Part shown: piece after piece, positions 1 to 64,000 of the stretch
Position numbering within the stretch: the first letter of the stretch is position 1
How the letters are laid out: each line of letters starts with the position of its first letter
DNA from: Citrus sinensis
Lineage: Eukaryota; Streptophyta; Magnoliopsida; Sapindales; Rutaceae
Length of the DNA stretch: 64,000 nt
Assembly (NCBI RefSeq): GCF_022201045.2
Contig: NC_068560.1
Location: 27,421,501-27,485,500, forward strand
Direction of reading: 5' to 3'
The notes under the pieces: model-generated
What the model saw: the letters and a program-made list of their open reading frames with translations, nothing else
What the model was told of the DNA's origin: nothing
Databases searched by the model: none
Translations under genes and position numbers: made by a program

Positions 1-67
1 TCTATTTTTAAGTTAAATTCTTTAACTCTGATTTCCACCAGTTTTTAGTTTTATATTTATACTCTTT

Positions 68-983
68 GGGCATATTTGGTGCATGGGATTGTGTAGTATT
101 ATATTACTATTCACACTAGTTTATTACCTAGAACATGTTTGGTGAAATTTGACACCTCATTATGCTGCATTATAATGCAGCATAATGAGGCATGGGGCCG
201 CATTACGCAAACCCGAGGGAACCTCGGGTTTGCGTAATGCGGAAGCTTTTTGCCTCAATTGAGGCAACAGTTAATGCCTCAATTGAGGCAAATTTATTTT
301 ATTAAAATATTATAAAAATAAATTATTTTATTATTAAATACTAATATAATGAATAAAATATAAAAATAAATTATATGATAATATTAATTAATTTATTAAT
401 GATTCATATAAAAACAATAGATTAATATTATAATATTATTTACATTAATATTAATTTTAAAATTAATATTATTTAAATTTATAATTATTTATATTAAATT
501 ATAAATTTATTAATATATTAAAATGTAAAAATAATAATATATTGTAAATTAAAATATAATTTATTAATTTATATTAACAATTATAATATTAATTATAATC
601 TAAATTTATTATTTACATATAATATTAAATTTTATAAATTTATTTTATCATAATTATAATACAAATTTTAGAAATTTAATCATTAATTTTTAATATTTAC
701 TAAAAAAATTGTTAAATTTCTACAATTAAGATTTCTATATTTATTATTTTCCTAAGTATTAATAAATATTATTTTTAATTATTTAATTAATTAATTATAA
801 AAATTAATACAATACAATGTAACACTAAATATAATTTAATTAAAAATTAATACAATACATTGTAGCACCAAACATTGTACAGCATTATTATAATACAATG
901 CTAATACAATACAGCATAATACAATACACCAGTATTAAAATAATGCAATACAACATAATACAATACGTGTACCAAACGCACCC
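68..983. mobile_element. MITE with PIF/Harbinger-like ends, inserted in the satellite
   Basis: The left end 'gggcatatttggtgcatg' and the reverse complement of the right end 'gggtgcgtttggtacacg' form imperfect terminal inverted repeats. The flanking TTT at 65-67 and 984-986 fits a 3-bp target duplication. Removing the element restores a continuous satellite monomer (compare the uninterrupted unit near 1280), which supports the borders. There is no ORF, and the interior from about 300 to 860 is almost pure A/T. Three very strong hairpins sit near the left end. Superfamily assignment rests only on the ends and the 3-bp duplication; Tourist-like is the best guess. Confidence 0.7.
155..290. repeat. 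Cluster of perfect palindromes/hairpins inside the MITE
   Basis: 155-190 is a perfect 36-bp palindrome. 198-218 pairs perfectly with 222-242 around a 3-nt loop and is GC-rich, unlike the surrounding DNA. 251-266 and 275-290 are two identical 16-bp palindromes. The stems would extrude or fold strongly. The right part of the MITE (about 862-880) also has a 'caccaaacat' motif inverted relative to 133-146, so one foldback element may be nested in another. Confidence 0.85.
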
Positions 984-3900
984 TTTGTGTTGAATTTTAA
1001 TATTTTAGTTCGAAATTTCAAGTTTACTTTTTGTAACTTTACATCTAGTGTAGATTACTCAAATTGTGATTGAGTTGTTCCCAATTTTGGGTGAGGTTAT
1101 TCTTTCCACTATTTTTTGGTTTTATATTCCTATTCTTTGTATTAACATCCAACATTTTAAGTAGATATTTCAAGTTTACTTTATAGATTTCTACTTCTCG
1201 TTTAAATTTATCAAATTATTGGTACTTTATTTCTATTTTTAGGTTAAGGTTTTTTAACTATTTTTGCCACTACTTTTTGGTTTTATACTTATATTCTTTT
1301 TGTTAAATTTTAATATTTTAGGTTGAATTTTCGAGTTTACATTTTGCATCCCTACTTTTAGTTCAAAATACTCAAATTCTTAGTAAGTTTTTACTAATTT
1401 TGGGTGCGGTTGCTCCTTCCACAATTTTTTGGTTTTATATTCCTACTTGCAATTAAAATTTACCAATTTTGTGGAAATTCTTTTACAATTTTTAGATTAA
1501 GTTCATCAACTATTTTCCCACAATTTTTTTGTTCTATATTCCATCTTTTTTTAATGAATTCCAATATTTTTGGTAGAAGTTTCAAGTCCATTTTTCATCT
1601 AAAACTTCTTTGAAGTTTATCAAATTATGGTTTGCAAATTTCAACTTTTTGGTTGACTCTCAATTTTTTTCCCACCATTTTTTGGTTGTATATTCCTATA
1701 ATTTTTATTGAATTCCAACATTTATGTCAATATTTCAAGTTCATTTTTTATATTTCTATTTCCCATTGAAATTTATCACATCATTAGTAAATTGTCCCAA
1801 CCTTTAGGTTAAGTTCTTCAACTCTTATTTCCACCAATTTTTTTTGTTTTATATTCCAATTGTAGAGCCAACATTCCTTGCATGATAGGTTGACTCTTAT
1901 ATTCCAATATTTTGAATTGAATTCCATTATTTTAGGTGAATATTCTAAGTTCGCTTTATAGAATCCGACTTCCCACTCTAATTTATCAAAAAATTGTTCT
2001 GTTATTCTCAGTTTTGGATAATTTTTTCCAATCTTGTTTCATCTATTTTTGGGTCTTATGTTTCTATTATTTTAATTGAATTCTAAAATTATGGGTAAAT
2101 ATTTCAAGTTAGACTACCATATATCTTTTTCCGGTTAATTTTCTTTATTTTGTGGTAAGAAATTCCTAGTAATAGGTTTAGCTACCAAACTTTCTATTCC
2201 TAACAATTTATTATTTGTATTCTCCACCTGTCAATTGAATTCCAACTTTTTTGTGGATGTTCCAAGTCATCTGCACATTTACCTATTTAACGTTATACTT
2301 ATCAATTTGCAATTATAAATGCTAAGTTTTTGGTTGGGCAATTCGACTCCTGTCTTCAACATATTTTACTTGCATATTTCTACTCTCTATTGAATTCCAA
2401 CATTATTGGTACATATTTCAAGTTAAGTATTTTTTACCTTTTTTGCGTTAATTGTATCCAAATTATTGTTACTTATTCTTAATAATAGGTTCAGTTACTT
2501 AACTCTACTACCCAACAATTCATTATTTGTATATTTAAATTTTTTAAATGAATTACAACATTTGTGTAGAAATTCCAAGTTGTCTTTCCATTAACCGACT
2601 TGACCATATACGTTATCTATTTATTATTAATAAATCCCAAATTTTTGGTTGGATTTCTGTAGTGATGGTTTCTCAAAATTTTGGTTGCTTATTTCAACTA
2701 TTATTATTGAAATTTGAAATTATGGGTGCATACTTCAAATTAAATTATCAAATGCGTTCTTTGCGTTAATCGTTATCCAGTTTGTAGTCGAGTATTCCAA
2801 ATTGTGGGGTGAACTACCTAATTATTTTCTCAATAATTTATGGGCTAAATATTCCAACTCTTTTAAATGAATTTCAACTTTCATATGGGAAGTTAAAGTT
2901 TATTCGTATTTACCAACTTAACCATCAACTTTATCGATTTTTTGTTAATAAATTCTAATTTATCCATTGCACTCCTGTACTATTTTTTTCTCACATTTTG
3001 GTTAGATATTTCTACTTTTTCTACTGAATTCTAACATTATGGGTACATATTTCAAGTTAAATTATTACAACCTTTTTTATGTTAATCTTTACCCAATTTG
3101 TGTGAGTTATTCCTATTTATGAGTTAAGTTACTTATCTCTTCTCCCAACAATTCATTGGTTATATATTCTAAATCTTTCGACTGAATTACAACTTTTGTG
3201 TGGAACTTTTAAGTTCTATTCATATTTACCGACTTTGACATTTTCTTTATCAATTTCTTGTTAATAAATTTCAATTTTTTGGTTTAATTCCTCTACTTAT
3301 GGTTTCTCCGATTTTTGGTTTGATATTTCTATATTTATTACGAAATTCTGACATTAGGGGTACATATTTCAAAATAAAGTATGACATGCCTTCTTTATGT
3401 TAGTTTTATCTCGTTCATGGTAAATTATTCCTAATTATCGGTGGAACTACTTAACAATTTTCTCAACAATTTATGGGTTGAATATTCCAACCTCTTAAAA
3501 TGAATTTCAACATTGATGTAGGACTTTAAATTTTATTCGTCTAAGCATCTTTACCATTTTCTTTATCGATTTTTGGTCCATAAATTCCAATTGTTTGGTT
3601 TGTTTTCTCTACTTATGGTTTCTTAGTTGTAAAGTTTGATATTTCGATATTCACTGCAGAATTCTGGGATTATGGGTACGTATTTCAAACTAAACTATCA
3701 CATGCCTTCTTTGTGTTAATTTTATCTAATTCGTGGCCAATTATTCCTATTTATGGGTTAAACTACTTAACTATTTTATCAAGTCTTGTTAATAACTCCT
3801 TTGCTTTTGCTTTCTTTTAGTTTCTCATCCTAGAATCGTCAATCTTGCCTACTGTAACTTAAGACCTTACCCTTCGACATGGATCCCACTTCGGCAAATT

Positions 3901-4151
3901 TTGTTTCTAGAGTCACAAAAAAAAACATGCATTTACACTAGCTAAGCTCGCGTCTCTTTCCACTATAATGCCATTCAACACGTTCTGGGAGGAGGTCTAT
4001 TATAAGTAAGTTGTTTGTAACATAAAATCTAACTAGTCTCACATTACGATTCTTCACGAAACTATGTTACTGTTGTTAAATTGACACTATTTGCTTAGAT
4101 AATTAATTATGATCATCCTCCTGTGTCTACAGTCTACAGTGACATTGTGCT

Positions 4152-6722
4152 ATGAGACAAGATACTGCTGTAGCTGTTTCTGTACACAATAATGGTGCCG
4201 CTTCCTTGGACGGTGCCATTAGTGATGATTCGTTGTCAGTGGCTGCATGTACTTTTAATTCAACATCTTCAAACCAATTTGAATCGTTATTACCCAATTC
4301 AGAGGCTAATACCCAACCTTCGAATAGCGATCGTACCTTTTCCTCTTATGCTTCTGGGGATAGGTTATTTGAATCTGATGTAATTGGCAGAGTGTTTTCA
4401 TCTATAGAAGAAGCCGAAACATTCTACTTCGACTATGCCAAAAGTATTGGCTTCAGTGTTCGTAAAAATATTATGAGAACCAATGTACAAGGACAGGTGA
4501 CCGTTAGAAGATGGGTTTGTTCTAAAGAAGGTAAGAGGTCGAAGAAGTATCTCGAAATACCTGATCGAAAAAAGACAGCAAGACCTTTAACACGGGAATT
4601 ATGTCGGGCTGCTTTTCGCATTCGTTTTGACCATCGCAAAGGTGTTTGGGTTGCTTGTGAATGGGTTGACACCCACACACATGTATTGGTTCCGGCCGTT
4701 CAGGTACAATTTCTCCGCTCAACCCGTCAAGTGTCAGATGTTGATTATGCTACTGCTTCAACTATGTACCTCTTTGGTATGAAACCATCTCGTATCCATG
4801 AGTTAATGGCTAAATGTTCAGGTGGCTATGAGAATGTTGGGTTCACAAGAAATGATCTGTCCAATCGTTTATATGAGGGCCGTCGAGAGCAAATGCTACA
4901 AACTGACTCAGAAACATTCATTTCGCTTTTGCGTGGAAAACAAGATATGGACCCTGGATTCTATTACCAGTATACTATTGATTCTGAAGGCAGGTTATCC
5001 GACACATTTTGGTGTGACTCTGGAATGCGAGCAGATTTTCATTACTTTGGTGATGTTCTGTCATTTGATTCTACATATCGCACAAATGCATATAACAAAC
5101 CACTTGTGTTGTTTGTTGGTTTAAATCATCATATGAGAAGTACTGTGTTTGGCTTTGCTCTACTTTCTAGTGAGACTGAAGAAAAATATATATGGCTTCT
5201 TCGCACTTTTTTATCAGCAATGGATGGTAAAATGCCTGTGTCCATTGTCACTGATGGAGATAGAGCAATGCGAAATGCCATCCGAACAGTGTTTCCTGAT
5301 GCATCTCATAGATTATGCTGTTGGCATCTGAAGCGAAATGCCACTGCAAATATTTCTGACCCAAATTTCACTAGTGCCTTTAAAGATGTTATGTTGAATT
5401 ACATGGTAGATGATGAGTTTCAATTCAAGTGGGATCAAATGATTGGAAAATTTCATCTGACTAATAATGAGTGGATAAAAAAATTGTATGCTGATCGACA
5501 TATGTGGGCTGAAACCTTCTTGAGGCACAAATATTTTGGTGGGCTACGAAGTAATCAACGGTGTGAGAGTATGAATGCATACATAAATCAATATGTCGGT
5601 GGCAAACTTATGTTATTTGAGTTTGTGATGCAAATGGAATTTTTGATTTCACGACTACGTTATAAGGAGGCTGAAGATGACCACCGTTCATGCCACACAA
5701 TGCCTGTTTTGATCACCCATTTGCAGAAGCATTACGAGCAGCAAGCTGCAACAATATATACTCGCACAGTATTCAATCGTGTTCTTAAAGAACTTCACGA
5801 AGATGGATTGTTATACATATCTAATTGTATGTCAGATGTTGGTCGCCGAATATATGTGATAAAAAAATTCAAGTTGGAGGATCGCTCTTGGAGGGTTGTT
5901 TTTCACGAAGCAGATTCCAAGCTTGTGTGCACATGTCATCTTATGCAGTCACTTGGTATACCATGCAGTCACTCTTTTACTGTTATGAAGGCAGAAAACT
6001 TATCTGAGATACCCAAGTGTATGATTTTGCCTCGTTGGACAAAAAATTCCAAAATTGCACAGTCTTATTTGCAACATTTTTCAAGTAAGCCAAGCATGAA
6101 TGAGGCTGCCCGCATTGGATCTTTAACCATTGCTTGTCGAAACTTGATCCACTTTGCAGCCAAGACGGTTGACAGTTACAATGATGCGATTCAAGTTATT
6201 CACGGGCTGACCTTGCAAGCTCAGGATGTATTAAACACTGATGCTTTTCCAAGAGCTTCTACTAAAGGTAGACATGTCGATATTATCAAGGATCCATTGA
6301 TTATCAAGACCAAGGGTTCAACCAAAACAACCAAGGCATCTGTTAAAAAACGTCTTTGTGGTACTTGTCAGCAACCTGGCCATACAAAGCGAACTTGTAT
6401 TCAATATGGTAGAGTGAAGGCTAATCGTGACACTGACAATGCAAGTTTATGTACTGACTTTGTTTCTGAAAATACATTCAATACCACGATTGCGACAACA
6501 TCTGCAACCTTAGACATGTCAACATGGGGTGATGACATATCCATAGGCACAGCCAGCACAGAAGTAGACCATAACGAAAGCTTTGTATTGCCTGTTTTGA
6601 ATAGGTGTGATGGACAAAGCTCTAACGATTTTACCTTTCCCTCACAGGACTTATCACAAAACAATAGAGGTGGCACCATATCACCCCAGTGGCATGAGTG
6701 GTGGCATTATAATGTCAGGTGA
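4152..6722 (+). CDS. FAR1/FRS-type MULE transposase-like protein, intact (856 aa)
   Basis: The protein belongs to the family shared by MULE transposases and the FAR1/FHY3/FRS transcription factors, which act in the nucleus. Residues ~85-180 form the FAR1 DNA-binding domain. Residues ~300-480 are the MULE transposase core, with the DDE-type acids in place: D306 (FDSTYR), D368 (TDGDRAM) and E472 (RCESMN). A SWIM zinc finger follows (C593, C595, C605, H607), then a CCHC knuckle (C736, C739, H744, C749). The start at 4152 has an in-frame stop just upstream and no better ATG. A candidate donor at 6720 (CAG/GTGACT) and acceptor ending about 6835 would only change the last residue before a stop. It lies tail to tail with the ULP gene at 8161-12450. 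Every catalytic residue is retained, so it could be an active transposase or a domesticated FRS regulator; sequence alone cannot separate these. Confidence 0.9.
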   Translation: MRQDTAVAVSVHNNGAASLDGAISDDSLSVAACTFNSTSSNQFESLLPNSEANTQPSNSDRTFSSYASGDRLFESDVIGRVFSSIEEAETFYFDYAKSIGFSVRKNIMRTNVQGQVTVRRWVCSKEGKRSKKYLEIPDRKKTARPLTRELCRAAFRIRFDHRKGVWVACEWVDTHTHVLVPAVQVQFLRSTRQVSDVDYATASTMYLFGMKPSRIHELMAKCSGGYENVGFTRNDLSNRLYEGRREQMLQTDSETFISLLRGKQDMDPGFYYQYTIDSEGRLSDTFWCDSGMRADFHYFGDVLSFDSTYRTNAYNKPLVLFVGLNHHMRSTVFGFALLSSETEEKYIWLLRTFLSAMDGKMPVSIVTDGDRAMRNAIRTVFPDASHRLCCWHLKRNATANISDPNFTSAFKDVMLNYMVDDEFQFKWDQMIGKFHLTNNEWIKKLYADRHMWAETFLRHKYFGGLRSNQRCESMNAYINQYVGGKLMLFEFVMQMEFLISRLRYKEAEDDHRSCHTMPVLITHLQKHYEQQAATIYTRTVFNRVLKELHEDGLLYISNCMSDVGRRIYVIKKFKLEDRSWRVVFHEADSKLVCTCHLMQSLGIPCSHSFTVMKAENLSEIPKCMILPRWTKNSKIAQSYLQHFSSKPSMNEAARIGSLTIACRNLIHFAAKTVDSYNDAIQVIHGLTLQAQDVLNTDAFPRASTKGRHVDIIKDPLIIKTKGSTKTTKASVKKRLCGTCQQPGHTKRTCIQYGRVKANRDTDNASLCTDFVSENTFNTTIATTSATLDMSTWGDDISIGTASTEVDHNESFVLPVLNRCDGQSSNDFTFPSQDLSQNNRGGTISPQWHEWWHYNVR

Positions 6723-8160
6723 CTTTTATTTACCTTATTCCACTTTCATTTTTTAATTCTACCATATGCTAATACGTTTTATAGAACAACATCTCTTGTT
6801 ATATTAACATTTATTTTCTTGTTATCATATTTGCAGTTAAATTCAATACGACTTGGGACACAATGCAACAATGTAACTGAGCATATGATTTTAACCGAGG
6901 ATTTCTTATCTCGTTTTAACATATTTTTGTTTATTAAACTAGGTAATTGTGTTGTGTTGGAGTTGTGGGAGTTTGTGTTGGTGGTTATGTAAAGTTGTAA
7001 AGTTTGTTTTCAGCCATTAAGCATATTAGAGTTTGTAAGGTGAATCTGGAAAAAGCCAATGTTAAAAAAAATAGTGCAAACATATAATGCACACAAGATG
7101 TTTGATAAAATGTCACATATAATAATTATAATTTGTGTTTGCTTTCTTAGATTAAAATTGTGCAAACAACTATATTGCAAGCACTTTTCAGTAGAAAATC
7201 ACAGAAACTATAAGTTTCTTTGGTTTCACTTATAACCAAAGATTTGGGCGTGCATTGTGCCTCAAATAATAGGCTTATTTATCGCCTAATTTTGCCAACA
7301 TGTCGCTCAGACTATAGGCTTATCTATCACCTGCAACAAACTAGATTAGCTTTTTTAACCTTATGTATTCAATGCAACCTTTTGGATTATTTTGAATTTG
7401 CAATACTACCATGCGTGATTAAATGCATAAGAAAATGGTTCTATATTTTTTTCCGTAATTTCAATACTTTCTTCCTTTGTTACCAAATATTGCAAATAAC
7501 TTCTTCAGTAAGTATATCTTTGCATAGATTAACTTCCAAAAAATATATTTATAACCATGTAATATGTACATTTACATGTGCTAAGGTAACATTTTACCCA
7601 AGCACACATCAAAAAAATAGTTCACAGGATATGTTGTTGCCACCCAATTGGCATCTGCCACCTAATTGGCATCTACCCAAAATATGTACATAATTGTACA
7701 ATACTCCAAAAGCCAACATTTACAACAAAAAATCAACAAAAAAATACAATCCACGATCGAGTACCGCACTGCTTGTAACCTGTTAGGAATAATGGCAATA
7801 TGATTAATAAATAAAATTACATAATAAAAATCTAATGTTCTGAACATGGGTGACATTATACAAACTTGCATTGAAAAAAAGCATAAATATTCATTTCCCA
7901 TTATTTTGTACCATACGATTAATGTTGAATTACAATTCACACATTATTAGATCACGTGTATGCTTTTGTACAAATGTAAATTAATTATACCATACCACAC
8001 AATATTTATAAAGAAATAATAACATGATTTTTCTTCTATGAAATAATAACATTAATTTAGATTGATAATTCATTTTCAAAAATAAATAAATAAATACTTC
8101 AAATAAAAGATAACACTTTCCCTGTATAACATAGAAGACAAATATCACTTACCCTGTGTA
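6723..8160. other. Convergent intergenic region between FRS and ULP genes
   Basis: AT-rich, no convincing gene. The 157-residue open frame at 7220-7693 has low complexity, no recognisable domain and no start context, and I judge it spurious. A small direct repeat ('ccaccyaattggcatct') occurs at about 7638-7673. The region presumably carries the 3' ends of both convergent genes. Confidence 0.5.
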
Positions 8161-11100
8161 CTACCTTCTTTTTCCATGACCTTTTGGTTTAGGTTTTGAG
8201 TTGTTCTTTTGATTATTGATTTTTAATTTCGTAGCATCTCTGTTGGATTTAATATTCCCTGTTGGAGGAGGCTTATTTGACATTTCAGCCGTCTTCCGAG
8301 AATAATAGTCACTAGCTAGCTCTATAATCATATTGCGAATAGGATTCATCTCTGATAAAGCCAAATATAGAGCTATTGTGAGACGCTCTTTATCCGAATC
8401 ATGCTGTTCATAAAATGTATAACAAGATTAACTATCAATACATCAACATGGACTTCAGGGCACGAATTATCTTTTTCTTTGCCATATCATGAGATAAAAT
8501 ATTTTTCAAAAAATGTCATTAATGGATTACCTTGTAGGTGTGGTCCACAACAACGGGTGATTCGTCCATATACCTCATGACATATAGACCGCAATCATTG
8601 CCGTTAGATTGCTGTGGCAATTTAGAATTTTGACCAAGCTGGAATTGGATAAACTTGAAATTTGGACCATATATCCTCTGTCCTTACTCCCCAAGCACAT
8701 GGTCCAGCGCCTTGAGCTATAGAAAATCATGGCAATTTAATTGGAGTCAAAATAAATGCTTATCGTTTATTAGAGCTTGAACATGTACAACTGAACAGAA
8801 TGTTTCCAAATTCACAACACTTACCACTGCCAGACAACTTTGTGTAATCTTGTGCTTACGCCGGCTTGAAACTTGTGAATCCCATATCTGAGCAGAGCTA
8901 GAATGGATGTTAATCACGAGCACAAACCAATGCGATGAACCGTCATGTATTGGTACGAAAATCTGTAATTTTTTTTCAAATTATTTTTTAAAAAAAATCT
9001 ACAACATTTTCAAGCCCACACAAAATTTAACCATCAACACCATATTGCAAACCTTCTCACATGTCTCCATGTTTGGCATGAACTGATTAGCCCAGCTACT
9101 TCCCCTATGGAATGGAGCTAAGTTGACATATGTTGAGTGCAATATGGAGTTCTACAAAAGACATCAGCAGTGGTAAACCAAACTTGGCTTTTTTTAATAA
9201 TTTATCATTTTATGAAATTCACAACCACTAAAATCTTTTGGGATATATAATTATATTTAATTTTGTTTTAAACACTAGATCAATACTAACAATGAATGCT
9301 AACAATAAATAACTTACTGAGAAGTAAACAGGCAAGAACCAGACCCGTGGTCCAACTGGGTTATTTCGCAGCTCTTCCATTGTCCGATACTCAGCATACA
9401 TGCTGATAACCTGATATCAAGCATATAGTTAACAACCAAAACATCATATTGCAAACTGCCATATACTAATAGGTTTTCAAATGATAAATAAGTTTTATAA
9501 ATAACAAGACTAACATCGCTGTGAATCCATTTGGTCGGCTTCAATGACGACATGGCAGTACGACTCACAACGTTGTACTCCGTACTCACAAGGAGTTGAC
9601 TGTCAACATGTATCACAAATAATTGAGCCTCCATTAGTCTATTGTATAATATTTAGCCTAATACCCTTTTTAGTCCATACAACAAACATTATGCACACAT
9701 TATGACCTAATCCAATTAATAACAATGAAAAAACAATTAAAATAACTTACTAATAATTCAGTACTTACTTTTCATCAAGGCTGTCATCAAACAAATAGTT
9801 AACCACTTGCAATTGAGATTCAGTAATAGGCGATGTTACCACATATGGACCTGCCCAATAACAAGGCCTAACCGACCTGTTGCTGACCCTATCAAACGGT
9901 GAGCGTTGGAATCGACTAGGCTTTTTCAGCGATCGAAACTCGTATGGACTACGACTTGTCAAAGAAAACACTGGTTGTTTCATATATCCGGTGATGTTAC
10001 TATCCTACAAAAGGAATCCATTATGAGATTATTCATGACGAAAGCACCAAAGTATAAAAAAACTGACATAAAAGCGGTCAAACACCCATAACGAATCACT
10101 TAACTAAATTATCTGCAGTAGGTGCATGCATAGACTTATCACTATTCAATGCTTCCATATTTGTTTCAACATTAGCCTCATTTGGTGCACCATCAGCCAA
10201 CAGGACAACATCATCATTCAAAAAAGTCTCCACTTCAATGGGGTTTCTATCTTCAGATATCATGTCGCCAAGATCATTGTGAGCATCAAGTGGTGGATGT
10301 ACAGTATCTCTGAAAAAATCATCAATTGTTGGATTCTCATCATTAGTTTTAGGGTTTACTGTCGGTGGTGGTACAATATTTTCTTTTACTGGAGCATGAT
10401 GGATTGGTTTTGATTCAGAGTCTGCTTTCTGACTCTGAGTAAAAGATTGCTTCACTGCTGTTACTAAATCTAAAACAAGACTATTTAATCTATTGAAACT
10501 AGTTGTCAAGAACTGTATAGATTCAGATTGCTCTGTAATACGCTCAACCAGCTCTGCCATGTCAACAGGTACTTGAGCAGACAATCCAACACCCTCAAAA
10601 GTGCGCATGCGCACCTATAATCATCGACATGTAAGCTTATTAGTGATTTCAAATTTCATATGAATATCGCTTTTTTTTAATAAAAAACTGAAAAATGTAT
10701 TAAAGATGAAGAATTATGGCAAGGAAGTAAAGAAGCAGTCCACTAAGAAAGCAAAAACTAAAATTTTCTGTGCTATGCAAAAGTATACCCAATCGAAATT
10801 GATTTGTTACACGAATGCATCACTATAAAATAACACTTATCAAGCAGATAAAATTAAGGAATATAAACAAAAAGTACAATTTAGTATGCCAAGTAATATA
10901 ATGTCATTATACTCATTACCTTTTCATAATTATCACCACCGTGTTTTTTCAGCCATCGCATGATTTTTTTTATCTCTTCGTCGGTCCAAGCTAATACTGG
11001 AGGTAGAGAAGAGCCCCACTGGTTGTTGTAATAGTTTTCAACATTTTGAAAGTAGAATATCTAAACAAATTGGCATAATCACAGCATTAGTGCATCAAAT

Positions 11101-12450
11101 GCACACACATTAATATGAAGACTAATAATGTGTCATCCTATGTATGGTAATCAACTAACACTAATACACAATATAAATGACCAACCTGAAGAAATAACAA
11201 ACAACCTCCTAAATGAGCAGATTCATTTGACTTAAACTTGGAGATGGCCATTACAAGTCTACTGTAACAAAATGAAGCCCAATTGTGTTCTTTTATGGCA
11301 TTAGTGTCAACTAATGGATGTAAGAATGAAGCCGATATGAGCGTTGCACTTGATGGGCATAATATAGTGGCCAATGCAAACAACATAAATGCAACCTGCA
11401 GTTTATAATGACATATTCAGTGAGATTTAATAGATTAGGTCAACAAATAAACATGCTCACATGTGGGTAGTAACTACTAAAATGATAGACATTATAACAA
11501 ATACTAATGTTACTTTGAAGTCATTGCCGGAACCATCTGACTGCTTAATGAAATCTTCCAGTGTTTTGATGGCTATTCCCCGACCCGTGCACTTGAAAGT
11601 TTCTCTCAATGTCGCAATATTTTCAGGTTGACCAGACAGAGACACAGATAAACCTCCATCGTGCACTCCCATTATATCAGAAAACGTCTTTGCATTCAAT
11701 TTTATGTGTTGATTGTTCAAAACAAGCACATGCTGGTCAGGTACAAATTGTTCAACCAACCATGCACATAATTGTCTCCTCAGCCTACCAGTTCGCAAAT
11801 GTAAAAGATTACCAAATCCAATTTCACGTATTGCTCGTTGTTTTTCTACATTGAAAGCTTGAACAAGGTCAGAAAATCGATCTGGCGCACATCGAGTGTC
11901 AAGTATCTGCTTATCCATCTTCGTTTGCAACTGTGCATCAGTATCAGTTTGAGCATCATAGTCGGATACATTCAGTGGCTTTCTATACTTGGCCTTTTCG
12001 TTTGGTGGAAGGCTCTTGTATGAATCACCCAACTTCTTTCTTAGCTGGCCAATAATATAAACATTAGTTAGTAGTTTTTTCCAGTCAATTAAGATGCCAA
12101 CATACAAATCATAATACAAATCACGTAACATAAAAACATGGCAATTTAATTACCTCTTGGCTGACAATAAGGTTTTCATCAGAGGCCTTCAATCGCTTCA
12201 CTTGCTCTTTACTGTGAGTGAAACAAAGAACCATTATATGTTTAGATTTTAACAGAATAAAACATCAACACACAATGTTTTATTGTACAATGGTGCAAGT
12301 GAACAACAAAACAGCAACAGGTACTTACAAATATGACATGAAGCCATATGATTGATTGCTAGAACCCACAGTAGTGACACCAATATTCCCATCTTGCTGA
12401 ATGGAAACATCATCTAAGCATCTCTTCTGCTTGCGGTCTCCCCTTCCCAT
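8161..12450 (-). CDS. Ulp1/C48 SUMO-protease-like gene, 13 exons, with one in-frame stop (possible pseudogene)
   Basis: Exons, from the start at 12450 downward: 12450-12329, 12211-12154, 12044-11514, 11395-11186, 11060-10920, 10614-10105, 10004-9769, 9599-9515, 9410-9318, 9151-9053, 8962-8825, 8716-8531, 8403-8161. All junctions are GT-AG and the frame is kept (884 codons). The N-terminal domain (RCAPDRF; GRLRRQLCAWLVEQF) is a type often joined to C48 peptidases in plant transposon-derived genes. The protease motifs are His706 (GSSHWF), Asp723 (IWDS), Gln777 (LPQQ) and Cys783 (NDCG). A TAA at 8684-8686 (codon 752) would end the protein before the catalytic Cys. An in-frame alternative acceptor (exon starting 8677) would skip it with loss of 13 codons, but its pyrimidine tract is poor. 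The closest relative here is the gene at 18158-22640. The family removes SUMO-like modifiers. Splice sites are my own reading. Confidence 0.75.
8684..8686 (-). other. In-frame TAA in exon 12 of the first ULP gene
   Basis: Reading phase 0 from the exon 12 acceptor gives LKALDHVLGE, then stop, then GQRIYGPNF. The paralogue reads through the same place (LLLGEARLRFGSNF). The open frame resumes directly after the stop and contains the catalytic Cys region, so the lesion is a recent nonsense change or is bypassed by splicing. Confidence 0.8.
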
Positions 12451-14020
12451 ATTTAACAAGCTAGAAAACTTTCTGCTTCCAAATTATATATGCCTTAACT
12501 GATTTTGCATCACTTCAACTTCTTAGCTAAGTTGTAGTGTTGAAAAATTAAGAGCAAGTTGTTTGTATGGTATTCTGCAAAGGGGACTTATTGAAGAAAA
12601 AATAAATAAATAATCAGGGCTATCAATGGGATTATAAAGGGCTTTCTTGACATGGTATGATTTGTAAATATTTGTAATGGGGTTTTCTACAAATAAGGGT
12701 TTATTCAACTTATTATAGAGCTTTTCAAATAACATCACTCATAAAAAATGTATTATACAACTTACAATTAGGTCTACTGAAAATTATGGATGTTAAAAAT
12801 TCGTTAGTGTTAAGTATAAACAAATTAAAGTTGATTTGTTTAGCAAATAAAAATTCATGAAGTTAATTCATTTCTAAAATGTGAACAAATTTCAGGGAAA
12901 AAATAATAATTGACTTAACATTAAAATGTAAAATTGGCTGTTAAGCAAACAGGCCACGGTGAAATAATGAAATATAAAATTATGCAAAAATGATCAGCAA
13001 GTAATTTTAATTTTCTAGATATTCTTTCAATACATGAAGAAAGATCAAATTTTGCTTTCTAGATTTTCTTTCTATAAATGAAGAAATCAACTATTCCACA
13101 ACCTTGATTGTTAAAAGTTGAATGCATGAATGTGTCTCTATTCAAAACCCCATGCTTCAACAAGAATTCTTCAATCTGTAAACTTACTTAACTAGCATCC
13201 CAATCAATTACATGTTACAACTATAATCGAATGAATTAGGACCACCAACAAAATCCAATAAATAATCAAGCAAATAGAAACTAAATCAAACAATCGGATT
13301 TTGCCAATTGAGCTGCAACTTGGACTCAGCTTCATATATGAGGCACAAGGCATTAAGCAAAACGTAACTAGTATAGGGGAAAATACACGCACACAAAAAG
13401 CACCAAGAAAGTAAATAATTTCAAATAAAAATAGACATTCTCACCAGAACTAAAATAAAAGCAGTTTGAAGCTAGCCGAAAACAAAGAAGATGCAGAACA
13501 GACAAATATTCAAGAATCAAAACACCAATCCAAAAAATGAAGAAGTTCGGGGGAGGAAAAACGAGACATGAAACATAATTATCTAATTTTAAAAACCTGC
13601 CACAGAATTAATCCTTAAGCCGTCGCAAGCTTAAATAGACATGCAAAAAATCATGTTTTCCATCAAATCAGAAAAACAAAATTTTAATCAAACCACGAAT
13701 AAAAAAAAAAATAAAACCCTAGCCCAAATTCAAACAATAAAGTGAGATAAATTTGGAAAAGAGAATGAAAGCCATTGAAAGAAATAGAGCAAACCCTAAC
13801 CTTTGTTTATCTAGCGAAGAACAGAAGGCTTAAGTAGATGCTGGCAACTTGTGAAGAATGAGGGAGAATATAGATGTTGCATTATGAAATTTTTGGGAGA
13901 AAGTCTGCAGCTGTTGATCCCGAGGAGGGAAAATTTTAAGTACTTGAACTTAACAGTAATAACTAGGAAGCGGACGAGGCGAGCATTGAGGGTGATAATG
14001 TCTTTTGGTTTAAAGAAAAT
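12451..14020. other. AT-rich upstream region of the first ULP gene
   Basis: No supported coding sequence; short open frames here have no domain or codon signal. It would hold the promoter and 5' UTR of the minus-strand ULP gene. No clear TATA box or MULE terminal inverted repeat could be assigned by eye. Confidence 0.4.
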
Positions 14021-14021
14021 T

Positions 14022-14362
14022 AAGTACTTTCCCTTTATGCAAGTCCACGAATCCAGTTCTTAAGAAACAAAAATGGAAAAAGGAAAAAAGTCCACTAGCC
14101 CATTACATTGCCATTTTAAATTGTTGAAAGTGGATTAAAAAAATAGAAAGAAGAAATTAAAAAAATTCACTATTGATAATGCTTTTTATAAAAAAGAAAA
14201 ATACATACTTCCCTTTTAATCAAGTCTACTGGTCCAGTTATTATAACAAAAAAAAAATTGTCCACTACTGCAATACATCGCCATTTTGAATTGTTGGAAG
14301 TGAAAAAAATGGGAAAAGATGGAAAAATTAAGAAAAATCAGTATTGATAAATAAAAACTTCA
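14022..14362. repeat. Two-unit tandem repeat, ~180 bp period
   Basis: A unit beginning 'agtactttccctttatgcaa' near 14023 is repeated in diverged form beginning 'catacttcccttttaatcaa' near 14204. Shared blocks follow in order: 'aagtcyac', 'tccagtt', 'gtccacta', 'acatygccattttraattgttg', and 'tattgataa'. Function unknown. Confidence 0.65.
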
Positions 14363-14399
14363 TTTTGGCGGTAGTTTTGCCGCTAAATGTTTAACCATT

Positions 14400-17300
14400 T
14401 TGGTGGAAGGTAATTATTTGAAGTGACAATTGATACAGTTGTGTGTTTTTTTTTTTTTTCATATTCTATTATTGAGTTAATCTGACTTTGAATTATAGTT
14501 GGTTGTAGCGACAATTGATTGTGTAACGTCTGTACTGTTAAAAAATTTTGTAATAGTGATAAAATCCTTATACCATTCCTTAAAAATTTTAAATTATCAA
14601 AATTTCTCAAGTTTAAAAGGACAAACACGTAAATTAATAAATTATCTAGCCATAAATGATAAAACTTGTACCTAAGAATAGTATTTCTCTTAGTTTTTAT
14701 TTTTGCTTTCAGACTAGTACTTCTTTTAACTTTTATTTTTAAAAGAAGTATAAAGCCAAAATATAAAAGTATTTTCTTCTTATTATTGAGTATCTATCTT
14801 TACAACTCGTACCTCGTATTTGCCATATAGTGATAAAATATTTTTCAACTAAAATTTAAAATACAAATATGAATTATGAAATGGGATGGCTGTAATAAGT
14901 TTGTTAAATTGAAAAAACTATTTGGTGTAATTGTAATTTTATTCTATGCTATAAATTAATTTGTCTTTGGTATTTACTTAGAGATCTAATGACATGGGCA
15001 ATATTGCGTAGAACAATGGCCGATGAGACCAGTTCTCATTGAGAGAGCTATAACACACAAATGTTGGAAAATTATTATCTACTGAAAATCATCACCTAAA
15101 TTTCGGAAATATTTATGTTTTTCAACAATATTCATGTTCTATCAGAAAGAAACAAACAAATATTCAGGTTAAACAACATCCAATTACTCCCTAAAGTTAT
15201 ATGATTTGCTTTTCAAATTCGCACATTTTGTTAGAGAATCCTCTAAATTTTTCTCTGCACTCTCTGTGATGATGAGATGTCATAAAATAATAAAATGTTA
15301 CGTGTGACCTAGGGATTATAAATACCGATATAAATAATTTTCTATGTTATTTTTAGGTTTCCTATTTTAACTGATCATAAAAATAAAAATTACTCTTAAA
15401 TCTCTATATATTAAAATGTCACACCCTATTAAATATATTAAAACTTAAATTAGTGAAAATTTAATAGATTACTGTTAAGTAGCTTTAACCTTTTAAGACA
15501 ATCCACACTATATAATTATTTAGAAATGAGCTCAATGTTGGATTAAGGGCTAGTTTGGTAATACTATAACTTGTAAAATAATCGTTGGTAACTGTGTAAC
15601 AGAAACAATTACATATGAAAGAATCAGTGAAACATTTGGTATAATTTATTTTTAAAAGTACTGTTAGTTTTAAAAGCGGTTGTATATATTTGGTAAATCG
15701 TACTGTTAATCTATTGTAAAAATGTAAATGACTAAATTAGACATAATATTGAATGAAATTTATTTCAATATTTATAAACACACACACACACATATAATAT
15801 ATCTCAATATGTATATATAATTATTTGATAACTAAAATAAATATTTTATGGTATTAGTATTTTTATTTTTTATTGTGCTGTCTCAATATAATTGATAATA
15901 ATAATAACAATAATCTCTTTAAAGTTAATGATTTTATTTCCTAATAATCAACCAAAAATTTGAAAGTTTATAATATATATATGGGGTAAAACTATGGTGC
16001 AACTGTGGTACCATACCACAGTTACATCCATCCATTGGATGCTATATGATGATATATACAAAATCATATTAAATGTAAAAGTGATTCTCAAAATTAAAAT
16101 TTGAAAATCTACTATAAAATTGAGTAATTTTGCCAAAAATGATTTTTATAAAAATTTACCAAATACGAAAATTAATTTTTAGATTTTCAAAATCACTTTT
16201 AAATCTCCTAAAAACAATCTCAAGTGAGCCCTAAAAATTCGATTACAAGAACTTGTTCGCTTGATACGAGATCGCAATATGGGTCACTACCCTCCGTAAG
16301 GAGAGTGACCTCGCACATGTGATCAAAACCCATTCAATTAATCTCAATGAAAAAAGGATTTTATAAGGAAATTTTAGAAATGTCCAAATGTCTACTCCAC
16401 GAGTCATAACATTAATTACTCAACAATTTCACGGGATGAATTGCAACTGTACTAAACTTATAACAACTAATAAATTAGGTTAGAATTAAATTCATACGTA
16501 GGTTTGCTTTAATTTTTCGTATTTTAATAGACAATCCTTGTGAATTCTCCAAAAATGTGCTCCAAAATAGCAGTTGTAGGTAAATATAAAACTCAAATTT
16601 TAAGCACAACGACAAGAAATGTTAAATTCATAATCTCTTTTAAATAATAAAAGAATTTACAAACACTTGATTAAATTGTACTATAAATATTAGTTATGTT
16701 TCTAAATGATATTGAAAACAACAATATTTTATGAGTAATTACAAAATTTGATACCATCAAGAATATAATTGCTTTTCGGTTAGGTAAGAGTTGGATGGAA
16801 AACTATATCCTTCCCACCTTTTCGTAAATTGGTTAAGGTTTGAAACTCTATATTTATATTTCAGAGTTGATTTCTTTTAAATGTAATTTTAAAAATTATA
16901 TTTTAATCAATTGTATTTTTACAATAATCTTATACAATAACCATATATATAAAATTTTGACGATTGCTAATCTCATGTATATGTGCACCCGTGGACATTA
17001 CAAGCCACATTTATAATTGCTAATTTTAACAAGTAATACTTATCAAAAATATCAAAAATGGAGGCGGGAAATAAAAATATCAATTTGTACCTGTCAGTGA
17101 AAAATTAGAAATTTTGAATTTCATTGACATTATATTTCCAGTACAATATATCATACTGCCAAATCTAAAATAAAGGCAGTGGTTTTTATTTTTATTTTTG
17201 TTTGAGCTTTTGTTCAAAATGGAAGTAGTAGTTCAAATTAATTTCACCATGCAAGGAATATTCTTTTTTTTTTTTTGGGTCTGAGTGCTCAACATCCAGA

Positions 17301-17450
17301 CATTCTAGATCAATTTTTTTTTTCAAGTGCCCAACAACCAAAAAATAACACTCCAGTGACCTTTTCGACACTCATGCATGCATGCAAGCCACAAAGGAAA
17401 AATAAAAGATCACTTTAATTTAACAACGGAAAATTGAATCTACAAAGATA
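14400..17450. other. Gene-free AT-rich stretch with transposon debris
   Basis: No supported gene on either strand. It contains an imperfect inverted repeat (16075-16110 against 16181-16206, 'aaaagtgattytcaaaat' type), a (CA)n run at about 15780-15792, T-rich homopolymer runs near 17261 and 17312, and a 'gggctagtttggtaatac' motif near 15546 that looks like a MITE end without an identifiable partner. Confidence 0.45.
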
Positions 17451-18157
17451 TAATATCTGTAGGATTGAACATCATTAGTCAAAGCAAAGTAGATTACAAA
17501 AGAGTCGAAACCCTTCAACATCATAATTCATCAAAATCTGAAACAAAACAAAACCAAATTTAAGCTACAAAAAATTCAATAAGTAATTTTACTGGAATTT
17601 TAAGACAGTTATAATAGAGAAGAATTAACAGAGATATAGCCCTAAATACATATCAAGTTTCTACAATTAGCCATCTCTGACCGATAGTGCCTAATAACAA
17701 ATGGTCAGAATATGCAACCTAAATACACTACCCTCCGACACAAAAAAATAAGAGGGCATCCATCAGCACGAAATCCATCTACAACACCATCTTCTAAAGC
17801 CACACATGGCTCATCTGCTTGACTGCTTCTTTAGGTGAATGAACTGACAAAGGTTCTAATAAACAGTTACTGGACTACCTAACCAAAAAATGATTAGTAT
17901 ATGCTATACAAAAAAGGTGTTACAAAAATATTCAAAAACAAAATGGTTTCGAATACCAAAATATAAAAGCTGCCATTCCAAGTGTAGTGACACCTAGTTC
18001 AAAACACAAGCAGATGATTAATAACAAGTTTAATTGGTCTACCAAAAACATCATAACTCACTAAAAGAAATAGAAAAAACAACTTAATAACAATTGATAA
18101 GCATAGGACATAAGATCAAAAATGGGAATGACAAGCGACTTAACATACCTTTAGAGA
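17451..18157. other. Downstream region of the second ULP gene
   Basis: No supported ORF. Probably contains its 3' UTR on the minus strand. Nothing else recognised. Confidence 0.35.
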
Positions 18158-21100
18158 TCATAGTAATGTTTTTAATAAAGCCTCGGACGGTGTCTGGTTA
18201 AGATTAATATTTCTGGCAGCTTTTCTTAATTCTGAAGGTTGTTTACAAGGGGCCCTTTGCGAGTCAGCAGCACTACACTTTCCATATCCATTGGAAGCAT
18301 CTTGCATGAGTTTATGCCTAATATGATTAAGTGGAGATTGTGCTAGATAGAGTGCCAACAGGATGCGAGCATAATCCGAATCGTGCTAACAAAAAAGAAA
18401 CACTAATTACAACAATTTCTATATGCTCACAAGATGAATTTATATAAAAATAACAAAGTCCACATAGTTCACGACTCCAGTGGTTGTTACCTAATTACTA
18501 GCAGCAAGCTTATTTTTTCACAAAAGGTAGTTGACTTGCAACATATAATAATACTTCTTAAATATAAATACTTAGCCTTTTACATATGCAGATTTTTAAC
18601 AATTCACATTTTTAGGTGCTTGTTTACTTGCTAAAAAGTATGTCTTATTGCTTTCAAAACTAGATATCTTCTAAAAACTGCTTGTTTAATACATCCTTAA
18701 AAGGAAAAAAAATTACCGAGTACTCCTAGTTATGCCTTAAAAGTACTCTTAATATTTCTTACTTCTTTGCAGTACTCCTCTGTTATCATTGTTATTAATC
18801 TAAATACAGAATCATTAAACATAATGACTGATAAATGGTCTGAAGAAAGCATTGATCATGAACTAAATATCAGAATCATCAATGTTCAAGATTGAAAAAA
18901 AAAAAAAGCATATACCTGATAAGACTGGTCAGCAACAATAGAGGGATTGTCCATATATTTCAAGGTATAGTATCCACAATCAAAATCATTTGGCTGTTGT
19001 GGCAGACCAGTTTGACGACCAAGTTGAAAATGCAGAAAATTGAAATTTGAACCAAAACGAAGTCGAGCCTCTCCAAGTAGCAAAAAATCCAGTGAGGCGA
19101 GCTGCCAACATCAACCAGAATAAGTGTTAACAAAATTTAGAATGTTATTTAATCAAATTCCTACTAACGCACAAATGTAGTCAATCCTCCTAAGAACATA
19201 CAATTGTCAATGACTGATTAATCATTTTTTCCCTTTGACTGAGAGATTCCAATGAATCCCAAATATCAGCAGTTTGACGAAGAATGTCAATAACAAGCAT
19301 GTACCAATGAGCTTCACAATGTATGGGCACATAAATCTGCAGTTGTGGGAGAGTAAATACAATTAATGGCAAAATGTTTTGTTATCAGGTTAGTAAAATG
19401 AAAAAGATACCAAAGAACTATGTAAAAATACAAACTACAAAAAGTTCATTAAAAAAATTCATGTTATGCGCTAAACCTTTTCACAGGTTTCCAACTGGGG
19501 CATGTAGCGCTCTTGGAACCTAGAAGCTCGACGATAGGGGTTTAGATCACCCGAGTCACCCAATACAACTTGCTTTAAATTTAAGAGGCAAAAATTAAAA
19601 GAATAAAAACATTTTGTTAGTTGACAATCTGCATGATCTCATTTAAAGACTAATGATTGAATTAAAAATATTTAATTTCTGGTTATCTTACGGAATAATA
19701 TGACGGCAAGAACCAACATCGAGGAGAGGTGATATCCTTTTGGGCCTCTTCGATAGTCTTGTACTCTGCGTACATAGTAATAATCTGAAATTTTTTTTAA
19801 CAGTTGCGACCAAAGTGGAACATTAGTTAAGAGATATGCACATATATACTAATTGAAAATAATGGCATCATTAGTTTTGAATGAATCCTAAATATTATAC
19901 ATAGTAGGCATAGAGTATTACATCACCATCAATCCATGCTCTCGGCAGGAGGGAACGCATACTGCTCCGTGTTATGCTGCTGTATTCTGTACGGACGACA
20001 ACATCCCTTTACCATGAAAAAACAACATTATTACAATGAATAAAAGCAAGATTAAGAGATTTATATCTATATTCGAAACAATCTAGCCATTTACAAAAAC
20101 ATTTCATTATTACTAGACCATACATTTCAGCCAACTTGTCGTCAAAAAGGTAAAGAATAAGCTTTTTTTCATCCTCGGTAAATGGAGTGGGAACTGAAAA
20201 TGGACCAGCCAAAAATCGGGGTTGGGTAGACTTGAGATTGACATTCTTTTCTTTAGAAGTTTGAATATGCATTCCCTGTGCAGTTGATTGTATCATCACA
20301 AGACCCTCCTACAAAAGAAAAAAAATTAAAATTCACATATTCTCAGGTAATGTCACAACATACAATTATGATAAATATATAAACAACAGTAACAAAGACA
20401 CTTTAATACCTTAGAATCCTTAAGAATCAGTTCTTGTTTTCCCTTGGACATTTCCATTTTCTTTGAGGGTAGTGCATCTGTCTTTTCACAATCCAGAGCC
20501 ATTTCTAATGTCCTCAATATTTGATATAGTTGTTGTTCCTTTGTGTTTAAGCTGGAGCCATCATAAGGAGAGTTTATCTTATCATAACCTCGGGCTGAAC
20601 TTTCATTTGATGAGATTTCAATAAACTCAGCCCCAATATTATTTTCTTGAGCAGACACAAACTCGTGGGAAGGAGTTTTAATGTTATCTGTGCTAGGATG
20701 ATGGACATGAGGGGCAACTCGGTCCATAATTTGTCTTTGATGTAGCAATTCTTTTAGCATTTTAGTTTGGTCAGATATCGCATCAGATAGATAATCAACC
20801 TTAAATGTCAGTACCCTGATTGAAAGTATTTGTTTCTGAATTATTTCTTCAAAATTGAGATGTCTAACAGCTTTTGATCGAGAAGCTTCACCGGTATCAG
20901 TGGTACGCATCTGAATCTGTTTAATTGAGCAGAAATGATATCAAAAAAATAAGGATAATACCATTTCTCACTCATTATTATGGTAATTATAATGATAAGC
21001 ACTCTACAATAAAATTTACCTTATTACTTCCAATCCCTCCCTGAGATTTCAACCATTTCATGAACCTTTTCACCATTGATTCTTTCCAGAATGTCACAGG

Positions 21101-22640
21101 AGTTTTGGTCCCATCAGGCTGAATGCAGTTGTATGCAACATTGTGGAGGTAAAAAATCTGTATAAACAGATTATAGTTAAGAAAATCTGTATAAACAGCC
21201 ATCCATGGCCAGAAAAATGCTAAAATTCAATTATGAAAATCATCTTACCTGTAGGAAAAGAAGACATCCCCCGACATATGTAGTTTCACAATTCTTATAT
21301 TTGCCAATGGATTTTGCCAGCCATTTATAACAAAATGAAGCCCAATTAAGTGATTTAACATTGAGAACATCGTTGCACGGATGCAAGAACAAATGCGATA
21401 TATAACCACTTGTTGGGCATAACAACGTGGCTAGTGCAAACAAAGTAAACGCAACCTGCTCATATCAAAACTACTATTTGTAAAATGAACAATAACAAAC
21501 ATGAATGAGTTTGATAAATGGCTGATATGTGCTCATATTTCATAGTAACTTCAAATGTTTTATACAATTATGCATGCAAATATTATAGAAAAAATACAAA
21601 TGGTATCAGAATATAATATAATATGAAAGAAATATAACATATATTCATGATTTAATATAATAATGGGTGTATGCATAAATGTGCCAAAATCAACTTTATT
21701 ACAAACCTTGAAAATCCAGCTGGTTTTATCTTCTTGCTTTATAATATCCTCAAGCGTCTTGATGTTGATCCCTTTGACTGTTGATTGAAAAATATCTCGT
21801 AATTCAGCAATATTTTCACTTGGTCCACCCAATTGTATTGGTATACCTCCATCTTTTACACCCATGACATCTGAAAATGTTCTGTGGCACAGTTTCAAAT
21901 TTTGACCATGAAGTTCAATAATGTTGCATTCAGGTTTGAATTGATCCACCAACCAACGACATAATTGCCTCCTCAGTCGACCACATTGGATTTCAAGTAG
22001 GCTTCCAAATCCTATATCCCTTATTGCATTTTTCTTGTCTTCCGATAAGTTACCAACAAGAGAACAAAATCGGTCAGGCGCACACCTAGTTTCCAAGGTG
22101 AACTTATCTGCCTTAATAGTTTTTGATTCATTGTTATCCGAATATGCATCTGCACATCCAATCCTTTCATATTGCTTTTTGTGACTTGCCTTATGTTCTG
22201 CTGAAAGTTCTCTGTTGGTTTTCCAAGTGTGTTTCCTCAACTGTCACAAAAGTAATAAAGATTAAAAAAATTTAAATATGACTTCTCAAAAGCTCTTCTC
22301 ATACTAATTTTAAAAAAAATACTAATTTGTGACTTGCCACTAATGAACATACTAATTTAAAAAAATATTTATACATATACTGACCCCAATAGTGGTAGAC
22401 AAATTAAAATTATGACTTCTCGAAAGCTCTTCTTCATCGCTGCAACTGCATGACATTGAATTAGTAGTTATCTAGTATGCGTGTCGGATAATAAATGAAT
22501 ATAGTTACTTACAAGTGAGAGACAAATCCATATGTTGAAGATTTAGGAACTGCATTTTCATTGTTTACTTTCGGAAGACAAGTACTACTCTTTTGTAAGT
22601 TTATTGATTCTCGTTTACGCTTGCGTAGCTGATTGTCCAT
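18158..22640 (-). CDS. Ulp1/C48 SUMO-protease-like gene, 13 exons, open (858 aa)
   Basis: Exons, from the start at 22640 downward: 22640-22513, 22439-22385, 22240-21707, 21455-21249, 21157-21020, 20916-20410 (or from 20910), 20308-20124, 20006-19922, 19784-19692, 19572-19477, 19336-19202, 19101-18916, 18385-18158. All junctions are GT-AG and the frame is open throughout. Residues ~60-240 hold the conserved N-terminal domain (CAPDRFCSL; GRLRRQLCRWLVDQF). The C48 peptidase is at ~670-790 with His686 (AHWYM), Asp703 (IWDS), Gln757 (LPQQ) and Cys763 (DFDCG), so the catalytic triad is complete. Structure matches the gene at 8161-12450 exon for exon, with several identical exon lengths (85, 93, 186 bp). 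Expected role: peptidase on SUMO-like conjugates, in a family known to be spread by MULEs. No transposase gene was found beside this copy. The middle exon 6 region is poorly conserved and fits a linker. Confidence 0.82.
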
Positions 22641-23734
22641 CTGTTTTCCTATGTAAAACATTGTAAATCCATCCATTAAAACCTATAACATTTTAAAAAA
22701 AAATTACTTATTTCATTCTATTTCTTTTACCAAATTTTACTTTCCTATTTAAACAATATACTTTATTTCTGCATTTTAAGCTTTTTCTTTTTCATTCTCT
22801 TCATATGAATATCATATAAACACATGTTAATTCTTTCCCCCTTCGGTCAGCATATCCCCACACAGGTTATTAGATTATACCCTTCAATTAATAAATTCTT
22901 CTATATTAAAAAAATATACCAGTTGTTTAACTCGCAATTCTAAAGGATATATGGTAATTTGTCAAGACGTACCTGTTACGGGTAGGTTTCTTTGAATTAC
23001 AAATCTCCTTACATAGTCCCGTTAGTTGAGATTGTTTCTTTGTGAGAATAAATTGATCTATTTAAAATGCAGACTTCAAAAAGACATAAGACAATAGGGA
23101 AAACTTTCAAACTAATTAAAAAATTACCATATAGAAAGAGAATTTAATCACGATTCTAAAGATATCCATAGATTTAAAACACAGTAAATAACACAACAAT
23201 AATATGAAAATTCGTACCATTAGTTTTCTTTAAGTTGCAGGTGAAAATTTCTTTAACTACATTTTTGTTCTGGGCGTTGATTGAGGCTGATCCTTCGTTG
23301 ATTGAGCTGATTCTTCGTTGAAATTATACTATTTAGTGCTGGTGCTTGGGCGGTCAACCGTAATTTTGTATTTGAGAAAGAGATTCAGAGAAAGCCGACC
23401 AACTTCCAGTCTCACCACAGACCACACCCTCAATTTTTTCATTAAAAGGGGATACCAATTGAATGCCCAATTGCCTGAGCTTTAGAGACAGATGAAAAGG
23501 GAACGGGTAAAAAAATATCTTATTTATACCACATCTCAATCAATCGCAACTGATACTTCCGGTAGCCAACATTAGCCAAAAAAAATATAATCCGTTGGAT
23601 TACTTTTGAGTGCGATCGAACGGCCAATTAATTTTTAAATAAAAAAATCAATAACGATGTATGTGGTGCAGCGTTGTATTACAGGTGGAGCCCTGTTTCA
23701 GACATAACTGTAACATAGCAAAGCCCATATATAC
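22641..23734. other. Upstream region of the second ULP gene
   Basis: AT-rich with no supported coding sequence. It should carry the 5' UTR and promoter of the minus-strand ULP gene. A 'gctgatycttcgttgattgag'-like doublet occurs at about 23287-23321. No terminal inverted repeat was identified. Confidence 0.35.
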
Positions 23735-23985
23735 AACAACTTTGTCAAGTCCATATACCGCGTGAATCGCGGACGGAGGACCTAACAATATTTCCAGTCC
23801 ACACTGGTTAAAAAAACAAAAATAAAAAAAGAAAAGAAAGATAATAACAATAGGCATAACTTCTTTTGAAATGAAATATTTCTAAATTGGAATTTTGCGT
23901 GCAGTATAAGTATTTGAAGAATACGACAGCATTTTCACCACGTTATTAGCTCCTTCATTTCCTTCAGCATTAATTGCTTTTGCAA
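23735..23985 (+). pseudogene. Orphan CNL promoter / 5' leader relic (no coding part)
   Basis: This stretch matches the sequence just upstream of both CNL genes (31222-31480 and 43394-43660). Shared blocks are the 'tttgtcaagtycatata' and 'gcgtgaatcgc' motifs, 'ggacctaacaatat', 'gaaatgaaatatttctaaat', 'ggaattttgc', and 'ttttcaccac' followed by 'tcagctccttcattt'. It stops just before the point where the CNL leader and coding region begin ('tacttgtgcaacaa'). It is therefore the 5' end of a further cluster member whose gene body is lost. The 5-kb retroelement begins about 500 bp downstream. Confidence 0.75.
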
Positions 23986-24481
23986 AATAGTAATTAGAAA
24001 AAGCACCCATAAAAAAAAAAAATTAGAAAAAGCACATGTGTCGAGATTTACTCGGTGGAGTAGTAGTCTTCATCCCTTAATTGGCCACCGTTGTCTGCCA
24101 CTGCACATGAATAGTGAAAAGGCATGGCAATGATAAGGCTTTAACTTGGAAAAGGCCGCGGCCTGGTACGTGCGGTCTAGCACCATCATTTTAAAATATA
24201 GTTCCTTAATTGATTGTTTATGTTAGAATTATGAGAAAGTAGAAAACTAAATAATAAAATAACAAATAATTTTTCTATTCTCCACTTTTCTTCTGTTGAA
24301 AAATTAGAACAAATCATTCTCTATTAGAATTAAATACTATTTAAAAACAAGTTATCCAAACAAATTTTAGATTGCTTCATTATTAAAAAACAAAAAACAC
24401 CAAAACCAAAACAATACCAAACGTACCTTAAGATTCCAATATTATTATGTAACAATATATAAAATATTTTTGTATGTTTAC

Positions 24482-24611
24482 TGTTGAGTTGTGTCCCACA
24501 TTGGCTAGTAAAGGGGAGATGCTTGAGTTTATAAGGTGGTAGGTCACTCGAACTAAAAGGCTTGTCTTTTGGGTTGGATACGTAAAAATCTTATGTTAAA
24601 TTCCCCCAACA
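24482..24611 (+). repeat. Left short LTR (130 bp)
   Basis: Begins TGTTGAGTTGTGTCCCACATTGG and ends CCCCCAACA; it matches 29419-29547 with scattered substitutions. The 'cccacattgg' signature is typical of TRIM-type short LTRs in dicots. Confidence 0.85.
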
Positions 24612-24632
24612 AGTGGTATCAGAGCTTGGTCT
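24612..24632 (+). other. Primer-binding site (initiator tRNA-Met type)
   Basis: The 'tggtatcagagc' core starts two bases after the left LTR. The gag ATG follows only about 20 bp later, at 24650. Confidence 0.8.
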
Positions 24633-24649
24633 TCAAACCAAATACGAGT

Positions 24650-25481
24650 ATGGCTTCAACCAAGATCGATCTGGAGAAGTTTACTGGCAAAAATTATTTT
24701 AACATGTGGAAGGTCAAGATGGAAGCTTTACTGATAACACATGGATTAGGAGATGCAATTGAACCTGTCACCAAGAAGGAAGGGAAAGAAGTATCATCCT
24801 CAAAGACACCTGGAGTGGCTACCGAGATAGACAATAAGGCTAGAAGCACCATTATATTGAGCCTTGGTGACTCAGTGATAAGGGAGGTTGCCAAGGAGAA
24901 GACAGTTGTTGATCTATGGGCCAAACTCGAAAAGATTTATATGACAGTATCTGGCTAATAGATTGTATATCAAAAGGAGGATGTTCACTTTGAAAATGGT
25001 TGAGGGGTCCTCTCTTGATAATCATATCAATGAATTCAATCAAGTTTGTGACACTCTTGAAACCATTGATGAGGGGCTGGATGATGAAGGAAAGGCCTTG
25101 CTTCTGGTGAGTTCTCTACCCCAGTCTTATTCAAATTTTGTTGATGCCCTTATGTATGGAAGACAAACTTTATCCTTAGATGGGGTTAAGGCTGCTTTGA
25201 ATACAAGAGGGCTACAAGAAAAATCTGGGAATATGATGAATGCTGAAGGGTTATCAGTTAAGGGAAAAATTAACAAGAATGATGGAAAGAAGAAAAAACA
25301 AAAGAAAGATAAGTCTAAATCTCAAAACTTGAAGTGCTTTCAATGTCACAAAGAAGGTTATTTCAAGAAAGATTGCCCAAAACTGAAGAACAAGAAAAAT
25401 GAAAGAAATGGTGATGCAGTTACTATGGAAGAAGAAGGTTATGAATCTGTTGGTGTATGTGTGGCTACAGAGGATCTCTAG
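24650..25481 (+). pseudogene. Copia gag, frameshifted
   Basis: Starts MASTKIDLEKFTGKNYFNMW, a typical Copia gag opening. A frameshift near 24945 breaks the frame; the continuation (LANRLYIKRRMF) runs in another frame to 25481. The nucleocapsid zinc knuckle reads CFQCHKEGYFKKDC: the His of the CCHC motif is replaced by Tyr. A K-rich tail follows. Not functional as it stands. Confidence 0.85.
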
Positions 25482-28400
25482 AGAGGCAAATTGATACTAG
25501 ATTCTAGTTGCACCTTTCATATGTGCCCATTTAAAAGTTACTTCTCCGATTACCATAATTTAGATGAGGGAAAAGTAATTATGGGTAACAATGATGTATG
25601 TAAAGTCATAAGCATGGGGAATATAAGTCTTAGGCTTCATAATAGGACAATTTAGGAGCTTAGAGAGGTCAAATATGTTCCTGATTTAAAGAGTAACTTG
25701 ATCTCACTAGGTTTGATTGATCAAAATGGGTTTAGTATTAAGCTTGAATCTGGTAGATTATTAATTGTGAAGGCACTAAGATAGTGATGAAAGGTTCTAA
25801 AAGGAATGGTGTATATGTCCTAGATGGTGAGGCAATTACAGGTATGACTGATGTGATTGTTGGCACTGGTGGGGAAAGCACTAGGCTGTGGCACCTGAGA
25901 TTGGGGCATATGAGTGTTAAGGGATTAAAAGAGCTTGAAAAACAAGGAGTTCTGGGAAAAGATAAGATAGAAGAGTTAAATTTTTGTGAAGATTGTGTCT
26001 TTAGGAAGTCCACAAGAAACAATTTCAAAAATTCAACAAGCAAATCTATTAGCATCGTAGACTACATACACTCTGATCTCTAGGGACCTGTACAGACCAG
26101 TTCATTAAGTGGAAATAACTATTTTTTGTCAGTGATTGATGATTATTCAAGGAAGGTTTGGGTCTATGTACTGAAACACAAAGATCAAGTCTTTAGCAAA
26201 TTTAAAGAATGGAAAACCATAGTTGAAAATCAAACTGGAAAGAAGGTAAAGAAATTGAGAACAGATAATAGACTTGAGTTCTGCAATCAGAAATTTGACA
26301 GCTACTGTGCAAATGAAAGGATAGCAAGGCACAAAACAGTGAGGTTAACACCTCAGCAAAATGGATTGACAGAAAGAATGAACAGAACCTTAATGGATAA
26401 GGTGAGGTGTATGCGGATGCAAGCACAACTTCTAAAAAGTCTCTGGTGAATTTGAATCCCTCTGCTGCTCTGGACTTTAAGACTCAATTTGAAATGTGGC
26501 ATGGGAAACCAGCAAGCTATGCCAATCTCAAAGTGTTTTGATGCCCTGCTTATGCACATGTTAATTAAGGGAAGCTAGCACCAAGGGCTCTTAAAGGTCA
26601 GTTCCTAGGCTATCCTGATGGAGTTAAAGGATATAAACTATGGTGTACTGATCTAGAACCTCCAAGATGCGTAATAAGCATAAATGTGGTGTTTAATGAG
26701 AAAGTTGTTTTGGAGATTAGAAAGGATACTGGGGTTAAAACTCAGAGACCTCAAAAACAAGATAAAATCCAATTTGATGTGGAGCATTCTGGTTCAAAGA
26801 AATCTAAGAAAGATGAAAATTCATATCAAGATAGTGAAGATCATGATGAATGTAATGACCTTCAACCACAATCTCAAAGGCAGACTCAAGTACAAGGTTA
26901 TTAGCTAACAAAAGACAGAGAAATGAGACAAACCAGACCACCACAGAGATATGGATATGCTAATCTGATAGCATATGCACTAGCTACTTCCCATGACATT
27001 GATGTAGATGAACCCAAGAGTTATGCTTAAACAATTCAAAGCTCAAACAAATCAGAATGGCAGAAAGTTATGAATGAAGAGATAGCCTCTCTTAAGAAGA
27101 ATAACACTTGGAAATTAGTTGAGAAGCCTAGTAACAGAAGGACAGTGGGTTGCAAGTGGATTTTCATAATCAAAGAAGGCCTAACAGTTAGTGAACCTAG
27201 GAGGTATAAGGCTAGGCTTGTGGCTAAGGGGTATACTCAAATGGAAGAAGATGACTTTAAAAAGGTGTTCTCCCCTATGGTCAGACATGCTTCCATAAGG
27301 GTGCTATTAGCATTGACTGCAGTCCATGACTTAGAGCTTGATCAACTCGATGTCAAGACTGCATTCTTATATGGAAGACTACATAAAGAAATTCTTATGA
27401 CTCAACCTGAGGGCTATGTGGATTCTGAAAACCAAACCATGTTTGCTTGTTAAAAAGATTATTCTATGGGCTAAAGCAATCTCCAAGGTAATGGTATTTC
27501 AGGTTTGATAAGTTCATGTTGTCATATGGATACCTGAGATGTAGTTTTGATTGCTGTATATATTACAAGCTAATAAATTCAAGTCTCTACATATACATGT
27601 TACTATATGTAGATAACATATTGGTTGCCTGTAAATCAAGAGAGAAAATTGAAGCTTTGAAGAATTTGTTGAGTTCTGAACTTGATATGAAAGATTTGGG
27701 GTCAGCAAAGAAGATTCTGGATATGGAAATCAAGAGGAACAGAAGCAAAGGCATTATGTTCCTTTCTAAGGAAAAATATATGAGAAGGGTACTGAAAACC
27801 TTTGGAATGACCTCATGTAAACTTGTGATGACTCTATTTGGCAGCACATTTTAAGCTCTCCTGTCAGCAATGTCCAAAAACAGAAGAAGAGAAGTTAGAA
27901 ATGGCTAAAATCCCCTATGCTAATGCAATTGGTTGCATGATGTATGCTATGGTCCTAACTAGACCAGATATCTCATATGCTCTAAGTGTAGCAAGCAGAT
28001 ATATGGTGTCTCCTGGAAAAGAACATTGAAGGGCTATAAAATGGGTGATGAAATACCTAAGTGGAACCCTGAACCATGGGCTGGTTTATGGAAGATCAGA
28101 GAGCAAGTCTAATGGGATATGTGGATTTGTTGATTCTGACTTTGCAGGGGACTTAAATAGAATAAGGTCTCTCACAGGGTATTTGTACATGCTGGATGAC
28201 TGCTTGATTAACTAAAAGGCACGTCTTCAACATGTTGTTGCATTATCAACAACAGAAGCTGAGTATACAGCAACTACTGAAGCAGTAAAGGAAGCCTTGT
28301 GGTTGAAAGGCTTGATATCTGAACTATGAGTGAATCAGAAGATTGTAGATGTATTTTGTGATAGCTCAAGTGCCATTTACTTGAGTAAAAACCCAGCTTA

Positions 28401-28581
28401 CCATGAGAAAACAAAGCACATTGACATCAAGCTGCACTTAATAAGAAATGTAGTTTACTTGGGTGTGGTCAGAATGGTGAAGATACATACAGATAGAAAC
28501 CCTGCTGACATGTTAACTAAAGTAGTCACTATAGCTAAGTTCAAGGTTTGCTTGGACATAGCTGGTCTTGGCTGCTATTGA
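25482..28581 (+). pseudogene. Copia pol (protease, integrase, RT, RNase H), decayed
   Basis: Domain order PR-IN-RT-RH identifies Ty1/Copia. The protease motif reads LDSSC where DSG is usual. The integrase zinc-binding region (WHLRLGHMS... CEDC) and core (HSD, then stop where Trp is usual; RTDN; ERMNRT) lie at about 25784-26449. RT lies at 27070-27854 and its catalytic box reads YVDN instead of YVDD. RNase H (AEYTA... DSSSAIYLSKNP) ends at 28581. Several in-frame stops (for example 26081-26083) and frameshifts separate the pieces, so the element cannot move by itself. Confidence 0.88.
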
Positions 28582-28635
28582 TTCATTATAGAATGGAGGG
28601 GATAATTAGGGGTGATTTGTTTCAAGGTGGAGAAT

Positions 28636-29307
28636 TGTTGTTTGTGAAAGCAAATTCAGAAAAATAAAACAGCAGAAGACCTTGCGTTTAGAGCTGGAAT
28701 CACTTAAAGCTCAACGACAGGAATACATGCGTTTTGAGGAGCAAAACAAACACTCTTCTGAACGACATATGAGCTTGCCATTTAACCTTAAGTGAAGCAT
28801 GCGCGTATCACGTGCTTGGATCCAGCTCACAAGGTTCGTTAAAATCTGTTAACACATGAGGAACTCACGTGAGTTACTGGGGAATTTCTGGGTTCGTTAT
28901 GAGGCTGTTATCAAGTAGCTGATGTGGAAACAACATATTGGAGTAGAGAGAGAGAGCTGTAGAGAGAGAGAGATGACTGGTATAAATAAGCAATCCAGAT
29001 CTTTTGTGTAAACTAACAACATTACTCTGTAAATCATCTTGATAATCAAAATATATGATATTTGCCCTCCCGTGGATGTAAGCTAGAGAAATCTAGCTGA
29101 ACCACGTAAAATCTCTCTTGTTCTTTGTTTGTTCTACATCTTTTGGTTTCTTAAATTCAATTGGTTAATAGTATTAGTCTAGTTCCATTGATTCATCTTA
29201 GTCAAAGTTCTTCAGTCGTCAATCTTGGAGCATCTTGATTGTTTGGTTGGTGATCTTGGGCAGGATCTAAGGTTGCTTAATCTGTTTATAGCACATTAGG
29301 TCCAACA
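28636..29307 (+). repeat. Single Copia LTR (672 bp)
   Basis: Begins TGTTG right after a purine-rich tract (caaggtggagaat) and ends CCAACA, followed within two bases by a tRNA-Met PBS. So it has a 3'-LTR context on its left and a 5'-LTR context on its right. It contains GA repeats and a TATA box. No second copy lies in the window. Confidence 0.75.
28981..28988 (+). promoter_or_regulatory. Likely LTR TATA box
   Basis: TATAAATA within the Copia LTR, downstream of a GA-rich tract. Transcription would start about 30 bp further on. Confidence 0.55.
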
Positions 29308-29418
29308 AATGGTATCAGAGCTAGACCCTAGCAGCCGGAATATGGTGGTGGAACAACTCAGGTGTGTCGGACGAAAGGACCGGAGTCCGACGGTGGTTTC
29401 GTCCGGGGGGGGGGGGAT
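29308..29418 (+). other. TRIM-like interior with second PBS and polypurine tract
   Basis: Begins 'aatggtatcagagc' and ends with a run of 12 G followed by 'att' just before the right short LTR. It has no coding capacity and is GC-richer than the surroundings. This is the expected whole interior of a TRIM: PBS, short linker, polypurine tract. Confidence 0.65.
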
Positions 29419-29547
29419 TGTTGAGTTGTGTCACACATTGGCTAGTAAATGGGAGATATTTGGGTTTATATGGTGGTAGGTTACTTCACCTAAAATGCTA
29501 GTCTTTTGGGTTGAATACCTAGAAATCTTATGTTAAGTCCCCCAACA
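29419..29547 (+). repeat. Right short LTR (129 bp)
   Basis: Matches 24482-24611; begins TGTTGAG and ends CCCCCAACA, then the TTTAC target duplication. Confidence 0.85.
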
Positions 29548-29552
29548 TTTAC

Positions 29553-30587
29553 AAACTTTTTTTTTAAATTTTAGTGAATTTACTTCTCTCCATGAGAATA
29601 ATTGAATATTATCATATGTTACGTTATATTTGTTAAACTGGCCAAGTTTATAACAGCTATGTCCAAAGCCACGATCTAAAGATATCATATTCTGGAAAGC
29701 AAACAAAATTACTAAAAATTCGACATTAATAAATATATATTAAAATTGATTAATTTCATGTAGTAAATGAATCAACTATGCATAGATTGTGTGATCGATC
29801 GGAGGATAACTGGAATGGTGCAAGAGAGACTAGAGAGTTATTAATCAAATTGTTTGGTTTAATTACGCTTTCTCACTGCTAGTGCTATCTACTCGTAATC
29901 AATTTCCTAATAATGTTTCAATTACAACAAAGTCGTTATGAAAAAAATTACTGTGTTGCTCGATCCTTTTTTGTTTTTTAAATGCGTCATGTCAAACTGA
30001 TTTGTTGGGCATGTTGTTATTGAGATTTTTAAAACAATATTATTTTTTGAACAGGGGAATTACCGAAGGGCAGAGCAGAGCTTTTGAATTCGAGTCTAAA
30101 ACAACTACTTGATAACAAGAATGTCAATTAATTGGTAATAAATACTGACATCTGTTATGTCATCCGCAATGATCGTCATTTCCTGATGTTCAATTACAAA
30201 GTCATCAAACGACTATGTATTCCTTATTATTTATTTTATAAACAATTACTGATTTGTTAATTGGGCATGCAGTTATTAGATTTTTAAAACAATAATTAGA
30301 AGATATCAGCAGTTTTAAGTATCTTCTAAGAAAAATTACAAAGTTACAGTATGGGGGAAAACAAAAATCTTCTAAGTTTGAAAATTATTGACGGTTTTCG
30401 TCTGCAAGCAACTTTCAGGAATCTTCAAGTTGTTATTGTGCTCCATCAAAAAGAAAATTAAGCGCTGATCGTTCAAACGTTCAAATCACTTGAAAATGAA
30501 TTTGAGAATCACACGTTAAACTTTAGCCTTCTACGTGGAATAATTAGAAATATAGCTGTATGGGTCCATGAATTATTATATCTTTGA
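29553..30587. other. Gene-free cluster flank with duplicated fragments
   Basis: No ORF. 29620-29680 resembles the sequences near 37990-38040 and 49199-49258 (upstream of the GUX copies: 'gaccaagttcatgaca... gaagccac'). About 29990-30090 and 30180-30300 carry a motif family ('tgatttgttgggcatg' ... 'gattttaaaacaatatt') that recurs near 34750, 46390, 54085, 62190 and 63860. These are leftovers of older rearrangement in the cluster. Confidence 0.5.
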
Positions 30588-31535
30588 TAATATTCACGTG
30601 TTGCAATTATATGGTAGTTCACAATGACAATCAACCCATCGTTCTCATATTTAGATGCCATGAATAGAACAAACAAAAGGTTTTGTCTTTTTTCTGCATT
30701 ACAATTTTTACTTTTTATTTTCGTTTTGTAATATTTATGTCACTTTATTACAAATTAATTTTTTAAAAAAGTTTATATTAAATTTTGAAATGATTAGAAA
30801 TAGAAAATTATGTGAATATCCAGCTCTAGATTGATCATTTTATACGTAATGAGAAATAACTAATGATGAATTGTTATCTATTATTGTTGAAAAACTAGTA
30901 GAAAAGATTATTTGATTTTTCACACTTCACAATCAAAGTTAGAGATTAAACTCTAAACTCCCACTATCAGACATCTGCTAAAATGAAAAAATCTAAATAA
31001 AGTGGTTCGATATGAATCTTAGAATATTATGTGGCAGCGTTTTCATAGTTTAATTGTATGATCATTCTCTCCTTCCAACTAATTATGCAAAACGAGTCAA
31101 ATTTTGATGAAAAAAAAGAGAAGAAAATAAGAAAGAGATGGTCAAGGTATTTCTAAGCTAATAATACACGTATAATTATCTAACAACTTGTTCAATTATT
31201 TAAAAAGAAATCATAGAAAACTTTGTCAAGTTCATATACTGCGTGAATCGCCGATGTAGGACCTAACAATATATTATTTCGTGTCCACAACAGTATGTCA
31301 TTTTCACTCTTTGCTATTATTAAAAAAAAAATAGTAATAATAATAACAGCAGCTTCTTTCAAAAGGGCTGAAATGAAATATTTCTAAATCGGAATTTTGC
31401 TTGCAGTACTATAAGAATTGAAAGAATACGGCAACATTTTCACCACATTATCAGCTCCTTCATTTCTTTCAGCATTACTTACTTGTGCAACAATTCACCA
31501 TCAATTTCTTCTCTCTCTCTTTTTTCTTTTTCATG

Positions 31536-34436
31536 ATGGTTGATGCGATCCTTTCCCCTATCTTGGAGCAGCTGACTTCAATGGCTGTCGATGAGGCAAA
31601 GGAACAAGTGAGGCTGGTAACGGGCGTCGGAAAGGAAGCGGAGAAGCTGACCCGCAAACTCCGAACCATTCAAACTGTGCTCCATGATGCTGAAAAAAGG
31701 CAAATAAAGGAGGAAACAGTCAGACTCTGGCTCGATCAACTCAGAGACGCATGTTACGACATGGAAGATGTGTTGGGTGAGTGGAACACTGCAAAGCTCA
31801 AACTGCAGATCGATGGAGTGGATGATCATGAGAATGATGCTCTCGTTCCTAAGAAGAAGGTATGTTCCTTCTTTCCTGCTGCCTCTTGCTTTGCCTGCAA
31901 ACCTATTTTTTTACGTCGTCGCATTGCTCTCAAGATGAAAGACATCAATGAAACTCTTGATGATATTGCCAAACAAAAAGCCGAGTTTGGTTTTGCTGTG
32001 AATGTTATTAACAGTAATGAGAGAGCGGATCAACGAGTACCAAGTATCTCCTTAATTGATGAGTCCGAGATATTTGGTAGAGAAACACAGAAGAACGATC
32101 TGGTTAATAAGCTGTTATGTGAGAGTAGTGAAGAGCAGAAAGGCCCCTGTGTCATCTCACTTGTTGGGATGGGGGGCATAGGCAAAACTACTCTTGCTCA
32201 ATTAGCCTACAACAACGATGATGTTAAAAATCATTTTGAGAAAAGAATATGGGTCTGTGTGTCAGACCCGTTTGATGTGTTCAGAATCGCCAGAGCAATC
32301 ATTGAGGCTCTAACAGGTTCTGCCCCTAACTTTGGTGAGTTTCAATCTCTCATGCAACATGTTCAAGGATGTGTTGAAGGCAAGAAATTTCTTCTTGTCT
32401 TAGACGACGTGTGGAATAAAGATTACTCTAAATGGGGACCATTCTACAATTGTTTAAAGAATGGTCTCCACGGAAGTAAAATTTTAATTACTACACGTGA
32501 TGAAACAACTGCCCATATTATGAAATCAACTGACATTATCCCAATTGATCTTTTGTCTGAAAAGGAATGCTGGTCAATATTTGAGTCATTAGCATTTTTC
32601 GGCAAGTCCATGGAGGGATGTGAGAATTTAGAAAAAATTGGTCGAGAAATTGTAGGAAAATGCAAGGGCTTACCTTTAGCTGTAAAGACCATTGGTAGTC
32701 TTTTATGGTCTAAAAGCACTGAAGAAGAATGGCAGAATATTTTAAAGAGTGAGATATGGGAACACGAAGGGATTGAGAGAGGTCTATTGGCCCCTCTGTT
32801 GTTGAGTTACAATGAATTGCCCTCTAAGGTAAAACATTGTTTCTCATATTGTGCTGTTTTCCCGAAAGATTTCGAAATATGGAAATATAAGTTAATTAAC
32901 CTATGGATGGCTCAAGGTTATCTTAATGAGAAAGGAAACAAAGAGATGGAGGACATAGGTGAAGAGTATTTCAACATTTTAGCTAGTAGTTCATTTTTTC
33001 AAGAGTTCAAAACAGATGGTGATGGTAAAGTCTATAAGTGCAAAATGCACGATTTAGTGCACGACCTTGCCCAATTTATATGCAGGAATGAATGTTTAAC
33101 AGTGAAAATTCATGGTGGTGAAGAGTCAATTATGAGTTCCTTTGAGCAGAAAAAAGTTCTTCATTTAATGTTAACTATAGACGGGGGGACTTCAGTCCCG
33201 ATAGCCATTTGGGATAATGTTTGGAATAATGTTAAGAGAATGAGACGATTGCGTAGCCTCTTGGTTGAAGGTGGTGATTATTCATGGTCTAGCAAAGTTT
33301 TACCTCGATTATTTGACAAACTAACTTGTTTAAGGGCATTAACATTAGAGACGCATGGGGGTTATAATTTCATCAAAGAAATTCCAACAAATATAGAAAA
33401 ATTGATACATCTGAAATACCTTAGTTTGGCCAGTCAAACGGGGATAAAAAAATTACCCGAGACAGTGTGTGAGTTATATAATTTAGAACGTTTAAACATT
33501 ACTTCTTGCAATCATCTTAGAGAATTACCTCAAGGGATTGGGAAGTTAAGAAAGCTGATGTATTTAGACAATGATGACACTTCTTGTTTAAGATACTTGC
33601 CAGTAGGGATTGGGGAATTAATCAATCTTCGGAGAGTGACAAAGTTTGTTGTGGGTGGAGGGTATAACAGAGCATGTAGCCTTGGGTCTCTTAAAAAGCT
33701 TAACCTCCTTCGACAATGTAGTATACGTGGGCTGGGTGGTGTGTCAGATGTGGGGGAGGCTAGAAGGGCTGAACTTGAGAAAAAGAAAAATCTTTCTGAT
33801 TTGGAACTTCATTTTGGTCATTTAAGAGATGGAGATGAAGAACAAGCTGGGAGGAGGGAGAATGAGGAGGATGAAGATGAACGGCTTCTTGAAGCCTTGG
33901 GAGCACCTCCTAATTTAAAGAGGTTAGAGATATATCAATACAGAGGGAGGAGGAATGTTGTCCCCATAAATTGGTTCATGTCGTTAACCAACTTAAGGGA
34001 TTTATCTCTCTTCTGGTGGAGAAATTGCGAGCATTTGCCTCCTTTGGGAAAATTGAAATCCCTTGAATCTCTTCTTATTTATGGAATGCAAAGTGTGAAA
34101 AGAGTGGGTAATGAATTTCTGGGAGTAGAAAGTGATACGGATGGCTTCTCAGTTATTGCCTTTCCCAAATTGAAACATCTGGAATTTGAAGATATGGAAG
34201 AACTGGAAGAGTGGGATTTCAGGACAGCAATAAAGGGAGAAATCATAATCATGCCGCGTCTTTCTTGCTTGACTATTTTGAGTTGCCGTAAATTAAAAGC
34301 AGTGCCCAATCACCTCCTTCAGAAGTCAACGCTCCAGAATTTGGAGATTTTTGGGGAATGTCCTATTTTACAAGAACGTTGCAGAAAGGAGACAGGAGAG
34401 TTGATATGCCACATTCCCAAAATCTCCATTGCTTGA
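31536..34436 (+). CDS. CC-NB-ARC-LRR disease-resistance protein (RGA-like), intact, 966 aa
   Basis: A single-exon gene for an intracellular immune receptor that binds ATP/ADP and triggers defence when activated. The start at 31536 (MVDAILSPIL) is preferred over the upstream extension at 31485, because the Phe-rich leader is atypical and family members begin MVDA. The coiled-coil domain is at ~1-150 with an EDVID-like segment (MEDVLGEW). NB-ARC motifs in order: P-loop GMGGIGKTT (211-219), RNBS-A (FEKRIWVCVS), kinase-2 FLLVLDDVW (285-293), RNBS-B (GSKILITTRD), GLPL (378-381), RNBS-D (CFSYCAVFPKDF), MHD (504-506). LRRs fill ~540-960. All motifs are intact, so it is probably functional. The promoter is shared with the pseudogene at 43716 and the relic at 23735. 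The specificity is not predictable. Confidence 0.93.
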   Translation: MVDAILSPILEQLTSMAVDEAKEQVRLVTGVGKEAEKLTRKLRTIQTVLHDAEKRQIKEETVRLWLDQLRDACYDMEDVLGEWNTAKLKLQIDGVDDHENDALVPKKKVCSFFPAASCFACKPIFLRRRIALKMKDINETLDDIAKQKAEFGFAVNVINSNERADQRVPSISLIDESEIFGRETQKNDLVNKLLCESSEEQKGPCVISLVGMGGIGKTTLAQLAYNNDDVKNHFEKRIWVCVSDPFDVFRIARAIIEALTGSAPNFGEFQSLMQHVQGCVEGKKFLLVLDDVWNKDYSKWGPFYNCLKNGLHGSKILITTRDETTAHIMKSTDIIPIDLLSEKECWSIFESLAFFGKSMEGCENLEKIGREIVGKCKGLPLAVKTIGSLLWSKSTEEEWQNILKSEIWEHEGIERGLLAPLLLSYNELPSKVKHCFSYCAVFPKDFEIWKYKLINLWMAQGYLNEKGNKEMEDIGEEYFNILASSSFFQEFKTDGDGKVYKCKMHDLVHDLAQFICRNECLTVKIHGGEESIMSSFEQKKVLHLMLTIDGGTSVPIAIWDNVWNNVKRMRRLRSLLVEGGDYSWSSKVLPRLFDKLTCLRALTLETHGGYNFIKEIPTNIEKLIHLKYLSLASQTGIKKLPETVCELYNLERLNITSCNHLRELPQGIGKLRKLMYLDNDDTSCLRYLPVGIGELINLRRVTKFVVGGGYNRACSLGSLKKLNLLRQCSIRGLGGVSDVGEARRAELEKKKNLSDLELHFGHLRDGDEEQAGRRENEEDEDERLLEALGAPPNLKRLEIYQYRGRRNVVPINWFMSLTNLRDLSLFWWRNCEHLPPLGKLKSLESLLIYGMQSVKRVGNEFLGVESDTDGFSVIAFPKLKHLEFEDMEELEEWDFRTAIKGEIIIMPRLSCLTILSCRKLKAVPNHLLQKSTLQNLEIFGECPILQERCRKETGELICHIPKISIA

Positions 34437-36110
34437 AAGCGCGCGGCTGCAATTAGTCAATTACAATCACCCAGGGCCACCGCCACGGGTAATTGCTTTC
34501 TAGATCTCTTGCATGCATTGCGTGCTCACTCTATTTTAATTAAAATTAATTAGTAGTTATTTTTTAATCCATTTTAGAAACGAATGATGAACAGAGGAGG
34601 GGATTCAGCAGGGATATATATATGTAATGTTGCTAATAACTCTGATTAGTAATTATAATTTGTATACGCTTTCCTTCTCGTTTGCTCTCTCTCTCTACTC
34701 TTCTTCATTAATTTAACAATGTCCATTATAATTAGATATATTTGTCTAACTGATTCATTTGTTTTGTTGGGGAAAGCGATATTTTTCAGCCAAAAAGGAA
34801 TTACGAAATGGCGTCGCAAAGCAGGAATTGGGGGACGGGCGCCGCGCGTGCTTTTTTAATCTGTTATGTATGTTTTCAGTAATTCGTTTTGTTTTTTTGC
34901 GAGCCTGGTATTTGTAAAGAGAATGAATGAGAGAAAGCACAACACAGAGAGAGCTCCTGTGAGGCCAAACTGTTGGGGATTGATTGATTTTGAGTGTTGA
35001 GATTGGTGTTTCTTTTTTTCTTTCTTTCTTTTTTTTTTTTTGTGCTCATATGAGAGTTTATTGTTATTTGTACACTTTTTCATTATATAGTGGCTTATTG
35101 GTATCACCACCCGTGGATGTAGGCATATTAATTAATATGTCGAACCACGATAAATTTTTTTGCCTTTGTATGTGTTTGATTATTGTGTTATTTGATTATC
35201 ATAATCAAATCCTATAAAAATGGTGAAATTTAAATTTTGATTTCACATGGAGTCATAATTTAAAAAATAACATGCCTACAATGATCATAACATAAAAAAA
35301 ATGGTGAATCGGTGGGTCTATAAAGTTTACATAAAAATTAGTCAAATTCAGTTATTAGCTCTTAGATAGCAAAATTTTTAACCAAAACAAAATATTAAAC
35401 ATACCAGTAAATGTAAAATTCATTGAATAAAACAAATTTCAAATTACCTTAGCAATACGTTTTAAATATGATGTCATGAAGCTTAGAATATACAAGCATC
35501 ATGATAAGATTCTGAGGACCGTACGTCGTATTGAGAAAATCACTGAACTAAAGCTCTGGTGGCTGATCAAATTATTTTTAATTTTTTTTTAATAAAATGA
35601 CTTGACGGTATAATTCCAAAACTAGCTAGTGTGCATCTTCTATCAAACTTTCCCTCCGCAATTCCTTTCTCCATTAAAAACTTTTATTTATTTTTTTCAA
35701 AATTGTTTCCAATGCGAAATTTTTATTATTTTGAATAGTAGTATGCATTTGTATAAGTAACATTTATAAATTTTATTCTATACGTTTAATTTTATGAATG
35801 AAGTGAACTTATATTACAAATGGATTTGATTTTACTTTGAATTTTCTATTAAATATCAAATACAGAAAATACGTATTTTTATGTTAACAAAAAAAAAACA
35901 CTCAATTATTTTCTCGTGTTTCATTTCCAGTACTTATAACCAAACAATAAATTATTATTAGTCCTTAAAAAAAAAAAAGCAAAAATATCTTGACACTTCT
36001 ATAACTGGGGAAATTATGCACATTTTTAGAGAAGTAAAGAACTTGTTTTAACAGGGAATAGAATCAATTATTGACAAAACGAGAAAAGAAACTAAACCGT
36101 TATTTGGAAT
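34437..36110. other. CNL 3' flank (duplicated unit)
   Basis: AT-rich and non-coding. It starts with a 3' UTR-like stretch shared with 46099 onward ('gcgcggctgcaattagtcaa'), then the 'gccaaaaaggaattacg' motif, then blocks shared also with 54061-55300. No independent gene is seen; the short open frames are low-complexity. Confidence 0.6.
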
Positions 36111-37898
36111 CACTACAAAATTGGGCTTTTTTGACAGAATAATTTTTGTCACAGACCATGTTACTGACATAATTTTATTCTATCAAAAAAGTCCTTGTAA
36201 GAATATAGTGACAGAAAAGGAAACAATTACATTTGCTCAAATTGAATCTAATTGGAAAATGATCAATACTAAAATCTCAACAGCTCACATAATCAGCAAC
36301 AATGCTTGAACCTAAAGGCATAACCAAAATCTTAGCAAGTTGAATCCGCAGGCATGACAGAATATTGCATCAACACTTGGTGTACAAATTTTCTTGATGC
36401 CGTGGCATTATAACAAACACTTGGTGTACAAATTTTAATTGTTACTTAAATTATGTTCTGGATAGGTTAAACAAATATTAAAAAGTGTATTTCAATTAAA
36501 AATAAAATATATAATCTTTTATTTTTTGAGCATTTATTGGATTTTTTGCCCGAGCTTGGGCTGAGTCCGACTTGAAACACTCAGGCTCATACTCGAGTTA
36601 GGCTTTTCGAAAGATCCATTGAACTTTTTAGATGACAAATTCATATTGGTTGAACATGCCTTTTGAATGTGATGAGGTGGCGAACTCGGCCTACATAAGT
36701 TTTTCTTTTTTAAGCGAATGAAATGTCATCATTTTAATTTATTGATGTGGCGACATAAAATAATTAAAATAGTAAATTTTGTTTGATAGAATTTTGTCGT
36801 TGACTTATTAAAGATATATTCACATCAGTTAAGTCATTGAAATCTTTTAAAACTACATCATTTTCAATGCCTAAGAGGAATTAAAAATTTTAAAAGACAG
36901 TTCATTGATGGAATTATATAAAAAAAATTAAAATATTTAAAACACATTTTTGTAAAATATTAAAATGTGAGATTTTATTTAAACCTTTTGATAGTATTCT
37001 GTCAAGAATCACTTAACTTTTACCATTTGTGACAGAATTTTGTAACTATTCTCTTAGGTTATGTTTGGGAGGTAGGATTAAGTGTAGGATTGGATTAATT
37101 TTGGGACTAATTATTTATCTTATGTTCGGCAAGTTCCACTTTGGATTAGAACATGTGATTAAATTTGAATTTAGTCCTCAGATCATGGGATTAGGAATCC
37201 CAATAAAAACATGTGTTTAGTTAGATTAACTTAAAAGCAATTGCCTATTTAATTAATTATTACTTGAATATCTAATGAATACTTAATTTAATAATCACTA
37301 TATTAAAATTAATCATGAAAATTAATAATACCTGTAATTGGTAGCTTTTATATATTTTGCTAACTTTTTGATAAAATAAAATATATTTAAAATATTTAAT
37401 AAAAATTAAATCAAATGTTTAAATAATTTTAATTTAATTTAACGTAATCTAATTTATATTTGTTTATTATAATTATGATTACCCAATAACTACTTTTCTG
37501 CATCTTAATTTGAATTAATTGTTTTTAAATTAATATTAATCATTATTTTATTATTAAATATTCACAAATAGTATATATTTATATTTAAATATCAAATTAA
37601 ATGCTATTTAATTTCATTCAAAAATAATTTAATATAGTCCAATCCAATACTGTACCAAATATAAGATAAGATTATCTAATCCAATCAAATTTAATTCAGT
37701 CCAATTCTAATAATTAGTCCAATCCAATCATATGTGCCAAATGTACCCTAAAGAATTATCAAAATTTCAAGGCCTCTAAGATTTTGAAACGATTGTGTTT
37801 GCCACATCAGTAAAATAATATACCTGTCACAAAACTTTGACACATACATGATCATGTGAAAAAGCATTCTGTCAAAGAAATTCAGTTTTGTAGTAGTG
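36111..37898. mobile_element. Non-autonomous CACTA (En/Spm-like) element
   Basis: The left end CACTACAAAATTGGGC and the reverse complement of the right end CACTACTACAAAACTG carry the CACTA terminus. Near each end the 'ttgacagaat' and 'tgtcac' motifs recur in inverted orientation, as subterminal repeats do. There is no transposase ORF. I could not find a convincing 3-bp target duplication. A MITE is nested at 37057-37748. Copy B keeps the right part (47461-48098) but lacks the left end. Confidence 0.68.
37057..37748. mobile_element. MITE nested in the CACTA element (present only in copy A)
   Basis: The left end 'ggttatgtttggg' and the reverse complement of the right end 'gggtacatttggc' are imperfect inverted repeats. 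Flanks are 'ctctta' and 'taaaga', consistent with a 2-3-bp TA/TTA-type duplication. In copy B the same site is uninterrupted near 47957-47965 ('ttttcttatagaataatc'), a natural empty site. The interior is AT-rich without an ORF. PIF/Harbinger-like by its ends, similar to the MITE at 68-983. Confidence 0.75.
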
Positions 37899-38428
37899 GG
37901 ATTGGCTTAATCTGCAGCGTAATACATAATGTTGGATTAGAAAGCAACTAAACTAAGGGTATACAAATGATAATTTTCCTAATATTAATTGATTGACCAA
38001 GTTCATGACAATGATGTCTGAAGCCACGCGCTAACTCAACATTAATTTTAGAATATTATCAAAATACTTAGGGCATTCTATTATATCTATTAAAAATCTA
38101 CAATTTCAAATCGATTAATTCCATACAATAAAAAAGAAATCGATTTTGGATAGAAACATTTCATGTGATAGAACCATTGTACTGGTTGTGATTACGGAAC
38201 TTTAAGAACACCATTAGATGATCATATTTTATTGAAAATTTTCAACTATCTATTAGTGTCTAAATTATGCCCTCAATGACTTAATCAAATAATTTTCCAG
38301 TACTTTTATTTAGTAAGCTAATAGATTTTGAATTTTAAGGGAGGTAAGGGCTAAAAAAAATCGATTTAGATTTAATCCACTCTCCAATCTTTTAAAAAAT
38401 GAACTTAAAGAAATACCTAGATTGTAAG

Positions 38429-38470
38429 ATATATATATATATATATATATGTAGACAGAGAGAGAGAGTA
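38429..38470. repeat. (AT)n(GA)n microsatellite upstream of GUX copy A
   Basis: About 11 AT units followed by a short GA run. The matching place in copy B (about 49646-49663) has only a G-run plus GA repeat, so the AT run expanded or was lost after duplication. Confidence 0.8.
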
Positions 38471-38927
38471 GTATATAAAAGAAACTTCTTATGTAGCGTT
38501 TAGCTTAAATAAGTATATTTTATTTACGTGTACTTTTTGTTATTATTCCAAAAACATTATTCTTATATAGTGTAAATTTTTGTGTAGTGTAAAATATTTT
38601 ATTCATAATTTGACGGGTTTTGTTATCTTGCATAATAAGATAACAAATATAAATAAATAACAATTATTTAATAAAAATGTAATGGCCGTGGAAATTTGTG
38701 AGAGAGTTGGAAATGGGTGACAAGTGTACCTTGTTATATAAGATAACAAGAGCATAATTTGACAACTTAGAAGTACATTTTAATCTTAATAAAAAAATGA
38801 AGTGCATTTAATAAATCTTGATGCGCGTGAAAATAAAATACCAACACATAAGAAGACAATTTGACAACGCTCAACGTGCTGCCCTGCAATCTTTTCATTT
38901 CAATTCGATTCGTTGGATATAAACAAA

Positions 38928-41667
38928 ATGTCGACTCAAAACAAATCTTTCAACTTTCAACAAAGACGTGAAGCAAAATTCAATCAAATGGCTGCAGCTT
39001 CATCGTCATCTTCACCACCTGCTTCCAACAAACCCACAAATTTCAGTCAAAAGCTCTTCATGATCTCTCTTCTTCTCCTCTCCTTCTCGCTTTTCCTTGT
39101 CGTTTTGTCATTCAAACCTAAACAACAACCCCATTTGGCTTACGAGCCAAATAATAAATATAATACTAACTACTTATTACACAGACCCAAATGGCTCGAT
39201 ATTATCGGAAAACACATCATGGGTCACAAAATTAAAGTTGGTTTAGTAAACATAAACGATGATGATGATGATGATGATTATAATAGCGTACGTGGTGACA
39301 TGCATGTTGAAGCTGTTCACGTAGGTTTCGACCATGTGGGTGAGGATAAAAAGTGGGAAGACTTTTCCCCGGAGTGGATTGATGAAGATCACAAGTGGGG
39401 CCCACCGACGTGCCCGGATATACCCATGCCGGCGCAGGATTACCAGTACCTCGACGTGATAGTGGCTAGGGTTCCCTGCCGAGGAGACGGAATGGAGGTG
39501 GTGGGATGAGGGATGTGTTTAGGTTGCAAGTGAATCTCGTGGTGGCAAATCTAGCGGTGGAGAGTGGGTGGTTGAAACCTGATGTTGATCGGTCGGTGTA
39601 CGTTGTCTTTGCGGGTTCTTGTGTTGATGCCTGTTGGGTCATGCCAAATTGCTCCTGCTTATGCCCAAGCAGGTGAGTTTTTGCTTCTGTGTTTTTTATT
39701 TTTTATTTTTTTGGGTTTTTGGAAAACAATTTGTTTGTGTTTTAGATAGTGAGTAGTTTGAAAACTGAAGTAAAGTTGGTGATCACTTGACCAAGTACAA
39801 TTTTTTAACCGAACGTTAACTTACTGTTTGTATTCGGTTGCAAGAATTTTACAACGTTATATGCTTTAAAATGTCACTTATAATTTCATAGATATCTTTA
39901 TGAAATTAGTTTTTAGCACTATTTCTATCCTTGTTATGTTTCTTGATTATTTACAAAGTAGTGTTTAAACCCCTTTTTTTCCCTACTTCAGTGACTGTTT
40001 ATGTGGGCGAATCTATGGTGGGAATGAAAATATTATGATTTTAATCGATATCATTTCAGTTTATTTTAGAGAAGAAAGTATTATATTTTACTAAGAAAAT
40101 ATAAAATCTTGTCACATATAAAATTATACAAAATATAAAATCTTCAGAAATTTGAGGTTTTCTTAAAAAAAAAAAAAAAGGTTGGTGGGTGATTTACCTG
40201 GTGACTGGCGGTCATTAATTAACTGCTTTGTTTAGTTTCGACTTTTAGTAAATTATTCGTTCAGCACTAACAAATGAGACAAATTCAAATTAAATATGCA
40301 CAACTCGTGCTTTGGTGTAATTGGTTTAAATTTGAACTATTCTTCAATTTTGATATCCTTAAAGAGTTGTAACAACCTGCAGACACAGTATGTTCACATG
40401 CAGCATTCATGAATCCGATTGTGTGAAAATTTATTTGGCAAGGCATCAAAATTTGGTAAACCCAGCCAAAATGAATCAATTGCCTAATTAAGACTTATGT
40501 AGCCTTTCAATTTCAAGAAAGTATTACGTAATTCGGACATCACTACTACTTATTAGATATGCTGGCCACTGCATTTTTCATAATTTCAAAATTTTGTTAC
40601 ACGTGTAGACGTATGATGTCAACAGTACTCGAGACTTTTTTTAAACCTTCATATGTAATTAATTTTCCTTAATTTTGCAAAATTAACCTAAAATTAATAT
40701 TTGATTGTTTTTAGTTTGATTTACAGGCAAAGAAATATGGAGATATTTCATGTCACAAGCAAGACTAGCAAAACTGAACTACACAACGTACCATCAAAGA
40801 GAAGCTTATGTAACAGTTCTACATTCATCAGAAGCTTATGTATGGGGTGCAATAGCTTTAGCGCAAAGCATAATCCAGAAAAACTCGAGCAAAGATCTGG
40901 TTCTCCTTCATGATAAATCAGTAAGTGGCAAATCTCTACGCGACCTGAGAGCTGCCGGATGGAAAACCAAGTGGATTTCGCGTATACGTAGCCCCTTTGC
41001 CAAGAAAGATTCATACAATGAGTGGAATTATAGCAAGCTTAGAGTATGGCAACTCATTGAATATGATAAAATTATCTTCATTGATTCTGATCTTTTAGTA
41101 CTCAAAAACATCGATGAGTTCTTCTTTTACCCTGAATTATCAGCAGCAGGTAATGACAAAGTGTTGTTTAACTCTGGGGTGATGGTGATTGAGCCATCAT
41201 TGTGCAAGTTTGAAGATTTGATGTTGAAAAGCTTTAAGGTTTCGTCATACAATGGGGGTGACCAGGGATTTCTTAATGAAGTGTTCACATGGTGGCATAG
41301 GTTGCCTAAGAGAATCAACCATTTGAAGGTGTTTTCAAAGCAAGGCGATAAGGAACATCAAGTGGGTGATGGTCCTTATGCAATTCATTATCTGGGGTTA
41401 AAGCCATGGATGTGTTACAAGGATTATGATTGCAATTGGGACATGGTGAGTCGCCATATATTTGCTAGTGATTCAGCTCATAAGAAATGGTGGCAAGTTT
41501 ATGATGCGATGCCTAAGAAATTACAACAGTACTGTGCATTAACAAAGCATATGGATAAAAGGATTAAGAAATGGAGAAGAATTACTGAGAATGCAAGTTT
41601 GGCTAATGGGCACTGGAAGATTAAGCCGAAAGATCCCAGGCAATATCATATTGTTGATAACAAATGA
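38928..41667 (+). pseudogene. GT8 xylan glucuronosyltransferase (GUX/PGSIP-like), copy A; exon 1 broken
   Basis: GUX enzymes are Golgi type II membrane proteins that add glucuronic acid from UDP-GlcA to xylan. Exon 1 (38928-39672) encodes a cytosolic tail and a membrane segment at residues ~44-64. Exon 2 (40727-41667) encodes the GT8 core: LHSSEAYVWGAIALAQS, the DxD motif in IFIDSDLLVLKN, GNDKVLFNSGVMVIEPS, YNGGDQGFLNEVF, and HYLGLKPWMCYKDYDCNW. Compared with copy B, exon 1 has a 1-bp loss near 39490, giving a stop at 39507-39509, and a ~98-bp deletion near 39620. Exon 2 is fully open to 41667. The splice sites (AG/gtgagt, ttacag/GC) survive. An Asp run in exon 1 is encoded by a GAT microsatellite. 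The N-terminal part could still be made as a short peptide, but no complete enzyme. Confidence 0.87.
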
Positions 41668-42014
41668 AGGGCGAGTGAAATTTTTTTAATTTTTTTTAAT
41701 ATAGCATCATTTATTTATGCTGTTTGCTCTGATCAAGAAAATTCAAAGCAAAGAAATACAACAATACAAGATTGAGTAGCAAAATTTCATAATTCTATGG
41801 TTTTGCAACAAATCCTGACACGTCATAACTTGAAAAGTTCAAGACGTGGATAACAAAACCAGGCTATCAAATTTCTTGCAAAATGCATTACACAATGATT
41901 TGAGGATCGATTTCGTATTTGTTTCCACTAACAGATATTTGATTTCGCAAATCTAAAAGCTAGATCCCACTAGTTCTACAATTTGGTTTCCGGGGATTTG
42001 ATAGATGAACTAAA

Positions 42015-42149
42015 CTAAGCCTTGGATTTCTTCCCTTTGGCTTCAGGAGCTGGCTTGGCCTTGAAAGGCATGAAAGTCTTTCCACCCATGAAAGGTTGTA
42101 TTACTTCTAGTACGTCGACACTAACAAGACCTGCCCCGACCTATATGTT
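42015..42149 (-). pseudogene. C-terminal exon fragment of an unrecognised gene
   Basis: On the minus strand, after an acceptor-like 'catatag' at ~42150, an open stretch reads VGAGLVSVDVLEVIQPF, then MGGKTFMPFKAKPAP, then a Lys-rich tail and TAG at 42015-42017. It looks like a genuine last exon (amphipathic, basic C-terminus), but no upstream exons were found. A degraded copy sits in the same place after GUX copy B. Protein family not recognised. Confidence 0.45.
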
Positions 42150-43715
42150 GGATCCGAGGCGAATCATACAGTCTAGTAACTAAAACTCATGGCACAAACT
42201 TAATTCATGAATATATATTTATATAATATGGCCTTTACTATAAACACATAATAACCTTTGTACCTCCTCCGAAAATATATGTATTCAAAACTTATGTCTC
42301 ATTATTCATATTTATATTACATTTATATATACATAAAAAAACATAAGCAGTATAAACGTGCTCAAAATGCAAGACATGCAGCAATACGCCTCGTTGCCCA
42401 ACCTTCATTGACTAGAACCAATATGCATGAAATCCTATGGAATTTGGGGAAAAAATGGATAAATAGGAAAATAATGAGCTTGCGGCTTAGTAAGTGGATA
42501 TAATATACTTATATAAAAATAAAGTAATGTATTATGGTATATACATGATTATGTGACATAACTTTTCACTGAATTTAATGCATCAGCAAACATGGAAATC
42601 ATACATACATGACAAAACTGCACCAAATAGTACCCTAGGGAAATAACTCTAAATATTCACGTGTTGCAATTAATATGGTTGTTCACAATGACAATCAACC
42701 CATCATTTCTCATATTTAGATGATGACATGAATAGAACAAACAAAAGGTTTTGTCTTTTTTTCGCATTACACTTTTGACTTTTTATTTTCATTTTTTAAT
42801 ATTTATGTCACTTTATTACAATTTGATTTTTTTTTAAAAGTTCATATTATATTTTGAAATGATTAGAAATAGAAAAACATGTGAATATCCAGCTCTAGAT
42901 TGATCATTTTATACATAATGAGAAATAACTGATGATGAATTGTGATCTATTTTTGTTGAAAAACGATTTGAAAAGATTATTTGATTTTTCACACTTCACA
43001 ATCAAAGTTAGAGATTAAACTCTGAACTCCCACTGTCATAAATCTGCTAAAATTACAAAATCTAAGTAAAGTGGTTCGATATGAATCTTAGAATATTATG
43101 TGGCAGCGTTTTCCTAGTTTATTAGTATGTTCATTCTTTCCTTTCAACTAATTATGCAAACGAGTCAAATTAAAAAAAAAAAAAAAAAGAAGAAGAAGAA
43201 GAAGAAAATAAGAAAGAGATGGTCAAGGTATTTCTAAGCTAATAATACACATATAATTCAGATCAAACAATCTAAAAATTATCAAGTTCATGGGTGATTG
43301 TAAAGCAAATGCTTCCAAATCTCAATATGACGACACGATCAAAAATATTATCTAACAACTTGTTCAATTATTTAAGAAGAGATCATAGAAAACTTTGTCA
43401 GTTTCTTCATATACCGCGTGAATCGCCGATGTGGGACCTAACAATATATTGTTTCCTGTCCACAACTGTTCGTCATTTTCACTCTTTGCTGGTATTAAAA
43501 AAAAAAAAGGAATAATAATAACAGTAGATTCTTTCACAAGGGGCTGAAATGAAATAAATATTTCTAAATTAGAATTTTGCTTGCAGTACTATAAGAATTG
43601 AAAGAATACGGCAACATTTTCACCACATTATCAGCTCCTTCATTTCTTTCATAATTACTTACTTTTGCAGCAACTCACCATCAATTTCTTCTCTCTCTCT
43701 TTTTTCTTTTTCACC

Positions 43716-46098
43716 ATGGTTGATGCGTTCATTTCCCCTCTCTTGCAGCAGCTGACTTCAATGGCTGTTGAAGAGGCAAAGGAACAAGTGAGGCTGGTAA
43801 CGGGCGTCGGAAAGGAAGTGGAGAAGCTGACCAGCAATCTCCGGGCCATTCAAGCTGTGCTCCATGATGCAGAGAAAAGGCAAGTAAAGGATGAAACTGT
43901 CAAACTCTGGCTCGATCAACTCAGAGACGCATGTTACGACATGGAAGACGTGTTGGGTGAGTGGAGCACTGCAAGACTCAAACTGCAAATCGATGGAGTG
44001 GATGATGATCCTGAGAATGATGTTCTCGTTTGTTTGGAGAAGGTATGTTCCTTCTTTCCTCCTGCCTCTTGCTTTGGCTGCAAACAACTTGTCTTACGTC
44101 GTGACATTGCTCTGAAGATAAAAGAAATCAACGAAACTCTTGATAATATTGACAAACAAAAAGCCATGTTTCGTTTTGCTGCGAATGTTATTAAGAGTAC
44201 TGAGAGAGCGGATCAACGAGGGCCAAGTATCTCCTCAATTGATGTGTCCGAGATATTTGGTAGACCAAAAGAGAAGAAGGAACTCGTTGATAGGTTGTTA
44301 TGTGAGGGTAGTAAAGAACAGAAAGGCCCCTGTATCATCTCACTTGTTGGGATGGGGGGAATAGGCAAAACTACTCTTGCTCAATTTGCCTACAACAACG
44401 ATGATGTTAAAAAACATTTTGATGAAAGAATATGGGTCTGTGTGTCAGAGCCGTTTGATGAGTTCAGAATCGCTAGAGCAGTCATTGAGGCTCTAAAGTC
44501 AGGTGATGCCTCTAACTTTGGTGAGTTTCAATCTCTCATGCAATATTTTGAAAAACTTGTTGCCGGGAAGAAATTTCTTCTTGTCTTAGACGACGTGTGG
44601 AACGAAGATTACTCTAAATGGGAACCATTCTACAACTGTTTAAAGAGTGGTTTCCATGGAAGTAAAATTTTAATTACCACACATAAAGAAACAGTTGCCC
44701 GTATTATGGGAGATATGGGAACTAGAAGCAATTGAGAAAGGCCTTTTAGCCCCTCTATTGTTGAGTTACAATGAATTACCCTCCAAGGTAAAGCGTTGTT
44801 TCTCGTATTGTGCCGTCTTTCCGAAAGACTATGGAATACGGAAGCATAAGTTAATCGAACTATGGATGGCACAAGGTTATCTTAGTGAGAAAGGAGCCAA
44901 AGAGATGGAGGATATTGGTGAAGAGTATTTCAACATCTTAGCTAGCCGTTCATTCTTTCAGGATTTTGACAAAGGTGATGATGGTGAAATCTATAAGTGC
45001 AAAATGCATGATATAGTGCACGACTTTGCCCAATATTTATGTCGTAATGAATGTTTAGCAGTAGAAATTCATAGTGGTGAAGAGTTAGCTATTAGCTCTT
45101 TCGAGGAGAAAAAAATCCTTCATTTACCGTTAACTCTACGTAGGGGGGCTTCGGTTCCGATTTCCATTTGGGGTAATGTTACAGGATTGCGAGGATTGCG
45201 GAGCCTCTTAGTTAAAAGTGATGAATATTCATGGTCTAGTGAAGGTCTACCTCAATTATTTGAAAAATTAACTTGTTTAAGGGCATTAGAATTACAGGTA
45301 CGTGAATCGTGGCCGCGTAACAGTTTAATCAAGGAAATTCCAACAAATATAGAAAAATTGTTACATTTGAAATACCTTAATTTGAAAGGTCAAAAGAAGA
45401 TAGAAAACTTACCCGAGACGTTGTGTGAGTTATATAATTTAGAATGTTTAAACGTTGATGATTGTCAAAATCTTAGAGAATTACCTCGAGGGATTGGGAA
45501 GTTAAGAAAGCTGATGTATTTACACAATGAAGACACTGGTTGTTTAAGATACTTGCCGGCAGGGATTGGGGAATTAATCAGGCTTCGGAGGGTGAGAGAG
45601 TTTGTTGTGGGCGGAGGGTATGACAGAGCATGTAGCCTTGGGTCTCTTAAAAAGCTTAACTTCCTTCAACAATGTGGTATACGTGGGCTGGGTGGTGTGT
45701 CAGATGCGGGTGAGGCTGCGAGGGCCGAACTTGAGAAAAAGAAATATCTCTTAAAATTGGGACTTCATTTTGATCGTATAAGAGATGGAGATGAAGAACA
45801 AGCTGGGAGGAGGGAGAATGAGGAGGATGAAGATGAACGGCTTCTTGAAGCCTTGGGACCACCTCCTAATTTAAAGAATTTAGGCATAGATGAATACAGA
45901 GGCAGGAGGAATGTTGTTCCCAAAAATTGGTTCATGTCGTTAACCAACTTAAGGGATTTATCTCTCTTCTGGTGGAGTAATTGCGAGCATTTGCCTCCTT
46001 TGGGAAAATTGAAATCCCTTGAATCTCTTCTTATTTATGGAATGCAAAGTGTGAAAAGAGTGGGTAATGAATTGAGTGAAGTGCGCGGCTGCAATTAG
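43716..46098 (+). pseudogene. CC-NB-ARC-LRR resistance gene, copy B, two deletions
   Basis: Close paralogue of the gene at 31536. Starting at 43716 (MVDAFISPLL) the frame is open through the coiled coil, P-loop (GMGGIGKTTLAQ), kinase-2 (LLVLDDVW) and RNBS-B, then meets a ~227-bp deletion at about 44708. This deletion removes RNBS-C and the GLPL motif and shifts frame; the frame ends at 44735 (339 aa from this start). The rest (RNBS-D, KMHDIVHDF, LRRs) is open in another frame at 44711-46098. A second deletion (~345 bp relative to copy A) near 46072 removes the last LRRs and the original stop; the present end (GNELSEVRGCN) runs into former 3' UTR. It could still express a truncated CC-NB protein, which some clusters do, but this is inference. 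Confidence 0.92.
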
Positions 46099-47460
46099 TC
46101 AATTACAATCACCCACGGCCACCGCGACGGGTAATTTATTTCTAGATCTCCTGCATGCATTGCGTGTCTCACTCTATTTTAATTAAAATTAATTAGTAGT
46201 TATTTTTTTAATCCATTTTAGAAACGAATGGTGAACAGAGGGGATTCAACAGAGATATATATAAATATGTAATGGTGCTAATAACTCTGGTTAGTAATTA
46301 TAATTTGTATACGCTTTCCTTCTCGTTTGCTCTCTCTCTCTACTCTTCTTCATTAATTTAACAATGTCCATTATAATTAGATATATTTGTCTAACTGATT
46401 CAGCCAAAAAGGAATTACGAAATGGCGTCGCAGAGCAGGAATTGGGGGACGGGCGCGGCGCGTGCTTTTTTAATCTGTTATGTATGTTTTCAGTCATTCA
46501 TTTTGTATTTTTGCGAGCCTGGTATTTGTAAAGAGAATGAATGAGGGAAAGCACAACACAGAGAGAGCTCTTGTGAGGCCAAACCGCTTATTATTATTTG
46601 TACACTTTTTCATTATATAGTGGCTTATTAGTATCACCACCCGTGGATGTAGGCATATTAATTAATATGTCGAATCACATAAATTTTTTTGCCTTATGTT
46701 TGATTATTGTGTTATTTGATTATCATAACCAAATCCAATAAAAGACGGTGAAATTTTAATTTCGATTTCGCATGGAGTCATAATTTAAAAAATAACATGC
46801 CTACAATGATCATAACATAAAAAATGGTGAATCGGTGGGTCTATAAAATTTACATAAAAATGAGTCAAATTCAGTTATTAGCTGTTAGATAGCGAGTAAA
46901 TTTTATTTTATATGTTTAATTTTATGAATGAAGTGAACTTATATTACAAATGGATTTGATTTTACTTTGAATTTTCTGTTAAATATCAAATACAGAAAAT
47001 ACGTATTTCTATGTTAACAAAAAAAAAAAACACTCAATTATTTTCTCGTGTTTCATTTCCAGTACTTATAACTAAACAATAAATGGAATCTCATCCCTCT
47101 CTCTAATTATTCCATTTGTTTCTCCTTTTATGTGTTAATGCGAAAAAGGAATGCGAAATGCGTGAAAGAGAAGGCGAGAGGCGTGAAATTCGTTCCAAGC
47201 TTTCAATTACATAATGTTTTTGGGTTAATTTTATTTCAGTGGTACATAAAAAAATTTTCCCTTTAAAATTAAAAAAAGGATTGAAGAGATGAATTTTGAA
47301 TAATTTTTATTTGCCGCACTTTTTGGGCGCTCATTTTGCCACTATTTGATATTTTAATTGTAAAACCTCATATTTATACTTTAATTTTTTTAAACCTTTT
47401 TCTTTTTTTTAAAACCTTTTTCATTGTATTTCATAAATTTATAATTTATAAACTTGCTTA
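46099..47460. other. 3' flank of CNL copy B
   Basis: Homologous to 34437-36000 with indels; non-coding. From about 47085 it carries 'atggaatctc' sequence shared with 55000 onward rather than with copy A, so copy B and the third flank copy share material that copy A has lost. Confidence 0.55.
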
Positions 47461-48098
47461 TTAGATTAGACCTGAAATACTCAAGCTCAGACGCAAGTCA
47501 GGCTTTTTGAAAGACCCATTAAACTTTTTAGATGGCAAATTCTTATTGGTTGAGCAGGCCTTTGTTTATCTGATAAGGTGATGAATTTAGCCTACATAAG
47601 TTTTTCTTTTTTGAGCGTATGAAATGTCATCATTTTAATTTATTGATGTGGCAACATAAAATAAATAAAATAGTAAATTTTATTTGATAGAATTTTTTCG
47701 TTGACTTATTAAAGATATATTCACATCAGTTAAGTCATTGAAATCTTTTAAAACTATGTCATTTTCAATGCCTAAGTGGAATTAAAAATTAAAATAAAAA
47801 AGTTCACCGATAGAATTATGTCAAAAAAATTAAAATCTTTAAAACACATTTTTGTAAAATATTAAAATGTGAGATTTTATATAAATGTTTTGATAGTATT
47901 CTATCAAGAATCACTTAACTTACTATTAGTGACAGAATTTTGTAACTATTTTCTTATAGAATAATCAAAATTTCAAGGCCTCTAAAGATTTTGAAACGAT
48001 TGTGTTTGCGACATCAGCAAAATAATATATCTGTCACAAAACTTTGACACATACATGATCATGTGAAAAAGCATTCTGTCAAAGAAATTCAGTTTTGT
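47461..48098. mobile_element. CACTA element remnant, copy B
   Basis: Matches 36540-37898 of copy A, including the right terminus ('cagttttgtagtagtg'). The left terminus and left subterminal region are missing, and the MITE site is empty. The element was therefore present before duplication. Confidence 0.65.
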
Positions 48099-48149
48099 AG
48101 TAGTGGGATTGGCTTAATCTTCAGCGTAATACATAATGTTGGAATATTT

Positions 48150-50514
48150 ATCGGTTGCCATTTATTTCTTTCCATATTAATTTTGTTGGATTAGAAAGCA
48201 ACTAATCAATTGCGGGTGATGTGAAATGCCAACTAGAGTTGTGATTTAATGAAAATCATATGTAATCGAAAAAAAATTAGAAGAGGTCATAAACTAGAAC
48301 TAAAATATAATCATATCCAAGTAAACTTAATAGAGAAATCCTAAGTTCATGCACAAGAGTTGAACTCTATGAATTCTATTCTCAATAATTTTATGCATAC
48401 AAAATACATACGAGTTTAATGAGTGACGTATGGGTACTAAAAGAGTTAAGTAATAAGTAAATAAAGTAAACCAAGTGACATGACATTGATTCAATATTAT
48501 TGTATCAATATTTATGAAAGAAATTGTATTAAAAATAAATTGTATGTTGAGTATTGATCTTGTCGTCTAATTATGTTTAGATATCTTAATATTAAATCGA
48601 TATATGTTGTATCGTTGGTTGATTAAATGTCATATCATTTAAAGTATATCCTTAACTAACTGAATTAATAGCATAAATAATTTATTTCAAGAAGTCTTTG
48701 ACCAGGTAATGTAAATGAGATTTGCAGCTTTGAGAAGAAACATAATATTTCAAACGTAGAATATTAAAACGTAACTATCATATTATCATTCTTGTTTTTT
48801 AAATCTGAATAATTGAGAATGCAAATTTAGAAGTCAACTTTAATGAGATCGCATACCAATTCCAATATTTAATTAAATCCTGACCGTCCCTCAATCAATC
48901 AACGGTGGGAAACAATTAGTGGATCCACATATGAGCCATGACTAAGTACAATAATGGCAATAGTTTAATTAAATATTATATTAAAATAGAATAATTGATA
49001 TTATTCTTAGTTAGGTTGCATTATAATTTTTAATAGACTTCTAAGCATTCCAATTAAAATTAAAAATTGTGGCGTGGCTACATGTTATGTCTATTGATGA
49101 AGTCACAAAAGATTGACCAAGACAACAGAGATAATTTCCCTAATCTGATTTGGTTTCTACTGAGCAAGGTTGCACATATTTTGATGATACCATGGGTTAC
49201 GTTATATTTGTTAGACTGACCAAGTTCATGACAGTGACTCCCGAAGCCACACACTAACTCAACGATAATTTTAGAATATTATCAAAATACTTGGGGTATT
49301 TATTATATCTATTAAAAATCCACAATTCCAAATCGATTAATTCCATATAAAAAAGAAATTGATTTTGGATAGAAATATTTCATTTGATAGAACCATTGTA
49401 CTGGCTGTGATTACGGAACTTTAAGAACGCCATTAGATGATCATATTTAATTAAAAAATTTTAACTATTTATCAGTGTCTAAATTATGCCCTCAATGATT
49501 TAGTCAAATAATTTTCAAGTACTTTTATTTAACTAGCTAATAGATTTTCAATTTTAAGGGAGGTAAGGGCTAAAAAAATCAATTTAGATTTAATTCACTC
49601 TCCATTCTTTTAAAAAATGAACTTAAAAAAATACCTAGATTGTAGGGGGGAGAGAGAGAGAGTAGTATATAAAAGGCACTTTTTATGTAGCGTTTAGTTT
49701 AGATAAGTATATTTTATTGCACTTTTTGTTATTATTCAAAAAACCTCATTCATATGTACCACTTAGCTCACATGGGTAGGAGAAAATTAAGTTATTACTC
49801 AATTATACTGTAATTAACTTTAAAAAAAAATCTCATTATTGACTTATGTATGATACATAATTTTCTTATTGTTGGTCACGAATAATTTGCTTATATGATC
49901 AGATTGTTGGTACGAATTTCTTTGCTTCACTAAGGAAAGACTTTGAGTTTGGACATAATTTTTTTTCGAACTAAAGATGGATCTCAAATTTCTTACCTTA
50001 CCATATACAAAGAGTAAGAATTTTTAAGAATTTACAAGTCTTAGATAGTTGCGTATAATTTATTTTACTTTGTTAATTTTTACAATTATATTATTTCATT
50101 TCGATCAAGTTATATATATCTAATCTTATACAAATAACTTTTCTCTTACGTACACTAAATAATTTTTTTGTGTAGCGTAAAAGATTTTATTCATAATTTG
50201 ACGGGTTTTGTTACCTTGCAAAATAAAATAATAAATATAAGTAAATAACAATTGTTTGATAAAAATTTAATGACTGCAGAAATATAAGATAAAAATAATA
50301 AAATTTGTGGAGAGTTGGAAATGGGTAACAAGTGTATTATGTTTGTTGCTTAATTTGACAACTTTAGAAGTACATTTTAATCTTAATAATAATAAAAAAG
50401 GAAATACATTTAGTAAACCTACCCACACATAAGAAGACAATTTGACAAAGCTCAACATGCTGCAATGCAATCTTTTCATTCCAATTCGATGCGTTGGATA
50501 TAACTTAAAACAAA
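48150..50514. other. Upstream region of GUX copy B
   Basis: AT-rich and non-coding. About 48150-49200 and about 49750-50150 have no counterpart in copy A. The remainder matches 37900-38927. No gene recognised. Confidence 0.5.
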
Positions 50515-53295
50515 ATGTCGACTCAAAACAAATCTTTCAACTTTCAACAAAGACGTGAAGCAAAATTCAATCAAATGGCTGCAGCTTCATCATCATCTTC
50601 TTCTAACAAACCCACAAATTTCAGTCAAAAGCTATTCATAATCTCTCTTCTTCTCCTCTCCTTCTCGCTTTTCCTTGTTGTTTTGTCATTCAAACCTAAA
50701 CAACAACCCCATTTGGCTAACGAGCCAAATAATAAATATAATACTAACCACTTAATACACAGACCCAAATGGCTCGATATTGTCGAAAAACACATCAACG
50801 GTCACAAAATTAAAGTTGGTTTAGTAAATATAAACGACGACGATGATGATGGCGTACGTGGTGACATGCATGTTGAAACTGTTCACGTACGTTTCGACCA
50901 TGTGGGTGAGGATAAAAAGTGGGAAGACTTTTTCCCCGAGTGGATTGATGAAGATCACAAATGGGCCCCACCGGCGTGCCCGGATATACCCATGCCGGCG
51001 CAGGATTACCGGTACCTCGACGTGATAGTGGCTAGTGTTCCCTGCCGAGGAGATGGAGATGCAGGTGGTGGGATGAGGGATGTGTTTAGGTTGCAAGTGA
51101 ATCTCGTGGTGGCGAATCTAGCAGTGGAGAGTGGGTGGTTGAAAACTGATGTTGATCGGCCGGTGTACGTTGTCTTTGTGGGTTCTTGTGGGGCCATGGT
51201 GGAGATGTTCAGGTGTGATGATCTTGTGGAGCATGCAGGGGATTATTGGGTTTATAAGCCTGACTTGAGGAGATTGAAACATAAAGTATTGATGCCTGTT
51301 GGGTCATGCCAAATTGCTCCTTCTTTTGCTCAAACTGGTGAGTTTTGCTTCTTCTTCTTTTTTTTTTTTTTTTCCCTGGTTTCTCGAAAACATTTTGTTT
51401 GTGTTTTAGATAGCGAGTAGTTTGGAAACTGAAGAAAATTTGGTCATCACTTGAAGAAGAAAATCCCCTGTACAATTTTCTAACCAAATGCTAACTTACT
51501 GTTTGTACTCAGTTCCAAGAATTTTACAATGTTATATGCATTAAAATGTGACTTAAAATTTCGTAAAAATCTTTATGAATTTGTAGTTGTTGTTCTTGTT
51601 GCTTGTCATATTTCTTGATTATTTACGAAGCAGTGTTTAAGCTCTTATTGTTTTTTTTTTCCTACTTTAATGGTCCCTTAAATAGGCGAATCTATAGTGA
51701 GAACGAAAATATTATGATTTTAATCGATATGTTTTGGAGTTTATTCTAAAGGATAGAGTCTTAAATTTTAATGAAAGCTTGTTGCATATAAAAAAATATA
51801 AAATGTTCAAAGGAAATGGATGCAGGAGATTTTATTTAATTTTTCTTCGGAAATTTGAGGTGTTCTGAGGAAAAAAAAAAAAAAAAGGATTAGTGGGTGA
51901 TTTATCTGGTCATGGTGGGTCATTAATTTACTGCTTTCTTTAGTTTCAAATTTTAGTAAATTATTCGTTCAGCATTAATAAATGAGACAAATCCAAAATA
52001 AATATGCACAACTCGTGCACAGGTGTAATTGGTTTAAATTTGACCGGTTCTTCAATTTTGATATCCTTAAAGAGTTGTAATAATCTACAGACACAGAATG
52101 TTTACAGGCAGCAGTCATGATTCTGATTGTGTGAAAATTTGGCAAGGCATCAAAATTTGGTAACTCAGCCAACATAAATCAATTTCCTAATTAAGACTTA
52201 TGTGGCATTAGAGAATTGCGCTTTCAATTTCCGTGAAAGTATTACCTAATCCGGACGCCACGACTTCTTCAAAACCTTCATATGTAATTCATTTTTCTTA
52301 ATTTTGCAAAATTAACCTAAAATTAATATTTGAGTGCTTTTATTTTGATTTACAGGCAAAGAAATATGGAGATATTTTATGTCACAAGCAAGACTAGCAA
52401 AACTGAACTACACAACGTACCATCAAAGAGAAGCTTATGTAACCGTCCTACATTCATCAGAAGCTTATGTATGTGGTGCAATAGCTTTAGCGCAAAGCAT
52501 AATCCAAAAAAACTCGACTAGAGATCTCGTTCTCCTTCATGATAAATCAATAAGTGGCAAGTCTCTCCGTGGCCTGAGAGCTGCCGGATGGAAAACCAAG
52601 TGGATTTCGCGCATACGTAGCCCCTTTTCCAAGAAAGATTCGTACAATGAGTGGAATTATAGCAAGCTTAGAGTATGGCAACTCACTGAATATGATAAAA
52701 TTATCTTCATTGATTCTGATCTTTTAGTACTCAAAAACATCGATGAATTCTTCTTTTACCCTGAATTATCAGCAGCAGGTAATGACAAAGTGTTGTTCAA
52801 TTCTGGGGTGATGGTGATTGAGCCATCATTGTGCAAGTTTGAAGATATGATGCTCAAAAGCTTTAAGGTTTTGTCATACAATGGAGGTGACCAGGGATTT
52901 CTTAATGAAGTGTTCACATGGTGGCATAGGTTGCCTAAGAGAATCAACAATTTGAAGGTGTTTTCAAAGCAAGACGATAAGGAACATCAAGTGGGTGATG
53001 GTCTTTATGCAATTCATTATCTGGGGTTAAAGCCATGGATGTGTTACAAGGACTATGATTGCAATTGGGCGTGGTGAGTCGCCATGTATTTGCCAGTGAT
53101 TCAGCTCATAAGAAATGGTGGCAAGTTTATGATGCAATGCCTAAGAAATTGCAACAGTACTGTGCATTAACAAAGCTTATGGATAAAAGGATTAAGAAAT
53201 GGAGAAGAATTGCTGAGAATGCAAGTTTGGCTAATGGGCACTGGAAGATTAAGCCGAAAGATCCCAGGCAATATCATATTGTTGATAACAAATGA
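50515..53295 (+). pseudogene. GT8 xylan glucuronosyltransferase (GUX/PGSIP-like), copy B; exon 2 frameshifted
   Basis: Exon 1 (50515-51337) is open for its full 823 bp: an N-terminal tail, a membrane segment at ~40-60, then a luminal stem region (DKKWEDFFPEWIDEDHKW; PVGSCQIAPSFAQTG). Donor G/gtgagt and acceptor ttacag/GC give an in-frame join to exon 2 at 52356. Exon 2 keeps the GT8 motifs (AYVCGAIALAQS, IDSDLLVLKN, GNDKVLFNSG, YNGGDQGFLNE, HYLGLKPWMCYKDYDCNW), then loses one base relative to copy A at about 53069 and stops at 53076-53078. The C-terminal 70 or so residues continue in another frame to 53295. The product would lack only the C-terminal tail after the GT8 core, so some activity cannot be excluded. 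Confidence 0.88.
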
Positions 53296-53619
53296 AGGGC
53301 GAGTGAAATTCTTTTAATTTTTTTAATATAGCATCATTTATTTATGTTGTTTGTACTGATCAAGAAAACTGAAAGCAAGGAAATACAACAATACAAGATT
53401 GAGTAGCAAAATTTCATAATTGAATGGTTTGGCAACAAATCCTGACACGTCATAACTTGAAAAGTTCACGACGTGGATAACATAATCAGGCTATCAAATT
53501 TCTTGCAAAATGCATTACACAATAATTTGAGGAGTAGTTTCGTATTTGTTTCCACTAAAAAATATTTGATTTCCCACTAGTTCTGCAACTGGTTTCTGGG
53601 GATTTAATAGATGAACTAA

Positions 53620-53703
53620 AAAAAGCCTTGGATTTCTTCCCTTCGGCTTCAGCAGCTGGCTAGGCCTTGAAAGGCAGGAAAGTCTTTCCACCCATGAAAG
53701 GTT
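53620..53703 (-). pseudogene. Degraded copy of the minus-strand exon fragment
   Basis: Matches 42015-42101 (PFMGGKTF... PFKA). It has an early TAG at 53660-53662 in the Ala-Pro-rich part and a changed stop region. Homology ends at 53703, marking the right edge of copy B. Confidence 0.55.
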
Positions 53704-54060
53704 GTAAAAATTAGAAGAAGAATAATTCATGAAAGAATTGATTTTGTGTGTATATTTCACTATTTGCAGGTACATATTTATAGTACAAAAATTATGATAA
53801 AAAAGGAAGAGTACACGAGTTACGCATTTGCTTTGTAATTTTGTCAAACAAGTGATGTGCCAAATTTAAGTGCACAAGTTACGCTTCTAACGGGTAAAAG
53901 ACACAAGCCTACAATATTGCCAATAATCTTGTCTGATTGCCAATGATCACGGCTGTGAGGGTCGAGTTCAACAAGTGAACGTATTGTAGCCTGCTCATTG
54001 CTCTGCAACAGTGCAAAATACAACTCATGAATTTGATATGTATGTATGTCATAAAACCAT

Positions 54061-55300
54061 TACAATTAGGATATATTCGTCTAACTGATTAATTTGTTGG
54101 GAAGGCAATATTTTCAGCCAAAAAGGAATTACGCATTATTGTTTGTACATTTTTTCATCATATGGTGGATTTTCGGTATCACCATCTGTGGATGTAGGCA
54201 TATTAATTAATATGCCGAACCATATAAATTTTAATTTGTGCCTTGTTTGTATTTATCGTATTAATTAATTATCATAACCAAACCCTATAAAAGACCGTGA
54301 AATTGGAATTTTGGTACTTGGGGTCATAATTTAAGATAACAAACATACAAGGATTATAAAATAAAATTGGTGAATCGGCGGGCCTATAAAATTTATATAA
54401 AAAGGAGTCAAATTTAGTTGTTAGTTTGTGAGATGGCAAAATTTTCAACCAAAAGAAAATAAACAATTACCCACAAACTATTAAACATACCCGTAAATGT
54501 ACCATTCATTGAATAAAACAAATTTCCAGTTACCTTCGCAAAACATTTTTATTATGATGTCATGAAGCTTAGAATATACATGCATCATCATGAGGTTTCA
54601 ACGAGGTGATTTTTATTTTTATTTTATTTTTTTAGTAAAATGACTAACAGTATAATTCCACAACTAGTGTGTGCATCTTCCATCAAACTTTCCCTGCTCA
54701 ATTCCATTCTCCATCAAACAGTTTTATTTTATTTTTTTAACTTTTTGCCATGAAAATTTTTATTATTTTGAATAGTAATATGTTTTTGTATTTGAAACAG
54801 TTATAAATTTTATTCTATATGTCAAATTTTAAGAATGAAATGAACTTAAATTACAAATGAATTTGATTTTATTTGAATTTTCTGTTAAATATCAAATTCA
54901 AATTTTCTTTTTTTTTTTCTTCTAGTTGAAAGTGTATTCTGTCAACCAAAAAAAAAAATCAATTCCTTTTTCATGCTTGATTTCCAGTTATAACCAGACA
55001 ATGGAATCTCGTTCCTCTCCTTAATTATTTCATTTGTTTCACCTTTTATTTCTCTATTCCTTTCCGTTTTCGAATCGATCTGATGGTAGATGCTTATTCA
55101 TGAACATATCTCAGTGATCATGGTGGCATTTATAGAGTAACTGGGCATCAACAAAATGAATAATCACTTTTACTCCTAAAAAAGAAGAAGAAGAAATGTA
55201 AAAATATCTTAACACTTTCATAAGTAGGTACTTGTCCATATTGCTATTTATTATGCAAATTTTAAGAGAAGTAAAAAAAATTTGTTCCAACGAAATGGCA
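54061..55300. repeat. Third copy of the CNL 3' flank, no CNL attached
   Basis: Matches 34731-36055 and 46378-47090 in order: 'tctaactgatt', 'gccaaaaaggaattacg', 'ggatgtaggcatattaattaatatg', 'ggtgaatcgg', 'atgaagcttagaatatac', 'aaaatatcttaacact'. There is no LRR sequence to its left, so the gene part of this unit is lost. Confidence 0.75.
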
Positions 55301-55718
55301 GATAAGTGTACACTCTACGAATGCACTGCAATCTCATTACGTCACAAACACAAGTTATGTTTATTTGGATATAATGTTAAGGTTTTCAAGGCATTTCAAA
55401 AAATTTATTTGGGGCTAGGTTGGTGAGTGAGGCTGCTTCGCAGGTCAAATTTTTTGCCTGCAGCATCGGACCACAGCAGTTGTTCTAGAGCAAGGTTTGA
55501 ATGCTAAAGGTGTGAAAATTGGAACAAATATATGTGTCTTCGATTAATCCTAACAGTTCTGTTAAGTTTATGTTGCTTTTTCATTTGGTAGTCATTCGGC
55601 TGATCAAATTATGCTTATGTTAGCTGTGGCACATTAGCATCTTCTTCAACTCTATTTACTGGCTTTCAGTGGGGATGCATACTAGTTTCTTTAAAACCAA
55701 TTACACCAATCACAAGTC

Positions 55719-55736
55719 TACATTCATTTGGCTTTT
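55719..55736. repeat. LINE target-site duplication, left copy
   Basis: TACATTCATTTGGCTTTT, identical to 61641-61658. The T-run that follows is the element's poly(A) tail seen on the minus strand. Confidence 0.88.
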
Positions 55737-55762
55737 TTTTTTTTTTGATGAGAGGGGGCTCG

Positions 55763-58700
55763 TCAAAACAAGCTAAACAGGAACAAAACGGGTTTAAAAA
55801 CCCCAAACAAGTCTTGCGAAATGATAGAATAAATACCCATAGGAGGGTTAGAGAACACATGGAGGCCAAGAGGAGCTGAATGAGCCATATTAGCCATGAA
55901 ATCCGCAGCTGAGTTTGCTTCGCGATAAATATGGGTGATAGCAGTCTGCCAATTTCTACTTAGTAATTCCCGGACAGCTGTTAATAAAGCAGTGTACGCA
56001 TTCGGAACAACCACCTGCTTAGAAATCATTTGTGTAATACAAATACTATCTACTTCCACCAACAACCGTTTTATGCCTACATCCCAAGCAAGAATTCGGC
56101 CCTGATACAGTCCCCAAAGCTCAGCCATAAGCACTGAACTGTCCCCAATTTTCATACAAAAGTCGGATACCCAATGACCAATTGAGTCTCGAATAACACC
56201 TCCCGCTCCTGCTTCCCAAGAATTTTTACAGGAGCCATCTGCATTTAATTTACACCATGGCCAAGGCGGTGGCAGCCAATGAATATAAATCTCCTGTCTC
56301 CTCGGCTGCTGGCTTAGGCAAGAATTATTTACTCTGCAAATTTCTTTAGCTCTCGCCATAACATCCATATAGATTGTTAGACTATCCACCAGCTTCCCTT
56401 CAAAGAAAAAATGGTTCCTCCAGAACCATAGCCTCCAAACTACCACACCAAAGATACAATCCCAGGGGAGGGGAGACCCAATCTTCCATTTATTCTGCAG
56501 GTTCCCAGCAATCCATTCTCGTAAGTTTGAATTGAAGAAAGTGTTATGACTGGCCATCGGAACAAGCTTCCGCCAAACCTGCTTGATACAGCTGCAGTCT
56601 CTCAATGCATGGAGAATATCTTCAACCGCACCCCCACACCTATCACAATCCTCAGGAACATTAATATGGCGCCTAATAAGTTCATCACGAGTCTTGAGTT
56701 TCCCATGCATAAGCTGCCAAAGAAAAAGGCGGATGGATTGAGGCCTCTTCCATCTCCATGGGAGCTTCCAATTTCTGTCATGAACAGCAGCGTGATGATA
56801 GCAAAGAGATTCATAAGCTGACCGAACCGAAAACATGCCGCTTGGATCAAAGCCCCAGTAAATAATATCAGCCCCAAGATGAGGGGCCGGAGGCAAGACT
56901 GAAGCAATCTGCATGAGAATACCATGTGGCAGAAGATGCTCAAAACTTGACCAATTCCATCCCCCATGCCCATTCGTAAAGTCACTCACAGTGGCATTGA
57001 TAAGCTCGTGAGGAATCGGCAAGATGGCAAGGCTGATCAAAGGATATTTCGTAGCCCAACAATCAACCCAGAATCGAGTTCTAACACCATCACGAACTGA
57101 CCAGCGAGCTCCCTGCACTGTTGCCAACCACGTGTTATGAATAGCCCTCTAAATCCGAGATCCCGATTTGTCTGGAAGAGACATTGGTAGGTTGCGAGAC
57201 TCCAAACCATATTTGGAGTAGAAGACTTGCACCCACAGTTTATCCGAATTGGAAACAACCTCCCAGCTCAATTTCATCAGTAGCGCCTGATTCATTTCGT
57301 CCATTTTTTTGAATCCCAGGCCTCCATGTTTTTTCGGCTGGCATATTTTGTCCCACCCCACCATACTCATCCTGTGACTCTTTGAATTCCCATCCCAAAT
57401 AAATATTCGACAAGCTTTGTCTATTTTATGAATCACTGGAGAAGGAAGTAAGGTTGTTTGCATGGCATAAACATGCATTGCTTGCAGGACTGATTGAGCC
57501 AGAGTGACGCGTCCAGCAAAAGATAGATGAGCCGCGTTCCAACTAGTTAGCCGCTTATCCACTTTATCAAGGATGGATTGATACGTGTATTTATTAACCC
57601 GCGAATGGATTAAGGGCATTCCAAGATAATCACCCAAATTATTTGTGGCCGAAACTCCCAAAGTCAAGCCTATGATATTGGCATCCCGAGAAGCAACATT
57701 TTTTGAGAAGAAAACTTTAGTTTTCATTTTGTTGACTTTTGCTTCCGAACTCCTACAATAATTACCCAGAACAGCATCTACGACATAAGCTTGATCAATT
57801 GAAGCTTCCGCAAATAAAAGCAAATCATCTGTAAAAAAGAGATGCGTTAAAGGAGTTCCATATTTGGCCAACCGGATAGGCCTCCATCTCCTCTCCATCA
57901 CTGCTTGGGTTATACCATGGCTTAACCGTTCAATGCACAGAACAAACAGATAAGGCGAGAGGGGATCGCCCTGACGGATACCCCTTCCCGGAGTGAAAGC
58001 TTCTGTCGCCTCACCATTCCACAAAATACACATACTAGCTGAAGTTACGCATTGCATGATTAGTCTAGATAAGTGAATTGGAATACCAGTCTGGTTAAGC
58101 GTATCAAAAATGAAATCCCAACTGAGCCGGTCATAAGCCTTCTCAAGGTCGACCTTAATGGCCATAAATCCTTTCCTGCCAGTTTTTCTGCGCATTGAGT
58201 GAACTACTTCCTGAGCCACTACAATATTATCTACTATATGCCTCCCAGGAACAAAGCTCGTCTGATTGAGGCCTATTAGATTGGGCAGCAGCGTTTGCAA
58301 TCGATTGGCTATAATTTTAGTCACCGTCTTGTAGGCCACTGTGCATAGGCTTATGGGTCTAAACATCTTTAAGCTAGTGGGGTGCTCCTCTTTAGGAATC
58401 AGAACCAAGAGGGTAGTATTTATCTCTTGCGGCACCTTTCCCGTTGTAAAAATATCATGAATAAACCTGCAAAAAGACGGACCAACCACATGCCATTGGG
58501 ATTGATAAAATATAGCGTGTAAACCATCCGTACCTGGGGCTTTCAGCGGCTTCATGCTAAACACAACATTCCGAATTTCCTCCCTCAAAATTGAGGCTGT
58601 AGCCCCATCTACGTCATGAGAATCCAAGGCTGGGAAAAAGTTTGGAGCATGGTAATTCCGATAAGTTGCATTATCTCTTTTAAAAAGGTCAGAAAAATAC

Positions 58701-59848
58701 CCCACTGCATGCCTCCTTATATCCTCCTCATCATATAGCCAATTCCCCGAACAGTCTCGAATGGCCTCAATTCTATTCCGCCGCCTTCGAGCAATGGTTT
58801 TTTGGTGGAAAAAATTCGTATTTCTGTCCCCATGCAGAAGCCAATCCTTTCGAGATTCTGAAACCAAAGAATTTCCTCCTGATTCATCACCATTTCGAGC
58901 TCATTTCGCAAGCGGGCTTCTAAGCGCAACAAACTGTTAGAGCTATAATTTTCTAGAGTGGCTTGAATTCCATTAATCCGAGCCATAAGCCGGCGTTTTC
59001 TCTGAAAGATATTTCCAAACACATCTCGATTCCAAGCTTGAACCTCCTGGACAAAATGAGAAGCTGCTGCACTATAATGGATTTGCGGATTCCACACCCG
59101 CTTAACAAAGTTATGAAAATGCTTGTGAGTTAACCAAGTGGCCAAAAAGCGGAAAGGCCTGTTCCTCCTGTGACCGGCCACAGCTCTCTCAAACCGAACC
59201 AGCACCGGCCTGTGATCCGAGGCAACCTTCGGGAGGTCGAGGACAGAATTATTCGGATACTTATGCAGCCAATCACTGTTGCACAGAGCTCTATCAAGCC
59301 GTTTACGGAGCAATCCACGTGACCAAGTAAACCTTGGACCTTTAAACTTTAAATCAAAAATTTGGTGCCCATCAAACCATTTCCGAAACAGATTACACAC
59401 TCCTGGGTTCCTGGCCACACCCCCTGCTTTTCAGAGGCATATAAGATAGAGTTGAAATCCCCACCTATCAGCCAAGGGCCTCGAATTAAAGGCGCAAGGT
59501 TCTCCATATTCATACACAGCTGGCATACACAGCCGTTACCCAAGACACAAAGGTCTTATTCATACAAATTTTAAAGTGAATGAACTGCCTATGATTAATT
59601 AAGACTTCCACCTCTATGGAACTTCGCCAAAGAAGCCAAATTCCTCCAGAAAAACCCACAGCTTCCACCTGGTGCGAATACTCAAATCCACTTTTCTTTA
59701 TAAAGTCGTCGGCTTTTGCACCACTAGTGCGAGGCTCCATTAACACCACCATCGATGGATTGTAGTTTTTAATAATTGTTTTAAAAGAGCGCCTAAATAC
59801 CCCCGAGGCTGCCCCTTGTACATTCCAGAACATGATACTAACTGACAT
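55763..59848 (-). pseudogene. LINE ORF2 (endonuclease, RT, RNase H), frameshifted
   Basis: APE-type endonuclease begins MSVSIMFWNVQG and retains GGDFNSIL and the SDHRP catalytic box. Frameshifts fall near 59520 (with probable loss of a few codons), near 59425 at a G-run, and near 58860. RT (57149-58867 part) has KAPGTDGLHAIF, the FVPGRHIVDN and DLEKAYDRLSW motifs, QGDPLSPYLF, and FTDD in place of the usual FADD/YADD. A TAG at 57149-57151 splits RT from the C-terminal part, which has a zinc-type motif (CDRCGGAVEDILHALRDC) and a plant L1 RNase H (NADGS, MAELWG, VEVDS, REANSAADFMA). Gene products are not functional as read. Confidence 0.9.
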
Positions 59849-59877
59849 AATAAAAATAAGAGGAGAGAAACAAACGT

Positions 59878-61614
59878 CTACTGCTGCTGTCCAAGGACAT
59901 CATCCATCCACGCCAAAGGCGTTTCTTGAACCATCTCAACTTCATTCTCAGCCAGCCCATCTCCATCAACACCATTCATAGGAACAACTGGATGGTTATG
60001 AGCACTGTCACCTTCATTCCCCCGATGGATGGTTTGATCATCAGGAGGGTCTGCTACTTGTTGTGGATCCGGCCCTTGCCTCTCTATGTGTTCCGCGGTC
60101 ACGTCCCTTTCATCACCATTAGGAAAGGTTTGGGAGGAGCAAACAAACACTGTGTGTTTAGAAGGGTCCAGGGTGGTTGCGAATGGTGCCACGAGTTGAT
60201 TGCTAGAAACTTTCTGAGGGAAAATATGGGGTTCAAAGCTTCGGTTTGCATGAGGAAGGATGGATATTTCCTTCTCTCTGGTGCTGAAGGCACTGGGCTG
60301 GAGGGGGTTACAGGTAGCAGTTACTGGGACGTTTGGTTTCCTGCTCTGATTCCTTGCTACCACGGCCTTATTTTGCGGCTTACGGCGAGCCATAGTCTTT
60401 GCTGAGTTATCTGCTCTGGCTGTGAAAGTATGGTTTGATGCAGGCATGAAAGGTTGCCGTGAGGTGGAAGGGAAGTCTGGGCAAGCCTCATGCACATGGT
60501 TTCCACCTTCATCCGAGACTTTGGTTAATATGTGAAACCTTGAGGTACCAGCTCCAGTAAACTCCCTATTACGGTTTGAGTTTCCAGTGTTCTCCTGACC
60601 AATATTCGGCTTCCTTCCTCTCCTAGTGGCAATCATCCAAGGTCCGAATAGTTCCACATTATTATCACCATTACTACCTACAGCCTGTTGACCAGGAGCC
60701 TCATTTTCCGGCACTGCCTGTTGGGGTTGACCAGCATCTTCATGACTTGTCGAACTCTTAGCATCCTTACAGTTGCTGCTATTATGCCCGTAACATCCAC
60801 ACTTATAACAAATTACTGGCAATCCCTCGTATTCCACCTTCTAGATCTTCCCATCCAATTCAAACTGAGATACCAGCGGCCTTGTTAACGAGATACTTAC
60901 TGCAAGACGTGCAAATCTTCCACGAGATGAGGAGGCTGTATTCGAATCGATTTTAATCACGTTACCCACTAACTGACCTAGCTTCTGTAGAACTTTCCGA
61001 TTATAAAGATGAACCGCAAGGCCTGGTAAACGGATCCATACCGTGACTTGATCAAGATTCGCATTTGTGAAATCAAAAGAGGGTGTCCATGGCTGCACAG
61101 TTAAATATTGACCCATTATAAGCCACGGTCCCTTAGTTAAAGCATCCATAGCTTCCCCTACCGATCTGAAACGAACCAGATAATAGTTGTTTTCCAAGTC
61201 AATCACGGAAAAACCCATGGCTGATTTCCACATGACATTTAATCTTGCACACAGAGCTCTATAGCCAATTGTGCGGCCAAGCAACTTCACAACCACCGAG
61301 TTCTTCCAAGGCTCACTTAACTTAGCATGAACCCTAGCCGAAAAAGTGATGGATGGCATGAGACCCTCGTTAGTTTCAATAATGTCTCCTTCCTCAAAAT
61401 CCCAATCCTCTAGTCCACCTCCAATTCCTTGCTCCATCGCTTGTGTTGCATTCACTAGGGTTTCTTTGTACGAAAACTGTACAGTGGTATCCCCAGCATG
61501 TTCTTCATCACGAAATCTTGCTTTTTTAATCGTTCTAGCCTCCCTAAAAGGCGGGGGAAAAATCCCTCCGGAGTTAGGGTTTCCTTCACGTCCGAGGTTT
61601 TCGGAGCCTTCCAT
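59878..61614 (-). pseudogene. LINE ORF1 (DUF4283 domain + CCHC knuckle), one stop
   Basis: From ATG at 61614 to the stop at 59878-59880, open except for a single TAG at 60841-60843 (DGKI, stop, KVEYEG), after which the same frame continues. The first half has the DUF4283/RRM-like fold typical of plant L1 ORF1 (PWLIMGQYLTVQPW; VWIRLPGLAVHLY). It is followed by a zinc knuckle CYKCGCYGHNSSNC and a long low-complexity tail. This is the RNA-binding chaperone of the retrotransposon. Confidence 0.87.
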
Positions 61615-61640
61615 GGTCGTTTGTAAGCTTTTTGAATAAT

Positions 61641-61658
61641 TACATTCATTTGGCTTTT
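61641..61658. repeat. LINE target-site duplication, right copy
   Basis: Identical to 55719-55736. Confidence 0.88.
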
Positions 61659-61682
61659 AAGCTGTGGGTAATGTCTTTTCAG

Positions 61683-61789
61683 GGCTCACTTACTCAATCG
61701 GGAAGACCAACTTTGCCTTGGATTTGGTTAGCAGGTTGAAGACAGAGACGATGATTAATGTCCATTTTTGGTATGCAAAATATGACAAG
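61683..61789 (+). other. Exon-like open segment, unrecognised
   Basis: Follows a plausible acceptor (tgtcttttcag) and ends before GTAGTT. It reads LTYSIGKTNFALDL, then VSRLKTETMINVHFWYAKYDK. Good amino-acid balance suggests a real coding exon of a plus-strand gene. The LINE would lie in the intron just upstream. I could not link it to other exons or to a family. Confidence 0.35.
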
Positions 61790-61838
61790 GTAGTTGGCCG
61801 TGGGTGTCTTTCTTTCCTTTTCTCAAAACTTTATCTTT

Positions 61839-62329
61839 TAAAGAGAAGAGTTGACACCTAGTAACTAGCCTTCTCAATACACATAAAATAGATACATAAA
61901 ACCAAAGAAGGTTGAACAACAGAGTAGAGTAAAAAGTGTATAGAAATACATAAAGATCTAAGTAAACAGATAGCAGGAGATTTATTGGCCTTCATAGACA
62001 GGAGCTTCTAAGGTGGACTTCAACCCAGCTTTCATACGTTAATTATCTTATTTGGATTTTAAATTCTTTGGTTAGTTAATTACTTTTTCCCATTGCTCTG
62101 TACCCTTAATATTCTGATGTTCAATTACAAATTCCTGAAACCACTGATTTGGTGATTTCCTGTGTGGTTGATCATTTTATATGTCTAACTAATTTGCTGG
62201 GCATGCATGCATATGCTACCGAGATTTTAAGGCAATATTTCTTAGCAGAGGAATTACGTACATGAGGGCAGAACAGAGCAGAGCAGGAATTGCCTCATTT
62301 TTATTTGCGCTTGTATTCTAGAGGGTTAT
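61839..62329. repeat. Direct repeat, left copy (~490 bp)
   Basis: Nearly identical to 63515-64000, 1,676 bp away: 'aaagagaagagttgacacct' through 'ttgcgcttgtattctag', with only scattered substitutions and small indels. It includes the cluster motif 'ggcaatatttcttagcagag'. Confidence 0.9.
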
Positions 62330-62794
62330 TGTGAGGAGAAAAATTTTTAAGCAGATTTTATATTATGTTCATGTCAGGAATATGCAGTATTTTTTTAATA
62401 TCTCGAATTTACAGACAAGATAACTAGTTAATTACTTCGAAATATGTTAATTTTGCTACAAAATAAGCATCTATGGCGTCATCAGGTGGATGGTCATATC
62501 ATACGTGTGTCAACTCCTCTGAGTTCTGCACTGAAAGAGACTTTCCATTTTCAGCAAAATAATAAATTCAAGCCAAGGGCAAAATGTTTTCAGCTCGGTG
62601 AAATCTCTTGCTGTATCGAAGATGGGAAGACAGACAGTCCTGTAAACTGATCATCAGAGGACTGGATTCACTATGCTCTATTACTGCTCTCTACTCCTCA
62701 TTTTCTGATGTTCAATTAATACCATAAAATCATTATGTGATTGATCATTTTTTATTATTTCAAACTGGTTTGTTAGGCATGGTACTGAGCTCTA

Positions 62795-62890
62795 CCTATT
62801 ATACCTATTGTAGTCGGAGCAGCCGTTACCATTGTCGGGCTGGCAGCTTACCGTGTCTACTTGGCAAGGAAGAATTCTTCCTCATCATAG
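62795..62890 (+). other. Exon-like C-terminal segment with a hydrophobic helix
   Basis: The open frame reads PIIPIVVGAAVTIVGL, then AAYRVYLARKN, a Ser run and TAG. It has the form of a C-terminal membrane anchor with a positively charged end. No start codon or upstream exon is assigned and the family is not recognised. It lies between the two direct repeats. Confidence 0.3.
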
Positions 62891-63364
62891 AGGCTGAACA
62901 TTTATATCTCAACCAGCCACATTCTCAGACAAGCGGATTGCCCCAATTCATTGGGTTTCCTCAGATGTCTCATTTGTAGAGCATTTGATAAAATTTTATT
63001 TTAAATGTCATGTCACTAGCCTAACTCTTCAACTCTTTTTGTATATTTTATCGAGTTAGTTAGTTTGGGAAACTGGAACATAAATTACATGTACAATGGA
63101 ACACGTTATTTTGCAGGAATTGTCCAATAAAAAATTTTGCTATAGTTTTCTTCAATTTTTTCAAATCGATGCCCTTTGTTATACTCTTTTCTTCTCTTTA
63201 AGCATTCTAATTTTGCTAAAAGAGCTCGTTTTCTAATTTTTAAACTTCTTTTTCTGTGTCGTGGTTTATCCCAAAATGTTAGATGATATCATGATAAAAA
63301 AAAATACAGTTTACCATAACGTGCAGTGACAAATTATATTCATACAATTTTCCTCTCCCCTGTC

Positions 63365-63514
63365 ATGGAACTAGCCACAAATTACTTGAAATCCTCAAGG
63401 AGATGGGGCACCTATAAAATTCCAGTTTGGTTTGATGGTGTCTGGAGTCTGGATTGGGCCAAAAATCATTTCAATCATCACAGTATGCCGTTGGCCATCG
63501 TGAAGCGACTCTAG
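63365..63514 (+). other. Short ORF next to the direct repeat (49 aa), unrecognised
   Basis: From ATG at 63365 to TAG at 63512-63514, reading MELATNYLKSSRRWGTYKIPV and then a Trp/His-rich part. Aromatic and charged composition is more protein-like than the other small ORFs nearby. It stops exactly where the right direct repeat begins, so it may be a truncated exon. Could be chance. Confidence 0.25.
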
Positions 63515-64000
63515 TAAAGAGAAGAGTTGACACCTAGTAACTAGCCTTCTCAATACACATAAAATAGATACATAAAACCAAAGAAGGTTGAACAACAGAG
63601 TAGAGTAAAAAGTGTATAGAAATACATAAAGATCTAAGTAAACAGATAGCAGGAGATTTATTGGCCTTCATAGACAGGAGTTTCTAAGGTGGGCTTCAAC
63701 CCTCCTTTCATACGTTACTTATCTTATTTGGATTTAAAGTTATTTGGTTGGTTAATTACTTTTTCCCATTGCCCTGTACCCTTCATATTCTGATGTTCAA
63801 ATATTACAAATTCATGAAACCACTGATTTGCTGATTTCCTGTGTGGTTGATAATTTTATATGTCTAACTGATTTGCTGGTCATGCATGCATATGCTACCG
63901 ATATTTTAAGGCAATATTTCTTAGCAGAGGAGTTACGTACATGAGGGCAGAGCAGAGCAGGAATTGGCTCATTTTTATTTGCGCTTGTATTCTAGGGGGT
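63515..64000. repeat. Direct repeat, right copy (cut by window end)
   Basis: Nearly identical to 61839-62329; continues to the last base of the window, so its full length is unknown. The pair defines a ~1.68-kb tandem duplication unit. Confidence 0.88.

Follow-up and report, generated by a model that had tools for sequence, protein, structure and literature searches.

The element at positions 24482-29547 of the window (the whole 64-kb stretch of DNA that was analysed) appears to combine a TRIM with a Ty1/Copia retrotransposon in a hybrid formed before integration by joining through their shared primer-binding site (PBS) during reverse transcription. The probability of this reading was put at roughly 77%. 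The recurrence of such hybrids with several Copia types is a new result of this analysis.

Structure of the Element

The element, referred to as locus A, comprises a TRIM LTR, a PBS, a Copia interior, a complete 672-bp Copia LTR, a second PBS, a TRIM interior and a TRIM LTR, all on the forward strand. Direct reading of the sequence showed perfect TTTAC target-site duplications on both sides (24477-24481 and 29548-29552). The first-pass annotation had described a TRIM-Copia chimera joined at the shared PBS, with short LTRs and a perfect TTTAC duplication around a Copia interior and a single Copia LTR at the right, followed by a second PBS. This description was borne out, both family changes lying at a PBS. 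The length of 130 bp given for the short LTRs holds for the left copy, while the right copy has 129 bp.

The 5′ TRIM LTR (24482-24611; TGTTGAG...CCCAACA) showed 83-90% identity to the TRIM LTRs at other chimeras and 85-94% to complete LTRs from plain and tandem TRIM copies. It is followed by the spacer AG (24612-24613), the same as in most plain TRIMs, and by the first PBS, TGGTATCAGAGC (24614-24625), at which TRIM and Copia are joined. This PBS, which we take to be that for initiator tRNA-Met, occurs at exactly two sites, 24614 and 29310, in the 64 kb on both strands when up to one substitution is allowed. The 21-mer shared around the two sites differs at one base.

The Ty1/Copia interior (24626-28635) contains many stops and frameshifts. 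Pfam was applied to separate pieces, with frames cut at stops. The domains found were gag (24629-25478, Retrotran_gag_2), gag_pre-integrase (25757-26080, gag_pre-integrs), integrase (26084-26446, rve) and reverse transcriptase pieces (27031-27851, RVT_2), an order characteristic of Ty1/Copia. The gag region showed 85-89% identity to the standard Copia elements L041-L051. A putative Copia polypurine tract, AAGGTGGAGAAT (28624-28635), is assigned on the basis that it immediately precedes the single complete Copia LTR (28636-29307).

The spacer AA (29308-29309) is uninformative as to origin, Copia relatives carrying AT and most TRIMs AG. The change back to TRIM falls in the second PBS (29310-29321) or within the next 13 nt, which are common to the TRIM and the Copia relative L051. 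The TRIM interior (29322-29418) ends in a G-rich tract (29405-29418), followed by the 3′ TRIM LTR (29419-29547). The proposed comparison of the short LTRs yielded 86.0% identity over 129 aligned sites (K2P 0.155), as against 87 to 100% among 18 pairs from plain TRIMs.

With its Copia interior of about 4 kb, locus A as a whole is neither short nor non-coding, as a TRIM would be. Its outer shell and the plain copies have the features of TRIMs: 130-bp LTRs, a tiny non-coding interior, a PBS, a purine tract and a 5-bp target-site duplication. Nor does locus A carry its own LTR at both ends, as expected of Ty1/Copia; it has one internal 672-bp LTR, and a relative has two.

Parental Elements in the Genome

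That relative, at C2:21759427-21764819, carries the 672-bp segment as a true LTR at both ends (95.1% identity), with ACTCT on each side, so that the segment is an LTR elsewhere, as the first-pass annotation had supposed. The internal LTR of locus A matches its own Copia family over its full length. Plain TRIM copies lacking Copia, which had been suggested as a check, are common in the genome. Since these and tandem TRIMs exist beside ordinary Copia elements with two LTRs of about 670 bp, neither of the refutations named in the first-pass annotation was borne out, and the 130-bp sequence is very probably not the true LTR of a standard Copia family.

Of 28 TRIM loci, 18 were classed as plain; the other ten (L018, L020, L021, L023, L024, L029, L032, L033, L035 and L038) are tandem, truncated or chimeric and were set aside. 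Their flanking pentamers matched at 5/5 positions in 11 of the 18 and at 4/5 in three. Among the 28 TRIM loci were five tandem arrays, with flanks matching at 5/5 in three and 4/5 in one; the fifth, whose left end was not located, showed no flank match.

The same chimera had also been expected elsewhere if it had transposed as a unit. The one full second copy seen lies at C5:28052300-28057355 on the same contig, inverted and 99% identical. It was rejected as a transposed chimera and is regarded as a segmental duplicate because flanks outside the element match the window on both sides, from 23693 on the left to at least 30805 on the right. The suggested route by which TRIMs gain coding genes is thus supported as an event, with no sign that the chimera later moved as a unit.

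Recurrence of TRIM/Copia Hybrids

At five more loci (B-F), the same TRIM is combined with Copia LTRs of four further types. Locus B (C3:37647138-37652639) is the reciprocal of A, reading Copia LTR, PBS, TRIM interior, TRIM LTR, PBS, Copia interior and Copia LTR, with flanks matching at 4/5; the hybrid at locus C (C9:16873507-16867038, reverse strand) also has 4/5 flanks. Locus D (C4:16848966-16855748) consists of TRIM LTR, PBS, Copia interior and Copia LTR, the end of the latter being fixed by the relatives L060 and L063, and is flanked by AATAT (5/5). Locus E (C9:8766558-8765262, reverse strand) consists of Copia LTR, PBS, TRIM interior and TRIM LTR, flanked by ATGTC (5/5). Locus F (L018 on C1) comprises a Copia LTR end, PBS and TRIM interior; its right flank reads TTATA, and its left end, in C1:7897900-7899100, was not reached. 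D and E thus carry unlike LTRs, TRIM at one end and Copia at the other, within target-site duplications of their own.

Both ends were located in five chimeras, whose flanking pentamers matched at 5/5 in three cases and at 4/5 in two. For random pairs of flanking pentamers, the probability of a 5/5 match was 0.0022 and that of at least 4/5 was 0.026. Cross-locus TRIM pairs reached 5/5 in 1 of 306 and at least 4/5 in 15 of 306; that B and C attain no more than 4/5 was counted against the hybrid reading.

In the gag tree, from which L057 and L064 of the 28 relatives were omitted as their matches were too short, the Copia partners of A, C and D fell into three separate clades. The Copia LTR of B matched none of the Copia LTRs at A, C, D or E.

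These results bear on the rice model of Gao et al. (2016), in which the 130-bp LTR would belong to an autonomous Copia family and TRIMs would be its internal deletions. In favour of the model, Copia interiors are bounded here by TRIM LTRs, an arrangement that the cited part of that report (PMC4717578) also describes for rice OsajLTRA10. In addition, the opening 13 nt of the TRIM interior recur in the leader of Copia L051, which slightly raised our estimate for the model. However, each TRIM-LTR/Copia locus found uses a Copia type with its own long LTR: that of A, of about 670 bp, stands in a two-LTR element, that of B has its own outer LTR pair, and those of C and D are matched by relatives L062 and L060/L063, respectively. 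As locus A also retains a long Copia LTR inside, and L051 has a long LTR as well, the deletion model was considered very improbable.

Position of the Joins

At seven of the eight TRIM/Copia joins (both joins of A, both of B, and those of D, E and F), the family changed within the 12-nt PBS or a few identical adjoining bases. The exception is C, whose join lies outside the PBS with five extra bases; this imprecision weighs mildly against PBS joining.

The position of the joins speaks against a mechanism proposed by Sabot and Schulman (2007) for Triticeae, a minus-strand jump between the R regions of two RNAs, which likewise gives three-LTR complexes with target-site duplications (PMC1950507). 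It predicts LTRs that switch family at R. The joins of A are not at R because its internal LTR is Copia throughout, and the R-region switch was rejected as the least probable of the explanations weighed.

The idea that the 2-3 nt spacer always travels with the LTR on its left failed on recheck. The spacer does go with the left LTR at the left join of A and the right join of B (AG), and at the left join of B and the joins of E and F (AAT); that of D (AT), like AA at the right join of A, is uninformative.

Four other arrangements were seen and not counted as PBS joins. In L019, a TRIM stands head-to-head with an inverted Copia LTR. In L020, a Copia LTR is joined across AAATGG to position 29 of a TRIM LTR, and in L032 an inverted Copia, broken inside its PBS, is joined to TRIM LTR position 74. 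In L051, the Copia relative with the long LTR, the PBS is followed by two short pieces in tandem that each begin TAGACCC(C/T)AGTAG, like the TRIM interior, and finish in PBS-like sequence; they were counted in favour of the hybrid explanation as a further trace of exchange at the PBS.

Origin of the Hybrids

The matching of flanking pentamers at 5/5 or 4/5, together with the joins at the PBS, indicates that the hybrids were joined before integration. Most simply, this would occur by intermolecular strand transfer at the PBS. TRIM and Copia both use the same 12-nt tRNA-Met PBS, and a growing DNA strand ending in it could anneal to the PBS complement in the cDNA of the other element, as an intermolecular second-strand transfer or, equally, through a PBS-to-PBS switch of the minus strand. 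One join would give an element with unlike LTRs at its ends, as in D and E; a further transfer would give the three-LTR forms, which include A, B as its reciprocal, and the tandem TRIMs. The hybrid would then have integrated once, producing the 5-bp duplication, and decayed in place. The anatomy, the joins at the PBS, the matching flanks and the recurrence with different Copia types are observed; co-packaging, and which strand switched, are what we infer.

The first-pass annotation had offered two routes, of which the reverse-transcription route is the better supported and the recombination of a circle into a resident TRIM less so. In the latter, a one-LTR Copia DNA circle would recombine with a chromosomal TRIM through the PBS identity, a homology of just 12-13 bp. 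This yields exactly the order of A, but cannot produce D and E. The reverse-transcription route is favoured because these sibling hybrids with unlike LTRs carry their own target-site duplications.

Dating, intended to distinguish one event from two, gave the circle some support. The private gag branch of A was about 0.042, compared with about 0.078 per lineage for the outer LTRs; the tree value was used, distance-based estimates by hand arithmetic ranging from 0.03 to 0.08 depending on the pair. Had both halves arrived together and evolved neutrally at a single rate, a shorter gag branch would not be expected; the gap amounts to about 2 standard errors by hand estimate. The sequence divergence thus appears to go mildly against a single joint arrival and fits a later arrival of Copia, as the circle would require; the use of two different TRIM templates is an alternative explanation. 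Overall, the circle was judged unlikely.

In another alternative, Copia would have inserted exactly at the border of the TRIM LTR and PBS, its 5′ LTR then being lost by a PBS-PBS deletion. The alike PBS of TRIM and Copia makes such a deletion possible, and Copia-like insertions inside the maize TRIM Wukong are mentioned in the cited part of PMC6934838. Nevertheless, insertion at precisely this site and an identical deletion would have to recur several times, and neither the reciprocal B nor hybrids D and E would result. On the evidence of these three loci nested insertion was rejected, as scarcely tenable.

Joining during reverse transcription would differ from R-region switching as a route by which a single error unites two unrelated families, and PBS-joined hybrids would record the Copia families with which a TRIM had shared particles. 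Any assembled plant genome would allow a direct test of the idea. The cited part of PMC4717578 describes as unsettled both what moves TRIMs and whether they derive by loss from coding elements. It may be, with the chances evenly balanced, that reverse transcription in plants regularly yields, as a by-product, PBS-to-PBS joins between unrelated elements primed by a common tRNA, giving integration-competent hybrids with unlike LTRs and supplying non-coding TRIMs with whole coding Copia units. On that view, rice OsajLTRA10 and other published "autonomous ancestors" would themselves be hybrids of this sort, with genes gained, not lost, which puts a specific published conclusion, OsajLTRA10 as TRIM ancestor, in question.

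Comparison with Known Systems

No PBS-joined TRIM-Copia hybrid was named in the literature titles and abstract openings searched. In Triticeae, rice and maize, template-switching complexes ascribed to two RNAs packaged together resemble A in being three-LTR elements flanked by target-site duplications, TTTAC in A (PMC1950507). Highly similar outer LTRs are a further mark of such complexes, for which A showed the 86% identity given above. They involve related members of one family, joined at R by the model, whereas here it is unrelated families that meet at the PBS, and some of the hybrids have just two LTRs, unlike each other.

Tandem TRIM and Cassandra arrays (LTR-interior-LTR-interior-LTR, with target-site duplications in maize examples) are described in the cited parts of PMC4717578 and PMC7215508, and arrays were also found here; unlike A, they involve a single family without a coding partner. 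The Onsen recombinants of Arabidopsis likewise reflect recombination between elements, in that case co-transposing ones, and are attributed mostly to the first template switch; they stay inside a single family, those with breakpoints in LTRs mostly have them at R, and the cited part of PMC5668417 reports no PBS join. The Veju long form and BARE-2 are chimeras attributed to template switching in the cited parts of PMC1950507 and PMC13317346, and are likened to A by that description. The tobacco mini-Tnt1, a non-autonomous Copia, both moves in trans and switches templates according to the cited part of PMC2923131, which was counted in favour of the hybrid explanation.

A close parallel is OsajLTRA10/OsajRetroS10 of rice, which the cited part of PMC4717578 (Gao et al. 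2016) puts forward as a TRIM's putative autonomous partner. It shares with A short TRIM-type LTRs, a Ty1-copia interior and an entire TRIM present as two parts around the Copia insert; a PBS-containing 25-mer lies on both sides of its break, as the PBS lies at 24614 and 29310 in A. It is reported to have all functional domains and to be transcribed, whereas A is full of stops and frameshifts, and the internal Copia LTR of A has no counterpart in the cited description. It has three complete copies in Nipponbare and was interpreted as the ancestor of the TRIM; by analogy, OsajLTRA10 may be the same kind of hybrid as A.

Structure of element A and its relatives

Element A (window 24482-29547) was bracketed on either side by TTTAC repeats. 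It comprised, from left to right, a 130-bp LTR of a TRIM (a short non-coding LTR retrotransposon), a spacer and a 12-nt primer-binding site (PBS; 24614) common to TRIM and Copia, a Ty1/Copia interior, a complete 672-bp Copia LTR, a second PBS (29310), a short TRIM interior with a G-rich tract, and a second TRIM LTR. No further PBS was detected in the 64-kb window at up to one substitution. Within the Copia interior, fragments of gag, integrase and reverse transcriptase followed the Copia order but were interrupted by many stop codons. A run of 12 G (29405-29416) preceded the right TRIM LTR; since a duplicate copy of A read GGGGGAGG at this site and most plain TRIMs read GAGGGGGGG, slippage or the assembly may account for it.

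The first-pass annotation, which explained A by a one-LTR Copia circle recombined into a TRIM or by template switching, called for independent copies of both components, and these were found. In the DNA searches for plain TRIMs, chimeras and two-LTR Copia elements, 40 candidates were scored in each. The query for TRIM copies without Copia, window 29100-29543, gave 87 matches (40 scored of 213 candidates), and in 18 plain LTR-interior-LTR loci the flanking pentamers agreed at 5/5 in 11, 4/5 in 3 and ≤3/5 in 4. A Copia element on C2 carried long LTRs on both sides, 95.1% alike, with ACTCT at either end. In 11 of the 28 loci compared (L041-L051 of L041-L068; L044 matched in two parts), the 672-bp LTR was wholly or largely present upstream of the PBS and gag; the remaining 17 showed short stretches only (11) or no match (6). 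Loci L041 and L042 (C2, 54 kb apart), with near-identical gag, LTR and adjoining flank, are a local segmental duplication.

The suggestion that A had transposed as a unit was not borne out. The one other copy found (C5:28050800-28058855, 99% alike to window 23693-30805, inverted, ~600 kb away on the same contig) shared about 790 bp of non-element flank on the left and at least 1.25 kb on the right, and is therefore a segmental duplicate; alternatively, it could be an assembly artefact. Compared with the window, it had ~220 bp inserted near window position 30250. Divergence between the short LTRs was 0.155 in A and averaged 0.055 (range 0 to 0.145) in the 18 plain TRIMs, indicating that A is old.

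Recurrence of TRIM-Copia chimeras

Among the 30 matches listed for the TRIM LTR-to-gag query (window 24482-25000), three loci (L052, L053, L057) besides the window and its duplicate had matches running from the TRIM LTR into Copia gag. A Copia LTR replaced the TRIM LTR upstream of the TRIM interior at two of 28 TRIM loci (L023, L018), counted without the window and duplicate (27 distinct, L021 and L029 being one array). With the window, at least six separate chimeras, here called A to F, were thus present among the candidates scored.

With T and C denoting TRIM and Copia LTRs, and t and c the interiors, A reads T-PBS-c-C-PBS-t-T. Locus B (C3:37647138-37652639) reads C-PBS-t-T-PBS-c-C between CCAAC and CCAGC; its t/T border has suffered a short deletion. 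Locus C (C9:16873507-16867038, minus strand) reads T-PBS-t-T-join-c-C between GTTTG and ATTTG. Locus D (C4:16848966-16855748) reads T-PBS-c-C, with AATAT on both sides, and locus E (C9:8766558-8765262, minus strand) C-PBS-t-T, with ATGTC on both sides; the Copia LTR of E contains a ~430-bp internal duplication. Locus F (L018; C1:7894760-7897998, minus strand), read without its left end, is C-PBS-t-T(interrupted)-PBS-t-T. Its interrupted TRIM LTR holds an inverted internal Copia piece of ~1.2 kb (oriented 312-1490), in which no LTR was seen, and about 44 bp of the host LTR are gone.

Relatives set the Copia LTR ends independently of the flanks for C (L062), D (L060/L063) and the start of E (L019); in B they were set from the element's own pair of LTRs. 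Random flank pentamers match at 5/5 with P=0.0022 and at ≥4/5 with P=0.026, and pairs taken across different TRIM loci matched in 1/306 and 15/306 cases, respectively. On these odds, the case is strong for each of A, D and E and modest for each of B and C. By gag, the Copia parts of A, C and D fell into three separate clades. The Copia LTR of B matched none of those at A, C, D and E, and a fifth Copia LTR type was common to E and F.

Position and origin of the joins

The family switched across the PBS at both junctions of A and of B, and in D, E and F. The spacer after the TRIM LTR was AG at A-left and B-right, as in most TRIMs, and that after the Copia LTR was AAT at B-left, E and F. As the spacer of D is identical in both candidate families, its join possibly lies there; likewise, the 13 nt after the second PBS of A are shared with the Copia relative L051 and possibly contain the right join. 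The sole exception to PBS joining was locus C, with AG, five bases and then the Copia PBS. This imprecise join counts against the reading favoured below; its AG would represent the end of an unprocessed TRIM cDNA.

Loci D and E carried unlike LTRs at opposite ends and one target-site duplication (TSD) apiece. Recombination of chromosomal elements would pair two different flanks, so their joins predate integration. We therefore favour joining of TRIM and Copia at the shared PBS before integration, with a probability of roughly three in four.

The PBS has a role in the second strand transfer of reverse transcription. A plus-strand end of one element, finishing in PBS sequence, could land on the minus strand of another and give D or E; an incoming strand longer than strong-stop, or a second transfer, could give A, B or a TRIM tandem. 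This scheme presumes the identity of the switching strand and TRIM-Copia co-packaging. The flanks of tandem TRIM arrays (n=5; L021/L029 at C2:6247670-6248508, L024, L035 and L038 have 2-3 units with LTRs shared between units) fit the proposal: they agreed at 5/5 in three (AAAAC, CTTAT, GTTAT) and 4/5 in one, the fifth being without a located left end.

Further junctions were noted. At L019 (C9:18568711-18571949, about 1376-1378), the start of a TRIM LTR and that of an inverted Copia LTR stood head to head, one base between them, and the TRIM was without its own TSD (2/5); this may be another pre-integration join. At L020 (C8:18766879-18770117, minus strand, oriented about 1400-1410), the Copia 3' LTR end CACAACA was followed by AAATGG and TRIM LTR position 29, with a short sequence at the PBS border common to both elements; its Copia LTR was 78% alike to that of B. 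At L032 (C5:2904061-2907296, minus strand), an inverted Copia gag, broken within the PBS, was joined to TRIM LTR position 74.

In A, the outer TRIM LTRs showed about 0.078 changes per site per lineage versus about 0.042 on the gag branch, which counts mildly against PBS joining before integration. The two LTRs had one non-majority site in common, with 9 listed on the left and 13 on the right (the last 3 an end misalignment), a pattern compatible with decay from one ancestor.

A different origin, in which TRIMs are internal deletions of an autonomous Copia with a 130-bp LTR, is very improbable. It gains marginally, and PBS joining loses marginally, from L051 (C7:19339719-19343111), a Copia with a long LTR ending like the window's Copia LTR (GGTCC-ACA). 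Between its PBS and gag leader (1442-1530) lie two tandem short pieces, each starting TAGACCC(C/T)AGTAG like the TRIM interior and ending in PBS-like CAAGT(A/G)GTGTCAGA(G/T)C. We interpret them as what is left of minor slippage or switching at the PBS between TRIM and Copia; alternatively, the TRIM interior could have obtained its start from an L051-like Copia.

Comparison with known systems

Inter-template strand transfer is described as normal in LTR-element reverse transcription, and trans-mobilisation with template switching is reported for a tobacco Copia mini-element (PMC2923131). In rice OsajLTRA10, which PMC4717578 interprets as the ancestor of the TRIM, TRIM parts 1-130 and 131-408 flank a Copia insert with a PBS-containing 25-mer at both sides. 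The order of parts equals that in A, and by this published description we predict that OsajLTRA10 is a PBS-joined hybrid like A. Chimeric LTR elements arising via template switching are already known (PMC1950507; PMC13317346).
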